Assembly: GCF_008039875.1 (NCBI RefSeq) | Contig: NZ_VRUU01000013.1 | Coordinates: forward strand, 1-64,000 | Direction of reading: 5' to 3' | Length of the DNA stretch: 64,000 bases | Origin: Methylobacterium sp. WL119 | GTDB lineage: Bacteria; Pseudomonadota; Alphaproteobacteria; Rhizobiales; Beijerinckiaceae | In this document: positions 1-64,000 of the stretch, piece after piece | Layout: every line of letters starts with the position of its first letter | Position numbering within the stretch: the stretch's first letter is position 1 | Position numbers and translations under genes: made by a program | Notes under the pieces: model-generated | Told to the model about the DNA's origin: nothing | The model's database searches: none | Seen by the model: only the letters and a program-made list of their open reading frames with translations

Positions 1-2
1 CG

Positions 3-239
3 ACCGACTCGTTCCTGAACTTCTTCCGCTCCTCGGCCGTGACGCTGAAGGTGGAAGGCCTGTACGTGAACCTCGACCAGGGCGGCCGCAACAACGGCGC
101 CTTCGCCTCCAACTCGACCGGCACCGTGACCCTGACCTCGCCGGGCGTGACCGTCGTGCAGAGCGGCCTGAACCGCAACAACAGCACCGAGTTCGCCGTC
201 GTGCGCGCCGGCCTGAACTACAAGTTCGGCTCGTACTAG
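3..239 (+). CDS. Outer-membrane beta-barrel protein, C-terminal fragment (5' end outside window)
   Basis: The frame is open from the first bases and ends in a TAG. The visible 78 residues alternate polar and hydrophobic residues as beta-strands do and end in GLNYKFGSY. This tyrosine-terminated last strand is typical of Omp25/Omp31-like porins of Hyphomicrobiales and of outer-membrane barrels generally, where the C-terminal aromatic residue is recognised by the BAM complex. Two strong hairpin terminators follow the stop. The N-terminus and signal peptide lie outside the window, so the exact subfamily is not certain. Confidence 0.7.
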   Translation, partial: TDSFLNFFRSSAVTLKVEGLYVNLDQGGRNNGAFASNSTGTVTLTSPGVTVVQSGLNRNNSTEFAVVRAGLNYKFGSY

Positions 240-305
240 GACCTGCCGGATCGGCCGCGGCTCGCCCAGAGCCGCGGTTCGGTTGGATGGGTCGGTCGAT
301 CAAAC

Positions 306-340
306 AACGCCCCAGTAGAGACCTCCTGGGGCGTTTGTCG
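306..340 (+). terminator. Intrinsic terminator after the outer-membrane protein gene
   Basis: A perfect 10-bp stem pairs 306-315 with 326-335 around a 10-base loop, followed by a short T-rich run (tttgt). It lies about 65 bases after the barrel gene stop and fits a Rho-independent terminator. Confidence 0.75.
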
Positions 341-383
341 TTTTCCGAACCCGACCGTCTAAAAATCGGGGCAAGAAACAAAA

Positions 384-414
384 AAGCGCGCCTTTTAGGG
401 CGCGCTTGAGTTGT
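384..414 (+). terminator. Second hairpin, likely bidirectional terminator
   Basis: A 9-bp stem (aagcgcgcc at 384-392 with ggcgcgctt at 399-407) closes a 6-base loop. It is preceded by a run of A and followed by a T-rich stretch, so it could terminate transcription from either side. It is a tandem back-up to the hairpin at 306-340. Confidence 0.65.
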
Positions 415-753
415 TTAATTCTAGATGGACTGGAACGAATTCTATTCTATCCGAAGTCGGATCGAACGCAATAGGTGTGGTATAGCTTTTGCCGGGCTTC
501 AAAGGTTATCCCCGCTCACCGCTGCGCTGTAGTCCGATCCGCCGCTTTCCAATGTCCCATCTGCTGCTGCCGCATCGCCGGCAATGCATGAGTAGGGCGG
601 GAAGCTGTACCGCATCCCAGCCGAGGCCGTGGCGACCTACGGGACCGACAGCAGGTTCAAGGCGCGGAGACCATAACGGCGTCAGGTCACGGCGGACCCT
701 GACGCGTCCCGGTGCGACCTGCAATCCGGCGAGCGTAGTGTCGGACATGCGAC

Positions 754-955
754 GTGGCGGGGAATGCGCTGACGGGCGCAATGGTAGGAGGGGCTTTCGA
801 TGCAGCCATTCCGGCCGCCGGTGCCGCCGCTTCTGGGCTCATGAACCGTCTGACCGGCTCCGCCTCTCCCGAGGTCGCAACCCTCGCCCGCACGGCGCGA
901 GCCCGCTTTGGCATACCGATGATCCGAGCCGGGCGGATCCGCGACGCCTTGGATG
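754..955 (+). pseudogene. Decayed fragment resembling a phage structural protein, in a gene-poor region
   Basis: The stretch 420-1249 has no convincing intact gene. Within it, a frame beginning at a GTG at 754, just after an in-frame TAG, encodes an Ala/Gly-rich segment followed by SPEVATLARTARARFGI. This looks like a real protein core but has no proper start, and the resemblance fades after about 60 residues. The style recalls internal regions of phage tail or virion proteins; that is an impression, not a verified match. A second protein-like tail (about 1,100-1,220, ending ELTADEWTARP) lies in another frame. Overall this reads as a worn remnant of a mobile element. Confidence 0.3.
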
Positions 956-1249
956 GTGCTCAACGTGCTCTCGATCGTGCGATTGCGTGTCGAGAACAGT
1001 CCCGGCTCCCGGGCCGGCGCCCCGTTCTCATTCGCGGGACGATCGTTCGGCGCCATTCCGTCCACGCGGCCCGGCAATCTCGCCGCGGCAAGCACCTCCT
1101 ACGATCCACGTCGAGGACTGGCAGGCGTGGATCGCCGATGGCTTCGGCATCGTGACGAACGGCATGCTCTGCGTCACCGGCCCGGAACTGACGGCGGACG
1201 AGTGGACGGCGCGGCCCTGACTCCGCTTCGAGATCGGGTTGCGATCGCC

Positions 1250-2494
1250 CTAGAGCAGCCCAACCCCATCGAGGACACCAACCATCGCGAAGGCGATCGT
1301 GAGGCCGGATACGACGTAGACCACCCATTTGTAGGTGCCTTCGACCCGCCGGTCTGGCGGCAGGGCACGGGTGGCGAGCAGGATGAGGAAGCCGAGGGCC
1401 AGCGGCAGCAGGAGCGCGTTCATCACTTCTACGGCGACGTTGAGCGCTACAAGGTTCGGTACGAGCTGCACTCCGATCGCACCTGCGACCACAACTAAGG
1501 TGAAGGCGCCGTAGAAGGCTGGTGCCTGACGCGGCGACAAGGTGAGGGAGTGCGCTCGGCCCGTCAGGTCGCCGAAGCCCCAGGCGAGCGACAGTGCGAC
1601 GACGTTGAGTGCCACGAACGCCGCCGCGATGATGCCGACCCCAAAGGCGACGTGTCCGAGCCATGGGCCCAGCGCCGGTGTGAAGGCATCTGCTAGTTGG
1701 CCGACCGTATCGAGCCCTTGGGCTGTTCCGCGACCGCCCTTCCCGATGGTGGCAGCCGCCGCGATCAGGATCGCCCCCATCACGCATTGCGAGATGATCG
1801 CACCGACGAGGGTATCCAGGCGCGAGTCGCGTGCGTGTTGCCAGCCAAGGCCCTTATCGACGATCGCCGACTGCTGGTAGAAGATCATCCATGGCATGAT
1901 GACTGCGCCGATATTGGCTGCGATGAGAACCCGGAAGCCGCCGTCGTTTAGCGATATGTGCGCGAACGAGGCCAGGATTTCGCCTGGGTCAGGTTTGGCC
2001 GCAATAGCGAGTCCGATGAACACGAGTTCGAACAAGCCGACGGCGATGGCTACCACCTCGACACGCCGGTAGCCCCCGGTGAACACCAGCCACAGCAGGA
2101 TCGCCACCGGTAAACCAAGGCTGACGATCCGCGGCACACCGAACAGGTCACCGATGCCGGCGATCCCCGAGAACTCGGTGACGATGGCTCCGATACCGGC
2201 CACGACGAGACCGCCAAATGAAATCCAGGCCCAAGCGGGTCCGAAATGCTCTCGGATTAGCGCGCCGTGACCACGGCCTGTCGCCGTGCCGAGGCGGACG
2301 GTGAGTTCCTGAACGATGTAGAGGATCGGCACGAGCAGGAGTTGCAGCAGAAGCAGGGAATAGCCCCAACGCGCTCCGCTCTGCGCGGCGGTGATCAGGC
2401 TCCCGACATCGGTGTCGGCGAGCATCACGACAAGGCCGGGTCCTGCGGCCTTGAGAAACGCGGATATGCGGGGCAGGTAAGCGGTGTCGGGCAC
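1250..2494 (-). CDS. Nramp-family divalent metal transporter, atypical metal-site motifs
   Basis: This is a 414-residue polytopic membrane protein with about eleven hydrophobic segments, the usual size and layout of the Nramp (SLC11) family that moves Mn2+/Fe2+ with protons. The first helix carries ADTDVGS (residues 26-32) where classical MntH has DPGN, and the sixth helix carries MPW (200-202) where classical proteins have A/M-P-H. The family call is therefore firm, but the substrate could differ from that of MntH. The start is a GTG without a strong ribosome-binding site. No regulator or MntR-like box is visible nearby. The neighbours (a hydrolase, and Dps beyond it) do not settle its role. 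Confidence 0.85.
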   Translation of the reverse strand: MPDTAYLPRISAFLKAAGPGLVVMLADTDVGSLITAAQSGARWGYSLLLLQLLLVPILYIVQELTVRLGTATGRGHGALIREHFGPAWAWISFGGLVVAGIGAIVTEFSGIAGIGDLFGVPRIVSLGLPVAILLWLVFTGGYRRVEVVAIAVGLFELVFIGLAIAAKPDPGEILASFAHISLNDGGFRVLIAANIGAVIMPWMIFYQQSAIVDKGLGWQHARDSRLDTLVGAIISQCVMGAILIAAAATIGKGGRGTAQGLDTVGQLADAFTPALGPWLGHVAFGVGIIAAAFVALNVVALSLAWGFGDLTGRAHSLTLSPRQAPAFYGAFTLVVVAGAIGVQLVPNLVALNVAVEVMNALLLPLALGFLILLATRALPPDRRVEGTYKWVVYVVSGLTIAFAMVGVLDGVGLL

Positions 2495-2689
2495 GGCATT
2501 GCAACCGGAACGGTCAAGGCGGGTTCCGAGCGTCCCAGTAAACCATGGTGCGTCACAGAAACCCGCTCCCCCAGGGCCCCTTGAGCGCGTTCGCCCGGCC
2601 GATGCAGCCGACGACCATTCGCGGATCGCGGTGCCCGGATGATCCCCTGATCTGGATGAGATCAGCGCACCGGAAGCGACGTTCAGCCT

Positions 2690-3613
2690 TCAACCCAGCA
2701 TGTCGAGGGTCTGGAGCCACGCATGACACAGGGTGGGCCAGACGCTTGCGGGCGTGCCCGGCTCCCCAATGCCGAAACCATGGCCGCCCTTGCTGAAGCG
2801 GTGGAACTCGACCGGGACGCTCATGTGCCGACAGGCCGTGTCGAGGATGCGGCTGTTCTCCGGACTGATCACGGGATCGTCGTCGGTCTGCACGAGGAAG
2901 AGCGGCGGGCAGCCCGGACGCAACTGTGTCTGGAGCGACCAGGCGGTCCGCGCTTCGGGCTTCGGCTGCTCGCCGACGAGGTTCCGCCGGGTGCCCGTGT
3001 TGTCGTAAGGCGGCTCCAGCGTGACGACCGGATAGATCAGGGCCGCGAAGTCGGGACGGGCCAACTGCCGATCGATCTCGTCCACCGGCGCGTAGGTGCG
3101 TAGGCCGGCACGCATCGCGAGCGTGCCGGCGAGATGTCCGCCCGCCGAGAAGCCGACGACCCCCATCCGCTGCCGGTCGAGCCCCATCGCCTCCGCCCGC
3201 GAGCGCATCGTCCGCATGGCCCGTTGCGCGTCCTGCAGGGGAACCAAGGTGCCGTCGGCCCAGCCCTCGTTGGGTAGGCGGTAGGTGAGGACGAAGGCCG
3301 TCACCCCGATGTCGGTCAGCCAGCCTGCGGCCGGATAGGCCTCCTTGACCAGGCCGATGCGTCGATAACCGCCGCCGCCGACGACGAGTGCCGCGGCACC
3401 GTTCGGCTTGGGCGGAATGAAGATGTCCAGCAGGGGCTCGGATATGTTGAAGGCGGCCCCATCGATCTCGGCCTGTTGGGTCCCCATCGGGCCGCCCCCA
3501 CCCGGTGGGGCGCTGGGCCAAAGCCGCAAGCGCTCGGACCGTGGCTGAGCGCAAACGCTGGTCGCGATCGCGCTCGCGCCGGCAGCGAGGATCAAGGAGC
3601 GGCGGTCGAGCAT
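2690..3613 (-). CDS. Exported alpha/beta hydrolase (esterase/acetylxylan-esterase-like)
   Basis: This is a 307-residue protein starting at the ATG of MLDRRSLIL. The N-terminus has a twin-arginine pattern ([10 protein letters not shown]) and an A-rich hydrophobic stretch ending near VCAQ, so Tat export is likely. The catalytic nucleophile sits in GFSAGG, the acid is likely in the TDDDP loop and the histidine in GGHGFG near the C-terminus. This arrangement is that of BD-FAE/acetylxylan-esterase-type alpha/beta hydrolases. A TTG 33 bases upstream could extend the frame, but the ATG gives a clean Tat signal. The substrate is unknown. Confidence 0.85.
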
Positions 3614-3794
3614 GGTGATCCAGCGCGGCGAGGTGGAGCCTTGCAAGCAAGACCCATGCAGCGGTGAAGCGAAATCATCCGGGGGACGTTTCGGAGTGAG
3701 GCCCCGGGAGCTGCTGTAGCAGGTCCAGCATCATGGGAACCCGCTTCCCGAGTGCGCCCTATCCGGCATCGGCTGCGGCGCTATCTCAGACTGA

Positions 3795-4274
3795 CTACTC
3801 GCGGTTCGCAGCGGTCATAGCGCGAGCGACAACTTCCCGTAGGGCTGTCTGTCCATCCACGAGGAACCAAGCTCGCAACGCATCCGTGGTCTCGGGCCTG
3901 TCGTCCACCCGCTCGCGGAACAGGTCGCTGTAACGTGCGAGTTCACGTTCAAGGAATGTGTCAAGGTAGCTCGGCCCTTTCGCTTTGGCGAGGTCGAGAA
4001 GGGCGTCATCGAGGACGCGACGCATCATCTCTCCGACCATGGCTGAGACGTAGATGGCTTCAGGACTGCCTTGCTCGGGCTCTTTCAATCCGGTCTCCGT
4101 AAGGGTGGAGGATGGCGAGCCTGTGCCCGCCAGCTGAGGCGCCGTGCAATCGCATCGGCGCCTGCATGCAGCCTTTAGCCCGCATTCGGCTTGAAGTCGC
4201 CCCACGAGGATCGCCCGAGGCTCGGCCTCTTCATCCGGCTCCTGCTCGCCGAGCAGCGCGGTAATTCTAGCCAC
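3795..4274 (-). CDS. Hypothetical protein
   Basis: This 159-residue frame starts at a GTG. The C-terminal half (about residues 65-159) is predicted helical and reads as a genuine folded protein (GEMMRRVLDDALLDLAKAKG and onwards), with many charged residues. The N-terminal half contains a cysteine-rich stretch and may be out of place, because the true start could be internal or the gene may have been altered at its 5' end. No family was recognised. It is divergent from dps. Confidence 0.5.
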   Translation of the reverse strand: MARITALLGEQEPDEEAEPRAILVGRLQAECGLKAACRRRCDCTAPQLAGTGSPSSTLTETGLKEPEQGSPEAIYVSAMVGEMMRRVLDDALLDLAKAKGPSYLDTFLERELARYSDLFRERVDDRPETTDALRAWFLVDGQTALREVVARAMTAANRE

Positions 4275-4432
4275 CCACGGTGCCCAGCACCGTCGTTCGA
4301 TCGTTGCAGAGGAACCGGCGCCCGATGGCGGTCTTGAAGGGAGCGAGCGCTCATCGCGCGCATCCCAGACGCTGTCGCCTAGGCTGCTGCAGAGCGCCTT
4401 CCGGCTGTTGCTGAAACTTGAAGGGACCTACC

Positions 4433-4984
4433 ATGGCCGACACGAACGCCTCCCAGGGGCAGCGCCTCCACGAGACCCAGAACGGCACCAAGTCCAACGC
4501 GAAGCAGGTCTCGACCGACGCGCTCAACGCCCGGCTCGCGGACGGCATCGACTTGGCGCTGGCGGTCAAGCAGGCCCACTGGAACCTGAAGGGTCCGCAG
4601 TTCATCGGCATCCACCTGATGCTGGATGGGTTCCGTACCGAACTCGACGATTACAACGACAAGGTTGCCGAGCGCATCACGCAGCTCGGCGGCACGGCGC
4701 GGGGCACGGCGACCGCGGTGGCCGCTGGCTCGCAGCTCGCGCCGTATCCGCTCGACGCCTATCGGATCGCAGACCATCTTGCGGCGCTGATCGATCGCTA
4801 TGCGGTCTATGCGAACGCCGTCCGCCAAAACATCGACGACACCGACGAGGCGGGCGATGCCGGCACGGCGGACCTCTTCACTGAGGTCTCGCGCGGCGTC
4901 GATAAGCAGCTCTGGTTCCTCGAAGCTCATGTCCAGGAGCCAACTGGCGCGATGCGCGATGGTGATCACGACGGCAAGCGCTGA
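4433..4984 (+). CDS. dps: Dps-family ferritin-like DNA-protection protein
   Basis: The 183-residue product has the Dps ferritin four-helix signature: QAHWNLKG at residues 47-54, followed by H61, D65, D76 and E80. These match the inter-subunit ferroxidase ligands H51/H63/D67/D78/E82 of E. coli Dps with a constant shift of two. Dps forms dodecamers that oxidise Fe2+ with H2O2, store iron and coat DNA during starvation. The basic, polar N-terminal tail of about 25 residues could bind DNA. The start chosen is the ATG preceded by AAGGGA at a spacing of about six bases; a TTG 15 bases upstream is less likely. Confidence 0.93.
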   Translation: MADTNASQGQRLHETQNGTKSNAKQVSTDALNARLADGIDLALAVKQAHWNLKGPQFIGIHLMLDGFRTELDDYNDKVAERITQLGGTARGTATAVAAGSQLAPYPLDAYRIADHLAALIDRYAVYANAVRQNIDDTDEAGDAGTADLFTEVSRGVDKQLWFLEAHVQEPTGAMRDGDHDGKR

Positions 4985-5148
4985 GGCGCGATACGGCGAT
5001 TCGGCTGACGCCGGCACGAGAGCCAAGATCGCATCCCTCAGATGAGCGATGCGATCTTGGCGGTCTCGACACATCGATGCCGGGCGGCTTCGTGCCGGGT
5101 CGATCGTCCTGCCCGTGTCCGGTGCGCCGAGGAAGCGGTGAGAGCACG

Positions 5149-5307
5149 ATGTTCGCTCTCAGCCTGATCTGCCTCTCGGCGGGAGCCACATTCGCCAGTG
5201 TCGCTCCGCAGCGACTCGCGCGGCAGGCCACGTTCGAGAGCATGGGGGGCTGCCCGATTGTCGGCGGCCCCTGCCTGCCTGGTGCTGGGCTGCCGCTGTG
5301 CCGCTGA
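5149..5307 (+). CDS. Possible small exported peptide
   Basis: This 52-residue frame starts MFALSLICLSAGATFASVAP, which looks like a signal peptide, and contains a short Cys/Gly-rich tail. No family was recognised and the ribosome-binding site is weak. The surrounding 5,000-5,770 bases hold no other convincing gene, so this is a marginal call. Confidence 0.25.
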   Translation: MFALSLICLSAGATFASVAPQRLARQATFESMGGCPIVGGPCLPGAGLPLCR

Positions 5308-5768
5308 GCGAAGCGCCAACGCGCCTGCCTTACCGTCCCGCCATGACCTCAAGCCACGGTAGCGGCAGCCAGATCGTTGCCCCGGCCGCCCCAAGGGAGA
5401 GGTGCGAACGGGATCACCGCGCGCTCGGCCGCCGCGACCGGCAGCACGCCGTCAGAGGCGATGGCAGGCATCCGTGCGGCTACGAGAGGCAGGAAGGCAC
5501 CGAGAAACGGTGCGGCGGGCGAGGTCGGCCATCAGCGCGTCTCGCTCCGTTCGGCAGCGACGAGGCGTCAGCGGCGGGCAAGGCCGAGCGCCCAGGCATG
5601 GGCCTCGCGCTGATCGGTCTCGCCGGCCGCGGATCCGGTGCCGGTAGGAGGCCCCAAGGCGGAGGCAGACCGCGTGATCCTGCCGGGCGTGCAGCAGGCG
5701 GACGGCGGGGGAGCGGATCCGGTCGGAGGCCATCGGTCCGACCGCGATGCGCGCGGTCGGCGCGGGAG

Positions 5769-5990
5769 GACCTTGGCGGCGGCCCAGGCGCCCGCGAGCG
5801 CATAGGACATGCACATGCCCCAGGCGTCGCCAGTCACTTCCATGCGGGCCTGAGCCGAACGGATCGCGGCGCGCTTGATGGCGGAGCGGTCGAAGGTGCC
5901 GTCGCGGTTGACCAGCGGGGCGACGGTGGCGGCGAAGCGCTCGGCGCTTTCGGTCGAGACGACGACGGCAGCCCTGGGAACGCCTGTCCG
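5769..5990 (-). pseudogene. Fragment of a conserved-looking hypothetical gene, truncated at both ends
   Basis: On the minus strand, a stretch of about 74 codons reads as real protein (TFDRSAIKRAAIRSAQAR, then EVTGDAWGMCMSYALAGAW) with alternating helix-forming residues. After the AAK that follows, the frame turns into low-complexity Arg/Pro/Ser sequence typical of out-of-frame GC-rich DNA, which suggests a frameshift or deletion. No start codon fits the beginning. The function is unknown; similar short proteins occur on phage- or plasmid-derived islands (inference). The flanking stretch 5,308-5,768 shows nothing else. Confidence 0.4.
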
Positions 5991-6173
5991 AGGTCTCCCG
6001 CCTTGCCGGCCTCCTCGCCGATCAGGTGCTGGACGCGCAGATCATGAGTCGGCCAGTCCCGAGCAACATATCCGGGCGCTACTCAGCGCAGCCTTCCAGC
6101 TGGACGAGCACGACCTTCCGCTTCCTTCGCTGCCTCAGCAGATCGTCCACGGGGCGAAACGCGGAGCCGACCG

Positions 6174-6260
6174 ATGCCAGGAGCCTTCGAGCGTGCGGGT
6201 CTGAAGTTCATCTCCGAAATCGGAGGTGGTTCCGGCAGCCGGTTCCGTGAGGAGAAGGCG
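6174..6260 (+). pseudogene. C-terminal remnant of an XRE-type HTH regulator
   Basis: The frame reads AFERAGLKFISEIGGGSGSRFRE. Many small alphaproteobacterial XRE regulators end in a near-identical tail of the form 'ALE-AAGV-FI-ENGGG-GVRLR'. The helix-turn-helix portion that should precede it is absent: the upstream sequence in this frame is unrelated and has no start. This is best read as the stump of a deleted regulator in a decayed zone. Confidence 0.45.
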
Positions 6261-6409
6261 CGGAGCCGGACGAAAGTCACCGTCCGGATCAGCTCGCCAG
6301 CAGGAACGAGGCTGGCCGAAGGGACGGAACGAACGGCCGCGCCGAGCCGAGCCGCATTCAAATGTATCGCGTCTCATGGCTCGAACATGCGTATCTCGCG
6401 CTTTGAGCC

Positions 6410-6652
6410 CTAACCCCAATCCTGGCTGTCCAGCGTGCACGCGCCATTGGCGACGCTTGCGATGGCCGACATCGCGGCGTCGAGGGAGGCGTGCGCGCGT
6501 TTCACAGTCACGAGAAGGCCCGCCTCATCCGGCTGGATCTGGAAATCGTCGGTATCCTTCGGCCTTGTGATCTTGCCGAGGCTCCGTCCCAGCCGATCTT
6601 TGAGATCCCATGCCTTGCCGGCCGACCCTGTCGGTGTGAGAACGACGTCCAT
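6410..6652 (-). CDS. Small hypothetical protein
   Basis: The 80-residue protein starts MDVVLTPTGSAGKAWDLKDR and has a mixed alpha/beta composition with no signal peptide or membrane segment. The residue pattern (LGRSLGKITRP, then FQIQPDEAGLLVTVKRAHASLDAAM) looks like a short beta-rich module followed by a helix. No family was recognised. It stands alone on the minus strand and the codon use looks native. Confidence 0.6.
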   Translation of the reverse strand: MDVVLTPTGSAGKAWDLKDRLGRSLGKITRPKDTDDFQIQPDEAGLLVTVKRAHASLDAAMSAIASVANGACTLDSQDWG

Positions 6653-6720
6653 TCATCTGATCCTTAAGAGCGGGGAGGGTCGCTCCAAAGCCCTACAATT
6701 TCGGTCGAAGGCCTCAGGCA

Positions 6721-7029
6721 ATTCAGGAGCAGGACCACATCGCGACCAATCAGGACTGCGCTGTCGATGCCCTTCTGCGACAGATCGAGTGGAACCGCTT
6801 CGACGATACCGAAGTGGGCCACACACCGTTCTTGAATGAGTCGGCCTCGGCGACGATCGCGGCGCAGCTTCGCACAATCGGTGAAAGCATTCACGCCATC
6901 GGAGGACTGGATGCGGTCGACGAGGCGATCCTCCGGATCACCGAAATGAATTCCGGCTTTTCCGACCAGCGGTCGAGGCTCTTGGAAGCGCTTTGGTCTT
7001 CCATAGGCCACGATGTCGGGACGGCGTGA
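6721..7029 (+). CDS. Hypothetical protein, 5' end unclear
   Basis: The frame is protein-like from about 6,721 (DHIATNQDCAVDALLRQIEWNRFDD) to the stop, with a helical, acidic C-terminal half (GGLDAVDEAILRITEMNSGF). No ATG, GTG or TTG occurs before the GTG at 6,814, although the amino-acid quality extends well upstream of it. Either translation uses the ATT at 6,721 or a nearby rare start, or the 5' end has been lost. No family was recognised. Confidence 0.45.
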   Translation: MQEQDHIATNQDCAVDALLRQIEWNRFDDTEVGHTPFLNESASATIAAQLRTIGESIHAIGGLDAVDEAILRITEMNSGFSDQRSRLLEALWSSIGHDVGTA

Positions 7030-7134
7030 CGCTGGATGTTCCCGCCCTCGATCCTGCCAGCCGTGGCGATCAACTTGCAGGCTTTGGCTTCGACGACCGG
7101 TGAACGCTTGATGTCGGGCCTTCAAGCGCATGCC

Positions 7135-7347
7135 TCACTGATCGTCCTTTCCGCTGTCGCCCTTCTCGGCGTTCGCAGCGTTGCCCGTGACCGTCATGCG
7201 AACGTGGTTGGCGGCTTCACGATGTTTTTCGATACGAGCTTGCGCCAACGTATCGTCGGCTTCGGCATCCCTTTCGGCTACAGGGGAACGCCCGGCATCG
7301 TCAGCCCTGTGAGATCGCTGATCCGCGAGGCTCGGTTGCTGAGGCAT
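7135..7347 (-). CDS. Small hydrophilic hypothetical protein
   Basis: The 70-residue, highly charged protein (MPQQPSLADQRSHRADDAG at the start) is preceded by an excellent AAGGAG ribosome-binding site six bases before the ATG. It has no membrane segment, and the composition suggests an unstructured or helical stress-type protein. The function is unknown. The opposite strand is also open but has no comparable start signal. Confidence 0.6.
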   Translation of the reverse strand: MPQQPSLADQRSHRADDAGRSPVAERDAEADDTLAQARIEKHREAANHVRMTVTGNAANAEKGDSGKDDQ

Positions 7348-7395
7348 AAAACGCTCCTTGCATGTTCGATTCCGTGATCCGGCAGCGAGTTCAGA

Positions 7396-7590
7396 TCAGG
7401 CACGTCCGAGCCACATCAGGAGGAACCCTGCCAGGGGTAGGCTGAAGCCCAGCACCACCCGGATATCGAGTTCCTTGGAATGCTGTGCCATGCGCCATCG
7501 GCGACAGGCCAAGTGCTCCGCTTCCATTCCCAGGATCATAAGACATAGACCGACGTACACCGGCATGGACGGCAGCGCGATTTCTCGCAT
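7396..7590 (-). CDS. Small two-helix membrane protein
   Basis: This 64-residue protein starts at the ATG of MREIALPSMPVYVG, which has GAGG at a good distance upstream; an open frame continues further upstream but is less protein-like. Two hydrophobic segments (about residues 9-21 and 45-61) flank a basic loop (CRRWRMAQHSKELD), consistent with an inner-membrane hairpin. No family was recognised. Confidence 0.5.
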   Translation of the reverse strand: MREIALPSMPVYVGLCLMILGMEAEHLACRRWRMAQHSKELDIRVVLGFSLPLAGFLLMWLGRA

Positions 7591-7883
7591 GATCGCCTCA
7601 TTTTGCTGGTTCTGAAGGGACAACGCCTCGCGGAGGCAATCGGGTACAGAGAAAATAACTCCAAAGGATCCTGAGGATTTCAGCTGAGATTGAGCAAGAT
7701 CCTGGCGGGCATCGGGGCCGCCGGCACGCCGATGGTGGGGCGGCGCGCATGAGGTCGTCGTTGCGCGGTGCCGCGAGCACGTCGCGACAAACAAAAGCGG
7801 TCGCCGCCACCGTGCGGGCGTCTAGGCGGCAGGTACCGTCGTGAACCGAGCGTCCCAATCGGTACTTTCGGCTCGTCCTGGAC

Positions 7884-8093
7884 TTACCGCGCAGTCTGCC
7901 AAAGGGCTGTTATCTCTCGAAATGCCGTATCGGCACTTGCCTCAGATGCCCCCTGTGATCCGAAAGATCGGATCGATTGGCGTACGACCAAATCATCCTT
8001 CATGATCGTCCAGTCGAAGCGTCCTGGCTCCGACTTGGACGGGTTGATCCGTATCGTATGCGGGTTCGGCGTGAAGGTGATCATGCCCGACAT
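7884..8093 (-). CDS. Small hypothetical protein
   Basis: The 69-residue protein starts MSGMITFTPNPHTIRINPSK and continues with FDWTIMKDDLVVRQSIRSF. This beta-strand pattern with a Trp suggests a small folded domain. A GAGG lies about six bases before the first ATG. It has no signal peptide or membrane segment, and the function is unknown. Confidence 0.6.
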   Translation of the reverse strand: MSGMITFTPNPHTIRINPSKSEPGRFDWTIMKDDLVVRQSIRSFGSQGASEASADTAFREITALWQTAR

Positions 8094-8426
8094 ATAGGGC
8101 CTCGGCGCGTACAGCGTTCAAGGCGTGATCGAGCCGGCGGATCGCCGAGGGGCTCAAGAGGGCCGCCTGCGCCGGGCAGCGCCTTCCCTGTTCGCCGGCA
8201 CTATACCAACACCGGGTACGCAGACGTATGCCGGCCCGGCCGCCTCTGCTGATCGACCGGCTGGCAACGGATCACGGGCACCTTCCCAGCAAGCCGGGCT
8301 CAGGACCGGATGGCCGGTGCGATGAACGACGCACCCATCCGCCGTGATCGGATTGGAGGACCGGCCTGCTTCGCCTTCAGCGTTCCATTAAGCGCCTGCT
8401 AACCGCCGGCCGACACCTTCGCGGGC
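8094..8426. other. 333-base stretch without a recognisable gene
   Basis: Both strands are open in places because of the high GC content, but none of the translations reads as protein and no start carries a good ribosome-binding site. No hairpin or repeat stands out. It probably includes the promoters of the divergent small genes on either side. Confidence 0.4.
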
Positions 8427-8633
8427 ATGTCGAAGCGTACCAAGCGGACCGCACGAGCCCTTCTCTGGATCACGTCGCTGGCCCTCTGCTGCTTTGCGGC
8501 CGTCATGCTGATGCAGATCAACCGGCCCCCGGATCAGGTGGCGAGGCGGGTGGGAGACGGAGATCCCATCACAACGGGCTCGATACCGCCCACGCCTATG
8601 CGCTGGTGTGGAGCAGCGCCATGGTGTCGGTGA
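8427..8633 (+). CDS. Small single-pass membrane protein
   Basis: The 68-residue protein has a basic N-terminus (MSKRTKRTARALLW), one hydrophobic segment (residues 13-29) and a polar tail with TTGSIPP, a motif common in the periplasmic tails of small rhizobial membrane proteins. The last ten residues (PMRWCGAAPWCR) look less natural, and the true C-terminus may have been changed by a frameshift. The function is unknown. Confidence 0.45.
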   Translation: MSKRTKRTARALLWITSLALCCFAAVMLMQINRPPDQVARRVGDGDPITTGSIPPTPMRWCGAAPWCR

Positions 8634-8811
8634 AGCGTCGCCGATCGGCCTTTTGGACCGGAGGAATATCCGAGGTGCCCGGCTGCGCATTCCACGCGCT
8701 TACGGGTCCACGATCGAACGGATCGAAACGAGCTTGAGCTTGGTTCTTCCATTCTCCGGTCGACCGACGGGAGAAGGCTGTCGCTTCTGGCGGCATGCGA
8801 GGAGAACCATC

Positions 8812-9039
8812 TTGCGCTCATCCATCATTGCCGCCGCCCTGTTCGCCGCGCTCGGCGCAGCGTCGCTCTCCACGTCCGCCTCCGCTGCACCGATGGGCCC
8901 GTCCGCCGCTGTGGCCGCACCCGCCGAGCTGGTGACGAATGTCCGCATGGAGCGCCGGATGATGCATCGTCGTATGATGCGCCGGCCGATGATGCGCCAC
9001 CGCATGCATCGTCGGGGCATGATGCGCCACGGCATGTAA
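8812..9039 (+). CDS. Exported Met/His/Arg-rich peptide, possible metal binder
   Basis: The start is a TTG (protein MRSSIIAAALFAALG) preceded by GGAG at five to six bases. The first 26 residues form a Sec signal peptide ending ASAA. After a short linker, residues 46-75 hold 11 Met, 4 His and 12 Arg in a run of MMRR/MHRR-type units. Such Met/His clusters bind Cu(I) in periplasmic copper proteins, but the high Arg content is unusual and the role here is inferred only. A terminator follows immediately. The product is 75 residues long. Confidence 0.6.
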   Translation: MRSSIIAAALFAALGAASLSTSASAAPMGPSAAVAAPAELVTNVRMERRMMHRRMMRRPMMRHRMHRRGMMRHGM

Positions 9040-9072
9040 ACCAGTTCGGGCCCGTATGGCCTTGACGAGGCT

Positions 9073-9106
9073 CAGCCCGCCCGGCACCGCCGCGGCGGGC
9101 TTCGCT
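9073..9106 (+). terminator. Intrinsic terminator after the Met/His/Arg-rich gene
   Basis: The 8-bp stem agcccgcc (9074-9081) pairs with ggcgggct (9094-9101) around a 12-base loop, and a T-rich tail (tcgctcttt) follows. It lies about 35 bases after the stop codon. Confidence 0.6.
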
Positions 9107-9186
9107 CTTTGGAACGTCGCGTGAGGGCCATCCGTTTGGCCTGCGAGCGCCCCGCTTTGGTGCGCCCGAGACGTCTAGGAACTTCT

Positions 9187-9396
9187 ATGAGCATCGGCAC
9201 CGTTAAGTGGTTCAACGAGACCAAGGGCTACGGCTTCATCGAGCCGAATGACGGCGGCAAGGATGTGTTCGTTCACATCTCGGCCGTCGAGCGCGCCGGG
9301 ATGCAAAACCTGGTCGAGGGCCAGAAGGTCTCTTATGAGGAAGAGACCGACAAGCGCAGCGGCAAGCTGTCTGCCGGCAATCTGAAGGCAGCCTAA
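9187..9396 (+). CDS. cspA: Cold-shock domain protein (CspA family)
   Basis: The 69-residue protein is a single cold-shock domain with both RNA-binding motifs visible: KGYGFIEP (RNP1-like) and DVFVHIS (RNP2-like). It starts [14 protein letters not shown]. Proteins of this family bind single-stranded RNA and DNA, melt RNA secondary structure and act as antiterminators or translation chaperones. AGGA lies seven bases before the ATG. An upstream in-frame extension lacks cold-shock features and is rejected. Alphaproteobacteria usually carry several paralogues, so cold induction cannot be assumed. Confidence 0.95.
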
Positions 9397-9465
9397 AACT
9401 GTCCCGTCCGGGGGATGGGCAAAGCACCTGAAAAGCCCGCCTCCGGCAGAGTCGGCGCCCCGAAT

Positions 9466-10065
9466 CTACAGTGCTTGGATGCGCTGATCGGGGCGCATCA
9501 GGGTCGCCTTACGGTTGGACACCTTCCACACCGGCAACGACCCTTCGCGGACGAACATAGCGAACGCCTCGGTCGCTTCCGCACTCCCGATAGCACCCGC
9601 TCCTTCCACGGCGCGACCCACGACGCAGGCCCCTTCGAGACCATTCGCGCAAGGCGCACTGCCCTCGATCGCGAAGATCACCCCTGATCGGTCTGGCCTC
9701 AGCGCGTTCGGCAATGCGCCGATCTTGCGCCAGAGACAGTACCACCGCACGCACACCTCAGGGCGATCCTGATAGATCCCGCACGCCGTCCCAGTGCTAT
9801 GCCGACAGAGGACGCCCGCAGGCTTGGCAAGCACCTCGATCGCGGGAACCCGGCAGCAAGCCGTGCACGGTCCACATGTTCGGCCTGGAACAAGGGCACC
9901 TACGGCCGGTGTGGTCGGGTGGTGCTTCGGGGTCAAATCGTTCCGTTCCCGATGCGGTGCGTGAAGGTCTGCGATCCGATCGAGGATCACGTCGGGCAGC
10001 TTCTGAGCTACGCGCTGAGAATGCAGGCCCACCTCCGCGAGGCCGTGGCTCACCCCGCGCGGCAA
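9466..10065 (-). CDS. Cysteine-cluster protein, YkgJ-like zinc/iron-binding
   Basis: The product is up to 199 residues. It has a C-x2-C-x2-CC cluster (C64, C67, C70, C71) followed by C87, C95, C105 and C110. The YkgJ-type (CxxxCxxCC) family of presumed zinc- or iron-chelating proteins has a similar layout, although the first spacing here is one residue shorter. No membrane segment is present and the metal and function are unknown. The first 45 residues are poorly protein-like, so an internal start near residue 42-50 is possible. Confidence 0.6.
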   Translation of the reverse strand: MPRGVSHGLAEVGLHSQRVAQKLPDVILDRIADLHAPHRERNDLTPKHHPTTPAVGALVPGRTCGPCTACCRVPAIEVLAKPAGVLCRHSTGTACGIYQDRPEVCVRWYCLWRKIGALPNALRPDRSGVIFAIEGSAPCANGLEGACVVGRAVEGAGAIGSAEATEAFAMFVREGSLPVWKVSNRKATLMRPDQRIQAL

Positions 10066-10131
10066 GCCTCATGGAGACCCTCGCAGCGTCGACTTAGCGG
10101 GACCTGCGGTCGTGTCGACCCGGCGGGTGGT

Positions 10132-10317
10132 TCAAAGGCTCTTGGTCGTCACCCCGAGCGCGAGCAGAGCGTAGGCGCCGATGAAGAACCACTGCCGGTG
10201 CGCGAGCACCGTGCGCCCGACCATCGGGACCTTCGTGTAGAGGCTGGCGACCGCCAGGCCGATCAGCACCGCGGAAGCGAGGAAGGTGAGTAGGCGCGGG
10301 GCGGACAAGGTCGGCAT
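10132..10317 (-). CDS. Small two-helix membrane protein
   Basis: This 61-residue protein starts at the ATG of MPTLSAPRLLTFLAS. Two hydrophobic segments (about residues 8-25 and 43-56) are separated by a basic loop, giving an inner-membrane hairpin. The much longer open frame upstream is not protein-like. The function is unknown. Confidence 0.55.
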   Translation of the reverse strand: MPTLSAPRLLTFLASAVLIGLAVASLYTKVPMVGRTVLAHRQWFFIGAYALLALGVTTKSL

Positions 10318-10575
10318 GCCGCGATTTTCATGCGCGTGCGGTTGCCAAGCCGTTACCGTGCCAGACGCTCGTCGCATCCCGGCAGGATAGCCCCAGCGAC
10401 GGCGTCGTCGAGACGCGGTGAGATCCGGGATTCCCCCCGTCCCGTGAGCAGACCGGGGCGGGGCCGAACCGTACGCGTTCACGTGCCACAGGAACGAGCC
10501 CTGCAGCGATCGGTTTGCCCTGCTCATCCGGCGGGGGCGTATCGATCCGCCCCCTGGAACGACAGGAGAGCGACG

Positions 10576-10833
10576 ATGGCGAATGCAGGCAAGCACGGCA
10601 TGCACCCTGGAAGCCATGGCAAGGGATCGGGCTCGGGAGCGATGACCGAGTTGCCGGAAGGCGTGATCGAGGACAACGCGGTGCTCAGCAATCGCGACAA
10701 GGCCCAGCATGGGGATGAGCGCGGCCTGGACAGCAAGACCGTGCAGACCGAGCAGTACCAGGATCACTCGGCCAATCGGCTGGGGGATGACAAGGACCAA
10801 GCGCAGGGCGGCGGCGACGCCGGAAATTCCTAG
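10576..10833 (+). CDS. Small hydrophilic, probably disordered protein
   Basis: The 85-residue protein is rich in Gly, Asp, Gln, His and Lys (N-terminus MANAGKHGMHPGSHGKGSGS, C-terminus DQAQGGGDAGNS). It has no hydrophobic core, which suggests an intrinsically disordered, stress-associated protein. AGGAG lies seven bases before the ATG, and a strong terminator follows the stop, so this is a monocistronic unit. The function is unknown. Confidence 0.65.
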   Translation: MANAGKHGMHPGSHGKGSGSGAMTELPEGVIEDNAVLSNRDKAQHGDERGLDSKTVQTEQYQDHSANRLGDDKDQAQGGGDAGNS

Positions 10834-10842
10834 CCTCGCGAC

Positions 10843-10871
10843 AACCCGCCCGGTCCATCGGGCGGGTTTCC
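10843..10871 (+). terminator. Strong intrinsic terminator
   Basis: A stem of nine to ten base pairs between aacccgcccg and cgggcgggtt encloses a short loop and runs into ttt. It lies ten bases after the stop of the small hydrophilic gene. Confidence 0.75.
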
Positions 10872-10878
10872 CGTACCG

Positions 10879-10986
10879 TTATCCGCCCCGCAGGCTCTCG
10901 GCGAAATCCTCCGGCACCTCGCCGAACTGCCCAAGGAGCGTTGCGCCTTCCAGCTCGCCGGTCTCGTCGGCGGCGTTCTTGAACAC
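10879..10986 (-). CDS. Very small acidic protein, 35 residues
   Basis: A GTG start at 10,986 opens a frame reading MFKNAADETGELEGATLLG and ending ESLRGG. It is acidic and helical in style and begins five bases after the stop of the preceding minus-strand gene (10,992-11,234), with AGG just upstream. It probably forms a two-gene unit with that gene. The function is unknown. Confidence 0.4.
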   Translation of the reverse strand: MFKNAADETGELEGATLLGQFGEVPEDFAESLRGG

Positions 10987-10991
10987 GCCGC

Positions 10992-11234
10992 CTATACCAG
11001 CACCTCACCCGTACCCGTCATCTCGACGAGCACATTTCCGAGGTAGGCTCCCAGGCGCTTCAGGGCGCCCCGATCCGGGGCGTCGATCCAGAAACCGATA
11101 AGGGCAGGCTTACCGTCCAGACGACGCAGCACCGACTCGGCCATCAGAGCCGCCTCCCGCTCGGTCGAGGCGAACAGGGTACGCTGAGCGCCGGCCGCTA
11201 AGATCGTGATTTCGAAGGGGGTGACGCTTGGCAT
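10992..11234 (-). CDS. Hypothetical protein, 80 residues
   Basis: The protein starts at MPSVTPFEITILAAG and contains a helical middle part (TEREAALMAESVLRRLDG) and a C-terminal region ending in an acidic, valine-rich tail (MTGTGEVLV). The frame continues upstream, but there it only mirrors the neighbouring hydrolase region. The function is unknown; a 35-residue gene follows directly. Confidence 0.5.
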   Translation of the reverse strand: MPSVTPFEITILAAGAQRTLFASTEREAALMAESVLRRLDGKPALIGFWIDAPDRGALKRLGAYLGNVLVEMTGTGEVLV

Positions 11235-11446
11235 ACCAAGCCAACGTGTTGCGTTGCAAAATCGTTGCGTGCCGGACCCCATGACGGTTGGCAGCGTTCT
11301 GCTGACCCGTGCCGACCTTGAGGCCGTGCGGATTTGGGGCACGAAGTTCGAGATGCGGACGCCGCGCCCCACGACGCAGGTCGGCGCGCTGCCGATCGCG
11401 GTGGCCGGCTGATCGAGCGCCCGCCTCTCGATCGAGGGTGCACCAC

Positions 11447-12478
11447 TTACGCCGGGACGGCCTGGATCACGTTGCGCAGGGTGCCGAGGCCGACGATCTC
11501 CGTCTCCATCACATCGCCCGGCTTGAGGAATTCGGGCGGCTTGCGCGCGTTGCCGATGCCGGGGGGCGTGCCGGTGGCGATGATGTCGCCGGGCACGAGG
11601 GTGAGGCCGTGCGACAGCTCGGCGATGATGCGGGCGACCTTGAAGTACATCTGAGCGGTCGAGGCGTCCTGTTTCACCACGCCGTTGACGCGGGTCAGGA
11701 GACGGAGATTCGAGGGATCGAGGTCGGATGCAGGCACGATCCACGGGCCGATCGGTCCGTACCCGTCCAGGCTCTTCCCCTTGAACCACTGCCCGCCGTG
11801 CAGCTTGATCTGCATGTCGCGCGCCGTGGTGTCGTTGATGACGCTGTAGCCGAACACGTGGGCCATCGCGTCGGCTTCTGTGATGTTGCGTCCGCCCGTG
11901 CCGATGATGACGGCGAGCTCGACCTCCCAGTCGATCGCCGTCGACACCGAAGCATCGTAGGGGATCGGGTCGTAGGGGCCGTTGATCGTGTTGACGCCCT
12001 TGGTGAAGAACACGGGATGGGCGGGGTACTCGGCGTTCGTCCCCCGGACGGCCTGACCCTCGGCGAAGTGCTCCAGGTAGTTCCAGCCGACCGCGTAGAT
12101 GTTGCGCGTCGGTGCCGGGATCGGCGCCAGCAGCCGCACCGTCTCGACCTGCGGGCCATCCCCGGCGGCCGCGGCCCGGCGCACGGCATCAAGCGCGGCC
12201 GGTCCTGCCGTGATGAGCGAGACCATCTGCGCCGGATCCACGCCCGGCACTCCAACCTGCGTCAGGTCGACGACGCGCCCGTCCGAGCGGACCACACCGA
12301 GCCGCGGCGTGCTGCCCGCGTCGGGTGCGAAGGTGACGAGACGCAGAGCCTCTCCGCTCGGCGGGGGTATCGGATGCCCCGGACCCGAGGCTGGCGCCTG
12401 CGCCGAGGCTGACCCGACCAGGGCCCCGACCGCCGTCGCGGCGGCCGTGAGATGCAGGAAGTCGCGCCGAGTGCTCAT
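11447..12478 (-). CDS. Fumarylacetoacetate hydrolase (FAH)-family protein with a Tat signal
   Basis: The 343-residue protein begins MSTRRDFLHLTAAATAVG, a twin-arginine signal, with GGAGG at seven bases before the ATG. The rest matches the FAH fold: a GWNYLEHF region, the HPVFFTKG segment and the metal-binding DWEVELAVIIG stretch, followed by FGYSVINDTTARDMQ. FAH-type enzymes hydrolyse or decarboxylate beta-diketo acids with Mg2+ or Mn2+, for example in homoprotocatechuate and other aromatic degradation. Most are cytoplasmic, so predicted export is the odd feature. The substrate is unknown. Confidence 0.88.
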   Translation of the reverse strand: MSTRRDFLHLTAAATAVGALVGSASAQAPASGPGHPIPPPSGEALRLVTFAPDAGSTPRLGVVRSDGRVVDLTQVGVPGVDPAQMVSLITAGPAALDAVRRAAAAGDGPQVETVRLLAPIPAPTRNIYAVGWNYLEHFAEGQAVRGTNAEYPAHPVFFTKGVNTINGPYDPIPYDASVSTAIDWEVELAVIIGTGGRNITEADAMAHVFGYSVINDTTARDMQIKLHGGQWFKGKSLDGYGPIGPWIVPASDLDPSNLRLLTRVNGVVKQDASTAQMYFKVARIIAELSHGLTLVPGDIIATGTPPGIGNARKPPEFLKPGDVMETEIVGLGTLRNVIQAVPA

Positions 12479-12614
12479 CGATGGTCCTCCGCAGCGCTCG
12501 CCCTTCATCGGGGCAAGTCGCGCGAGCGAATTTTGAATTCATATGATGCGGGATGCAATCGGGCTCGCGCAGCGTGCCTTGCTCTTTCGCGCTTTGGCGG
12601 CGCACGATGTCGGG

Positions 12615-13262
12615 ATGTGCAACCTCTACAGCCTCGACAGGGGTCAGGACGCGATCCGCAAGGCCTTCGGGGTCGAGCGCGACGAGACCGGCAACCTGCC
12701 GCCGCTGCCGGCGATCTTCCCTGACCAGATGGCGCCGGTGGTGCGTTTGGCCGAGGGCGAGCGCGCGTTGGCGATGATGCGCTGGGGCTTCCCCTCGCCG
12801 TCGAGCAAGGGGCCGCAGCACCCGGTCACGAACGTGCGGAACGTGAGGTCGCCCTACTGGCGCCCGTGGCTGAAGCCGGAGCAGCGCTGCCTCGTGCCGG
12901 TGTCCTCGTTCAGCGAGTACGCGGACACCAAGCCGCGCAAGACGCCGGTGTGGTTCGCGCTCGACGAGGACCGGCCGCTGTTCGCCTTCGCCGGGATCTG
13001 GCGACCGTGGACGGGCGTGCGCGGCCCGAAGCGCGACGAGCCCGTCGAGGAGGAACACCGGCTCTACGCCTTCCTCACGACGGAGGCGAACGGCGTCGTC
13101 GGGCCGGTGCATCCGAAGGCGATGCCGGCGCTGCTGACCACGCCGGAGGAGTGGCGCACGTGGCTGGAGGCGCCGGTGGTGGAGGCATTGCAGCTTCAGC
13201 GGCCGCTGCCGGACGAGGCCATGCGCGAGGTCGCCCGCGGCAAGCGGAGCGATGGGACTTAG
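12615..13262 (+). CDS. SRAP-family (SOS response-associated peptidase/HMCES-like) protein
   Basis: The 215-residue protein starts MCNLYS, placing the catalytic cysteine at position 2 after Met removal. E101 (in SSFSEYAD) and H166 (in VHPKAMP) complete the family's active-site set, and Asn residues near 73-76 fit the DNA-binding pocket. SRAP proteins (E. coli YedK, human HMCES) form thiazolidine crosslinks with abasic sites in single-stranded DNA and so shield them. A longer upstream frame is rejected because the Cys2 rule fixes the start. An AT-rich promoter-like stretch precedes the gene. Confidence 0.92.
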   Translation: MCNLYSLDRGQDAIRKAFGVERDETGNLPPLPAIFPDQMAPVVRLAEGERALAMMRWGFPSPSSKGPQHPVTNVRNVRSPYWRPWLKPEQRCLVPVSSFSEYADTKPRKTPVWFALDEDRPLFAFAGIWRPWTGVRGPKRDEPVEEEHRLYAFLTTEANGVVGPVHPKAMPALLTTPEEWRTWLEAPVVEALQLQRPLPDEAMREVARGKRSDGT

Positions 13263-13289
13263 GCCCCGGATCGACGGTGCGTGATGCGC

Positions 13290-13541
13290 TTACTGCGCGT
13301 CGTCGGTGCCGACCATTCGCATGGTGGCGCCAAGCCGACCCCGATCGAGCCCCTTCGCGACGTAGCGCTCATCCACCCGGGCAACCCGCATCGGCGCCGG
13401 AGCACGCCCGACGACGTTCAGATTGCTCCGCACAGCCCGCTCGAGCTGAGATCGCACCGCGCCGTCGGCCAGGATCGCAAGGCCGCCCACGGTCGCGACA
13501 GCGAGGACGCTGCGGGTGATGATCGAGGTCAACGTGAGCAT
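13290..13541 (-). CDS. Small exported or membrane-anchored hypothetical protein
   Basis: The 83-residue protein has an N-terminal hydrophobic segment (MLTLTSIITRSVLAVATVGG) that could be an uncleaved signal anchor, followed by a basic soluble part. The ATG was chosen over a GTG three codons upstream. The function is unknown. Confidence 0.5.
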   Translation of the reverse strand: MLTLTSIITRSVLAVATVGGLAILADGAVRSQLERAVRSNLNVVGRAPAPMRVARVDERYVAKGLDRGRLGATMRMVGTDDAQ

Positions 13542-13662
13542 GTAAGGCACCTGAAGGATGCCTCACGGTAACCGAAGGGCTCCGCTGTGGCTGCTACAGC
13601 CACGCCACAGCCAGCACAAAAAGCGAACGGGCCCTACGCGAGAGGGAGCGTGTTCGCGGGCT

Positions 13663-13920
13663 TCAGTAGGCGCGTGACCGAGGCGGCGGGGGCGGGCCGT
13701 CATCGTCGTCGTCATCCGGCGGAGGCGGCCCCCGCCGACGCGGCGGAGGCAGCGGCCTGTCGTCATCGAAGTCCGGCGGGGGCGGTCGGTAGCGGTGTGG
13801 CGGCGGCCCGTCGTAATCCTCATCCGATGGAGGCGGAGGGCGCCGATCGTCGTAGGGTTGAGCCGAGGCGCCGGCCGCCGCGAGGACGAACAGAGCAGCG
13901 CCGGTGAGACGTGCGCGCAT
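13663..13920 (-). CDS. Exported Pro/Asp-rich repeat protein
   Basis: The 85-residue protein has a clear Sec signal peptide (MRARLTGAALFVLAAAGASAQ) and a mature part made almost only of Pro, Asp and Arg, arranged as blocks such as RRPPPP, RYRPPPPDFDDD and PPPPDDDDDD. It must be unstructured and polyvalent, and might bind calcium or other cations or cell-wall polymers (inference). GGAG lies about four bases before the ATG. No family was recognised. Confidence 0.65.
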   Translation of the reverse strand: MRARLTGAALFVLAAAGASAQPYDDRRPPPPSDEDYDGPPPHRYRPPPPDFDDDRPLPPPRRRGPPPPDDDDDDGPPPPPRSRAY

Positions 13921-13986
13921 GAACTCTCCATGGAGCGAGACCGCGCGAGCGGTGGCCCAGCTTTCTCTTCGACCTGCCAGTTTCGG

Positions 13987-15957
13987 CTAGGGGGTCGCTC
14001 CTTGGCGTGCCGCCGCGATCAGCCGGTCTCCGTCCTCGCGCAGCAGCAGATGATCCGAGACGAGAGCATCGACCGACTTCGCGACAGCCGCGACGTAGGC
14101 GTCCGGCTCGGCGTAGCGCTCCTCCAGGGACGGGCGGGGGTCGCCGGCGGCCGTCCGTTCGGCCCGTGTGCGTGCGAAGGGGATCTCGCTGCCCTCACGA
14201 TCGCACAGGGCGCCGGCCGGGAACGGGTCGGCATACAGGTTCCAGCCGGTGAAGGTCGCGCGGGGGGCTGCGACGGCGGGTAGGCGGATGCCCGCCACGT
14301 CGTTGCCGTCCGCGTCGACCCGCGGCACCAGCGGGCGGTACTGCGGCCCGGTCTCGGGGCGGGGATCGACGTAGGTGCCGAACCGCGCGATCGCGTTCGG
14401 CGTCGTCGGGACCGGGATGCCGACCAGGAACGGAAAGCCGATCTCGGCGGCGTCCACCAGCGTGCCGTCCGACAACCGCGGGACACGGCTGTCCGGCGGG
14501 GCCTTGCCCGCGGTCACCCATTCCTCGAGCGCGACCAGCAGTGCCCGCAGGGCCGGCGCCGGGTTCAGGGTGCTGCGCAGGTTCGCGCACGCCCCCTTGG
14601 TCGAGGTCAGACCGGCGCGCCCGTAGTGAAAGCCGCTGGAGACCAGGAAGGCGCGCGACGTCTCGGGCAGCGCCACGTCGGTCCGGCCGAGCGGATCCGT
14701 CGTGAGCATCGAGGCGCCCTTCTGCCAGTACTCGGTCCCGGTGTTCACCTCGATCAGGAGCGGATCGAAGCCGTCGCCGCGCAGGAGCGCGCCGGTTCGG
14801 CCGGTGACCGGATCGTGCTGCCGTGCGGTCGAGAACGGAAAGGCGTTCTCGGGATAGAGGTGGTCCTCGTGCTGCGTGTTGGTGCGGGAGGGCTGCCCGA
14901 ACCGGGCGTTGAGGAAGATGCCGCCGACGCCCGCGATGTGCGAGAGCATGCCGTCGAAGACGCGGCGGCCGGCTTCGTCGCGGTTGAAGCCCTGGTAGAC
15001 GAAGTCGCGCAGGTAGCGCCCGCTCTGCGAGATGCCGAGGGCGACGGCATGGCGGATGGTGCCGCCGGCCGGGTTCGCGCCGTCGGCGGCACCACCGCGC
15101 AGATAAGCCACCACGTCCCGCGTCGCGGCGAAGCCGATGCCGAGCACCTTCGGTTCGGTGGCCGGGTAGGTGAACTCGTAGAGCGATCCCGGCAGGGGCT
15201 TGGTACCCTTGGGCAGCAACTCCAGCTGTCGCGGCGTGGCGTAGTGCCAGGCTTCGGCCGGGACCGGGCGAGGCGGATCGCCCTCGCGCCGGCGAACGGT
15301 GAGCCGCGCGTCGGCCTTGTCCGGGCCGGCGGTCTTGAAGGTGAGATAGAACGGGGCCTCGGGCGGCCCGCGCGTCGCGCTGACGAGCTCGTCGCGCACC
15401 GTCTCGACGATCGGCGTGCCGTTGCGGCCGGCGACCGGAACGTCGATGGCCATGCCGCCCTGCTGGCGCAGCGCGTCCGCCTCCCAGCCCGACCAGACGA
15501 CCGTGTCGCCGCGGCGCAGGACGAGGCCGGTGCCGGCGTCGGTGGCGGTGCGCGGATCGTTGACGGCCTGGGCCGCCTGGGCCGGCGCGTCGAGCACCCA
15601 GTTGAACAGGAACTTGCGGCCACGGTTCAGCACCTCGAACAGCAGCGTGCCGCTGCCGCGGGCCGGATCCTTCGGGCGCAGCATGAACAGGTCGGTCTGG
15701 TACGCGACCATGCCGCGCGCGTTGCGGGGCGCGAGCGCGATGTCGACGATGCCGGCATTGGCCGGGTCCGCCGGGTCCAGCTCGCCGCGCGCCGTGCCGA
15801 TGACGCGCTCGTAGGCGCCGACCGCACCGAACGCGACCCCGTCGGCGAAGGGCTCGACCGTCGTGATATCGATGCCCACGATGCGGGATTGCGCAGGCGC
15901 GACGCCCAGGGCGCAGCCGAGCACGGCGATGATGACGCCACTGGTTCGCATGGTCAC
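13987..15957 (-). CDS. Large exported alpha/beta-hydrolase-domain protein
   Basis: The 656-residue protein starts with a Sec signal peptide (MTMRTSGVIIAVLGCALGVAPAQS). The hydrolase nucleophile elbow is LGISQSGRYL at about residues 305-320. The overall length and the N-terminal segment (VGIDITTVEPFADGVAFG) fit the uncharacterised bacterial 'alpha/beta hydrolase domain' family of about 650 residues. The protein is probably periplasmic, with an unknown ester or lactone substrate. Upstream is a region of about 200 bases without a gene. Confidence 0.82.
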   Translation of the reverse strand: MTMRTSGVIIAVLGCALGVAPAQSRIVGIDITTVEPFADGVAFGAVGAYERVIGTARGELDPADPANAGIVDIALAPRNARGMVAYQTDLFMLRPKDPARGSGTLLFEVLNRGRKFLFNWVLDAPAQAAQAVNDPRTATDAGTGLVLRRGDTVVWSGWEADALRQQGGMAIDVPVAGRNGTPIVETVRDELVSATRGPPEAPFYLTFKTAGPDKADARLTVRRREGDPPRPVPAEAWHYATPRQLELLPKGTKPLPGSLYEFTYPATEPKVLGIGFAATRDVVAYLRGGAADGANPAGGTIRHAVALGISQSGRYLRDFVYQGFNRDEAGRRVFDGMLSHIAGVGGIFLNARFGQPSRTNTQHEDHLYPENAFPFSTARQHDPVTGRTGALLRGDGFDPLLIEVNTGTEYWQKGASMLTTDPLGRTDVALPETSRAFLVSSGFHYGRAGLTSTKGACANLRSTLNPAPALRALLVALEEWVTAGKAPPDSRVPRLSDGTLVDAAEIGFPFLVGIPVPTTPNAIARFGTYVDPRPETGPQYRPLVPRVDADGNDVAGIRLPAVAAPRATFTGWNLYADPFPAGALCDREGSEIPFARTRAERTAAGDPRPSLEERYAEPDAYVAAVAKSVDALVSDHLLLREDGDRLIAAARQGATP

Positions 15958-16160
15958 TCCCGAGGTCCGGCTCTACGAAGGCCGGTACCATCAGCAATCA
16001 CATGGAGGCGTGAGCGTCGAGAGGGATGACTCCTCGACAGATGTCGCCCCCGCCGACCTGTCAGGTGCGGCATCGTCCTCGGGCTTGGGGCGACGACGGT
16101 CCGCAACGCGCCATCGCACCCCGCAAGCCACGATGAGCGGGCGTTCCGTGCATCTGACGG

Positions 16161-16415
16161 CTACGGCTCGGCCGCGCTGCCGACGGGACTGAAGTCGCCC
16201 CGGCGCTTCCGGACGGCCTGCGACGCGTCGAGATGCGAGAGCGGACGCCCAACCTCCACCGCGAGGTCGTCGTCGAGCGGGCCCGAGACGATCTCGATCG
16301 TCGCGTCCGGGAACGCTGCCAGGATGGCTGCAAGGATGGCTGCTGAATTGTCTCCAGGCGGCTCCGATCGATCGGCTGGGGGCTCCGCAAGGGCTCGCTC
16401 GATAATCCGGATCAT
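16161..16415 (-). CDS. Small hypothetical protein
   Basis: The 84-residue protein starts at the ATG of MIRIIERALAEPPADR and continues AAILAAILAAFPDATIEIVSGP, a helix-strand pattern that suggests a compact alpha/beta fold. The upstream extension is not protein-like. The function is unknown. Confidence 0.5.
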   Translation of the reverse strand: MIRIIERALAEPPADRSEPPGDNSAAILAAILAAFPDATIEIVSGPLDDDLAVEVGRPLSHLDASQAVRKRRGDFSPVGSAAEP

Positions 16416-16536
16416 GCCGCACGATGGTACGGCCGGCGGGGTGGAGGCGCGGGCCGGGCGGCACAACGCGGCGTTCGGCCCTGCCGTACCCGCCTCGTCG
16501 ATCGCCATTCACGCGCGCCACGCGACATGCAGGCGC

Positions 16537-16734
16537 TCAGTCGCCTCGTCCCTTGCTCTCGACCCGCAGCCAGCTGTGCCAGGCGCAGCCTTGGACCCCC
16601 TTCGGGAAGAACGCCCCCCGCTGCAGGTTGCCGTGCTCGCGCCGGATCCGGCCGACGCGGTAGCGATCCGCATCGCGGGCGATGAGGTCGCAGTCGCTGT
16701 CGGGCTGTGTGCGGGAGCCGATGAGGCTACTCAC
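16537..16734 (-). CDS. Small hypothetical protein, 65 residues
   Basis: A GTG start at 16,734, with AGG five bases upstream, opens MSSLIGSRTQPDSDCDLIARDADRY. The remainder (VGRIRREHGNLQRGAFFPKGVQGCAWHSW) looks like a small folded domain. Immediately upstream on the same strand, in another frame, is a second protein-like stretch (GFVPLYSIGSGFLGMLAAERG, about 16,740-16,830) with no start codon. It may be the stump of a lost neighbouring gene. The function is unknown. Confidence 0.45.
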   Translation of the reverse strand: MSSLIGSRTQPDSDCDLIARDADRYRVGRIRREHGNLQRGAFFPKGVQGCAWHSWLRVESKGRGD

Positions 16735-17054
16735 GCCAGCCTCGCGTACCCCTCTCGGCCGCGAGCATCCCGAGGAAGCCCGACCCGATCGAGTAGAGCG
16801 GGACAAAGCCGTGGCGGCGGGTGCTGCATTCTGAGGGCGCGTCGGGCGATGACGATCGTCACACGCTGCCGGGCGTGCGAGGTCTCGACGCAGTATTCAG
16901 ACGCTCAACCAGAAGATGGAAAGCGACCCGCAAATCGAGTACGCCGATGCTCGCCCTACTCCCTGAACAGCGCTTCATTGGATCTCAGGGCGAGTAGACC
17001 TGCGGCCCGCCTCCCTCGCGAGAGGCGATCTCCTCGAGGAAAAGAAGCAGCGTC

Positions 17055-18047
17055 ATGAGCGTTGTTCGGCATTCTTCGTTCTCGACCGATGACTTGCCTG
17101 AGCGCGATCGCTTCGACGCGTGGCGGACCTTGTTCAGCGCTCACGATCTGGATGCGGACCCGCACGGCTTCTCTGCTCGCATCGACACCACACAGATCGG
17201 TCCGGTCCTGCTGCACGTCATGAACGCCTCGCCTCAGAGGACAGGCCGCACGCGATCTAAGATCAGGCAGGACGGCCAGGAGCGGTTCACCCTGCTGCTG
17301 AGCCAGCACACCTACGCGATCGAGTCGGATCACGGCACCCAAAAAGTTCCGCCCGGTGCTTTCACGCTCAACGACCTCTCGCAGCCTTATCGACGCAGCC
17401 GAGTTCGCGAAACAAACTCACTAATCGTGAGCCTCGCGCGCGACAGCGTCGCTCGCCTGCTTCCTAACGAAGAAACGCTGCATGGGGCGATCCTCGCTGG
17501 TCCAACGGCCTGCCTGCTTGCTGAACATCTCCGCGGCTTGGTCGCGCATCGGCACACGATAGGGACGGACCAGGCGCTCGACATTGCGCAGGCCACGCTC
17601 CACTTGCTTGCAGCCATAGCCCGGCCCGACCGGGATCGGCAGGCGATGGCAAGTGCCCCGGCAAGCATGGCCCGATTGTCCGCCTCGAAACGGTACATCC
17701 GCAGCAACCTTGCCAAGGCGCTGACGGTCGAGCAGATCGCATCGGCTGTCGGTTTGTCTCGGACCCGATTGTACCACCTGTTCGAACCTGAAGGCGGGGT
17801 AGCCCGCTATCTGATGCAGCAACGTCTCGCTGCCGTGAGGGCGGCTTTGGATGATCCGCATGAGGGCCGAAATATCGGCGTGATCAGTGAAGCCTACGGG
17901 TTCGGTAATTTCAGCCACTTCAGCCGAACCTTCCGGGAGGCTTACGGCCAGAGCCCTCGGGACTACCGCGCGTCACGCAAAACATCTGGAGAGCTAGAAT
18001 TGCCGAGTTCACCGGCTGCAGCAACATGGATGCGAGCGCTCGGCTAA
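17055..18047 (+). CDS. AraC-family transcriptional regulator
   Basis: The 330-residue protein has an N-terminal sensor part with the SERDRFDAWR-like motif of the AraC-binding-2 type (DLPERDRFDAWRTLF, residues 13-27). The C-terminal AraC DNA-binding domain spans about residues 215-320: first HTH LTVEQIASAVGLSRTRLYHLF, second around VISEAYGFGNFSHFSRTF. The signature end SPRDYRASR is present. It should act as a ligand-responsive activator, but the target and ligand are unknown and no obvious target gene adjoins it. The ATG follows GGAAAAGAAGC. Confidence 0.9.
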   Translation: MSVVRHSSFSTDDLPERDRFDAWRTLFSAHDLDADPHGFSARIDTTQIGPVLLHVMNASPQRTGRTRSKIRQDGQERFTLLLSQHTYAIESDHGTQKVPPGAFTLNDLSQPYRRSRVRETNSLIVSLARDSVARLLPNEETLHGAILAGPTACLLAEHLRGLVAHRHTIGTDQALDIAQATLHLLAAIARPDRDRQAMASAPASMARLSASKRYIRSNLAKALTVEQIASAVGLSRTRLYHLFEPEGGVARYLMQQRLAAVRAALDDPHEGRNIGVISEAYGFGNFSHFSRTFREAYGQSPRDYRASRKTSGELELPSSPAAATWMRALG

Positions 18048-18049
18048 GT

Positions 18050-18231
18050 CGCTCGCGGGGCCGTCGGCCGCGCCAGCAGGATCGCGGTTCGCACCATGCC
18101 GCGCCAAAATTCCCGGATGCGCCGGGCTCGGCGACCGCCTTCCGCGATGGCTCATGGTCCTTCACCGCGGCGGCCGGGTCCACCGTGTGCCCGCTCGCGA
18201 ACCGGAACAGGCTGACGGTCGGGTCGCGCAT
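18050..18231 (-). pseudogene. Possible remnant of a hypothetical gene facing the AraC gene
   Basis: On the minus strand, an ATG at 18,231 opens MRDPTVSLFRFASGHTVDPA followed by about 40 residues of protein-like sequence. The frame then continues into the 3' end of the AraC gene with Arg-rich, unnatural sequence. It is either a short real gene whose end was lost or a chance frame. Confidence 0.25.
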
Positions 18232-18626
18232 GGGGTGATCGTCGTGGCAGGCGGGAGCGGACGCTACCAAGGCGATGTCGGTGCGGGGGCCGCCGAAAAT
18301 AACCCTTCCGCCTCAATGCCCCCCCTCCCCCCAGGTGCGGGGCAAACAGTCTCGATGATAAAGGGTTGTTTGAGACCTGCTCGGGGAGCCATCACCTTTC
18401 CAAAACCTTGGTCTCGTTCATCGCTTCGCCCGGCGCTCCGCATCGAGCCCGAAGGTGCGGGGACAGGTCCGCGCGACCGGACCGGCGGCCGCGCCATCGC
18501 GCACATCGGCGGGAACGGCTCCATGTCCTCGAAAGCCAGCCCGCGCGCTCCGATCGGCCAGCGCGATCCTGGCCGCCCCGGCCCGCCGATGGCGGCGATG
18601 CCGGCGGGTGCGTTTCCGATCGCGAA
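18232..18626. other. Intergenic stretch without a recognised gene
   Basis: No convincing coding frame was found. It contains a lower-GC patch (about 18,300-18,420) with short A/T runs and a C-tract (about 18,320-18,334) that could hold promoters. No terminator-quality hairpin was recognised. Confidence 0.35.
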
Positions 18627-18902
18627 AACCGGCTGAGGGAGCGCCTGTGCGATCTCCGGGGCCGCCGGCTCGTCGTCGCGTGCCCGCCGTGCAACCGGCG
18701 CGGCACCTACGACCTGGCGCGCCTCCGGCAGCGGTTCGGCGACCACGCCGACCTCTACGACGTGTATCTGCGTCTCACCCGGACGTGCGGCCGCCGGCAG
18801 GCGGTCGGCCCCCGGGAGCCGGCCCGGTCCGGCCGGACGTGTCGCGCCATGATCGGCGTCGAGGGCGGCGACGGGCGCACGGGATTGCCGTCCCGCACGT
18901 GA
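18627..18902 (+). CDS. Hypothetical protein with Cys-containing motif, start unclear
   Basis: The frame reads LCDLRGRRLVVACPPCNRRG followed by a helical TYDLARLRQRFGDHADLYDV segment and a later Cys (LTRTCGRRQ). This resembles a widespread small alphaproteobacterial protein with a CxxC pair that could form a zinc ribbon. No ATG, GTG or TTG lies where the similarity begins, although the frame is open far upstream. The 5' end may be decayed or a CTG may be used. Confidence 0.45.
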   Translation, partial: NRLRERLCDLRGRRLVVACPPCNRRGTYDLARLRQRFGDHADLYDVYLRLTRTCGRRQAVGPREPARSGRTCRAMIGVEGGDGRTGLPSRT

Positions 18903-19590
18903 CCTTTCGACGGCGATCGCGGGTCGGCCGCGGCGAGGCGGCAGAGCGGGCGAGGTCGCAACGGCCTCGAGCCGCCGAGCCTTCGGACGGGATCGGCAAG
19001 TTCGCCGCCCGAGCATGGAGGCCGCCCGACGACATGGACGGGGGCGGCGCTCCGAATGACCCCTGCGTTGCCGACCGCCTGCTCGCGACGATCCTGCGCT
19101 GGGTCGACGCCCGGGGTGATCGCGGCGGCTATGCCCGCCGTTCCGGCATCGCGGCGGCCGACAGACGGGGGCGACTTCGAGCCGGCGGGCATCGGTGGTC
19201 CTATGACGCGTCGGCCGGGCGATGCCGCATCGTCGCGCCGACGATCCGGCGTTCGTGCTCGGTTCGGGCGCCAGACCCGAGCCTGTTGCTCTCCGGGTGA
19301 CGCTCAGGGCGCCCGGCGCGCGAGCCAAGCGGTTCCAAGACCGAGCGCCAACGCGCCGACGGCCCACGCGATTAGGAGGTAATTGTGCGGGTCCATCACC
19401 GGAGTCCCTTCAGGAGGCTGCGTGCCGCTGAATGTGGGCTGGTGCCGACCGCCAAGCAAACGCGGGACGTCGCCCCTGTGCCGACGGCGACGGACGGATC
19501 GACCGAGCCCGGCGGCCTCCGGGCGAACGCGGGCGCGAGACCTCCCGCGGCGAGGGCCGCCACCGCGACGCCGTTCAGGCCGAGGGAGTG
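18903..19590. other. 688 bases without a recognised gene
   Basis: Several frames are open on both strands because of high GC content, but all translations are Arg/Pro/Ala-rich, and none has a good start with a ribosome-binding site or a family-like motif. No repeat, hairpin terminator or RNA gene was recognised. Confidence 0.4.
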
Positions 19591-19830
19591 TCAGGCCGCC
19601 AGGGCGAGGACGGCGGTTTCCCCGCCGGTCGGGGCGACGGTGTCTTTGGCTCCGAACAGGAGTTGATAGATCGCGGCAGGGGTGCGGGCGTGACCATTGC
19701 CGTCGACGATCCGGACGTCGGCCAGGCCCGAGGCCTGCAGCGATAGGCCTTGCTCCAGAGCGTCCAGCATCGAGTTGTAGTGATGCGAAAACCGTTGTGC
19801 CGATATGCGAGCGGTGACGGTGAAGTTCAC
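19591..19830 (-). CDS. Small hypothetical protein
   Basis: The 79-residue protein (MNFTVTARISAQRFSHHYNS) uses a GTG start with AGGA nine bases upstream; a TTG nine bases earlier is the alternative. It looks like a compact alpha/beta domain with an Ala/Leu-rich tail. No family was recognised. Confidence 0.55.
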   Translation of the reverse strand: MNFTVTARISAQRFSHHYNSMLDALEQGLSLQASGLADVRIVDGNGHARTPAAIYQLLFGAKDTVAPTGGETAVLALAA

Positions 19831-20047
19831 GGACGCCAATCCTGACTGTCGAACTCGGCCGGCGGCCGCATGGCCGTGATCCGAGTCATCGTGATGAAGA
19901 GGAAGAGGATCGCTGGACAGGGCCGGCGCGGCTTTGGATTCGCCTCGTCGCCCGACGGCCTCCGTATCGTTGCAGATAGAGGCGGTTCGTTGACGAAAAC
20001 TTAGCCCAGTATGGCAGGGACGTGTCTTTTGCGATGGGGATGCTGTC

Positions 20048-20278
20048 GTGACCCGGAAACCGCTGCTCGATCAGGTCGACGCCATTCAGATGGCGCGCAC
20101 GTATTGCCGTCTTGTGAAAGCCGATCCCGACGCGGTCGTCGCGGGCGACTTCGTCGACGCGACCGGCCAGCGGCGCCGCGTCAGCAAAGCCCGTTGGCGC
20201 TGGTATCGGGACATCGCCGAAGCGCCGGCTCCGAAGCCGCCGGAGACCGGCGCGTCGGGAGAGGCTGCCGAGGCCTGA
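20048..20278 (+). CDS. Small hypothetical protein
   Basis: The 76-residue basic protein starts at a GTG (MTRKPLLDQVDAIQMARTY), with GGGGA about nine bases upstream. The core (VVAGDFVDATGQRRRVSKARWRWYRD) is helix-rich with aromatic and basic residues, and the C-terminal tail is Pro/Ala/Glu-rich. The function is unknown. Confidence 0.55.
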   Translation: MTRKPLLDQVDAIQMARTYCRLVKADPDAVVAGDFVDATGQRRRVSKARWRWYRDIAEAPAPKPPETGASGEAAEA

Positions 20279-20362
20279 GCTTGGCCGGAAAAGCGCCGAA
20301 GGACGCGGTTCTCACAGGTCGGTTCGGGTTTTCACGGATCGCGGCTCGGCGGACGGGCGCAG

Positions 20363-20641
20363 CTATGTCCTCGCTGCCATCAGGTCGTGCGTCAGGACGG
20401 TCAACTTCCCGATCAGGCCGGTGATGTCGGCCCCCTTGCACGACCACTGCGTGCCGACCGCCTCGCCATCTGCGGACACGGACACGACGGCGACCGATCG
20501 CAGCTTGCCTTCGCGAGCCAGGACGAGCTGGTCCTGCAGCACGGCGATGATCGAGGCGGTGTCCGCGTCCGCGACCGCGGCAGAGATCCGGGCGGGAAAG
20601 GGCACGACGGCGCCTGCGTTTGCCTGTTCGTTCGTGCTCAT
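20363..20641 (-). CDS. Hypothetical protein, 92 residues
   Basis: The start is the ATG of MSTNEQANAGAVVPFPAR, with GCGAGG upstream. It carries a strand-helix pattern (ASIIAVLQDQLVLAREGKLRS, then VAVVSVSADGEAVGTQWSC) that suggests a small alpha/beta domain. The function is unknown. It is divergent from the coiled-coil gene at 20,998. Confidence 0.6.
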   Translation of the reverse strand: MSTNEQANAGAVVPFPARISAAVADADTASIIAVLQDQLVLAREGKLRSVAVVSVSADGEAVGTQWSCKGADITGLIGKLTVLTHDLMAART

Positions 20642-20997
20642 CGCGACCTCGCCTTGCCTCGCTGGATGCGCAGAGACCTGGGTGATCGCTTGGGACAGAG
20701 TGTGGCAGCTTGTCCGTGTCGGCGAACGTCGATGCCGAGTGTGGCTGCCAGAGCACGGTGCGGCTGCCGGAGCACCAACCATCCGGTCGGCCCCGCGCGA
20801 CGCTTCGCCCAGCCTCGTCTCGCACATCGGCGCCGATCCGCCTTCCCGATCGCCCGATGCCGGCCGATCGGCACGACGGGCAGCCTGCTCCCCGTCGATA
20901 TCGGCCACCATGTCGGGATCGCCGTCATGCAGGCCGCGATCCGCGTGCGCGATGACCGCGTTTCCCGCGCGTCCCCATTCCATGCCGAAAGATCCGC
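20642..20997. other. Divergent intergenic region, no gene seen
   Basis: These 356 bases separate two divergent small genes and probably contain both promoters. Frames on both strands are open but are not protein-like. No operator-grade palindrome was noticed. Confidence 0.35.
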
Positions 20998-21702
20998 ATG
21001 ACCATGACCGATCCGACGCCGGCCAGCCTGCGCGACGCGATGGCCTGCACCCTCTACGAGCACGACAGTGCGGAGATCGCCGGTGCGCCGCCCTGGATCG
21101 GCGATCGTCTGGACCGCGAGCATCCCGGGCTGCGCGCGCGCTATCTCGGGCGCGCCGATGCCCTCTTGGGCGGCCCCATCGCCGGGTTGCTCGCCCTGTT
21201 GGCGCGCCAGGGCGAGGAACGCCGGATGGTCGAGGAGGAGGTGAACGTCCTGCGCCGCCAGCGCATGGGTCCGGAGCGCGAGCGCGAACTGCTGGAAGCC
21301 AACAACCGGATGCTCGAGCGCGCCCGGGCCTCCGCGGCCGCCCAGGCCGCTGCGGAGGCGGCCCTGCCCCTGATGCAGCGCGAGCGCGACGTCGCGCGGG
21401 AAGCGGAGACCTTCTGGCAGCAATTCGCCTTCGACGCGGACGATCTGGCCACCCAGCGCCTGGTGAAGCTCACCGCGGAGCGGAACGCAGCCGAGCGCAT
21501 GGCCATTCTCGAGCGCGCCCAGCGTGAACGGGTCGAGACCGCCCTGCGGCTGTTCGCGGATCGGGCCGACACGATGCCGAAGGAGGGCTGGGTCTCGGAT
21601 CTGGCCGGGATGAACCGCGACATGCCGCTGTGGTGGTTCCATGCCGCGCGCGTCGCCCTGGAGCGGGCGGAGCCGAAAGCGGCGGACGATCATCCGCGGT
21701 GA
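20998..21702 (+). CDS. Hypothetical coiled-coil protein
   Basis: The 234-residue protein has a predicted long coiled coil from about residue 75 to 185, with repeating RERELLEANNRMLERAR and LTAERNAAERMAILERAQRER segments. A short C-terminal part (KEGWVSDLAGMNRDMPLWWF) is aromatic-rich. No signal peptide or membrane segment is present. It could be a scaffold or phage-like tail-fibre chaperone; nothing in the context decides this. Confidence 0.65.
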   Translation: MTMTDPTPASLRDAMACTLYEHDSAEIAGAPPWIGDRLDREHPGLRARYLGRADALLGGPIAGLLALLARQGEERRMVEEEVNVLRRQRMGPERERELLEANNRMLERARASAAAQAAAEAALPLMQRERDVAREAETFWQQFAFDADDLATQRLVKLTAERNAAERMAILERAQRERVETALRLFADRADTMPKEGWVSDLAGMNRDMPLWWFHAARVALERAEPKAADDHPR

Positions 21703-22156
21703 CGCAGGCCCCCGGCTGGGATCGCGTCGATGGCCGGGACCCGCGCCCTCTCCGTTGATGACGATCGCTTGGGTCGGCCGCTGCGAGGGGCGCCATGCGT
21801 GAAGCCGCCGGCACGCCGGGGTGCGGAACCTCCGCGAGCGTCCGGGCGCCAGGTGCCGGAAACTCGATCCCCCATCTGGAGGATGACGGCCGGTCCTGAC
21901 TCGTTCACGCAGGAGGCCCGAGATCACCTTGGCCCGGCCGGAGACTTCCGCGCCGGGCCTTTTTGCGCCCCCCGCCGTGCTCTCCCGGCCCCCGGTCGGA
22001 GCACGGGCGACGGCCGGAGCGTCAGCGGATTCCGCGGGGGACCGGGCCGTCGCGCCTCGCGGACGCACCGTCCTTCCCCGCGGCAAGGCCCTCGCGGCGA
22101 GGCGGGAACGGACGCGGCGCCGGGCCCGGGCCCGGGCCCGGTCCCGGCACGCCGCG
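21703..22156. other. GC-rich intergenic region with a terminator and a cccggg-type repeat
   Basis: Apart from the hairpin at 21,931-21,964, no gene was recognised. At about 22,119-22,150 the sequence has three overlapping gggccc/cccggg units, making a self-complementary tract. The rest is GC-rich and Arg/Pro-coding in all frames. Confidence 0.4.
21931..21964 (+). terminator. Intrinsic terminator
   Basis: The 8-bp stem ggcccggc (21,931-21,938) pairs with gccgggcc (21,952-21,959) around a 13-base loop, followed by five T. It lies about 230 bases after the coiled-coil gene on the same strand. Confidence 0.7.
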
Positions 22157-22468
22157 TCAGCGTCTCAGGTCGGCGGTCCGCTTCCGGGCCGACGGGGCGG
22201 CGTTCCGGTTCTGCGCCTCGTCCATCACGTCGCCGATCTTGTCGCCGACCGCGATCACGATCGCCGTCGAGGCGGCGCCCTCGGCGGTCTCGGAATGGAA
22301 GCGGCCGAGGGTGTCGGTGAGGCGCTGCTCGATGGTGCTCAGCACCGTCCGCGCGGCCGCGGCGTTCGCGGTCATCATCACGCCGGCGAGGTCGCAATAG
22401 GCCTCGCGCAGCAGGTGGAACGCCAACCTGTCGACGGCCTGCGCGTCCTCCGGGCTCAGATCCTTCAT
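22157..22468 (-). CDS. Hypothetical helical protein, 103 residues
   Basis: The protein starts MKDLSPEDAQAVDRLAFHLL and is helical throughout, with a conserved-looking Ala-rich middle (NAAAARTVLSTIEQRLTDTL) and a basic C-terminus. No membrane segment is present. The function is unknown. It lies about 170 bases downstream of uvsE on the same strand. Confidence 0.6.
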   Translation of the reverse strand: MKDLSPEDAQAVDRLAFHLLREAYCDLAGVMMTANAAAARTVLSTIEQRLTDTLGRFHSETAEGAASTAIVIAVGDKIGDVMDEAQNRNAAPSARKRTADLRR

Positions 22469-22639
22469 GGGGTATCCCGTCGGCCTGCCGGCGGCGCAGG
22501 CATCGCTTCAAACGCAGGGCTTCGCTGCGAACAGCCCATCGCTTCGAACAGGGCATCGCCTCGAACGCGGCCACGGTCTCGAACGGACGACCTTCGATCG
22601 GCCGCCCGATGCCGCCCTGCAACCGGTACGCCTGTGCGG

Positions 22640-23710
22640 CTAGGAAGGGAATGCGCCGGCTCCTCCGTCGCGGAATTCCGCCGCGAGGGCGTCGGAGGCC
22701 AGGTTCTTGGACTTCGCCTCGATCTCGAAATCCGCCCATTCCATGTGGCGCCCGACCAGGGCGTTCAGGGCCCTGTTCCACATCATGTCCGAGTGGGCGG
22801 CGAGGTCGCGCCAGGAATGCCCGGCCTCGGTCAGCGCGGCGAAGTCGGGCAGCGCGTCGCGGTCGTGCTCCGGCAGCACCGTCTCGCGCGAGACGCTGAC
22901 ATGGGCGAGCGGCCGCACCCCGCGCCAGGACGCGCGCACGCGCTCGACCCGCGGATCCTCCGGCGCGATGTACTCGCCGCGGCTCTCGACCCAGTGATGA
23001 TGCAGGTCGAGCACCACCGGCACGCTGTCGGCGAGCGCCAGCACCGCGTCGAGCCCGAAGGCGTTCTCGTCGTTCTCGACGGTGATGAGGTCGCGCGCCG
23101 TCTGCGACAGGCGCGGCAGGGCGGCGCGGAAGCCGTCGGTGCCGGGGTCGCGGGCGCCGACATGGATGTTGATGTGGGCCCCGTGCGGGTGCCAGCCGCC
23201 GCCGTAGCCCAGCAGCGCCATCAGCTCGGCGTGATACTCGAACTCGGCGATGCCGTTCTCGGACGCCGCCGGGTTGCGCGAGGCGATCACGCAGAACGGG
23301 CCGGGATGGAAGCTGAGGCGTATGCCGGCCGCCCGCGCCGCCGCGCCGCAGCGGGCGAGGCCCGCCTCCACGAGGCGGCGCATCTCGGGCTCGGCGTAGA
23401 TGTCGCGCGCCACGGGATGGGTGTAGCCCGGCAGGACGTTGCTCGCCATGCGCAGCAGGCGCGCGATCGGCGGCCGCCCGGCGACCCAGGCGATCTGGCG
23501 CTCCAGCGCCCCGAGGTTGTGGCGGACCAGATTCTCGATCTTCGCGCGCCGCGCCGCCGGAGCCAGCGCCGTCAGCGAGGCCATGGTCGCGTTGGTGAGG
23601 TTCATCTGAAGCGCCGCCTCCCGGGCGGCCTTCAGGGTCTTGAAGCCCTCCGGCGGCGGCGTGAGCACGAACTTGCAGCAGAATCCGAGGCGGGGCGCAT
23701 CATCGATCAT
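22640..23710 (-). CDS. uvsE: UV-damage endonuclease UvsE
   Basis: The 356-residue protein has the TIM-barrel pattern of UVDE enzymes, which nick DNA 5' to pyrimidine dimers, (6-4) photoproducts and abasic sites using metal ions. The diagnostic starting motif LGFCCKFV is present. The metal-binding His/Glu/Asp set can be seen in RLSFHPGPF, HINIHVGA, ITVENDEN, LDLHHHWVE and the C-terminal DFEIEAKSK. The start is the ATG of MIDDAPRLGF, because the open frame continues about 55 codons further upstream in non-protein-like Arg-rich sequence. UvsE suits a pigmented, phyllosphere-exposed bacterium. Confidence 0.93.
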   Translation of the reverse strand: MIDDAPRLGFCCKFVLTPPPEGFKTLKAAREAALQMNLTNATMASLTALAPAARRAKIENLVRHNLGALERQIAWVAGRPPIARLLRMASNVLPGYTHPVARDIYAEPEMRRLVEAGLARCGAAARAAGIRLSFHPGPFCVIASRNPAASENGIAEFEYHAELMALLGYGGGWHPHGAHINIHVGARDPGTDGFRAALPRLSQTARDLITVENDENAFGLDAVLALADSVPVVLDLHHHWVESRGEYIAPEDPRVERVRASWRGVRPLAHVSVSRETVLPEHDRDALPDFAALTEAGHSWRDLAAHSDMMWNRALNALVGRHMEWADFEIEAKSKNLASDALAAEFRDGGAGAFPS

Positions 23711-23894
23711 GGGTCGAGAACGCCGTGCGCCCGGTTTCGTCCCACGCCGTCGACGCGCGGCCGCCGCAGGGAGGGTCGATGCCGCAGGCGCCCGGCCGGG
23801 GAAGACGGAGCCGTTTCGCGCGGTCCGGCGTTCCCTGCACGGTTCGTCGACCCGAACAGGTCCGCGACCCGCCACATCCTCTCAGCTGGAAGCC

Positions 23895-24140
23895 ATGATG
23901 CGCGTCGCCCCGCTCGCCTTCGTCCTCGCCCTCGCGGCCGTCCCGGCTCTCGCCGCGCCTACGTCCACGCGCGGCAACGCGGACCTGAAGAAGTACTGCA
24001 CCGGGGACGCGCTGAAGCTCTGCGGCGACATCGATCCGGACGATCCGGCGATGGATGCGTGCTTCAAGAAGAACCGCGGCGCGCTGACGGAGAACTGCCG
24101 CCGGGCGATCGACGCCTACGCGGGCTCCGGCGGCAAGTAA
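23895..24140 (+). CDS. Small exported cysteine-repeat protein
   Basis: The 81-residue protein has a signal peptide (MMRVAPLAFVLALAAVPALAA) and a mature part with four Cys: KKYCTGDALKLCGDI and MDACFKKN, then LTENCRRAIDAY. This spacing is that of one bacterial 'cysteine-rich FGFR-like' repeat (C-x6-C, then C-x11-C here), which forms two disulfides. It is secreted to the periplasm; the role is unknown. Tandem ATG codons provide the start. Confidence 0.7.
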   Translation: MMRVAPLAFVLALAAVPALAAPTSTRGNADLKKYCTGDALKLCGDIDPDDPAMDACFKKNRGALTENCRRAIDAYAGSGGK

Positions 24141-24311
24141 GGGCAGGTCCGGTCGAGTTCGGGCACGCCGAGCCGGGCTGCCCCGGGACCCGTGAGGGCG
24201 CCCCGTCGCGGGCGTCCGGCGGCCGGGGTGCAGGTCCTGCGTCATCCGGCCGTCACGGTGCCCGGCTAAGCGGGCGCCCTCGCCGCGCCGACGGCATCGT
24301 GTCCCGAAACC

Positions 24312-24554
24312 ATGCCCGAGCATCTCTGCCTCGACCCGCACGACCCGTATGCGCAGCGCGAGGTCCGGGTCGCGTTCGAGCGCGTCGGATCGGGCTTCCG
24401 CCTGATCGCGGCGATCGACGACAGCGACGACGACATCCTGCCCGACCTGATCGACGCGCAGCGCGACGACCTGCTCCGCGAGATCTCCCAGGCGGACCCG
24501 CGCGCCGCCGACCGCGTCCCCCCGGCCGACACCCGGCCGTCGGCGTCGTGCTGA
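24312..24554 (+). CDS. Small acidic hypothetical protein
   Basis: The 80-residue protein starts MPEHLCLDPHDPYAQREVRVA. An Asp-rich middle (AAIDDSDDDILPDLIDAQRD) is followed by a disordered Pro/Ala tail. The stop overlaps a GTG that opens the next small gene, suggesting translational coupling. The function is unknown. Confidence 0.5.
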   Translation: MPEHLCLDPHDPYAQREVRVAFERVGSGFRLIAAIDDSDDDILPDLIDAQRDDLLREISQADPRAADRVPPADTRPSASC

Positions 24555-24700
24555 GGCTCGGCCGCCTCGACGATGCGGACGAGCTCGCGGCGTCGCCGCT
24601 CGGGTTGCGCGGGCGCACGAGCCGGATGCCGGCCTACATCGCCGCGAGCGTCCTTCTCGTCCTCGTCTCGGACCTGCTGATCCAGTTGCTCCTGGCCTGA
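24548..24700 (+). CDS. Small membrane protein coupled to the preceding gene
   Basis: A GTG at 24,548 lies in the last codons of the preceding gene (seven-base overlap) and opens a 50-residue frame ending in one hydrophobic helix (PAYIAASVLLVLVSDLLIQL). An alternative start is the internal ATG just before that helix. It is probably a single-pass inner-membrane peptide of unknown role. Confidence 0.4.
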   Translation: MLRLGRLDDADELAASPLGLRGRTSRMPAYIAASVLLVLVSDLLIQLLLA

Positions 24701-24920
24701 CCGACGCGCGGAAGCCCGCCGGCGGCCGTCGCGTCGGGCGGTCCCCGGCACCCCCGCAGCGAAAGCCGTCCGCACGCGAGGTGCTCTTTCGCCAAACCGG
24801 GATTCCCTTCGGGCCAAAGCCCACTAAGGTCGCGCGAGCCGCGAGCGCGCTGGCCGACCCGAGCCGTGCGGCGACGGCCGCGACCCGCCTCGCGCGAATG
24901 TCCCCGTCACCGGTCGCGCC

Positions 24921-26804
24921 ATGGTCCATACCGGCTACAATCCCGCCCTCGTCGCCCTGTCCCTGGCGATCGCGGTGTTCGCCTCCTACACCGCCCTCGA
25001 CCTCGCCGGGCGGATGCGCGGCGCCGCCCGCGGTCCGCGCTGGGCCTGGGTCGCCGGGGCCGCCCTGGCGATGGGCGGCGGCATCTGGTCGATGCACTTC
25101 GTCGGCATGCTCGCCTTCGAGATGGGCATGCCGGCCGCCTACGACCTCACGCTCACCCTCGCCTCCCTGCTGATCGCGGTCGGCGCCACCGGCGCGGCCT
25201 TCGTCCTGATCAGCCGTCCGGGTGCGGGCCCGCGCGAGGTCCTCGTCGGCGGTCCGCTGATGGGGGTCGGCGTCGCGGGCATGCACTATACCGGCATGGC
25301 GGCGATGCGGGTGCCCGGCAATCTCGCCTACAGCTGGCCCGTGGTCGCGCTCTCGGTGGCGATCGCCGTCACCGCCGCGACGGCCGCCTTGTGGCTGACC
25401 TTGCGCCGGCACGGCGTCTGGCAGAAGCTGTCCGCCGCATTCGTGATGGGCCTCGCGGTCGCCGGGATGCACTACACCGGGATGGCGGCGGCGACGTTCA
25501 CGGCGGAGGCCGCCGGCGCCCACGCCGCCCATGCCGGCGGCGTCGGCGCGGGCCAGCAGAACCTCGCCCTCTCGGTCGGCGGCGCGACCTTCCTGATCCT
25601 CTTCCTCGCCATGCTGGCCTCGTCCGTCGACCAGCAGCGGGTCCAGCGCGATCTGCAGGCCAGCGAAGCGCGGTTCCGCGCCGCCGTCCAGGCGGTGCGC
25701 GGCGTGCTCTGGACCAACGACGCCGCCGGCCGGATGGTCGGCGAGCAGCCCGGCTGGGCGGCGCTGACGGGCCAGGCGCCCGAGGCTTATGCCGGCTTCG
25801 GCTGGGCGAGCGCCGTGCACCCCGACGACGTGCAGCCGAGCATCGCGGCCTGGAACGCGACGGTGGCCGCGCGCCGGCCCTTCGTGCACGAGCACCGGGT
25901 CCGCGCCCGCGACGGCAACTGGCGTCACTTCGCGATCCGCGCCGTGCCGGTCCTCGACGACCGCGGCGCGATCACCGAGTGGGTCGGCGTGCACACCGAC
26001 ATCACCGAGCAGCGCGAGGCCGAAGGCGAGCTGCGGGAATCGAACGAGGAGCTCCAGCGCTACGCCTACATCGTCAGCCACGACCTGCGCTCGCCGCTGG
26101 TCAACGTCATGGGCTTCACCTCCGAGCTGGAGGAGGCCCGCCCCGAGATCCGCCGGGCGCTGGGGGACCACCCGGAGGCCGAGCGGATCGACGCCGATCT
26201 CGGCGAGGCGCTGGGCTTCATCCGGGCCGCCGTGACCCGGATGGAGGGGCTGATCGCCGCCATCCTGAAGCTCTCGCGCGAGGGGCGGCGCAGCTTCGCG
26301 CCCGAATCCCTCGACCTGACGCGCCTCCTGCGGTCGCTGGTCGACGCGCAGCGCCACCAGATCGAGACCGCCGGCGCGACGGTGGAGGTCGCCCCCGACC
26401 TGCCGACCATCGTCGCGGACCGGCTGGCGGTCGAGCAGGTCCTCGGCAACCTGATCGACAACGCTGTGAAGTACCTCGACCCGGCCCGGCCCGGGCGGAT
26501 CACGATCACCGCACGGTCGGTGGGCGGCAACCGCGTGCGCATCGCCGTCGCCGACAACGGCCGCGGCATCGCCCCGCGCGACCACGCCCGCGTGTTCGAG
26601 CTGTTCCGCCGCTCCGGGGTCCAGGACCGGCCGGGCGAGGGGATCGGGCTCGCGCACGTCAAGGCGCTGGTGCGGTCGCTCGGCGGACGCATCGACCTCG
26701 CCTCGGCGCTGGGCGCGGGCACCACCTTCGAGGTGACGCTGCCGCGCGAGGCCGCTACAGGTCGTGAGGCACACGGCGCCCCGACGACGCTGGCCGCGGA
26801 ATGA
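24921..26804 (+). CDS. MHYT-PAS sensor histidine kinase
   Basis: The 627-residue membrane sensor kinase begins with an MHYT domain of about seven helices (residues 1-235). Its diagnostic motifs are MHFVGM (58-63), MHYTGM (121-126) and MHYTGM (183-188), proposed to bind copper and sense redox ligands or gases. A PAS domain follows (about 245-360), then a HisKA domain with phosphoacceptor H387 in VSHDLRSP, then HATPase_c with the N box LIDNAVKY, G1 DNGRGI and G2 GEGIGLAHV. The gene overlaps the long form of the next gene by ATGA, so it is co-translated with its likely partner receiver. Confidence 0.92.
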   Translation: MVHTGYNPALVALSLAIAVFASYTALDLAGRMRGAARGPRWAWVAGAALAMGGGIWSMHFVGMLAFEMGMPAAYDLTLTLASLLIAVGATGAAFVLISRPGAGPREVLVGGPLMGVGVAGMHYTGMAAMRVPGNLAYSWPVVALSVAIAVTAATAALWLTLRRHGVWQKLSAAFVMGLAVAGMHYTGMAAATFTAEAAGAHAAHAGGVGAGQQNLALSVGGATFLILFLAMLASSVDQQRVQRDLQASEARFRAAVQAVRGVLWTNDAAGRMVGEQPGWAALTGQAPEAYAGFGWASAVHPDDVQPSIAAWNATVAARRPFVHEHRVRARDGNWRHFAIRAVPVLDDRGAITEWVGVHTDITEQREAEGELRESNEELQRYAYIVSHDLRSPLVNVMGFTSELEEARPEIRRALGDHPEAERIDADLGEALGFIRAAVTRMEGLIAAILKLSREGRRSFAPESLDLTRLLRSLVDAQRHQIETAGATVEVAPDLPTIVADRLAVEQVLGNLIDNAVKYLDPARPGRITITARSVGGNRVRIAVADNGRGIAPRDHARVFELFRRSGVQDRPGEGIGLAHVKALVRSLGGRIDLASALGAGTTFEVTLPREAATGREAHGAPTTLAAE

Positions 26805-26818
26805 CCCTGGAGGCCGCC

Positions 26819-27253
26819 ATGAACGCCGTCAGCATCGTGATGATCGAGGACGACGACGGCCACGCCCGGCTGATCGAGCGGAACATCCGCCGCGCCGGCG
26901 TGAACAACGAGATCATCCCCTTCCGCGACGGCACCTCGGCCCTGGCCTTCCTGCTCGGGCCGGACGGCTCGGGCGAGGCCAGCGCCCGACGCCACCTGCT
27001 GATCCTGCTCGACCTCAACCTGCCGGACATGACCGGGATCGACATCCTGGAGAAGGTGAAGGCCAACCCGCACACCAAGCGCTCGCCGGTCGTGGTCCTA
27101 ACCACCACCGACGACAGCCGCGAGGTGCAGCGCTGCTACGATCTCGGCGCCAACGTCTACATCACCAAGCCGGTCAACTACGAAGGCTTCGCGAACGCCA
27201 TCCGCCAGCTCGGCCTGTTCTTCTCGGTGATCCAGGTGCCCGAGAATCCATGA
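26819..27253 (+). CDS. Single-domain response regulator (Rcp1-like)
   Basis: The 144-residue protein consists only of a receiver domain: acidic pocket EDDD (residues 10-13), phospho-acceptor D65 in LLDLNLPDM, T/S in VLTTTDD and the conserved Lys in YITKPVN. The extra-loop style (GPDGSGEASARRHLLIL) is that of Rcp1-type receivers paired with phytochrome- or MHYT-like kinases. The ATG at 26,819 has GGAGG five bases upstream; an earlier ATG at 26,801 overlaps the kinase stop. It should shuttle phosphate between the two flanking kinases (inference). Confidence 0.92.
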   Translation: MNAVSIVMIEDDDGHARLIERNIRRAGVNNEIIPFRDGTSALAFLLGPDGSGEASARRHLLILLDLNLPDMTGIDILEKVKANPHTKRSPVVVLTTTDDSREVQRCYDLGANVYITKPVNYEGFANAIRQLGLFFSVIQVPENP

Positions 27254-28314
27254 CCGGCCCTCCCCCCGCCGCGGCCGACCCGGCCGGCACGGCCCGCATC
27301 CTCTACATCGACGACGACCCCGGGCTCGCGCGCCTGGTCCAGCGCGCGCTCGGCGCGCGCGGCTACGTGGTCGAGCTCGCCGCCAGCGGCGATGCCGGGC
27401 TGGAGCGGCTGGCGCGGGGCGGGATCGACGTCGTCGCCCTCGACCACCACATGCCCGGGCAGACCGGGCTCGACGTGCTTCCGGCGATCCGCGCCCTGCC
27501 CGACGCGCCGCCGGTGGTCTACGTCACCGGCTCCGAGGACAGCCGGGTCGCCGTCGCCGCGCTGAAGGCCGGCGCGGTCGACTACGTCTGGAAGGACGTG
27601 CAGGGCCAGTTCCGCGAGCTGCTCGGCGGCGCCGTCGACACCGCCCTGCGCCAGGAGGCCCTGCGCCGCGACAAGGAACGCGCCGAGGCGGAGGTCCGCG
27701 CGGCGCGCGACCACGCCGTGATGCTGCTGCGCGAGGTCAACCACCGGGTCGCCAACTCCCTCGCCCTGGTGGCGGCGCTGACGCACATGCAGACCAGCGC
27801 CGTCTCGGACCCGGCCGCGAAGGCGGCGCTCGAGGAGATGCAGGCGCGGATCTCGGCCATCGCCGGCATCCACCGCCGTCTCTACACCTCCGACGACGTC
27901 GAGGCGGTCGAGCTCGACGCCTATCTCGCCAGCCTCGTCGAGGAGCTGCAGGCGGCGATGCGGGCCTCGGGGCGCGATCACGCCATCCGGCTGAGCGCCG
28001 ACCCGGTGCGGCTGGCCACCGACAAGGCGGTCTCCGTCGGGGTGGTTGTGACCGAGCTGGTGACCAACGCCTACAAGTACGCCTACCCGGTGAATGCCGC
28101 CGGCGAGATCCGGGTCGAGCTCCGGCGCCGGGCCGAGGACACCCTCGAGCTCGCCGTCGAGGATGACGGGATCGGCTGGACGGGCGAGGGACGGCCGCGC
28201 GGCACGGGCCTCGGCTCGCGCATCATCCGGGCGATGGCGACGAACCTGCGCTCGGGCCTGTGCTACGTGCCCGACCGCATCGGCACCCGGGCCGTGCTGT
28301 CGTTCCGGGCCTGA
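27250..28314 (+). CDS. Receiver-HisKA_2/HWE-type hybrid kinase
   Basis: The 354-residue soluble protein has an N-terminal receiver (D65 in VALDHHMPG) followed by a kinase module whose histidine H165 sits in LLREVNHRVANSL. This is the H-box of the HisKA_2/HWE group common in Methylobacterium and rhizobia. A degenerate ATP-binding domain follows (VVTELVTNAYKYA, then VEDDGIGW and GTGLGSRII). The start overlaps the previous stop (ATGA). Kinases of this group often feed PhyR-type general stress responses, but no PhyR is present here, so the output is unknown. Confidence 0.9.
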   Translation: MTGPPPAAADPAGTARILYIDDDPGLARLVQRALGARGYVVELAASGDAGLERLARGGIDVVALDHHMPGQTGLDVLPAIRALPDAPPVVYVTGSEDSRVAVAALKAGAVDYVWKDVQGQFRELLGGAVDTALRQEALRRDKERAEAEVRAARDHAVMLLREVNHRVANSLALVAALTHMQTSAVSDPAAKAALEEMQARISAIAGIHRRLYTSDDVEAVELDAYLASLVEELQAAMRASGRDHAIRLSADPVRLATDKAVSVGVVVTELVTNAYKYAYPVNAAGEIRVELRRRAEDTLELAVEDDGIGWTGEGRPRGTGLGSRIIRAMATNLRSGLCYVPDRIGTRAVLSFRA

Positions 28315-28343
28315 CGGCCCCGTTTTCGCGCGGATCGGATCCT

Positions 28344-29072
28344 CTAGGCGGCCGGGGTCGGGACGGCATCGGCGCGGACGGGGGGCACCGCCGCCGGCCC
28401 CGTCCGGGTGGCGAGCCACAGGACGTTCCGCGGGCCCTCCCCGCTGGCACGCGAGCGCACCCGGACCTCCTCGACGGAGAAGCCCGAGCGGGCGAGCCGC
28501 GCCTTGAACTTGCGGTCCGGCCGGCCGGACCAGACGCCGAGGATGCCGCCCGGGCGCAGGGCGTAATGGGCGCGCTTCAGGCCCCAGCCGTCGTACAGGC
28601 GGTTGTTCTCGCCCCGGACCATGCCCTCGGGGCCGTTGTCGACGTCGAGCAGGATCGCGTCGAACGCCGCCGGGCCGGACTGGATCAGGCGGTTCACGTC
28701 CGCCTCGTGCAGGGCCAGCCGGGGATCGTCGAGGCTGCCGTCGAACAGGTGCGCCAGGGGCCCGCGCGCCCACGCCACCACCGCGGGCACGAGCTCTGCG
28801 ACGACGATCTCCGCCTCCGGCCCGAAGGCGCCGAGCGCCGCGCGCAGGGTGAAGCCCATGCCGAGGCCGCCGATCAGCACGCGCGCCTTCGGCCGGTCCC
28901 GAAGCCGCGCCGCGACGAGGGTCGCCAGCGCCCGCTCGGATTCGCAGTGCCGGTCGCGCATCAGGTCCTGGTTGCCGACCGTGATCGCGAAGGCGTCGCC
29001 CTGCCGCATCAGACGCAGGGTGGTCTTCTCGCCGGGCACGAGACCGGTGTCGACATGGACCCAAGACGTCAC
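28344..29072 (-). CDS. Spermidine-synthase-like SAM-dependent protein
   Basis: The 242-residue protein has the Rossmann-type glycine loop VLIGGLGMGFT, the acidic strand-2 end VVAELVPAV and the DAILLDVDNGPEG segment of the spermidine-synthase family. It lacks the N-terminal beta domain of true polyamine synthases, so the natural substrate may not be putrescine. It is convergent with the kinase gene and has no obvious partner gene. Confidence 0.8.
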   Translation of the reverse strand: MTSWVHVDTGLVPGEKTTLRLMRQGDAFAITVGNQDLMRDRHCESERALATLVAARLRDRPKARVLIGGLGMGFTLRAALGAFGPEAEIVVAELVPAVVAWARGPLAHLFDGSLDDPRLALHEADVNRLIQSGPAAFDAILLDVDNGPEGMVRGENNRLYDGWGLKRAHYALRPGGILGVWSGRPDRKFKARLARSGFSVEEVRVRSRASGEGPRNVLWLATRTGPAAVPPVRADAVPTPAA

Positions 29073-29171
29073 GGATGTCCTCCCGCCGTCCGGCGGCGTG
29101 GCTGCAGGAACGCCCCTGTACCAGCGGTTGGAGGGCGCCGCGAGGGGCGTGATCCAGGGCCTCGCGCCGCG

Positions 29172-29549
29172 TCAGGCGCCGGCCGCGAGCGTGGCCCGTC
29201 CGCGGGCCTTCGGGCGCTCGATCCGGGTGGCGCGCGCGATGCGGCGCAGGCCGAACGACGCCAGCAGGCCGGCGGCGACCAGGAACGGGCTCGCGACGAT
29301 CAGCGCGGCCACGACCTCGGAGCCGATCAGCACCGCGAGCGCCTTCACCATCGCGTCGAGGAAGACGAAGAACGCCGCGACGAGCAGCACGAGGATCGTT
29401 CCCAGGAGCGCGAACAGGCCGATCAGCGCCCGGAGGTTGCCGTCGATCTCGGTCCGCGCAAGGTCGAGGGTCCGCCCGACTAGGCGCCCGCTCTCGCGCA
29501 GGATCCCGAGGGTCAGCGCGAAGGTGCTCTCGGGGGTGCGATCCTGCAT
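29172..29549 (-). CDS. Phage-holin-superfamily-like membrane protein
   Basis: The 125-residue protein, starting MQDRTPESTFALTLGIL, has two long hydrophobic segments (about residues 45-66 and 73-96) after an N-terminal amphipathic helix. This arrangement is that of the holin-like 'phage_holin_3_6' (DUF1469) family, present in many proteobacterial chromosomes outside prophages. The role is unknown, possibly envelope homeostasis. An ATG 14 codons after the frame opens gives the natural start. Confidence 0.65.
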   Translation of the reverse strand: MQDRTPESTFALTLGILRESGRLVGRTLDLARTEIDGNLRALIGLFALLGTILVLLVAAFFVFLDAMVKALAVLIGSEVVAALIVASPFLVAAGLLASFGLRRIARATRIERPKARGRATLAAGA

Positions 29550-29654
29550 CGAGCGGTGCCGTCGTCCAGAAGGGGGCCGGGAGCGGTGCACCAGTTCGGC
29601 GCGGCTACCAACCCCGGATGCGACCGGGCGTTCCCGGATGGCGGCGGCCGCCGG

Positions 29655-29906
29655 TCAGCGCGGCGTGATCGGCGGCGCGAGCGCGCGCTCGCACGCGTCC
29701 CGGATCAGCAGCCCCGCGATCCGTCCCGCATCCCAGACGCCCATCAGGACGGCGTGGATCGCACCGGCGGCCAGGAGGAACGCGGCGACCGCGCAGAGGG
29801 GAAGGCTCAGGAGGAGCCCGATTACTAGGCGGGCCGCGACGCGCTCGGCGAGGCGACGTTCGAGCCGCGCCCCCGGGGCGAGGTCGAGCAGGCGTTCGTA
29901 GAGCAT
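29655..29906 (-). CDS. Small two-helix membrane protein
   Basis: The 83-residue protein starts MLYERLLDLAPGARLERRLAE. Two adjacent hydrophobic stretches (VIGLLLSLPLCAVAAFLLA and the following GAIHAVLMGVW) form a hairpin. It lies beside the holin-like gene on the same strand and may be co-expressed with it. The function is unknown. Confidence 0.55.
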   Translation of the reverse strand: MLYERLLDLAPGARLERRLAERVAARLVIGLLLSLPLCAVAAFLLAAGAIHAVLMGVWDAGRIAGLLIRDACERALAPPITPR

Positions 29907-30033
29907 GGGAAGCCCGCACGATCGAGAATGGGCGGAACTCGGCACGACGGCGACGCAGGCACGCTGTGCCGGTTCAACATCGGCACGGGCCCGGCGTTGC
30001 ATCGGACGATGCGAAAAACCCCGGGGCGCGGCG

Positions 30034-30852
30034 TCAGCGCATCCCGCTGCTGGTGAAGACCTGCGCCGCCGGCGCGATCACGACGAGGCTCCCGCACGGG
30101 GCCTGCCGCGACAGCACCGCGCTCGCCACGCCCCAGACGAACACGCCGCGCCGGTCCTGCCCCACCACGGGGCCGCCGGAATCGCCGAAGCAGACGCGGC
30201 CGCCGTTCACGCGGGCGATCGTCAGCCCGGTGCTCGACGCGGCGACGGGCGTCAGGATCGCGGTGCGCAGCCGGCCGACCACCCGGCCCGACACGCCGGT
30301 CCCGGCGACCCGCAGGCTCCTCGGCACCCGGCTCGGGTCGGTGGCGAGCGGCACCGGCACGCGGTCGCGCACCGGCTCGGCGAGGCGCAGCACGGCGAGG
30401 TCGAGCGAGAGGCTGTTCAGGTCGACGTCGACGACGTTCGAGGTCATCTGCCCGGGATCCGGGCTGTAGCGCGCGATCACCCGGGCGGTGCGGACCGGCT
30501 TCACCGGCTCGCTGCCGCGGAAGAACACCACGAGCGAGCCCAGCGGATCGCCGTTGACGCAATGGGCCGCCGTGAGGATCAGGTCGGGTGCGATCAGGAC
30601 GCCGGTGCAGCGCGAGAGGTGCAGGCCGTCCTCGGGCGCGGTCACGGTCCCAAGCCCGACGGTGGCCTGCGCGAGCGCATCGCCCGACCGGCCCGCGGCA
30701 CCGCCCTCGAGCGCCGCGGCCGGCGCGCTCCCCGAAGCGAGCGCGAGAAGCGGAACGACGAGACGTGAGGCAAGGTGACGCAGGGCGGGGCGAATGCCCG
30801 CTCGGGACGGGATCGAAATTCGGGACACGCGGGCCTCGGGGGTGTGGAACAC
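30034..30852 (-). CDS. Exported trypsin-like serine protease
   Basis: The 272-residue protein starts at a GTG and has a signal peptide ending near SAPAAA (about residue 47). The catalytic triad is visible: H97 in LTAAHC, D151 in LDLAVL and S225 in CFGDSGGP. C221 precedes the GDSGG motif as in chymotrypsin-fold S1 proteases. No PDZ domain is present, so it is not a DegP homologue; it is a short secreted or periplasmic S1 protease of unknown substrate. It is not organised with any inhibitor gene. Confidence 0.88.
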   Translation of the reverse strand: MFHTPEARVSRISIPSRAGIRPALRHLASRLVVPLLALASGSAPAAALEGGAAGRSGDALAQATVGLGTVTAPEDGLHLSRCTGVLIAPDLILTAAHCVNGDPLGSLVVFFRGSEPVKPVRTARVIARYSPDPGQMTSNVVDVDLNSLSLDLAVLRLAEPVRDRVPVPLATDPSRVPRSLRVAGTGVSGRVVGRLRTAILTPVAASSTGLTIARVNGGRVCFGDSGGPVVGQDRRGVFVWGVASAVLSRQAPCGSLVVIAPAAQVFTSSGMR

Positions 30853-30931
30853 GCCGTCCAGAGATCATCCGGGCGCGCCGGAGGGCAATCGGGCGCGAGG
30901 ACGCGGGGGCCGCCGCGCCGCCCTGCGGCTC

Positions 30932-31183
30932 TCAGGAGTCGCGGCGCGTATCGTCCTTCGCCTCGAGGTCCTTGAGCATGGCGATCACCGAGCGCCGAAG
31001 GTCCGGATCGCCGATCGATTGGAACAGGCGCAGCAACTCGGCGGGGTCCGCGTCGGAGCCCGGCGCGCCGGAACGCGGCGAGAGGAAGAACGCCGTGTCG
31101 ACACGAAGGAGCTCCGCGATCTTCCCCAGCAGGATCCGCGCCCGTTCGGATCGGTCCGATCCGTTGTTCCGGCCGTCGTCCAC
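30932..31183 (-). CDS. Small regulator-like protein divergent from luxR
   Basis: The 83-residue protein starts MDDGRNNGSDRSERARILLG and is helical; the end (DPDLRRSVIAMLKDLEAKDD) recalls the tail that follows the helix-turn-helix of rhizobial XRE regulators. The HTH itself is absent. It diverges from the luxR gene across an AT-rich gap of about 75 bases, so the two may share control. Confidence 0.5.
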   Translation of the reverse strand: MDDGRNNGSDRSERARILLGKIAELLRVDTAFFLSPRSGAPGSDADPAELLRLFQSIGDPDLRRSVIAMLKDLEAKDDTRRDS

Positions 31184-31256
31184 GTCGGACTCCTCACGTC
31201 ATGCGTCTCGTTATACAACCTAGAATAAACTTTCAATCCCCTATAAACAGGGCAGG
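31184..31256. promoter_or_regulatory. AT-rich divergent promoter region in front of luxR
   Basis: In a genome of very high GC, 31,205-31,250 is strikingly A/T-rich (tatacaa, tagaataaac, tataaac), and it separates two divergent genes. Promoters for both are likely here. No clear -35/-10 pair or lux-box palindrome was identified in it. Confidence 0.4.
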
Positions 31257-31358
31257 ATGGTGTCTGTCCAGCCGCATGGTGGGATGGCGACCCAGTTCGC
31301 GTACGGAAGACGACGGCCGGCTCCGTCGGACGGCTCCTGCGAAACGGCTGCGCAACAC

Positions 31359-32090
31359 ATGATCACGAAGGCGATCGACGTCACCTACGGCCTGTTCCAG
31401 GCGTTCGACCGGGCCGGCTCCGTCGGCGATCTGAATCGCACGCTGCTGTCCGCCGTGTCCAAGCTCGGCGTGGAGAGCACGTTCGCCGGCATCATCCCGA
31501 TGCCCGGCACCAGCCGGCGCGACCAGGCGGCCCACGTCCTGCTCGACAGCACGCCGGCCGGCTGGACCGACCGCTACTTCAAGGCCGGCCACCTGTTCCG
31601 CGACCCGACCATCCAGCGCCTGACCACGGACCTGACCGCGTTCCGGTGGTCCGACATCGAGCCGGAATACCGCGCCGACGCGGCCGCCCGGCGGGTGATG
31701 GAGGAGGCCGGCGACTTCCGCCTGCGCCAGGGCTTCACCGTGCCGCTGATCACCCTCGACGGGCGCGTCGCCGGGTTCAGCTTCGGGGCCGAGCGGTTCG
31801 ATCCCTCGCCGGAGCTGCGCGGCATGCTGCAGCTCGTGGCGAGCTACGCCTTCGGCCGCTCGATCGTGCTGAGCGAAGGGCCGCCGCGGCCGGAGGTCCG
31901 GCTGACGCCGCGCGAGCGCGAGGCCCTGCAATGGGCCGCCGACGGCAAGACCGAGTGGGAGATCGGCGAGCTGATGTCGATCTCGGAGCACGGCGCCGAG
32001 AAGCACCTGCGCTCGATCCGGACCAAGCTCGGGACCGCGAGCCGGACGCACGCCGTCGCGGAAGGATTCCGGCGCGGGTTCCTCAAGTAG
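31359..32090 (+). CDS. LuxR-family quorum-sensing regulator
   Basis: The 243-residue protein has an autoinducer-binding domain (about residues 1-165) with the ligand-pocket pattern W69-x3-Y73, D82-P83 and W97, followed by a LuxR HTH (about 178-243: LTPREREALQWAADGKTEW and EHGAEKHLRSIRTKLG). It should bind an acyl-homoserine lactone and act on lux-box sites. Start codons at 31,257 and 31,284 would lengthen it by 34 or 25 residues; MITKAIDVTYG was preferred because it fits the family N-terminus. Its likely partner synthase gene follows about 200 bases downstream. Confidence 0.93.
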   Translation: MITKAIDVTYGLFQAFDRAGSVGDLNRTLLSAVSKLGVESTFAGIIPMPGTSRRDQAAHVLLDSTPAGWTDRYFKAGHLFRDPTIQRLTTDLTAFRWSDIEPEYRADAAARRVMEEAGDFRLRQGFTVPLITLDGRVAGFSFGAERFDPSPELRGMLQLVASYAFGRSIVLSEGPPRPEVRLTPREREALQWAADGKTEWEIGELMSISEHGAEKHLRSIRTKLGTASRTHAVAEGFRRGFLK

Positions 32091-32221
32091 GCGCCGCGCG
32101 CCTCCGACCTCGAAGACCGCTTCGTCGAAAGCATGCTTCGTCCGGCGTGGGCGCGCGCGCGGGGATGCTCGCGCGGATTGACCGGATCCAGTCAAGTTCC
32201 ACTGGTTCGCAGTCGAGAATG

Positions 32222-32237
32222 GTACGCGAACGCGTAC
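32222..32237. promoter_or_regulatory. Perfect 16-bp palindrome, candidate lux box
   Basis: Two 7-bp arms, gtacgcg (32,222-32,228) and cgcgtac (32,231-32,237), are separated by aa. They are fully self-complementary and lie about 53 bases before the luxI start codon. The size and position are those of a LuxR-type operator. The match to any published Methylobacterium consensus was not checked. Confidence 0.6.
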
Positions 32238-32289
32238 TTTCGGGCGAATACTTAGAGACGATACTGCCGGCCATCCAATGGAGGCCGCT

Positions 32290-32922
32290 TTGATCCATAT
32301 CGTCACGCCCGAGAACATCGATCGTTACCGCGATGCCATGGAGCAGGCCTATCGCCTGCGTCATCAAGTCTTCGTCGAGGAGAAGGGCTGGCACGACCTC
32401 GCCAAGCCCGACGGACGCGAGATCGACCAGTTCGACGACGGCCACGCCGTCCACATGCTCGCGATGCAGGGCGACCGCGTCGTCGGCTACCAGCGCATGC
32501 TGCCGACCACCCGCCCCTACCTGCTCACCGAAATCCTGCCGGAGCTCTGCGAGGTCCCCGCGCCCCGGAGCGCGCGGGTCTGGGAGTGGACCCGCTACGC
32601 CGTGCAGCGCGACGTGCGCGACCGCGGCCGCATCCTGAGCCCGGTCGGAAGCGCGCTCCTGGCCGGCATCGTCGAGTGGGGTCTCGAGAGCGGGATCGAG
32701 TCGATCGTCATCGAGATGAACCCGCTCTGGCTGCTGCGCCTCGTGCAGCTGCATTTCCGGGTGACCCCCCTCGGCCTGCCCTGCCGGATCGCCGGCGAGG
32801 ACACCCTCGCCGTGGTCGCGGCCTTCGACGTGCGCACGCTCCGGCGCCTGCGCGAGACCCGCAACGACGCCGCCTCCGTGCTGACCGCGCGCCCCGCCCT
32901 GCCGCAGCGCCTGGCGAGCTGA
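32290..32922 (+). CDS. Acyl-homoserine-lactone synthase (LuxI family)
   Basis: The 210-residue protein has the invariant LuxI residues R24, F28 and W34 in the canonical numbering if the TTG at 32,290 is used, followed by E44, D46, D49, R69 and the later WEWTR pair (E99, R102). GGAG lies about seven bases before this TTG, whereas the in-frame ATG 12 bases upstream has no ribosome-binding site, so the TTG is preferred. It joins acyl chains to S-adenosylmethionine to make homoserine lactone signals. Methylobacteria are known for long unsaturated C14 signals, but the chain here cannot be read from the sequence. Confidence 0.94.
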   Translation: MIHIVTPENIDRYRDAMEQAYRLRHQVFVEEKGWHDLAKPDGREIDQFDDGHAVHMLAMQGDRVVGYQRMLPTTRPYLLTEILPELCEVPAPRSARVWEWTRYAVQRDVRDRGRILSPVGSALLAGIVEWGLESGIESIVIEMNPLWLLRLVQLHFRVTPLGLPCRIAGEDTLAVVAAFDVRTLRRLRETRNDAASVLTARPALPQRLAS

Positions 32923-32941
32923 CCCCAACCGTTCCGGCGCG

Positions 32942-33178
32942 ATGCCGCCGGACCCCGATCAACGCCAACCCGCGAACGAACCGATGACACGACAGACCCT
33001 TCCCGCTTCCACCGAACCCGACAACCCGATGGAGCGCCTCGCCGAGATCTGCATCGAGGCGCACGGCCTGATCGAGGAGGCCGGCACGCCGGAGATGAAG
33101 GCGACCCTCGAGGCTCTCCTCGTCCGGGTCGGCTTCGGCCTCGCCGAGCGCCTCGACCCGCAGCACCGCACGGCCTGA
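32942..33178 (+). CDS. Small protein downstream of luxI
   Basis: The 78-residue helical protein (core MERLAEICIEAHGLIEEAG, then TPEMKATLEALLVRVGFGLAERLD) begins 19 bases after the luxI stop and is probably co-transcribed with it. An internal ATG 14 codons later is an alternative start. It has no membrane segment or known domain. Small helical proteins beside luxI can tune signal output, but this is inference only. Confidence 0.6.
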   Translation: MPPDPDQRQPANEPMTRQTLPASTEPDNPMERLAEICIEAHGLIEEAGTPEMKATLEALLVRVGFGLAERLDPQHRTA

Positions 33179-33376
33179 CCGGCCGGCGACGGAATCGACG
33201 CCGGTCGCGCCCGCTGCCGATCCGAACGGGTCGGCGGCGCGGCGCGGCCGGTCGTGCGCGCCGTCGCCGGCCGACTTGTCCACCGCTCATCCAACGACCC
33301 GCCGGGATGGGAAACCGATCGGTAAGGGACGCCGCGCCACGGTGTCCCGCGACCAGCATTCGGGATCCGAAAGCCG

Positions 33377-33589
33377 ATGATGACCAAGGACCAGCTCGCG
33401 ACCGAGCTGAAGCGCATCGCGACGACGCAGATCAGCGACATCACGCGCGCGGTGAAGGAGGGCCAGAAGTCCATCGCCCTCAACGAGGTGCGGGACATGG
33501 CCCATCGCCTCGAGCGCCTGGCCGACGCCTTCCACCCGCGGCTCGCCGCGCCCGTGGACGCCGTCGACCCCGGCGCCCAGGCCGCTTGA
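33377..33589 (+). CDS. Small helical hypothetical protein
   Basis: The 70-residue protein starts with tandem ATGs (MMTKDQLATELKRIATTQIS) and is almost entirely one or two helices. The middle (EGQKSIALNEVRDMAHRLERL) suggests coiled-coil pairing. The function is unknown. Confidence 0.6.
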   Translation: MMTKDQLATELKRIATTQISDITRAVKEGQKSIALNEVRDMAHRLERLADAFHPRLAAPVDAVDPGAQAA

Positions 33590-33641
33590 CGCCGTCGCAC
33601 GGGCCCGCCGGCCCACCCAACCAGGAACGGGGCGTTCGATC

Positions 33642-34136
33642 ATGATCCACGCGTTCTTCAACATCCGCCTCGACGACGCCTACCTGCCGGAGCGCACCGG
33701 GCAGCTCGTCCGGGACGCCGGCGAGGCGCGCGCGGTGGCGCGCACCATCATCCGCCGCCTCGTCGTCCAGCACGGCGGCGAGCCGCGCCTGCTGAACGCG
33801 GTGATGGCGGTCACCGACGCGGACGGCGCGTCCATCCTCGACCTGTCGTTCTTCGAGGCGCTCTACGTGCCCGTGGCGGCGCCCGAGCGGGCGGGGCCCG
33901 CGCGCCCGCGCGCCGACCTGCGCCGCGCGGCGGGCCGGATGCCCGACGCCGTCTCCGGCAAGGCGGGCGCGGCAGTCGCGGGCATCGCCGCTCGGATGCG
34001 GGCCCTGTCGACGCATCCGCGGATCGGCGCCGCGGCCCTGCGGCTGCGCGCGCATCTCGCGGCGATGGCCGACCTGCTGTCGTTCCGGCGCGACCCGCGG
34101 CAGCGCTTCACCCTGCAGCTCGATCCGGGCCGCTGA
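33642..34136 (+). CDS. DUF6894-like hypothetical protein
   Basis: The 164-residue protein begins MIHAFFNIRLDDAYLPERTG and continues EARAVARTIIRRLV. This beta-hairpin-then-helix pattern is like the short DUF6894 proteins of Methylobacterium. The C-terminal part is extended by an Arg/Ala-rich, low-complexity region (about residues 85-135). The function is unknown. It is convergent with the transglutaminase operon. Confidence 0.55.
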   Translation: MIHAFFNIRLDDAYLPERTGQLVRDAGEARAVARTIIRRLVVQHGGEPRLLNAVMAVTDADGASILDLSFFEALYVPVAAPERAGPARPRADLRRAAGRMPDAVSGKAGAAVAGIAARMRALSTHPRIGAAALRLRAHLAAMADLLSFRRDPRQRFTLQLDPGR

Positions 34137-34148
34137 TCGCGACCGCGC

Positions 34149-35057
34149 TCAGCCGACGAGGGCCAGCGCCTCGATCTCGTCCTGCTCGTCCTGCGGGATG
34201 ACGTCGACCTCGACCTTGAGCTTCTGCTTGCCCGAGCCGCTGACGATGCCGTCGACGGGCGAGACGTCGCCGTAGTCGCGCCCGCGGGCGACGACGATGT
34301 GGTCGTCGCGAACCCCGATGCCGTTGGTCGGGTCGAGGCCGAGCCAGCCGTCGCCGCACCAGACCGCGACCCAGGCGTGGCTCGCATCCGCGCCGCGAAG
34401 CCGCGGCCGCCCGGCCGGCGGGATCGTGCGGAGATACCCGCTGACATAGGCCGCGGGCAGCCCGATGCCGCGAAGCCCGGCGATCATCACGTGGGCAAAA
34501 TCCTGGCAGACGCCGGCGCGCAGGGCGAAGGCCTCGGCCAGCGGCGTGTGCACGTCGGTGGCCTTCGCGTCGAAGCGGAAGTCGGCGCGGATGCGTGCCA
34601 TCAGGTCGAAGGCGGCGCCGTAGGCGCTGCGCCCGGGCGAGAAGCTCGCCCGCGCGTAGTCGGTCACCGCCGGCAGCAGCGGCACCCGAGCGCTCGGGAA
34701 CAGGAAATGGACCGGCGCGTCGGCCCCGAGATCGCGGGACGCGATCGCCGCCATCCGCGCCGCCTCCCAGCTGCGGCCGGATTCGGGCGCCGGCAGCGGC
34801 CCGCGCTCGACCCGCACCTTCGACAGCGCCTCGACCCGGAACCGGGTGTGCGGCGCGTCCAGGGTGATGCCGACGGTCTCGATGCCGAAATAGTCGCGCC
34901 GGATCACCGCGGTCGCCGGGCTCGGGTCGATCGTCACCGCGCTCTCGAGCACGCTCTGGCCCTCGCCGTCGGCGGGCTTCAGGCGCAGGGAGCAGCGCGC
35001 GAAGCTGACCGGCTTCGCATAGGTGTAGGTGGTGACGTGGCGCAGCGTGTAGATCAC
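34149..35057 (-). CDS. Transglutaminase-like cysteine protein
   Basis: The 302-residue protein has an N-terminal transglutaminase-associated beta domain ([17 protein letters not shown]) and a core with the Cys-His-Asp triad C184 (AGVCQDF), H227 (SHAW) and D242 (LDPTN). It is the last gene of an operon with a permuted ATP-grasp/alpha-E protein. The GTG start overlaps the previous stop by four bases (GTGA). In related gene sets such proteins are predicted to cleave or transfer amide bonds in a peptide-like product; no substrate has been established. No signal peptide is seen, so it is likely cytoplasmic. Confidence 0.9.
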   Translation of the reverse strand: MIYTLRHVTTYTYAKPVSFARCSLRLKPADGEGQSVLESAVTIDPSPATAVIRRDYFGIETVGITLDAPHTRFRVEALSKVRVERGPLPAPESGRSWEAARMAAIASRDLGADAPVHFLFPSARVPLLPAVTDYARASFSPGRSAYGAAFDLMARIRADFRFDAKATDVHTPLAEAFALRAGVCQDFAHVMIAGLRGIGLPAAYVSGYLRTIPPAGRPRLRGADASHAWVAVWCGDGWLGLDPTNGIGVRDDHIVVARGRDYGDVSPVDGIVSGSGKQKLKVEVDVIPQDEQDEIEALALVG

Positions 35058-37612
35058 GCCAGGCCCGCCAGCTTCTCGGGCCGCAGGGCGTGCGGCCCGT
35101 TCGGGAAGTAGCGGCCGGCGATGGTGTCGGCGAGCCGCTCCAGGTCGTCCTCGATCCGCGCCAGGCCGACGACGTCGAAGTCGGCGGCCTCGCCGCTGCG
35201 CAGGGTCGCCACGATCCGCGCGGCCAGCCGGCAATGCGGCTCGGGGATGCCGTCGGCCGAGAGCGCCGGCAGCTCGGCCAGGTGCCGGCCGATCGCCTCC
35301 GCCTGGAACGCGACCGAGCGCGGGTTGTAGGGGTCGAGGAGCACCATGTCGCGCACGGGGTCGAGGGCCACGCCCTGCATGTAGCGCGCGCCGTAGGTGA
35401 CCTGCGAATCGGCGAGCGAGAGCAGGACGCCGAGGCAGTCGGCCCCGGCCTCGTCGTGGCCGAAGGCCAGCGTGAAGGCGCAGGTGTTGATCGCCCGCTC
35501 GATCCGCCGCCCTAGATCGACGAAGTGCCAGCCGGCGGCGCGGTTCATGTTCTCGTGCGTCAGGCCCGAGAGCGCCGCGATGTGGCTCAGCGCCCGCTCG
35601 GCCCGGCCGAGCAGCTGCGACTCGGTGAACGCCCGGGCGGTGTCCAGCGAGAGCAGGTCGATCAGGTCGGCGAGCACCCGCCACGCCTCACCGGAGAGCC
35701 GGGCGCGCAGGGTCGCCGCGTTGGTGCGGGCCGAGATCACGTGGGCGCGGGCGGAGCCGTGGACCTCGCGCCCGACCAGGGCCTCCTGCGCCAGTGCCGC
35801 CGTCGGCATGTCGGCGGAGCTGGCCGCCCCCCATTCCTCCAAGAGCGCGCGGATGCGGAGCGCGGTCGGCGCCGCGGTGTCGCCGGAGATGTCGGTGACG
35901 ACGGCGTCGCCGACGCTGCGCAGGTGCGCCAGCACGAGGCGGATCACCGCCTCGGCCCGCTCGACGTAGCGGCCGAACCAGAACAGGCCGTCGGCCGCCC
36001 GCGAGGGCAGGTGCCCGGAGATGCGCCGGACCCGCGGCGTGGCCTGCTGCCCGAGATGGCGCGTGTCGACCGGGTTCTCCGAGAGGATCCAGACGTCGGC
36101 CGAGCGGATGCCGAGGCGCATCTCGATCGGGTCGACGTTCTCGCGCTCCGAGACCCGGCAGAAGCCGCCGGGCATCACCCGCCAGCCGTCGGGGGTGCGG
36201 GCGGCGAACACGCGCAGCGCGAAGGGGCGGGGGACGAGGTGCAGGCCCCGGTCGGTCCGCTCCCAGGCCGGCATGGTCGAGAGCGGCCCGAGGTCCTGGC
36301 CGACGAAGTCGAACGGCCGGTCGTGGAAGGCCGCGATCACCCGCTCGCGCTCGGCGGCGAGCGCCTGCGGCCCGAGGATCGCGTCGCGCCCCGCCCCGCG
36401 CTGCGGGGTGGCGGCCGGGCGCAGCGTCATCGCGTCGAGGTTGTCCCGAACGTGGGCGAGACCGGCCGGATCGCCGCACCACCACGCCGGCGGGCTCTTC
36501 AGCCTGAGGCCCTCGCCGAGGATGCGCTGCGCGATCCCTTCGAGATACGGGCTGAGGGCCGCCGACTCGACCACGCCGGAGCCCGGCATGTTGGCCATCA
36601 CCAGGCTGCCGTTGCGCAAAGCCTCGATCACGCCGGGGATGCCGAGCCGCGAGGCCGGGTTGAGCTCCAGCGGATCGAGGAAGTCGCCGTCGATCCGGCG
36701 CCAGACCGCGTCGGCCCGCTTCAGGCCGGAGACGGTGCGCACGTGCAGGCACCCGTCCTGCATGACGAGGTCGTCGCCCTCGACCAGCATCAGCCCGAGA
36801 TAGCGCGCGAGCGCCGCCTGCTCGACGTAGGTGCTGCTGTAGGGCCCCGAGGTCAGCAGGCAGATGCGCGGGTCCGAGCGCGCGGACCCGGCCGCCAGGC
36901 CTTCGCGAAACGCCTGGAAGAAGGCCGGGAAGCGCTCGACCTGCAGGCTCTCGAGCACGTCCGGGAAGGTGCGGCCGAGCACCATCCGGTTCTCCAGGGC
37001 GTAGCCGAGGCCGGAGGGCGCCTGCGTCCGGTCGGCCAGCACACGCCAGGCCCCGTCCGGCCCGCGGCCGATATCGGCGGCGTAGAGCTTGAGCCAGCGC
37101 CCGCCGGGAGGCGCGACCCCGTGCAGCGGGCGCAGGAACTCGGGACTGCCGGCGACCACGGCGGCCGGCAGGAGGCCGTCGGCGACGAGGCGGCCCGGCC
37201 CGTAGACGTCGGCGAGGACCGCCTCCATCAGCTCGGCCCGCTGGATCAGCCCGGCGCTCAAGGCGCGCCACTCGGCCGCCTCGATCACCAGCGGCAGCGA
37301 GCCCAACGGCCAGGCATGCTCGCGCTGGTCGCCGTAGATGCGGAACGAGATGCCGGTGTCGCGGATGTGACGCTCCGCCGAGACGAAGCGCGCCATGATC
37401 TCGGGCTCGCTCAGCCGCGCGAGCCGCTCGAGCAGCCGGGGCCACGCGCCGCGCGCGCGGCCGTCCGCGTCGAGATATTCGTCCGGCCGGCCGGGTTCGG
37501 GCCGATAGCCGTCGGCCCAGCGCGCGAGCCGGTCCGGCTCGTCCGCGGCGTCCGCGTCGGCCGGTGCGTGCCGTCCTGCCGTGACCTGTGCCGCCGCCAG
37601 CGTCGGGCTCAT
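35054..37612 (-). CDS. Circularly permuted ATP-grasp / alpha-E domain fusion
   Basis: The 852-residue protein joins a circularly permuted ATP-grasp domain (about residues 75-520; ligase segments such as [15 protein letters not shown] and [22 protein letters not shown]) to an alpha-E (DUF403) domain (about 545-850, including [16 protein letters not shown]). In many bacteria the two are separate adjacent genes. ATP-grasp enzymes make amide bonds by an acyl-phosphate, and alpha-E is a helical partner of unknown role. The start overlaps the upstream gene by ATGA and the end overlaps the downstream one, so three genes are translationally coupled. Confidence 0.9.
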
Positions 37613-40600
37613 GTCGGCTTCGGCGTGCGCAGGTCGAGCGTGAGCGGGAATTCGGGGTTGGTCTCGGGCACCGGCATCGCGATCTTGCCCGGCGTATGGC
37701 CGTGGGCCTGGAAGCGGGCGAGGCGCCGCCCCTCCGCCTCGTAGGTGTTGACGGGATGCGTCTCGTAGTTGCGGCCGCCGGGGTGGGCGACGTGATAGCG
37801 GCAGCCGCCGAGCGCGCGCCCGCTCCAGCTGTCGAGGATGTCGAAGGTCAGCGGCGAGTGCGCGGGGATCGTCGGGTGCAGCGACGAGGCCGGCTGCCAG
37901 GCCTTGAACCGCAGGCCCGCGACCGCTTCGCCGCCGGTGCCGGTGCCGGTCATCGGCAGGCGCCGGCCGTTGCAGGCGATGACGTGGCGGCCGGGCACGA
38001 AGCCCTCAACCTTGACCTGCAGCCGCTCGACCGAGCTGTCGACGAAGCGGACGGTGCCGGCACTGGTCCCCTCCTCGCCCATCACGTGCCACGGTTCCAG
38101 CGCCTGACGCAGCTCGAGCTTCACGCCGCCGTGCTCGACCCGGCCGAAGACCGGGAAGCGGAACGCGGCCTGCGCCTCGAAGGCCGTGGGGTCGAAGTCG
38201 TAGCCCGCGGCCCGCAGATCCTCCAGCACGTTGAGGAAGTCGGCCCAGAGGAAATGCGGGAGCATGAAGCGATCGTGCAGGCCCGTGCCCCAGCGGACAC
38301 AGCCGCCGACCTGCGGCTCGCGCCACAGCCACGCCACCAGCGCCCGCAGCAGCAATTGCTGCGCGAGGCTCATGCGCGGGTCCGGCGGCATCTCGAAGGC
38401 GCGGAACTCGAGCAGCCCGAGCCGCCCGGTCGGCCCGTCGGGCGAGTACAGCTTGTCGATGCAGATCTCGGACCGGTGGGTGTTGCCGGTGACGTCCACG
38501 AGGATGTTGCGGAACACCCGGTCGACGAGCCAGCGCGGGATGTTGGGCTCGTCCGGGCCCGGCACCTGCGCCAGGGCGATCTCCAGCTCGTAGAGGCCGT
38601 CGTGGCGGGCCTCGTCCATGCGCGGGGCCTGGCTCGTCGGGCCGATGTAGAGGCCGGAGAACAGGTACGAGAGCGCCGGGTGGCGCTGCCAGTACAGCAC
38701 CAGGCTCTTCAGGAGGTCGGGCCGGCGCAGGAACGGCGAGTCGTCGGGCGTGGCGCCGCCCATCACCACGTGGTTGCCGCCGCCCGTCCCGGTGTGGCGC
38801 CCGTCCACCATGAACTTCTCGGCGCCCAGCCGGGTCTGGCGGGCGTCGGCGTAGAGGTCGGTGGTGATCGCCACCGCGTCGCGCCAGGAGGTCGCCGGGT
38901 GGACGTTGATCTCGATCACGCCCGGGTCGGGGGTGACCTTGATCACGTTGAGGCGCGGGTCGAAGGGCGGCTCGTAGCCCTCGACGTGGATCGCGAGCCC
39001 GAGCCCCGACGCGGCTTCCTCCAGGACGCCGATCAGCTCGAGGTACTCGTCGGCGCGCTGGGTCGGCGGCATGAACACCCGCAGCGTCCCGTCGCGCGGC
39101 TCGACGGCGAGCGCGGTGCGCACCGCGACGCCGGTGATGCCGCCGCCGTTGACCGTTCGCTTGCCGGTCCCTTCGCCGGTTCCTTCGTGGGCATGCCCCT
39201 CGGGCAGGGGCTCGCGCGGCTCCAGCGGGTCCTGCGGCTGGTAGTAGGGGTAATGCTCCGGCGGCACGTACGGGAGCGAGCCGAGCGGCAGGCGGAAGCC
39301 CAGCGGCGAGTCGCCGGGCACCAGGAACGCGTGGCCGCGGCGGAAATCCCAGGCCTCGGAGATCCAGACCCGGTCGGAATCGCCGTCCTTGCCGGTGGGC
39401 AGGCTCGCGAGCGGCAGCACGAAGCCGGCCGGGTTGCCGAGGCCCCGCTCGTAGACGCGGTGGATGCGCGAATCGAATTCCACCGAGCCGCTCTTGGCCT
39501 CCTGCGTCGTCACGTTGACGGGCAGCTCCGCGCGCTTCTCCTCCCACTGCGCCGGGTCCTCGTAGGCCGGCATCACGTAGTCCTGCAGCCCGAAATGCCC
39601 GGCGACCGCATCGATCAGGCGACGCGCGGCGTCGGCGTCGGCCGTCTTCGGGCCGTCCTCCCGCGCGATCAGGTCGGCGTCGCGCCAGATCGGGCGGCCG
39701 TCGCGGCGCCAGTACAGGGCGAAGGCCCAGCGCGGCAGGCTCTCGCCCGGATACCACTTGCCCTGGCCGTAATGCAGCATGCCGCCCGGCGCGAAGCGGT
39801 CGCGCAGGCGGCGGATCAGCTTGTCGGCCAGCCCCCGCTTCGACGGGCCGACGGCGGCGATGTTCCATTCCGGCGCCTCGAAGTCGTCGATCGAGACGAA
39901 GGTCGGCTCGCCGCCCATGGTCAGGCGCACGTCCTGGGCGACGAGGTCGGCGTCGACCCGGTCGCCGAGGGCGTCCATGGCCGCCCAGACCGCGTCCGAG
40001 AACGGTTTGGTGATGCGCGGGCTCTCCTCCACGCGCGCCACGGTCATCTCGAAGCCGAACTCGACCTTGGCCGGCTCGGCGAGCCCCGAGATCGGCGCGG
40101 CCGAATGGTAGTGCGGGGTGGCGGCCAGCGGGATGTGCCCCTCCCCGCAGAGCAGGCCGGAGGTGGCGTCGAGCCCGATCCAGCCGGCGCCGGGCAGGTA
40201 GACCTCTGCCCAGGCGTGCAGGTCGGTGAAGTCGGTCTTGGTGCCCTCGGGGCCGTCGACCGCGGTGGTGTCGGGCACGAGCTGGATCAGGTAGCCCGAG
40301 ACGAAGCGGGCGGCGAAGCCGATGCGGCGCAGCACCTGGACGAGGAGCCAGGCCGAATCGCGGCAGGAGCCGCTCTTCAGGGTCAGGGTCTCGGCCGGCG
40401 TCTGGACGCCCGGCTCCATCCGGACGCCGTAGGCGACCTCGCGGCTGATCTGCGCGTTCAGCGCCACCAGGAACAGCACGGTGTTCGGCTCGGACGGCAG
40501 GCGCGCCAGGAAGCCGTCGATCTCAGGCCCCTGGGCGTCGTCGAGGACGCGGTAGGGCGCCAGCTCGGCGACGAGGTCGGGGGCGTAGGCGAACGGGCGG

Positions 40601-40908
40601 GCCTGCGCGTAGTCCTCGACGAAGAAGTCGAACGGGTTGATCACCGACATGTCGGCGGTGAGGTCGACCTCAATCTTCAGCTCGCTGGTCTTCTCCGGGA
40701 AGACCAGCCGGGCGAGCCAGTTCCCGTTCGGGTCCTGCTGCCAGTTCACGAAGTGGTTCTCCGGGGTCACCTTGAGGGTGTAGGAGGGGATCTTCGTGCG
40801 CGCATGCGGCGCCGGCCGCAGGCGAATCACCTGCGGCCCGAGCGCGATCGGCCGGTCGTAGGTGTAGTGCGTGACGTGGTGCAGGGCGGCTTTGATCGAC
40901 ACGGGCAC
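37609..40908 (-). CDS. Transglutaminase / DUF2126 large protein
   Basis: The 1,099-residue protein has an N-terminal transglutaminase region with C182 (SGSCRDSA), H231 (LHAW) and D247 (GLDATSG), then a long C-terminal DUF2126 region (about residues 300-1,099), where motifs such as [19 protein letters not shown] and [11 protein letters not shown]-like stretches occur. This architecture is always found near ATP-grasp/alpha-E genes and is proposed to act with them in making or trimming an unidentified peptide. The start is one of two GTG codons six bases apart. A frame open across the opposite strand is only a mirror of this gene. Confidence 0.9.
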
Positions 40909-41181
40909 TCTCGTCTGGGCGAAGCAGGTGGCGTCCGGATCGAATCCGGCGGTGCCCTCGTCTGCGCCTTATGCGGCAAAGGGGAGGGCGCAAGCAATTT
41001 CCATGCGGCGTCCGGCTCCGGGCGGCGCGCCGCGTCCTCCCCGTGCCGCGCCCCCCGGGAACTTTGCCGGGCAAGCCCGTTTGATGCGGCGAGGACGGTC
41101 CGCCCGGCGGCGGCCGCCGACGACTGCCGACGACGCCTTCGACGACAGGGTGCTTGCCCGCCTCGGGCGCCGGGACCCGCC

Positions 41182-42369
41182 ATGAAGATCTTCCAGTGCC
41201 AAGCCTGCGACCAGCCGCTCACCTTCGAGAGCACGGCCTGCGACAGCTGCCAGCGGCGCCTCGGCTACGTCTGCGAGGTGCACGAGATCTCCGCGCTCGA
41301 GCCGTCGGTCCGCTCGGCCCATCCGGGCTCGGCCGAGGCGCAGACCTTCCACGCCTATGCGCGGCCCGGCCAGCGCTACCGCTTCTGCGCCAACGCCCGG
41401 CACGCGGCCTGCAACTGGCTCGTGCCGGACGACGCGCCCGAGACGTTCTGCGTCACCTGCCGCCACAACCGCGTCGTCCCCGACCTGACGCTCGCCTGGA
41501 ACCTGACCCGCTGGCGCCAGGTCGAGGCGGCCAAGCACCGGCTGTTCTACTCGCTGCTGCGCCTCGACCTGCCGCTGGCCACCCGTGCGCAATACACCGA
41601 CGGGCTCGCCTTCGACTTCCTGGTCGACCCGTCCGAGAGCTTCCTGATCGGGCCGCCGGTGCTCACGGGCCACCTCAACGGCCTGATCAGCATGAACATC
41701 GCCGAGGCCGACGACGTCGAGCGCGAGCGGCGCCGGATCCGCTTCGGCGAGCATTACCGCACCCTGCTCGGGCATTTCCGCCACGAGATCGGGCATTACT
41801 TCTGGTACCTGCTGGTCCAGAACAGCCCGCACCTGTGGACGTTCCGCGATCTGTTCGGCGACGAGAGCCTGAACTACGTCGGCGCCCTGCAGAACCACTA
41901 CGCCCACGGCGCGCCGGGCGATTGGGAGGAATCCTTCGTCTCGGCCTACGCCACCAGCCACCCGTGGGAGGATTTCGCCGAGACCTGGGCGCATTACCTG
42001 CACATCGTCGACACGGTGGAGACCGCCTCGACCTTCGCGCTCCAATTGCGGCCGCAGCTGCGCCGGGGCGGCAGCGAGCCGGTGGTGATCGACTTCGATC
42101 CGTATCGCACGCCCGACCTCGACAAGCTGATCGCGGCGTGGCTGCCGCTCACCTATGCGGTGAACTCGCTGTCCCGCAGCATGGGGCAGCCCGACCTCTA
42201 CCCGTTCCGCCTGACGCCCGCGGTGATCGCCAAGCTCGCCTTCGTGCACGAGCGCATCTACGCGGTGCGCGGCGACATGAGCGCCAAGGCCGGCGCGGAG
42301 GCGGGCGCCGACATCCTGCGCGCGGTGATCGCGGGGTTGCGCCAGAAGGTGGCGGTGCCGAACGCGTGA
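41182..42369 (+). CDS. Zinc-dependent metallopeptidase of the Peptidase_Mx type
   Basis: The 395-residue protein has an N-terminal zinc-ribbon-like pair of Cys motifs (CQACDQPL, CDSCQRRLG) and further Cys pairs (ACNWL, CVTCRHN), then a gluzincin-type HEIGHYFW active site (about residue 210). This is the make-up of the putative zinc-binding metallo-peptidase family (PF15887). The long open frame that continues upstream is antisense to the DUF2126 gene and is not a real extension. It is divergent from that operon across 273 bases and often accompanies it in other genomes (inference), so it may process the same product. Confidence 0.9.
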   Translation: MKIFQCQACDQPLTFESTACDSCQRRLGYVCEVHEISALEPSVRSAHPGSAEAQTFHAYARPGQRYRFCANARHAACNWLVPDDAPETFCVTCRHNRVVPDLTLAWNLTRWRQVEAAKHRLFYSLLRLDLPLATRAQYTDGLAFDFLVDPSESFLIGPPVLTGHLNGLISMNIAEADDVERERRRIRFGEHYRTLLGHFRHEIGHYFWYLLVQNSPHLWTFRDLFGDESLNYVGALQNHYAHGAPGDWEESFVSAYATSHPWEDFAETWAHYLHIVDTVETASTFALQLRPQLRRGGSEPVVIDFDPYRTPDLDKLIAAWLPLTYAVNSLSRSMGQPDLYPFRLTPAVIAKLAFVHERIYAVRGDMSAKAGAEAGADILRAVIAGLRQKVAVPNA

Positions 42370-42384
42370 GCGCGCCCGGCCGCC

Positions 42385-42996
42385 CTACCAGAGGGTGGCG
42401 GCCGCGCGTGCCGGCCAGGCCTCGTCGTAGGGGCGGCCGCCGACCTCGCCCGCGCTCAGGGCGGCCAGGATCGTCCCCGGGCTCGGCAGCGTCCCCGCCT
42501 CGACGTGGCGGGCGGGATCCCACAGCTGCGCGCGGACGACGGCGCGGGCGCACTGGAAGTAGGCCTGCTCGACGGTGACCACGAGGGCGGTGCGCGGCGC
42601 CTGCCCGTCGACGGCGAAGCTTTCCAGAAGGGCCGGATCGGCCGAGACCACGGCCCGCCCGTTCACGCGGAAGGTCGTCCCCGAGCCGGGGATCAGGAAC
42701 AGCAGGGCGACGCGCGGATCGCGCACCACGTTGCGCAGGCTGTCGATCCGGTTGTTGCCGCGGCGGTCGGGCAGCACCAGGGTGTGCGGGTCGACGACCC
42801 GGACGAAGCCCGGACCGTCGCCCCGCGGGCTGCAATCGAGCCCCTCCGGGCCGGCGGTGGCGAGGATCGCGAAGGGCGAGGCCGCGATCAGCGCGGCGTA
42901 GTGCGCCGTGATCCGCTCGCTCTCCTTCACCACGGAGGCCGGGGCGAGGTGGTCGCCGTAGATGGCCTCGAGCCCGGCGAGGTCCCGTACGATCAT
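42385..42996 (-). CDS. PPOX-type FMN flavoprotein (MSMEG_1061-like)
   Basis: The 203-residue protein has the pyridoxamine-5'-phosphate-oxidase-like split barrel: SPFAILATAGPEG, then SPRGDGPGFVRVVD and LPDRRGNNRIDSLRNV, the FMN-contact segments of the MSMEG_1061 family. The later LFLIPGSGTTFRVNGRA strand pair is typical too. Members are FMN- or F420-type oxidoreductases of unknown physiological substrate. It is convergent with the metallopeptidase gene. Confidence 0.85.
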   Translation of the reverse strand: MIVRDLAGLEAIYGDHLAPASVVKESERITAHYAALIAASPFAILATAGPEGLDCSPRGDGPGFVRVVDPHTLVLPDRRGNNRIDSLRNVVRDPRVALLFLIPGSGTTFRVNGRAVVSADPALLESFAVDGQAPRTALVVTVEQAYFQCARAVVRAQLWDPARHVEAGTLPSPGTILAALSAGEVGGRPYDEAWPARAAATLW

Positions 42997-43068
42997 GCCC
43001 CTGCCCCCGAAGGCCCGATCCGATGGTGGTGCGTCACGCGCGGTGCGTGACGATCCCGCGAACGCCCG

Positions 43069-44787
43069 TCAGGCGGATTTCGCTGCGCGGCTCGCCGTGA
43101 ACGCCGCGTGCTCGGCCAGCAGCTCGCCCGACAGCGCCTTGGCGATCAGCGCGCGGGTCTCCGCCACGCCGTAGAGCGCCACGAACGAGCCGAAGCGCGG
43201 GCCGCGGGCCTCGCCGAACAGCACGTTGTAGATCGTCGTGAACCACGCCTGCGACACGCCGGGCCGTCCGTCCGGGCTCTTGCCCTTGCCCGACAGGTCC
43301 GGGAAGTGCCGCCGCCCGACCTCGTAGACCACCGCCTGCAAGCCCTCTGGGTCGGTCGAGCCGTCGTGCTCGGAGAGCGACGCGGAGAGGTCGTCGAGGG
43401 CCGCGCGCTCCTCCGGGCTCGGCGCCCGGTAGCTCTTGGCCGGGCGCACGAAGTCGCGGAAGTAGGCCAGCGCGTGGCCGACGAGCCGGTCGAGGCCGGG
43501 ATGGGTCTCGGGGCCGACGTCGGCGGCGTAGCGCCGGATGAAGCCCCAGAGCACGCCCGGCTCCTCGGCGTTGGCCACCGCCACGAGGTTGAGCAGCATC
43601 GCGAAACTCACGCTGCCCTTGGACCCCCCTTGCGCGCCCTCCCCGATCCGCTCCGGCGCGGGCGGGTTGCCGGCATGGATGTGCCAGACGGGGTTGCCCA
43701 GGCGCAGCTTGGCGTCCTGCGCGGCGTAGCGCTCGGAGAAGCTCAGCACCTCGTCGACGTGCCGCGGGATCACGTCGAAGAACAGCCGCTTGGCCTCGCG
43801 CGGCTTGTTGTACATGAACAGGCTCAGGCTCTCCGGCGTGCCGTAGGCGAGCCAGTCGTCGATGGTCAGCCCGTTGCCCCTCGACTTGGAGATCTTCTGG
43901 CCCTTCTCGTCGAGGAACAGCTCGTAGTTGAAGCCTTCCGGCGGCTCGCCCCCGAGCGCGCGGGCGATCTGCCCGGAGAGCTTCACCGAGTCGATCAGGT
44001 CCTTGCCGGCCATCTCGTAGTCGATGCCCAGCGCCACCCAGCGCATCGCCCAGTCGGGCTTCCACTGCAGCTTGGCGTGGCCGCCGGTGATCGGGGTCTC
44101 GTAGGCCTCGCCGGTCTTCGGGTCGCGCCAGGCGAGCGTTCCCCGGTCCGCGTGCACCGCGTCGACCACCACCTGCATCACCTCCCCGGTCACCGGGTGC
44201 AGCGGCAGGAACGGGGAATACGAGGCCGAGCGCTCGGCGCGCAGCGACGGCAGCATGATCGCCATCACCGCGTCGTAGCGCTCCGCGACCCGCATCAGGG
44301 CCGCGTCGAACACGCCGGAGCGGTAGCAGTCGGTGGCCGAGCGGAACTCGTAGTCGAAGCCGAAGGCGTCGAGGAAGCGGCGCAGCTCTGCGTTGTTGTG
44401 CGCGCCGAAGCTGTCATGCGTGCCGAACGGATCGGGCACCCGGGTCAGCGGCTGGTTGAGGTGCTGGGCCAGCATCGCGCGCTCGGGCACGTTGTCGGGC
44501 ACCTTGCGCAGGCCGTCCATGTCGTCGGAGAACGCGATCAGCCGCGTCGGCACGGCGTCCTTCGTCAGCACCCGGAAGGCGTGGCGCACCATCGAGGTCC
44601 GCGCCACCTCGCCGAAGGTGCCGATATGCGGCAGCCCCGACGGCCCGTAGCCGGTCTCGAACAGCACCTCCGGCTTCGGCCGGCGCTCCAGCCGGGCCAC
44701 GAGCTTGCGCGCCTCCTCGAACGGCCAGGCGGCGGCGGTGGCGGCGGCCTCGATCAGGTCGGGGTCGAGGTGGAGGGGCGCGGACAT
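43069..44787 (-). CDS. lysS: Class I lysyl-tRNA synthetase
   Basis: The 572-residue enzyme is of class I, not the class II LysRS of E. coli: it has PHIGTFGE in place of the HIGH motif (about residue 50) and KISKSRG for KMSKS. It charges tRNA-Lys with lysine. The class I form is found in archaea and in alphaproteobacteria, which supports the taxonomic placement. The size is close to the usual 520-570. A full-length class I core with both motifs indicates it is functional. Confidence 0.95.
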
Positions 44788-44868
44788 GGGCTGGGACGCT
44801 GGACTGTGACACGGGATCTTCGCGGGTGCGGCACCCTAATGAGGTTTGCCGCGATGCGAAATCGACTT

Positions 44869-45381
44869 TTACGGCCGCTCGGCCGGGTCGTCGGCCCCCG
44901 ATCCCGTCGGCCGGTTCTCCAACGTCCTGACGGCCTCGACGAGTTTCGGGAAGGTTGCTTGCATCAGCGCCCGGTTCTGCTCCGTCCGGCCGGCGTCGTG
45001 GTCGAACCCGTGATTGTGCCGCACGCGGTGCCGAAAGCCCTTCAGCTCCATCAGCGAAACGTAGAGCTCGTCGTCGAGCACGGCCGGACGCAGGCCCGGT
45101 ATCTGCGCCCGCATCTGATCGAGCAGGTCCTGGTGCGAGGTGTCGCCGGTCGGTGCGGCCCCGTCGACGTCCTTGGCGATGCCGAGCAGCACGTCCTCGA
45201 TGCCGTTGTCAGCGTTGTGAAGGGCGGCCGCGATCGCCGTGAGCCGCCCCCACGTCGTCCGCTGCTCCGGCGGGAGGGCGTCGTATCCGGCGAGGAACGC
45301 GTCGAGGTTCGCCAGCTCGCGGCCCGCGCGGTCGAGCTTCGGACCGAGCTTGGCGAAGGCGGGCAGTCGCGACGCGATCAC
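44869..45381 (-). CDS. HepT-like protein, putative ribonuclease toxin or nucleotidyltransferase partner
   Basis: The 170-residue helical protein pairs with the upstream MNT-type gene, its GTG start overlapping that gene's stop by four bases (GTGA). The sequence FRHRVRHNHGF shows R117-x4-H122-x-H124, close to the R-x4-H-x-Y signature of HepT RNases but with His in place of Tyr. It also has HNADNGIEDVLLG, typical of HEPN-type helices. In the best-known pairs MNT AMPylates HepT on that Tyr, so the change matters. The toxin call is therefore tentative. Confidence 0.72.
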   Translation of the reverse strand: MIASRLPAFAKLGPKLDRAGRELANLDAFLAGYDALPPEQRTTWGRLTAIAAALHNADNGIEDVLLGIAKDVDGAAPTGDTSHQDLLDQMRAQIPGLRPAVLDDELYVSLMELKGFRHRVRHNHGFDHDAGRTEQNRALMQATFPKLVEAVRTLENRPTGSGADDPAERP

Positions 45382-45707
45382 GGGACCGCCTTCTCGAATG
45401 CCTCCCGCTGCGACGGCGTGAGATCGCAGGCATAGATCAGGTCGTTTGGGATGCCGGTGCCGCGCATCACCGCAGCCACCGCCCGCTCGACGGCGGCGCG
45501 TTCGGCCGGATCGATCGGCCCGCGCACCAGGAGGTCGATGTCGGAATGCAGCCGGAAACGCCCGGTCGCCAGCGAGCCGATGAGGCTGATCGCGCGACCC
45601 TGTGCCTCGACGTCGGACACGATCCGTGCCGCGAGGCCTCGCGCCGTCCGGTGACGGTCCGCGACGCGGGCGGCGAGGATGCGCTCGAACGGGCTCGGAG
45701 CCGTCAT
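45378..45707 (-). CDS. Minimal nucleotidyltransferase (MNT-type) protein
   Basis: The 109-residue protein carries the nucleotidyltransferase signature G44-S45 ... D56-x-D58 in LIGSLATGRFRLHSDIDLL, with the MNT domain length. It should transfer AMP or a similar group onto its partner, as the MntA antitoxin does onto HepT. It is the first gene of a two-gene operon. The ATG of MTAPSPFER was chosen because the frame upstream is not protein-like. Confidence 0.82.
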   Translation of the reverse strand: MTAPSPFERILAARVADRHRTARGLAARIVSDVEAQGRAISLIGSLATGRFRLHSDIDLLVRGPIDPAERAAVERAVAAVMRGTGIPNDLIYACDLTPSQREAFEKAVP

Positions 45708-45831
45708 GGCCGCCTCACGCCGTTTGCGGGACCGCCCCTCCGCAGGATCGCCCCTTCGCAGGACCGCGCCGAGGATACCCGCAGGAACGCCTGCGGAAAA
45801 GGAGACGCGTCGGTCCCGGACGCAATGCGGA

Positions 45832-46728
45832 TCAGAACGGGCTGACGGGGAAGAACCGCAGGTACAGCTCGGTGTACTTCCCATCGTCCCACACCCGCTG
45901 CAGCGCGTCGTCCAGCGCGCGCGACAGGGCCGCGTCCTCGGGCCGGGTGATCAGGCCGATGCCCTCGCCGAAGTAGCGGTTCTCGAGGTAGTCGCCGCCG
46001 ACGAGCGCGCAGCAATTGCCCGCCTCCAGGCCGCCGACCCAGAGGGCGAGGCCGAGCCCGTCGGCGAAGACGTAGTCGGCCTCGCCGCGCTTCACCGCGC
46101 CTTCCGCCGCGGCGAGGTCGGAAAACGGCTTCGCCTCGGCCTTGGGAAAGAACGCCTGGAGGTAGGCGGCGTGGGCGCTGCCGCCGACCACCGCCACCGA
46201 CTTGCCCGCCAGCGCGCTCGCCGAGGGAGCCGGCAGGCCGCGGTCGACGCGGGCGGCGAAGCGCGCCGGCCACCGGAAATACGGGCGCGTCGCGGAGAAC
46301 GTCGCCCGCAGCGTCGGCGTCAGCGGGATCGCGGCGGCGACGACGTCGCCCTGCTTGTCCGTCAGGCCGTCGAGGAGGGTGTCGAAGCGCCGGGCCTGCA
46401 CGGTGCAGGTGATCGACAGCTTCTCGCAGACGGCGCGGGCCAACTCCACCACGAAGCCCGTCGGGTTTCCGTCGGGGCCTGCGAAGTGCAGCGGCGGGAA
46501 CTCGTCGTCGGTCAGGAAGCGCACGGCCCGGCCGGTCTGCGGCGCCTCGACCCGCTCGCCGCGGCTGCGCGGGTTCCAGAAGTTGGGCACCGTCACGGCG
46601 GCGGGCGCGGGGCTGCCGGCGGCGGGCTGGCCGGCACGCACCTGACCGGCACGATCCTGGGCGCCCGCCTGCGGCATCGTCGCGACGCAGAGGCCGACGG
46701 CTAAGAGAATAGTCTTGATCGAGGACAT
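45832..46728 (-). CDS. Periplasmic solute-binding protein (amino-acid type)
   Basis: The 298-residue protein has a signal peptide (MSSIKTILLAVGLCVATMPQAGAQ), a Pro/Ala-rich linker and a PBPb domain (RAVRFLTDDEFPPLHFAGPDG; AVCEKLSITCTVQARRFD; GDVVAAAIPLTPTLRATFS). It resembles polar amino-acid binding proteins of ABC systems. No permease or ATPase gene adjoins it, so it may serve a transporter encoded elsewhere or act in signalling. The ATG was chosen for the clean signal peptide. It diverges from the glycosyltransferase gene. Confidence 0.85.
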   Translation of the reverse strand: MSSIKTILLAVGLCVATMPQAGAQDRAGQVRAGQPAAGSPAPAAVTVPNFWNPRSRGERVEAPQTGRAVRFLTDDEFPPLHFAGPDGNPTGFVVELARAVCEKLSITCTVQARRFDTLLDGLTDKQGDVVAAAIPLTPTLRATFSATRPYFRWPARFAARVDRGLPAPSASALAGKSVAVVGGSAHAAYLQAFFPKAEAKPFSDLAAAEGAVKRGEADYVFADGLGLALWVGGLEAGNCCALVGGDYLENRYFGEGIGLITRPEDAALSRALDDALQRVWDDGKYTELYLRFFPVSPF

Positions 46729-46846
46729 GGTGCTTGCGCCGGGGCCGGGCGCACCTATGATCGCGGGGCGCCGACGGCGCGATGGGGAGGGGGTCCGGCT
46801 CACGCCCCCGCCTTAGCACGTCCCGGAGCCGACGGCAGCCGGCCCT

Positions 46847-48715
46847 GTGTCGTTCCTCCGTTTCCTGGGCCCGCCCCTCGGCGCACCGGGCCTGCCGCCG
46901 GAGATCGCGTTCCTGGCGGCCGAAGGCGTCGACGCGGCCTTGCTCAGCCGGGCCGCGGCGCTGGCCGAGGCGAGCGGCACCGATGCGGCGACCGCGCTGC
47001 TGCGGGCCGGGCTGATGGACGAGGAGCCGTATTACCGGGCGCTCGCCCGCGCGCTCGACGCGGCCTACCTCGACGGGCCGATCCCGCTCGGCATGGGCGC
47101 GCGCTTTCCCGACAGCCTCTCGCTCGGCATGGCGCCGCTGGTCCTCGGGGCCCCCGCCCCGGCGGTGCTGGCGCCGCGCGGGCGGCAGATCGCCGAGCTG
47201 CTCGCCGGGCGCAGCCCGCGCGGGCGGATGCCGGCGGTGACGAGCCCGACCCGCCTGCGCGCGGCCCTGTTCGCGGCGATCCCCAAGGCCATCGCCGGCT
47301 ACGCGGTCGACGACCTCGAAGCGAAGGCGCCGGACTGGGCCTTCGGCAGCCGTCCCCTGGGGCCGGCCCTGGCGCTGGTCGCGCTCGTGGCGTGCGCCGG
47401 CATCGTGGTGTTCGAGGCCCTGCCCCCGTTCCTCGCGGTGATCCTGGTCGTGGCGGCGCAGACGCTGTTCCTGGTGATGGCGATCTTCCGCGTCGGCGCC
47501 GTGTTCGTCGGCGTCCCGATCGTTCCGCCGCCGATCGCCTCGCCCCTTAGCGACCGCGACCTGCCGACCTACACCGTCCTCGTGGCGCTCTATCGCGAGG
47601 CCCGCGTGGTGCCGCGGCTCGTCTCGGCGCTGGCCCGGCTCGACTATCCGGCGGCCAAGCTCGACCTGAAGTTCGTCGTCGAGGCCGACGATGCCGGCAC
47701 CATCGCCGCGCTGGCGGAGGTCCCCCTGCCCGCCCGCTTCGAGGTGATCGCGGTGCCCGACGGCCGGCCGCGGACGAAGCCGCGGGCGCTCAACGTCGCC
47801 CTGCCGCTCGCCCGCGGCGAGCTGCTCGTGGTCTACGACGCCGAGGACGTGCCCGATCCCGGCCAGCTCCGGCTCGCCGCCGAGATCTTCGCGCGGGCGC
47901 CCGCCCGCACCGCCTGCCTCCAGGGCCGGCTGGTGATCGACAACGCGGAGGATTCCTGGATCGCCCGGTGCTTCGCCATCGAGTATGCGGGCCTGTTCGA
48001 CGTGCTCAATCCGGCGCTGGCGCAGTGGCGCCTGCCGATGCCGCTCGGCGGGACCTCGATGCACGTGCGCACCGAGGTGCTGCGCAAGCTGCACGGCTGG
48101 GACGCGCGCAACGTCACGGAGGATGCCGATCTCGGGATGCGGCTGGCCTGCGCCGGCTACGAGGTCGGCGACCTGCCGAGCGCGACGATCGAGGAGGCGC
48201 CGAACAACCTGCCGGCCTGGCTGCACCAGCGCGTCCGCTGGATGAAGGGGTTCCTGCAGACCACCGTCACCTACGGCCGCCGCCCCGCCGAGACCTGCCG
48301 GCAGCTCGGGCGCCTCGACGCGCTCTGCGCCGTGACGCTGCTGCCCGGCGCCGTCGCCTCGGCCCTGGTCTATCCGATCTTCCTCGTCTGGGCGGGCGCC
48401 GACTTCCTGCTCCAGGAGATCCCGGCCGCGCCCGAGCCCTGGCCGAACCTGCCGCTCGCCGTCGCGATCACCCTGTTCCTGGCGGGATCCGCGGCCCTGG
48501 TCCTGCCGGCGGCGCTCGGCTGCATCCGCCGGGGCTGGTGGGACCTGCTGTGGTTCGTGCCCGGGATGCTGCTCTACTTCGCCCTGGTCAGCGTCGCCGC
48601 GTGGCTCGCGGTGATCGAGTTCGTCCGCGCGCCCTCGCGCTGGAACAAGACCGAGCACGGGCTGTCGCGCACCTCGCGCAGCGGCCTGCTGCGTCCGCGG
48701 CGCCCGGCGGCGTGA
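46847..48715 (+). CDS. Membrane glycosyltransferase, GT2 type, with an N-terminal GSPII_E_N-like domain
   Basis: The 622-residue protein starts at a GTG. The first ~110 residues look like the small helical domain found at the N-terminus of type II secretion ATPases and some bacterial glycosyltransferases. Transmembrane helices follow (about residues 168-210), then the processive GT2 core with VEADDAG (~278), YDAEDVPDP (~328), TEDADLG (~422) and QRVRW (~461), then three C-terminal membrane helices. Cellulose-synthase-like enzymes that build beta-glucans share this motif set. The sugar product is unknown. Confidence 0.87.
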   Translation: MSFLRFLGPPLGAPGLPPEIAFLAAEGVDAALLSRAAALAEASGTDAATALLRAGLMDEEPYYRALARALDAAYLDGPIPLGMGARFPDSLSLGMAPLVLGAPAPAVLAPRGRQIAELLAGRSPRGRMPAVTSPTRLRAALFAAIPKAIAGYAVDDLEAKAPDWAFGSRPLGPALALVALVACAGIVVFEALPPFLAVILVVAAQTLFLVMAIFRVGAVFVGVPIVPPPIASPLSDRDLPTYTVLVALYREARVVPRLVSALARLDYPAAKLDLKFVVEADDAGTIAALAEVPLPARFEVIAVPDGRPRTKPRALNVALPLARGELLVVYDAEDVPDPGQLRLAAEIFARAPARTACLQGRLVIDNAEDSWIARCFAIEYAGLFDVLNPALAQWRLPMPLGGTSMHVRTEVLRKLHGWDARNVTEDADLGMRLACAGYEVGDLPSATIEEAPNNLPAWLHQRVRWMKGFLQTTVTYGRRPAETCRQLGRLDALCAVTLLPGAVASALVYPIFLVWAGADFLLQEIPAAPEPWPNLPLAVAITLFLAGSAALVLPAALGCIRRGWWDLLWFVPGMLLYFALVSVAAWLAVIEFVRAPSRWNKTEHGLSRTSRSGLLRPRRPAA

Positions 48716-48731
48716 GGCCCGCGCCGGATGC

Positions 48732-49313
48732 TCAGATCCGCCGCGCGAGCTCCGCCGCGGTCTCGTCGGCCGGGCGCATCAGGTTGAGCGCGCCAAGGAA
48801 GCGGTTCCTGCCGTCCATCACGTAGACCAGCGCGGTGTGCTCCATCGTGTAGTCGCCGTCCTTGCCCGGCACCTTGCGGCTGTAGGCACGATAGGCCTTC
48901 ACGGCCGCCGCCACCTGCGCCGGGCTGCCGGTGAGCCCGGCGATCCGCGGATCGAAGCTCGACAGGTAGGCCTTGAGGCTCGCCGGCGTGTCCCGCTCGG
49001 GATCGACGGTGATGAAGGCGACCTTCATCGCCTTGGCCTTCGGCCCCAACGCCGCCAGCACGTCCGAGATCTGCTGCAGCGTGGTCGGGCAGATGTCGGG
49101 GCAGTGGGTGAAGCCGAAGAACACGAGGTGCGTGGCGCCCGCGAAGTCGGCTTCGGTGACCGCCTTGCCGTCCTGGTCGATCAGCGCGAACGGCCCGCCG
49201 ACGCTCGAGGCCGCCACCTCCGTCCGCTCCGGCATCAGCGTGAACACGGCCGCCGCCGTGAGCCCGACGAAACCGAGCACGAAGGCGATGATGGGCAGGA
49301 GGGCGCGGCGCAT
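48732..49313 (-). CDS. Sco1/SenC-type copper chaperone
   Basis: The 193-residue protein has an N-terminal membrane anchor (LLPIIAFVLGFVGLTAAAVF), a thioredoxin fold with the copper-binding C71-P-D-I-C75 and the conserved H159 (EHTALVYV). Sco proteins deliver copper to the CuA site of cytochrome c oxidase or act as thiol reductants. No cytochrome-oxidase genes lie beside it. It is convergent with the glycosyltransferase gene. Confidence 0.93.
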   Translation of the reverse strand: MRRALLPIIAFVLGFVGLTAAAVFTLMPERTEVAASSVGGPFALIDQDGKAVTEADFAGATHLVFFGFTHCPDICPTTLQQISDVLAALGPKAKAMKVAFITVDPERDTPASLKAYLSSFDPRIAGLTGSPAQVAAAVKAYRAYSRKVPGKDGDYTMEHTALVYVMDGRNRFLGALNLMRPADETAAELARRI

Positions 49314-49528
49314 GGAGGTGACCTTCTCGCGACGGCCGCTGGAACAGCATGGGCGGCCGCGGGAGGCAAGGTCGGGGCACCTCGGAGGCCCCCGGCGCTT
49401 TGCCTCAGGCCCGCGTTCCGTCGTGCGCCTCCCTGGCCTGGAACCCGGTTCAGCAGGTGCCCGCGCGACGCCCTCACGATGCGTCCGGCGTCACGATCGG
49501 GCTGGTCGCAGACGGGAAGCGGCCGGGT

Positions 49529-51007
49529 CTAGATCGCGATCTGCGCCTGCTCGACGCAGTCCGCGACACTCTGTTCCTTGAGCGCGTCGCCCACCATCAG
49601 GATCGCCGGTCCTTCGAGCAGCGAAGCCTCGACCCGCTCCGCGAGATCGGCCGCCGTGCCCCGCAGCGCCGCCTGGTTGGGCCGCGTCGCGTTGAACACC
49701 ACCAGAGCGGGCGTCGCCGGTGCCAAGCCTTCGGCCACCGCGCGGTCCAGCAGCACCCGCAGGGTGCGCTTGGGCATGTAGACCACGGTGGTGACCGAAG
49801 GGTCGGCGAGCGCGCCCCAGTTCAGGTCGTCCGGCAGCGCGCCGCGGCGGTCGTGGCCGGTCACGTATTGCAGGCGGCGCGCCGCGTCGCGGTGGGTGAG
49901 CGAGACGCCGAGGGAGGCGGCCGCGCCCTGCGCCGCGCTGATCCCGGGCACCACGGCGACGGGGATGCCGGCCTGCCGGCAGGCCTCGATCTCCTCGCCG
50001 GCGCGCCCGAAGATCAGCGGGTCGCCGGACTTGAGGCGCACCACCTGCTTGCCGGACTTGGCGAGCGAGACCATCAGCGCGTTGATGTCGTCCTGGCGGC
50101 AGGAAGGGCCGTGGCCGGTCTTGCCGACCAGCATCGTGCGCGCCTCGCGGCGGGCGTAGTCCAGGATCTCGGGGGCGACGAGGTCGTCGTAGAGGATGAC
50201 GTCGGCGTTGCGCAGGGCCCGCAGCGCCTTCAGCGTCAGCAGCTCGGCATCGCCCGGCCCGGCGCCGACCAGCGTCACCGCCCCGCCCTTCGGCGCGGCC
50301 TCGGTCTGCGCGAGCAGCCTGTCGAGGTCGGCCTGCGTCGGGGCCCGGTCGGGCTCGGCGAAGGCCAGATCCGAGAAGCGCTCCCAGAACCCGCGGCGCT
50401 CGCTGAACCCGTGGAAGCGGGCGGTGACGCCCTCGCGCCAGTCCCGCGCCGCCGCGACCCAACGCGAAAACCCGCGCGGCAGCATCGCCTCGATGCGCGC
50501 CCGCACGGTCTGCCCGAAGACCGGCACCGCGCCTTCCGTCGAGATGCCCACCACCAGCGGCGAGCGGTTGACGATGGCGCCGAACTTCACGTCGCAGAGA
50601 TGCGGCCGGTCGACGGCGTTGACGATGGCGCCGGTGCCGCGCGCGGCCGCGACGAAGGCGACGCACTCGGCCTCGTCCTCCATCGCGCCGATGCAGAAGG
50701 CCGAGCCCCACAGGTCGTCCGGCGTCCAGGCCCGCTCGTGCAGGGTCACGCTGCCGGCGACGATCTCGCCCGGAACGTTGCGCATCTCCTCGCTCGGCTC
50801 GGCGGCGTAGACGTCGACGTGGGCGCCAGCGGCGGCGAGCAGCTTCACCTTCCAGGGCGCGCCGCCGTTCGAGCCGGCCAGCACCGCGCGCTTCCCCTGC
50901 AGCGGCACGAAGACGGGTAGGACGGCGAGGGGCTCGAGGCCGGCGCGGGTCTCGCGCGGCTGGCGGGGCGTGCTCATGAGGGTCGGCTTGGATCTCGGCA
51001 GGGTCAC
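49529..51007 (-). CDS. cysG: Siroheme synthase CysG
   Basis: The 492-residue fusion has an N-terminal precorrin-2 dehydrogenase/ferrochelatase part (about residues 30-230: VFVPLQGKRAVLAGSN, NAVDRPHLCDVKFGAIV) and a C-terminal uroporphyrinogen-III methyltransferase part (about 245-485: VTLVGAGPGDAELLTLKA, LKSGDPLIFGRAGEE). It makes siroheme, the cofactor of the nitrite reductase NirA in the same operon. The start is a GTG 14 bases after the nasA stop; a later ATG at 50,977 is an alternative. It is the final gene of the nitrate operon. Confidence 0.95.
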   Translation of the reverse strand: MTLPRSKPTLMSTPRQPRETRAGLEPLAVLPVFVPLQGKRAVLAGSNGGAPWKVKLLAAAGAHVDVYAAEPSEEMRNVPGEIVAGSVTLHERAWTPDDLWGSAFCIGAMEDEAECVAFVAAARGTGAIVNAVDRPHLCDVKFGAIVNRSPLVVGISTEGAVPVFGQTVRARIEAMLPRGFSRWVAAARDWREGVTARFHGFSERRGFWERFSDLAFAEPDRAPTQADLDRLLAQTEAAPKGGAVTLVGAGPGDAELLTLKALRALRNADVILYDDLVAPEILDYARREARTMLVGKTGHGPSCRQDDINALMVSLAKSGKQVVRLKSGDPLIFGRAGEEIEACRQAGIPVAVVPGISAAQGAAASLGVSLTHRDAARRLQYVTGHDRRGALPDDLNWGALADPSVTTVVYMPKRTLRVLLDRAVAEGLAPATPALVVFNATRPNQAALRGTAADLAERVEASLLEGPAILMVGDALKEQSVADCVEQAQIAI

Positions 51008-51021
51008 GGACGAACCTGATG

Positions 51022-53724
51022 CTACGCGGCGTCGCGCGCAAGCGCCTCCGGCAGCAGCTTGCGGATCTCAGGGATGCACGAGCCGCAATTCGTGCCGGCC
51101 TTGCAGGCCGCGCCCACCGCCTCGACGGAGCCCGCTCCGCCCGCGATGGTCGCCGTGATGACGTCGAGCCCGACCCCGTGGCAGGCGCAGACTACCGGCC
51201 CCGCCCCGGCGGTGGCGGCGCGGCCCGAGAGCAGGGCGCGGCGCTCGGCCGCGCCGGGCACCGCCTCCGCGAACAGGGCCTTGGCCGCCTCCCAGTCGGG
51301 CCGGCCCGCGTCGGGACCGAACGCGAGGCAGGCGAGGAGGCGCTCGCCGTCGTAGACCGCGCAGCGGTAGCGGCCGCGGGCATGGTCGGCGTACTCGGCG
51401 AGCTCCAGCCCCTGGAACAAGCCGCGCATCAGCAGCATGGCCTCGCGCGACCCGTCCTGCGTGGCGAATTGCAGGCCCGCGCCGCCGGCGATCGTGGCGC
51501 GCGCCCACCACCATCCGGCGGGCGCCGCGACCGGGTCGCGGCTGAGCAGGAAGCCCCGCGAGCGGTAGGCGGCAGCCTGGATCGCCGCCGGCGTCGCCTT
51601 CAGCTCGGGCTGGCCCGAAAGCGGGTCGGGCACGCCGCGGACGAGCGCCCCGACGCGGGCCATCGAGGCGTTCGAATCGTTCCAGTGCATCGGCATGAAC
51701 AGGTTGCCGGGCGCCACCGCCTCGGTGACGATCACCTCCAGCTCGGCGGCCCCGTGCGCGGTCGAGACCCGGGCGAGGCCGCCCTCGGTCAGGCCCGCGG
51801 CGGCGGCGTCGCGCGGATGCACCTGGACGAAGGGCACCGGGCGATGGGCCGAGAGCCGCGGGCTCTTCCCCGTCCGCGTCATCGTGTGCCAGTGGTCGCG
51901 CACCCGGCCGGTGTTGAGGACGAAGGGCATCGCCGCGCTCGTCGCCTGCGCCAGGGCCGGCGCCTGCACCGCGACGAAGCGGGCGCGCTTGTCGAAGGTG
52001 AAGAAGCGGCCGTCGGAAAAGAGCCGCGCCTTCGTGCCGCCGCGCTTCGTCAGCGGCCACTGCACCGGCAGGTTCGTCTCGTAGGCGGCGTCCCCGATGT
52101 CGGCGAGCGCGCCGATGTCGAAGTCGCGGGTGCCGTTGTTCTCGAACGCCGACAGCGCGGCGTGCTGGCGGAACACCGCCGCCGCCGAGGTGAAGCCGAA
52201 GGCGGCGCCGTGGCCGAGGCGGCGCCCGACGTCGGCGAGCACCGCCCAGTCCGGCCGCGCCTCGCCCGGCGCCTTGAGGAAGCGGCGCTGGCGCGTGATC
52301 CGGCGCTCGGAATTGGTGACCGTGCCGTCCTTCTCGCCCCAGGCCAGGGCCGGCAGCAGCACGGTCTTCCGGGCCGTGGCGCGGGCGGTGTCGGAATCGG
52401 CCATCACCTCGGAGACGACGAGCAGGTCGAGGCCCTTCAGGGCCTCCTTGATCGTGTCGGCCTGCGGCATCGAGACCAGCGGGTTGGTCCCCATCACCCA
52501 GAGCGCCTTGATCTTGCCGCGGGCGACCGCGTCGAACAGCGCCACCGCCTTCATCCCCTCGCCGGTGATGAGGTTCGGCGCGTTCCAGAAGCGGCGGACC
52601 TTGTCGACCTCCTCCGGCGCGAAGTGCATGTGGGCGGCCAGCATGTTGGCCAGCCCCCCGACCTCGCGCCCGCCCATGGCGTTGGGCTGGCCGGTCAGCG
52701 AGAACGGCCCCGCGCCCGGCTGCCCGATGCGCCCGGTGGCGAGGTGGCAGTTGATGATCGCGTTGCCCTTGTCGGTCCCCTGCGCCGACTGGTTCGCGCC
52801 CTGCGAGAAGGCGGTGACGACGCGCTGCGTGGCGGCGAACAGGTCGAAGAAGGCGGAGACGTCCGCCTCCGACAGGCCAGTCGCCGCCGCGGTGGCGGCC
52901 AGCGTCGGCGCGATCGACTGCGCCCGCTCGAGCGCGCCCTCGTAGCCGGAGGTGTGGTCGGTCACGAAGCGGGCGTCGCACGCGCCGATGCGGTCGAGAT
53001 GCACCAGCAGGCCCGAGAACAGCGCGCTGTCGGTCCCGGGCCTGAGGCCGAGGAACAAGTCGGCCTCCTCCGCGGTCTCGGTCCGGCGCGGGTCGACCAC
53101 CACGAGCTTGGTGCCGCGCGTCGTGCGCGCGTCCACCATCCGGCGGAACAGGATCGGGTGGCACCAGGCGGTGTTCGAGCCGACGAGCACGATGACGTCG
53201 GCCTCGTCGAGGTCCTCGTAGCAGCCCGGCACGGTGTCGGAGCCGAAGGCCCGGCGGTGGGCGGCGACCGCGCTGGACATGCACAGGCGCGAGTTGGTGT
53301 CGACGTGCGGCGTGCCGAGGAAGCCCTTCGCGAGCTTGTTGGCGACGTAGTAATCCTCAGTGAGCAGCTGCCCGGACAGGTAGAACGCGATCGCGTCCGG
53401 CCCGTGGGTCTCGGCCGTGCGGCGGAAGGCGCCGGCGACGGTGCCGAGCGCCGATTCCCACGACACCCGCGCGCCGTCGACGTGCGGGTGCAGCAGGCGG
53501 TTCTCCAGGCCCAGCGTCTCGCCGAGCGCCGAGCCCTTCGAGCACAGGCGGCCGAAATTGGCCGGGTGCGCGGTGTCCCCGGCGATCCCGGCGCCGCCCT
53601 TGCCGTCCGGCGTCGCGATCACCCCGCACCCGACGCCGCAATAGGGGCAGGTGGTCCGAACCGCCGCAGCCTGGTTCGCGCCCTGCTGGTTCGAGACCTG
53701 GGGCTCCGGCACGTGCACGGTCAT
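51022..53724 (-). CDS. nasA: Assimilatory nitrate reductase catalytic subunit (NasA type)
   Basis: The 900-residue Mo-bis-MGD enzyme has the N-terminal [4Fe-4S] ligands C26, C29, C33 and C61 (CPYCGVGC ... CSKG). It has molybdopterin-binding segments (for example GTDKGNAIINCHLATGRIG and MGGREVGGLANML) and a C-terminal BFD-like [2Fe-2S] domain with CACHG and CKAGTNCGSC. The BFD domain would accept electrons from a flavoprotein or ferredoxin. It reduces nitrate to nitrite in the cytoplasm; no Tat signal is present. The ATG lies after GAGGA. A 113-base gap separates it from the upstream gene. Confidence 0.95.
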   Translation of the reverse strand: MTVHVPEPQVSNQQGANQAAAVRTTCPYCGVGCGVIATPDGKGGAGIAGDTAHPANFGRLCSKGSALGETLGLENRLLHPHVDGARVSWESALGTVAGAFRRTAETHGPDAIAFYLSGQLLTEDYYVANKLAKGFLGTPHVDTNSRLCMSSAVAAHRRAFGSDTVPGCYEDLDEADVIVLVGSNTAWCHPILFRRMVDARTTRGTKLVVVDPRRTETAEEADLFLGLRPGTDSALFSGLLVHLDRIGACDARFVTDHTSGYEGALERAQSIAPTLAATAAATGLSEADVSAFFDLFAATQRVVTAFSQGANQSAQGTDKGNAIINCHLATGRIGQPGAGPFSLTGQPNAMGGREVGGLANMLAAHMHFAPEEVDKVRRFWNAPNLITGEGMKAVALFDAVARGKIKALWVMGTNPLVSMPQADTIKEALKGLDLLVVSEVMADSDTARATARKTVLLPALAWGEKDGTVTNSERRITRQRRFLKAPGEARPDWAVLADVGRRLGHGAAFGFTSAAAVFRQHAALSAFENNGTRDFDIGALADIGDAAYETNLPVQWPLTKRGGTKARLFSDGRFFTFDKRARFVAVQAPALAQATSAAMPFVLNTGRVRDHWHTMTRTGKSPRLSAHRPVPFVQVHPRDAAAAGLTEGGLARVSTAHGAAELEVIVTEAVAPGNLFMPMHWNDSNASMARVGALVRGVPDPLSGQPELKATPAAIQAAAYRSRGFLLSRDPVAAPAGWWWARATIAGGAGLQFATQDGSREAMLLMRGLFQGLELAEYADHARGRYRCAVYDGERLLACLAFGPDAGRPDWEAAKALFAEAVPGAAERRALLSGRAATAGAGPVVCACHGVGLDVITATIAGGAGSVEAVGAACKAGTNCGSCIPEIRKLLPEALARDAA

Positions 53725-53837
53725 GGCAGGGTCCTCGTATTCACGACGTCGGCCGGCGCCGGCGGAGGCAGCAAGAGTCGGGCCGGGCTTCCCCAGGGCC
53801 GCCCTTCCCGCGCGAGCGGGAGGGCGGCCCTGTCGGC

Positions 53838-55439
53838 TCAGTACACGTCGGCCTGGTAGCGCCCGGCCTTCTTCAGCGCGCCGAGATAGGCCACCGCCTC
53901 GTCGGGGGATTTGCCGCCGTGCTGGGCGGCGACGTCGATGATCGCGCGCTCCACGTCCTTGGCCATCCGCTTGGCGTCGCCGCAGACGTAGAAGTGGGCG
54001 CCGCCCTCCAGCCACTTCCACAAATCGGCGCCGTTCTCGCGCATGCGGTCCTGGACGTAGGTCTTCTCGGTGCCGTCGCGCGACCAGGCCAGCGACAGGC
54101 GCGTCAGCACCTTGTCGTCGCGCATCCGGGTGAGCTCGTCCTTGTAGAAGAAGTCGCTCGCCTGGCGCTGGTGGCCGTAGAACAGCCAGTTGCGCCCAGG
54201 CGCCTGCGTCGCGGCGCGCTCGCGCAGAAAGGCCCGGAACGGCGCGATGCCGGTGCCGGGGCCGCACATGATCACGTCGGTGGCGAGGTCCTTCGGCAGC
54301 CCGAAGCCGTGCGCCTTCTGCAGGTAGATCTTCGCCCGGGTCTGCTCGGGCATGCGCTCGCCGAGATGCGTCGAGGCGACGCCGAGCCGGAGGCGCGAGC
54401 GGTGGTTGTAGCGCACCGCGTCCACCGTCAGCGAGACCTTGCCCGCATCCATCTTCGGCGAGGACGAGATCGAGTAGAGCCGCGGCTGCAGCTCGTCGAG
54501 GGATTCGAGGAAGACCTCGGCGTCCGGGCGCGCGCCGGGAAACTTGTGCAGGGCGCCGAGCACGTCGAGATAGGCGGCGTCGCCGTCCGGGTCCTCGCCG
54601 GCCGAGAGCGCCTTGGCCTTCCGCCGGGCCTCGCCGGAGGTCAGCAGCGAGAGCAGCTGGTAGAGCCCGTCGGGGGCGGCGCCGAGCGAGTAGTCGGCGA
54701 TTAGCCGGTCGCGCAGGGTCTTGCCGCCGATCACCCGCTCGGGGCGGGCGCCGAGCTCGGCGATCACCGCGTCGGCGAGCGCCGGCGCGTTGGCCGGGAA
54801 CAGGCCGAGCGAATCGCCGGCCTCGTAGCTGATCGGCGTGTCCCTGAGGTCGAACTCGACGTGCCACGTCTCCTTCTCGCCGCCCGGCTCGTTGAGCCGG
54901 CGGCGGCCGAGGAAGATCGCCTCCACCGGGTTCTCGCGGCAGAAGCCGAGGGGGCCGAGGTCGGCGGCCTTGTCCGCCGCCGCCTCGCCTGCGGCCGCGG
55001 CCGGCGCGCCGGCGTCGCCCGTGCCGAACTCCTCGTCGAGCTTCTTCAGCATCCGGAGCGTCTCCTTGCCGCCGGGCTGGCAGAGGTTCAGACGCGCCTC
55101 GCTCTTGAGGAAGATGGCGTTGGCGTAGTCGGCGCAATTGTAGCCGCACTGGCCGCAATCCTGCTGCGCCATCGCCGCCATGAGCTTCTGCGGCTCGGGC
55201 CGGGCCTTGGCCATCTCCATGCGCTCGGTGATCGGCAGCGACGGGTCGTGCCAGGGCGCGTCGTCGTTGTCGGCGAGCTTGGGGCCGCCGGCCATGTCGC
55301 CGGGGGCCAGGGCGGTGGCGCCCTCGACCGCCGGGCCGAGGAGGGCGGCGAAGTAGCCCGACAGCCACGAGCGCTGGTCGGCGGAGAACGGGGCGTTCTC
55401 GGGGACGAGGACGAGGGGGGGAGAGACGTGCTCGCTCAT
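53838..55439 (-). CDS. CysJ-like flavoprotein reductase with an N-terminal Fe-S domain
   Basis: The 533-residue protein lacks the flavodoxin domain of CysJ. It has a short Fe-S motif C95-x2-C98-x3-C102 ... C120 (QDCGQCGYNCADYA), like the four-cysteine Fe-S domain of acetyl-CoA synthase subunits, followed by FAD-binding (YSISSSP, RLYS region) and NADPH-binding (CGPGTGIAPFR; WLFYGHQ; FYVCGDAKRMAKDVE) modules of the diflavin-reductase family. It overlaps nirA by ATGA and precedes nasA, so it probably passes NADPH electrons to one or both. It could be mislabelled as sulfite-reductase subunit alpha on similarity alone. Confidence 0.88.
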   Translation of the reverse strand: MSEHVSPPLVLVPENAPFSADQRSWLSGYFAALLGPAVEGATALAPGDMAGGPKLADNDDAPWHDPSLPITERMEMAKARPEPQKLMAAMAQQDCGQCGYNCADYANAIFLKSEARLNLCQPGGKETLRMLKKLDEEFGTGDAGAPAAAAGEAAADKAADLGPLGFCRENPVEAIFLGRRRLNEPGGEKETWHVEFDLRDTPISYEAGDSLGLFPANAPALADAVIAELGARPERVIGGKTLRDRLIADYSLGAAPDGLYQLLSLLTSGEARRKAKALSAGEDPDGDAAYLDVLGALHKFPGARPDAEVFLESLDELQPRLYSISSSPKMDAGKVSLTVDAVRYNHRSRLRLGVASTHLGERMPEQTRAKIYLQKAHGFGLPKDLATDVIMCGPGTGIAPFRAFLRERAATQAPGRNWLFYGHQRQASDFFYKDELTRMRDDKVLTRLSLAWSRDGTEKTYVQDRMRENGADLWKWLEGGAHFYVCGDAKRMAKDVERAIIDVAAQHGGKSPDEAVAYLGALKKAGRYQADVY

Positions 55440-57220
55440 GCGGCTGCCTTGAGGCCTGGCTGGTCTTCGGCAAGGTCGCGCAGGGCTTCCGGCCCGGTGC
55501 GCGCCGTGAAGGTCTGGAAGCTCTCGTCCGGCCCGGTGCGGCGGGCGAGGTAGGTGCGCAGCAGCGCCTCGACGCGGGACGGCGCGTCCTCCGCCTTGAT
55601 CGCGGTCCAGATCTCGGTGCCGATCTTCGGGTTCTCGGCGAAGCCGCCGCCGACCACGACGTCGTAGCCCGGAACGGTGTCGCCCTCCTCCGAGACCACC
55701 ACCTTGGCGCCGATCAGGCCGATGTCGCCGATGTAGTGCTGGGCGCAGCTGTGGTGGCAGCCGGTGACGTGCACGTTCACCGGCACGTCGAGCTCCGGCA
55801 GCGCGGCCTCGACGTGGTCGGCGATGATCATCGCGTCGCCCTTGGTGTCGGCGGCGGCGAACTTGCAGCCGTTAGAGCCGGTGCAGGCGACGAGCCCCGC
55901 ACGGATGCCGGCGGCCTTCGTGGTGAGCCCGAGCGCCTGCACCCGCGCCTCCACCTCGGCGACCTTGGCGTCGGGTACGCCGGAGAACAGGAAGTTCTGC
56001 CAGACCGTCATGCGGATCTGCCCGTCGCCGCATTCCTGCGCGATCCGCGCGAGCGCGCGGACCTGGTCGCTCATGATCTTGCCGACCGGCAGGATCACGC
56101 CGACCCAGTTCAGCCCGGGCTGGACCTGCGCATGCACGCCGACATGGGCGAACCGGTCGGTGGTGCGGCGCGGCGCGACGTGGGCGGGGTCGACCCGGTC
56201 GAGCTTGCGCCCGAGCTTCTCCTCGACGGCGGCGAGGTACTTGTCGAAGCCCCAGGCGTCGAGGACGTACTTCATCCGCGCCTTGTTGCGGTTGGTCCGG
56301 TCGCCGTTCTCGATGAACACCCGGATGATCGCATCCGAGACCGCGTTGCAATCCTCCGGCCTCAGCACGATGCCGGTGTCGCGGGCGAGGTCCCGATGGC
56401 CGGAGATGCCGCCGAGCACCAGGCGCATCCACACGCCCGGCGCGACGCTCGCGCCCTCCAGCACCTCGATCGCCTGGAAGCCGATGTCGTTGGTCTCCTC
56501 CAGCACCGCGACGATGCCGCCGCCGTCGAAGGCGACGTTGAACTTGCGCGGCAGGCCGTAGAGCGACTGGTCGTTGATGATCCAGTTGTTCCAGGACTTG
56601 GCGAGCGGACGCGTGTCGAGGAGCTCCTGGGCGTCGATCCCGGCGGTGGGCGAGCCGGTGACGTTACGGATGTTGTCGGCGCCCGCGCCGCGCGCCGTCA
56701 GCCCGATGTCGACGAGCCCGTCGAGGAAGGGCTGGGCGTGCTCGGGCGCGATGTGGCGCATCTGGAGGTTCGCCCGCGTGGTGACGTGGACGTAGCCGCC
56801 GCCATGCGCGTCGGCGAGGTCGGCGACGCCGGAAAACTGCCAATGGTGCAGGATGCCGTTGGGGATGCGCAGGCGCGCCATGAACGAGGTCTGGTTCGGG
56901 GCGACCCAGAACAGTCCGTGGTAGCGCCAGCGGAAGTTGTCCTCCGGCTTCGGGGCCTTGCCGGTGGCGGCCTCCACCTTCAGCCGGTTGTGGCCCTCGA
57001 ACGGGTTCTCCGCGCGCTTCCACTTCTCCTGCTCGCAGAGCTTGCCGCCGGCCTTCACCGTGCGGTCCTGCGCCTTGATGTGGATCGCGTCCGGCCCAGT
57101 CGGCTCGGGCGGCGGACCGCCCTGGCCGAGGGCGAGGCCGCCGGTGAGGCGGGCGGCGGCGACGCCCGAGGCGAAGCCTTCGAGGTAGCGTTGCTGTTCG
57201 GCGTTGAAGTCTTCAGCCAT
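55436..57220 (-). CDS. nirA: Siroheme-dependent nitrite/sulfite reductase (NirA type)
   Basis: The 594-residue protein has the siroheme-[4Fe-4S] ligand set C446-x5-C452 (CTGSNGCKF) and C488-x3-C492 (TGCHHSC). It also has two repeats of the sulfite/nitrite reductase half-domain (WQFSGVADLADAHGGG; GHRDLARDTGIVLRP). Nitrite reduction to ammonium fits its place between nitrate genes and CysG; sulfite reduction is not excluded. It starts 12 bases after the preceding FAD oxidoreductase stop and overlaps the next gene by four bases. Confidence 0.93.
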   Translation of the reverse strand: MAEDFNAEQQRYLEGFASGVAAARLTGGLALGQGGPPPEPTGPDAIHIKAQDRTVKAGGKLCEQEKWKRAENPFEGHNRLKVEAATGKAPKPEDNFRWRYHGLFWVAPNQTSFMARLRIPNGILHHWQFSGVADLADAHGGGYVHVTTRANLQMRHIAPEHAQPFLDGLVDIGLTARGAGADNIRNVTGSPTAGIDAQELLDTRPLAKSWNNWIINDQSLYGLPRKFNVAFDGGGIVAVLEETNDIGFQAIEVLEGASVAPGVWMRLVLGGISGHRDLARDTGIVLRPEDCNAVSDAIIRVFIENGDRTNRNKARMKYVLDAWGFDKYLAAVEEKLGRKLDRVDPAHVAPRRTTDRFAHVGVHAQVQPGLNWVGVILPVGKIMSDQVRALARIAQECGDGQIRMTVWQNFLFSGVPDAKVAEVEARVQALGLTTKAAGIRAGLVACTGSNGCKFAAADTKGDAMIIADHVEAALPELDVPVNVHVTGCHHSCAQHYIGDIGLIGAKVVVSEEGDTVPGYDVVVGGGFAENPKIGTEIWTAIKAEDAPSRVEALLRTYLARRTGPDESFQTFTARTGPEALRDLAEDQPGLKAAA

Positions 57221-57232
57221 GGTCTGCCTCCT

Positions 57233-58510
57233 TCACGCTGCCAGATTCTTGGCGAGGGGTTCGGCCGGGGGCGCCGCGGGGCGCCCGAACATCAGGTCGT
57301 CGATCTGATCCCCGACCGGCGCGCCGGTGCGGATCAGGGTCTTGCACAGGCCCTGCTCGCCGATGTCGCCGACGAAGACCGCGCCGATCAGGCGGTCGCG
57401 CTCGACCAGGAGCTTGCGGTAGAGGCCGGCGCCCGGATCGCTCATCACGATCGCCTCCGCGGTGTCGGGCGTGTCGACCACGCCCGCGGAGAACACCGGC
57501 AGCCCCGAGACCTTGAGGCTCGTCGAGAGCGCCGTGCCGGAATACTGGGCCTCGAGCCCGGAGAGGTGGCGGCTCAGGGTCTCGGCATGCTCGTAGGCCG
57601 GCTCGACGAGGCCGTAGACCATGCCGCGATGCTCGGCGCATTCGCCGAGCGCGAAGATCCGCGGGTCCGAGGTGGTCATCCGGTCGTCGACCTTGATGCC
57701 GCGCCCGGTCTCGATCCCCGCGCCCTGCGCTAGGGCGAGGTTCGGGCGCACGCCCACCGACATGACGACGAGATCGGCCGGCAGCACCGTGCCGTCGGCC
57801 AGGATCAGGCGCTCGACGCGGCCGTCGCCCTCGACGCGGTCGGTGTCGGCGTTGAGCAGGACCTTGACGCCGCGCGCCTCCATCGCCCGGCGGACCAGGG
57901 CGGCCGCGGAATGATCGAGCTGCCGTTCCATCAGCCGGTCCATGACGTGGAGCAGGGTGGTGTCGACGCCGAGCCGCGCCAGCCCGACCGCCGCCTCGAG
58001 CCCGAGCAGGCCGCCGCCGATGACGATGGCCTTGGCGTGCTGGACCGCCGCCTTCCGGATCGCCGACACGTCCGCCAGGTCGCGGAACGTGATGATGCCG
58101 GGCAGGTCCATCCCGGGCTTGGGCAGGCGGATCGGCACGGAGCCGACCGCGAGCACCAGCTTGTCGAACGGCAGGACGTGGGTCTCGCCGACCACGACCA
58201 GCGCGTTCTCGCGGTCGACCTGCGTGGCGGGGGCGCCGGTGATCAGGCGGATGCCGTGGCTCTCGTACCAGTCGAGCCCGCGGAAGGCGCAGGCCGCCTC
58301 GTCGACCTCGCCGCCGAGGAGCGAGGACAGCAGCACCCGGTTGTAGGCGGCCACCGGCTCGGCGCCGACCACGGTGACGTCGTAGCGGCCGGGCGACCCT
58401 TCGGTCAGCCGCTCGAGAAACCGCAGCGAGGCCATGCCGTTGCCGACCACGACGAGCCTCTCGCGCGGGATCTCCGCGGCTGGAACCTGATCCGTCTGGG
58501 CTGTGAGCAT
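57233..58510 (-). CDS. FAD-dependent NAD(P)H oxidoreductase of the nitrite-reductase operon
   Basis: The 425-residue protein has two nucleotide-binding glycine motifs (VVGNGMASLRFLE near residue 20; VIGGGLLGLEAAVGL near 155) and the FAD-binding GECAEHRGMVYGLVEPAYEHA segment. This is the layout of the NirB/NasB N-terminal region, here as a free protein without the siroheme part. It is the first gene of the operon, downstream of a leader of at least 150 bases. It probably supplies electrons from NAD(P)H to the reductases. The ATG of MLTAQTDQVP was chosen because the upstream frame passes through the leader hairpins. Confidence 0.88.
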   Translation of the reverse strand: MLTAQTDQVPAAEIPRERLVVVGNGMASLRFLERLTEGSPGRYDVTVVGAEPVAAYNRVLLSSLLGGEVDEAACAFRGLDWYESHGIRLITGAPATQVDRENALVVVGETHVLPFDKLVLAVGSVPIRLPKPGMDLPGIITFRDLADVSAIRKAAVQHAKAIVIGGGLLGLEAAVGLARLGVDTTLLHVMDRLMERQLDHSAAALVRRAMEARGVKVLLNADTDRVEGDGRVERLILADGTVLPADLVVMSVGVRPNLALAQGAGIETGRGIKVDDRMTTSDPRIFALGECAEHRGMVYGLVEPAYEHAETLSRHLSGLEAQYSGTALSTSLKVSGLPVFSAGVVDTPDTAEAIVMSDPGAGLYRKLLVERDRLIGAVFVGDIGEQGLCKTLIRTGAPVGDQIDDLMFGRPAAPPAEPLAKNLAA

Positions 58511-58556
58511 CGGTGGAAGGGTCTCGTCCTCGATTGCGCCGGGCACGTCCGCCACG

Positions 58557-58624
58557 AAAAAAGCCGCCGCCGATCGACCTCCCGGCAAGCGTCGCCGCCC
58601 GCGAGGAGACATCGGTTCAGCGGC
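58557..58624 (-). terminator. Leader terminator overlapping P2
   Basis: On the minus strand, a long imperfect hairpin pairs GCCGC (58,624-58,620) with GCGGC, CCGAT with ATCGG and CTCC with GGAG (right arm within 58,582-58,563), with small internal loops, then runs into six T (58,562-58,557). Its left arm includes bases of the P2 right arm, so P2 and the terminator cannot form together. Translation of the first operon gene begins about 47 bases after the T tract. Folding energies were not computed. Confidence 0.55.
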
Positions 58625-58662
58625 CTCGCTGACGGTGCTGCCCGTCGTCGTTGACGGGTCGG
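58557..58662 (-). promoter_or_regulatory. ANTAR-type nitrate leader RNA with P1/P2 hairpins and terminator
   Basis: On the minus strand, hairpin P1 is CCCGTC (58,658-58,653), loop AACGAC (58,652-58,647), then GACGGG (58,646-58,641): six base pairs and a hexaloop with A at position 1 and G at position 4, the ANTAR-binding signature. Eight bases later, P2 is TCAGC, loop GAGGCC (58,627-58,622), then GCTGA: five base pairs, with the loop matching only the G4 rule. NasT binding to this pair of hairpins should prevent the terminator that follows. A nasT gene is 1.6 kb upstream. The transcription start is not mapped. Confidence 0.7.
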
Positions 58663-58915
58663 ATCACCTCAGCAGGTTCCGTGCCAGTTCGGCGGGACGA
58701 GGCTCGCGCGCTCTGCCGGGCACGGCCGAGCGGTCGGTGCCCGATTTCGCGCGGAGGGTGTGCGCTGCACAAAGATGAGGCGAATGAAGCCCGATCGGGC
58801 AGGGGCCCACGATGCACTCTCGACTCGACCGCGCAGCGTCGCGGGCCCGTCTAACGCGGGAAGGACGCTCGGCGGGGGGCGCGAGCGTCCAGGAGGCTTG
58901 TGCCCGGCGGGTCGG

Positions 58916-59023
58916 CTAGATGAGGGTCGAGAGGGCTGCCATCAGGCCGACGACGGGGACGGCGCCGATGAGGAGGGCCCACCGCCAGGGGTGCGCTGCC
59001 CGCTCCCGCCGGTTGTCGTTCAT
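58916..59023 (-). CDS. Very small single-pass membrane protein
   Basis: The 35-residue protein (MNDNRRERAAHPWRWALLIG followed by a hydrophobic end) has one transmembrane helix. The frame can be opened 35 codons earlier, giving 70 residues, but the upstream part is less natural. It lies between nasS and the leader of the nitrate operon; any link to nitrate is unproven. Confidence 0.4.
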   Translation of the reverse strand: MNDNRRERAAHPWRWALLIGAVPVVGLMAALSTLI

Positions 59024-59209
59024 CGCTCGGGGCGCGCGGCCCCGGTGTCGGACATAGGCCGAGAGGTCCACGCGTCCGCGCGAGGCGGGAATGGACGAGG
59101 CGGTGTCGAGCTTGCGGCAACCTGGCATGGCATGACGATAATGACGTCGCGGCCTCTGCGTTCCGTTTCCTCGCAGGTGATTCCGTCGGATGCGGGCGTC
59201 CCGCAGGTC

Positions 59210-60226
59210 TCAGGCGGGGGATAGTCCGGCCGCCGCGTAGAGATCCGGGCGGTAGACCGCCTCCGCGGCGGGCAGGAGGTCGTCGAGCGGCCCCTGCCCT
59301 GCCGCCTTCATCTGCGCCAGCACCCAGCCGGCATGCGCGGCGCGCGGCTCCTGCGCCGCCGCGTCGAGGCGCAGGTAGTCGGGGGCCTCGCGCTGCAGAC
59401 CCGTCCCGTCGAGGACGATCGTGCCCTCGAGGGTGCGGGCGATCAGGGCGGGATCGAGGTTGAGATAGGCTCGCCGCGCGAGCCGGTGGGCTAGCTCGGA
59501 GCGGTTCGCCGGGTCCGCGCACCAGCGCCCTGCCCTGGCGACGGCCCGCACCAGGGGCGGGATCGCGCCGTCGAGCCGCGGCGCGACCGCGAGGACCTTC
59601 TCGGGCGCGTCCGGCGCCACCTCGCAGCCGAGCGCGGCGATGCGCCCGAGGCCGGCCGCGACCGCGACCGCGTTCCAGGGCGCGCCAGCGCAGAAGCCGT
59701 CGACGATCCCGCGCGACAGCGCCTCGACGCTGTGCTGGGGCGGCACCGCCACCAGCCGGACGGCGGCCGGGTCGAGGCCGCCGGCCTCGGCGAACAGCCG
59801 GAGCTGATAGGTGTGCGAGGAGAACGGGTGGACGGTGCCGAGCGTCAGCGGCTTGCCGGCCTGCCTCCGCGCGCGCGCGACCCGGGCGAAGGTGCGGGCG
59901 ACGTCGGCGAGGCGCTCGCTCTCGGGCGCCATCGCCGCCCAGAGGCTGCCGGACAGGGTGATCGCGTTGCCGTTCAGGCTGAGCGACAGCGGCACAATCA
60001 GGTCGGAGGGCGGCCCCGACAGCCCGAGCGCGCTCGCCAGCGCCAGCGGCGCCAGGATGTGCGCGGCGTCGAGGTAGCCGAGCGCCAGCCGGTCGCGCAG
60101 CGTCGCCCAGGACGGCTCGGCGGTAAGGTCGAGATCGAGCCCTTCGGCGCGGGCGAAGCCCATCTCGTGGGCGGCGATCACGGGGGCCGCGTCGCAGAGG
60201 GGCACGTAGCCCAGGTGAAGTCTCAT
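59210..60226 (-). CDS. nasS: NasS nitrate/nitrite sensor protein
   Basis: The 338-residue protein resembles the nitrate-binding proteins NrtA/CmpA (LGYVPLCDAAPVIAAHEMGF; PSWATLRDRLALGYLDAAHIL; GTVHPFSSHTYQLRLF), but it has no signal peptide or lipobox, as expected for the cytoplasmic sensor NasS. NasS holds NasT inactive and releases it when nitrate or nitrite binds. It lies 21 bases downstream of nasT on the same strand. The ATG begins directly MRLHLGYVP. Confidence 0.92.
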   Translation of the reverse strand: MRLHLGYVPLCDAAPVIAAHEMGFARAEGLDLDLTAEPSWATLRDRLALGYLDAAHILAPLALASALGLSGPPSDLIVPLSLSLNGNAITLSGSLWAAMAPESERLADVARTFARVARARRQAGKPLTLGTVHPFSSHTYQLRLFAEAGGLDPAAVRLVAVPPQHSVEALSRGIVDGFCAGAPWNAVAVAAGLGRIAALGCEVAPDAPEKVLAVAPRLDGAIPPLVRAVARAGRWCADPANRSELAHRLARRAYLNLDPALIARTLEGTIVLDGTGLQREAPDYLRLDAAAQEPRAAHAGWVLAQMKAAGQGPLDDLLPAAEAVYRPDLYAAAGLSPA

Positions 60227-60247
60227 CTGCGAAGTCTCATCGCGCCC

Positions 60248-60835
60248 TCATCCGAGCAGGTCGGCCGCGGTGACGATCGCCCGCGCGATGTCGGCGATCT
60301 TCCGCTTCTCGTTCATCGCCTTCTTGCGCAGCTGCTTGTAGGCCTCGTCCTCGGACAGGCCCTTCATGCTCATGAGGATGCCCTTGGCGCGCTCGATCAG
60401 CTTGCGGTCGGCGAGCTCGCCCCGCGCCTCCGACAGCTCCCGCTGCAGCCGCGAGAACGCGTTGAAGCGCAGGATCGCGATGTCGAGGATCGGCTTGATC
60501 CGCTCGGGCCGCAGGCCGTCGACGACGTAGGCCGAGATCCCGGCATCGACCGCCGCCTGCATCATTGTGGCGTCCGAGCGGTCGACGAACATCGCCACCG
60601 GCCGCTCGACGTGGCGCGCGACCCCCGACATCTGCTCCAGGATGTCGCGGCTCGGGCTCTCCAGGTGGATCACCACCACGTCGGGGGCGAGCGCGGCGAC
60701 GCGCTCCATCAGGTCGGCGGTGTCGGCCATCACCACGACGCGGCCGATCCCGGCGGCGCGCAGGCCCTCCTCCAGGATCGCGGCACGCGCCCGGCTCGGA
60801 TCGATCACGGCGACGGTGAGGCTGGTTTCGGTCAT
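60248..60835 (-). CDS. nasT: NasT antiterminator (ANTAR protein)
   Basis: The 195-residue protein has an N-terminal pseudo-receiver (VAVIDPSRARAAILEEGLR) without a full phosphorylation site and a C-terminal ANTAR domain (about residues 130-190: LIERAKGILMSMKGLSEDEAY, then RKKAMNEKRKIADIARAIV). ANTAR proteins bind paired hexaloop hairpins in leader RNAs and prevent termination. A matching hairpin precedes the nas operon here. The start is the ATG of MTETSLTVAVIDP. Confidence 0.94.
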   Translation of the reverse strand: MTETSLTVAVIDPSRARAAILEEGLRAAGIGRVVVMADTADLMERVAALAPDVVVIHLESPSRDILEQMSGVARHVERPVAMFVDRSDATMMQAAVDAGISAYVVDGLRPERIKPILDIAILRFNAFSRLQRELSEARGELADRKLIERAKGILMSMKGLSEDEAYKQLRKKAMNEKRKIADIARAIVTAADLLG

Positions 60836-61076
60836 CGGGGCCCGGCGTTGGGCGGCAAACGGGGCAGCAAGTCGGAGCGTGGCCGCGACGCATGCCGCCG
60901 GCCGTGTCGCAAGGCAAGCGGCGTGCCCCGTTCCGGCGGAAGCGCCGCGCCGAGGCGCTCGCCCCGCGGCCCTGATCGCGCCGCGCAACCGAGCGGAAAG
61001 GAAACGGTCCAGCTTCCGCCGCAAATGCAGGGCACCTCTGTGGCCGTCGCGACGGTGCGGAGGTTCGAAGGATCGG

Positions 61077-61652
61077 ATGTCGAAGCCAGACCCCTTCGCG
61101 GCCCTCGACGGTGGCGGTTCCGGCCGCCTCTCCCTCCCCTTCCTCCCGACCCTGGTGACGGCGCTCGTCCTCGGCGCGGGCTCGCTGATCTGCCGCGAGC
61201 CGGCTCCGACGCCGCCCGCTCCGGTTCCGGCGGCCTCGGTCGCGCCCCACGCCTTCCATGCGGCGGCTCCGGTCGAGGCCGCCCTGCCCCGGTTGCCGGC
61301 CGCCATCGCCTTCGCGCAGGTGCCGCCGAGCTTCGTCCTGCCGGAGATCCGCACCGCGGCCGCGCCGCATCCGGTCGCCCGGGTGGCGACCGCCGCGCCG
61401 CTCCGGCGCGCCTGCACCGCCCCGCGCTGCGCGGAGGGGCCGCCGCGCCGGCCCGACCCGTTCTCCGAGATCGTCCGGTCCGCGCCCGTCGAGGCGCAGG
61501 CGCAGGCGCAGGCCCGCGACGGCCTGCTGCCGGACCTCGCCCTCCCCTTCGCCCCGGCCGCGCGCGTCGTCGGGGATGCCGCCGCCTACCTGCGCAGCGG
61601 GGCCTCGTCGCTCGGCAGCTCGGTCGCGCTCCTGGTCGACCGCCTGAACTGA
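61077..61652 (+). CDS. Hypothetical membrane-anchored Ala/Pro-rich protein
   Basis: The 191-residue protein has one hydrophobic segment near the N-terminus (SLPFLPTLVTALVLGAGS, about residues 19-36) and a long Ala/Pro-rich, presumably periplasmic region with a single CTAPRC motif and a short AQAQAQA run. The end has an amphipathic stretch (AAAYLRSGASSLGSSVALLV). GAAGGA lies before the ATG. No family was recognised; it may be an envelope or polar-anchored protein. Confidence 0.6.
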   Translation: MSKPDPFAALDGGGSGRLSLPFLPTLVTALVLGAGSLICREPAPTPPAPVPAASVAPHAFHAAAPVEAALPRLPAAIAFAQVPPSFVLPEIRTAAAPHPVARVATAAPLRRACTAPRCAEGPPRRPDPFSEIVRSAPVEAQAQAQARDGLLPDLALPFAPAARVVGDAAAYLRSGASSLGSSVALLVDRLN

Positions 61653-61826
61653 GGCGGCCCGGAATCCCGCGCGATGCTGCAGTGCGGCCGCCCGACCGGG
61701 GCCGCGATCCGACCCGCACTGCCGCCGCCATCGGATTTCCCGGGCGCGGCCTGGACCGCATCGCGTCGCCGACCTAGGTGCAAGGCATCGGACGGCTGCT
61801 GTCGCCGGCCGCGACGGATCCGCTTC

Positions 61827-63719
<1,893 letters not shown>

Positions 63720-63741
63720 CGACAACGGGAAAGACGACACC

Positions 63742-64000
63742 ATGAGCGGAGCAGACACCGCGCCCAAGACGGCGCTTTCCGAGATCGACAAGCTCTCGAT
63801 CGACACGATCCGCACGCTGGCGATCGATGCGGTGCAGAAGGCGAATTCGGGACACGCCGGCGCGCCGATGGCGCTGGCGCCGGTCGCCTACACCCTGTGG
63901 AACCGCTACCTGCGCTACGATCCGGCGCATCCGCACTGGCCGAACCGCGACCGCTTCGTGCTGTCCTGCGGACACGCCTCGATGCTGCTCTATTCGCTGC
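63742..64000 (+). CDS. tkt: Transketolase, N-terminal fragment (runs off window)
   Basis: The first 86 codons are visible ([20 protein letters not shown]; then [37 protein letters not shown] and [13 protein letters not shown]). This is the start of the thiamine-diphosphate domain, with the conserved [10 protein letters not shown]-like and SCGHAS motifs (the family's LSxGHxS). Transketolase works in the pentose-phosphate pathway and, in methylotrophs, in sugar rearrangement with the serine or RuMP routes. It begins 22 bases after the GH15 gene stop and may be co-transcribed. Confidence 0.9.

Follow-up and report, generated by a model that had tools for sequence, protein, structure and literature searches.

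A predicted NasT-responsive antitermination leader with a variant second hexaloop upstream of a Methylobacterium nitrate operon

The nitrate locus and its leader

We analyzed a 64,000-nucleotide stretch of DNA from Methylobacterium sp. WL119 (the window), which contains nasT and nasS and, downstream of them on the minus strand, a short leader and an operon of nitrate/nitrite reductase genes. The features of this locus are as follows.

51022-53835, minus strand: molybdopterin oxidoreductase ending in a BFD [2Fe-2S] domain, the presumed nitrate reductase
53838-55439, minus strand: sulfite-reductase-like flavoprotein (NF004859, above cut-off)
55436-57220, minus strand: NirA-type nitrite reductase (NF007126, above cut-off)
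57233-58510, minus strand: first controlled gene, an FAD/NADH oxidoreductase similar to the N-terminal part of NirB (TIGR02374, 397 bits, cut-off 578)
58557-58624, minus strand: predicted intrinsic terminator (fold, overlap count in nas leaders, shuffle test)
58617-58632, minus strand: P2 hairpin TCAGC-GAGGCC-GCTGA, five pairs, hexaloop with G1 and G4
58633-58640, minus strand: 8-nt linker from P1 to P2 (sequence)
58641-58658, minus strand: P1 hairpin CCCGTC-AACGAC-GACGGG, six pairs, hexaloop with A1 and G4 (sequence, fold, compensatory pairs)
58671-58686, minus strand: sigma-54 (-24/-12) promoter predicted from sequence, TGGCACGGAACCTGCT (GG-N10-GC; TGGCACG-N4-CTGCT)
58761-58772, minus strand: candidate half-site TTGTGCAGCGCA of an NtrC-type enhancer, weak here and 86 bases 5' of the promoter
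59210-60226, minus strand: nasS, NMT1-like (PF13379), a putative nitrate-binding sensor named from position and family
60248-60835, minus strand: nasT, 195 aa, receiver-like and ANTAR domains

The first controlled gene probably starts at the in-frame ATG at 58510, which we preferred over an ATG at 58612 that lies inside the terminator. The molybdopterin enzyme matched two profiles below their cut-offs, that of formate dehydrogenase alpha with 421 bits and that of NasC with 404 bits, and its role as nitrate reductase was therefore assigned from context. A trehalase-like gene (61674-63719, plus strand; NF041084, below cut-off) is located upstream of nasT.

An earlier reading of this DNA, made from the sequence only, had placed nasT and nasS just upstream of the leader. 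Both genes are present and conserved there, adjacent to each other and to the operon that they would control, and NasT was the sole ANTAR-domain protein detected in the window genome. We aligned NasT with EutV, NasR, AmiR and one antiterminator that we take to be from Mycobacterium. It was identical to EutV at R142, K143, K149, E160, Y164, R168, M172 and N173 and had conservative changes at K147, R175 and R177 (positions from the alignment, numbered by hand). The EutV-RNA study reports eleven EutV residues as RNA contacts (PMC8934654).

In the leader, the six-pair P1 stem with its A1/G4 hexaloop was found at 58658-58641, as the sequence-only reading had it, and the sequence also agreed with that reading in having P2 eight bases after P1, with its right arm overlapping the left arm of a terminator that ends in six T; this arrangement is conserved. 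The left arm of the terminator (GCCGCTG-AA-CCGAT, 58624-58611) takes in G4-C6 of the P2 loop and the P2 right arm, and its right arm (ATCGG-CGGCGGC, 58574-58563) is followed by T6 at 58562-58557. P1 folded at -10.8 kcal/mol (2 of 200 shuffles were as good), P2 at -8.6 kcal/mol with G1-C6 closed (4/200), P1 and P2 jointly at -19.7 kcal/mol (7/200) and the terminator stretch at -40.4 kcal/mol (z -3.97; 1/200). P1 and the terminator, an unstable fold of which would have spoken against the sequence-only reading, are both stable. The 210-nt leader as a whole showed no unusual stability (z -1.26; 21/200); its minimum-energy fold contained P1 and the terminator, the latter in place of P2, as would be expected of the default state.

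The sigma-54 promoter directly upstream of P1 had escaped the sequence-only reading. Judged against the consensus forms for sigma-54 and NtrC sites, it has GG-N10-GC in the TGGCAC and TGC context, and the predicted +1, twelve bases counted from the -12 C, is at 58660, two bases 5' of the P1 stem. Transcription would thus start just before P1, and not downstream of it. The GG and GC columns were invariant across 42 aligned leaders, which had been preselected with the GG/GC pattern; some leaders end the promoter in CTGCC (L006, L035 and L054). The distance from promoter to P1 is near-constant, with the P1 loop at offset 33-38 (L071 and L072 left out), and for this reason promoter and RNA hairpin can pass for one conserved RNA. 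Further upstream, 44 of the 70 leaders carry the 8-mer TTTGTGCA, whose median position relative to the promoter is -98, and an NtrC-like palindrome, GCAC-N7-GTGC, was present in 5 leaders (L005, L015, L016, L032 and L121) among the 60 listed. In the window genome, the NtrC-like site is a half-site only.

Conservation of the leader and the proposed switch

The leader was searched for with two covariance models. The training set of R1 included the window leader and a second leader of the same genome, so that R1 scores for both are circular; R2 was built from 40 leaders that came from relatives and excluded both leaders of the window genome. In the window, R2 found the leader at 58685-58614 with 66.5 bits (E 2.2e-16, a rough value), followed by a next best match of 13.5 bits. 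Two clear members were detected in the whole genome, the window leader and C238:1718-1790 (49.0 bits). A third match had 25.4 bits (G000:C222:21044-21108), and a scan for a P1-P2 pair around it (L230) found none.

Matches to R2 were detected in 110 of 111 genomes of the genus, some of which had supplied training sequences; the exception is a genome that is 70% complete, and the count was 109/109 for genomes with at least 90% completeness and at most 5% contamination. A plain DNA search found the leader in 77 of the 111 genomes. Twelve further R2 matches of 27-34 bits in the genus were left out of the loop readings, and a scan of the surroundings of one of them (L231) gave no result. Over the order, R1 matched 17 of 199 genomes at E 0.001, four of them in Methylobacterium, so that the form captured by the model would not be general across the order.

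At the named nasS loci of the family (L032-L080), R2 found the leader in 46 of 49. No leader was found by R2 at L036, L041 and L063 (best 14.3 bits), and L063 ends soon after nasS. L036 and L041 are from species of the G1 clade described below and have nasT-nasS, with no leader in the stretch searched; these loci are perhaps rearranged. The C-G closing pair of both hairpins, G4 of both loops and A1 of P1 were each present in 46/46 of the leaders read with R2, a reading that leans to the model consensus. Conservation of the P1 hexaloop among relatives, on which the sequence-only reading depended, was thus observed. Linker length varied from 4 to 10 nt across nas leaders (L071 and L072 left out), and the 8 nt of the window leader are inside the 5-12 nt working range of the E. 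faecalis eut genes (PMC3369931).

Paired positions also changed together. In the R2 alignment of 40 leaders 90.8% of cells pair, and 107 cells had changed on both sides, against a mean of 36.3 in shuffled alignments (0/500 as high) and at most 35 when partners were slid. Counted by pairs with two-sided change, the signal did not exceed that of shuffles (10, with a mean of 8.2 in shuffles; 38/500 as high). Of the 66 distinct nas leaders, 65 had a P2-overlapping terminator, as did 23 of 24 loci of the narK RNA (discussed below); among second leaders the count was 0/4. The terminator test was passed by 88/88 leaders with a T-run and by 207/880 with shuffled downstream sequence, a comparison that favors the observed side since real leaders were allowed the best of several T-runs and shuffles one. 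Such terminators fit the published ANTAR model, in which ANTAR binding holds P2 and so keeps the P2 right arm from the terminator (PMC3369931).

It is very unlikely that what separates nasS from the reductase operon is a plain constitutive attenuator or a processing site, with an incidental P1 and NasT uninvolved. Such a view draws on the fact that NasT binding in this organism is a prediction and on the ordinary stability of the 210-nt leader, but it is at odds with the invariance of A1 and G4 in P1 (46/46), the compensatory changes, the promoter-P1-P2 order in 110/111 genomes, the terminator overlap in 65/66 distinct leaders and the second copy that precedes an NrtA-like gene. We are highly confident instead that the leader is a nitrate-responsive transcription attenuator of the NasT/ANTAR type. 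The basis for this is its anatomy, conservation, pair covariation and gene context, together with the single ANTAR protein detected.

From these features we infer NasT binding, termination, nitrate dependence and NtrC dependence in the following form. The sigma-54 promoter, probably controlled by NtrC, would start the transcript right before P1. When nitrate is absent, NasS would hold NasT, the P2 right arm would go into the terminator, and transcription would halt ahead of the nitrate/nitrite reductase genes. When nitrate is present, freed NasT would bind the P1 and P2 hexaloops, hold P2 and block the terminator. Transcription of the operon would then require nitrogen limitation plus nitrate.

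The first position of the P2 loop

The P1 hexaloop with A1 and G4, the P2 hexaloop with G4, the linker and the P2-overlapping terminator are all as in ANTAR targets, but the P2 hexaloop of the window leader has G1 and not A1. Because A1 of P2 was among the features tested, we filed the leader as a variant; every other feature tested is that of an ANTAR antitermination leader, and the system is otherwise textbook.

Position 1 of P2 was A in 25 and G in 21 of the 46 nasS-locus leaders read with R2. In a second, pattern-based set the 66 distinct Methylobacterium nas leaders comprised 29 with A and 37 with G at this position, and A was present in 4/4 second leaders; among 24 narK loci, where the A1 pattern was tried ahead of the G1 pattern, it was A in 22 and G in 2 (L140 and L161). 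G4 occurred in both loops in 94/94 leaders of this set (66 nas, 4 second and 24 narK leaders), figures that lean to A1/G4 because of the selection patterns: P1 was chosen with a preference (Methylobacterium) or a demand (narK loci) for A1 and G4, P2 was chosen with a preference for loops in which pyrimidines come after G4, and rows that had no GCCGCTG-like motif were removed. The loops of L071 and L072 were read by hand for this set.

On a NasT+NasS tree of 55 rows (midpoint root; long branches L045, L081 and L091), the 22 G1 rows, window included, need one change, with support of 100/100. The G1 clade has 24 rows, in which 22/22 leaders read have G and two other rows are without a leader read; its sister clade consists of four rows with A1. 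Nesting suggests an A-to-G polarity, with outgroup rows lacking a leader read, and the loops seen fit one step, from AAGGCC to GAGGCC. These sequences point to a single A-to-G change at P2 position 1 within Methylobacterium. A sequencing slip as the source of G1 was ruled out by 37/66 distinct leaders and by the single change on the tree.

A change of NasT specificity to match G1 was also considered. At residue 157 (window 60365-60367), which corresponds to EutV 155, NasT has M, L, I or V in the G1 clade, but A or R in A1 Methylobacterium. This candidate cause was dropped, as M is also found at narK loci with A1 loops (L136-L139 and L149), and the pattern probably reflects shared ancestry.

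A second strong leader (at least 45 bits with R2) was present in 13 genomes of the genus. The one in the window genome is at L112:1716-1890 (C238), and the others are L218-L229. According to tblastn, all 13 precede a relative of the NrtA-like protein of the window genome, which matched Pfam NMT1-like (PF13379) and no NCBIfam above cut-off; NrtA is the name that we presume for it. P2 of these second leaders had A1 and G4 in 13/13 (ACCGCC, AACGCC, AATGGC and AGCGCC), whereas the nas leader of each of the same 13 genomes had G1. With G1 found throughout its clade and A1 in the second leaders, G1 looks like a local exception to the A1 rule that has remained stable. NasT in cells with both leaders is expected to meet A1 and G1 forms; that it is the single ANTAR protein detected applies to the window genome alone among the 13. 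A proper T-run terminator after P2 was found in 0/4 second leaders tested, and among the eight sequences printed only L112 has four T, which are not directly 3' of the stem. Another control mode may therefore act there.

How G1 affects P2 can be considered from its predicted structure. A sixth pair, G1-C6, is possible and leaves the AGGC tetraloop that the sequence-only reading had pointed out; P2 was predicted at -7.8 kcal/mol closed and -5.6 kcal/mol open, and in free RNA G1 should close the loop in this way. That reading had gone on to suggest a variant recognition rule. The fixation of G1 across a clade gives this idea partial support, but an actinobacterial ANTAR survey had already admitted loops that depart from the rule once (PMC8164766). 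In the EutV-RNA structure, G4 stacks on Tyr164, A1 has no specific contact, and A1 is proposed to stop the loop folding on itself (PMC8934654). The lack of a specific contact offers a reason why G1 could be tolerated. Walshe et al. suggest that Met172 may exclude tetraloop-size loops (PMC8934654), and in E. faecalis a change of loop 2 position 1 to U lowered induction (PMC3369931).

It is possible, though in our view unlikely, that the leader is the same in kind but that P2 of this clade is unread by NasT, its closed and stable tetraloop folding unaided and P1 alone acting. The energy difference between closed and open P2, the fixation of G1 in one clade and the description of a single hexaloop as the minimal ANTAR site (PMC8934654) are consistent with this possibility. 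However, G4 of the P2 loop is invariant (46/46), an observation that is not decisive because G4 has a pairing partner in the terminator as well; the study that describes the minimal site also states that each hexaloop has to be contacted if termination is to be prevented (PMC8934654), and the terminator, at -40 kcal/mol, outweighs an unaided P2. Under the preferred reading, that of NasT acting through both hairpins, NasT of the G1 clade would most likely still read the invariant G4, with either purine tolerated at position 1.

The A1 rule steers searches for ANTAR targets, and the G1 clade would allow a clean test of both the role of position 1 and the need for a P2 hexaloop. It offers a natural A-to-G change that was apparently made once and has been retained across the clade, and 13 or more of its genomes also have a leader with A1 at another locus.

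narK RNA and known ANTAR leaders

The sequence-only reading had proposed a check against an Rfam ANTAR model. No Rfam family reached its gathering score in a scan of the leader, and none named for ANTAR turned up. The nearest family was narK RNA (RF03032), with 26.8 bits against a cut-off of 43.2. This family was reportedly described by Weinberg and others in 2017, and to our knowledge it is an orphan family. We found no mention of narK RNA or RF03032 in the literature searched, the family's original description being outside that search. The printed narK RNA consensus has GG-N10-GC at its start and a P1 loop AACGGC, and it holds an unmarked CGAC-AAAGAC-GUCG, which is a P2 hexaloop with A1 and G4. 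NarK RNA loci and the window leader are alike in the sigma-54 promoter, P1, the P2 hexaloop and the overlapping terminator. They are unlike in that Rfam marks P1 alone, the window leader scores below the cut-off, and the P2 stem sequence differs.

Of 398 genomes sampled from the phylum, 21 had an RF03032 match (16 above the cut-off), as did 4 of 289 from the class (none above it). Six of the 36 phylum-level matches were left out of the locus reading. Of 33 narK loci read (L132-L164), 24 were counted, L133 is a Methylobacterium leader, and eight were outside R1 training; all eight matched R1 with E 7.1e-6 or better, and their alignments were inspected except for that of L151. Two loci, L135 and L155, have three candidate ANTAR hexaloops in series, not two. 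All 24 genomes with a narK match had an ANTAR gene, as did 21 of the 44 sampled that had none, several of the latter being small or incomplete; restricted to narK-free genomes with completeness of 90% or more and contamination of 5% or less, the count was 21/38. An ANTAR gene was located within 2 kb of the narK match in 20 of 24 genomes (exceptions: G734, G720, G274 and G285).

These counts also bear on the idea that the leader is a narK-type, riboswitch-like RNA with nitrate or some other small molecule as its direct ligand and no part for NasT. The weak match to narK RNA and the orphan status of this family might suggest it. However, the narK loci themselves carry the ANTAR dual hexaloop, ANTAR genes are found in 24/24 genomes with narK RNA and 21/44 of those that lack it (within 2 kb in 20/24), and the conserved core seems smaller than an aptamer would need to be. 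We consider a riboswitch of this kind extremely improbable. If instead narK RNA is a sigma-54 promoter plus an ANTAR leader, an orphan Rfam family would gain a mechanism, and the annotated structure, which is now without P2 and counts promoter bases as RNA, would be corrected. A composite view, in which P2 of the clade is a self-folding AGGC tetraloop, NasT acts mainly via P1, the second leader of the same cell retains two classical hexaloops and narK RNA is an ANTAR leader plus a sigma-54 promoter and no RNA class of its own, is unlikely when taken as a whole.

Several points count against NasT-dependent antitermination as the best explanation, namely a P2 that has no A1, the tetraloop of free P2, the sub-cut-off Rfam score and the weak NtrC site. 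The kind of switch and its mechanism are already known, and loop variation in ANTAR targets is already in print. What is added here is the apparent single origin of G1, the occurrence of A1 and G1 leaders in the same cell, the predicted placement of the sigma-54 start and the suggested reading of narK RNA; among the literature matches listed, no paper dealt with a NasT leader in Methylobacterium.

Known counterparts of the window leader include nas leaders of Azotobacter and Pseudomonas, which are controlled by NasT. NasT-controlled nas leaders of Paracoccus and Bradyrhizobium share with it the NasS-NasT pair, hairpins before the operon, an antitermination model and nitrate control (PMC3795266, PMC5424462, PMC6759348). 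In Paracoccus, NasT binds the nasA leader when nitrate is there, and nitrate makes NasS and NasT dissociate (PMC3795266); mutations of the hairpins were assayed by lacZ fusions and by growth on nitrate (PMC5424462). In B. diazoefficiens, narK and bjgb, which have predicted NasT hairpins, went up and not down when NasT was missing (PMC6759348), an observation that speaks against a simple antitermination picture. The window leader, with G1 in P2, may differ in this position from these nas leaders, and a promoter-to-P1 spacing is described for it here. It is also similar to the EutV/eut, NasR/nasF and AmiR/amiE RNAs in having two short stems, hexaloops and a P2 shared with the terminator; those RNAs, however, have A1 and G4 in both loops, whereas P2 of the window leader has G1.
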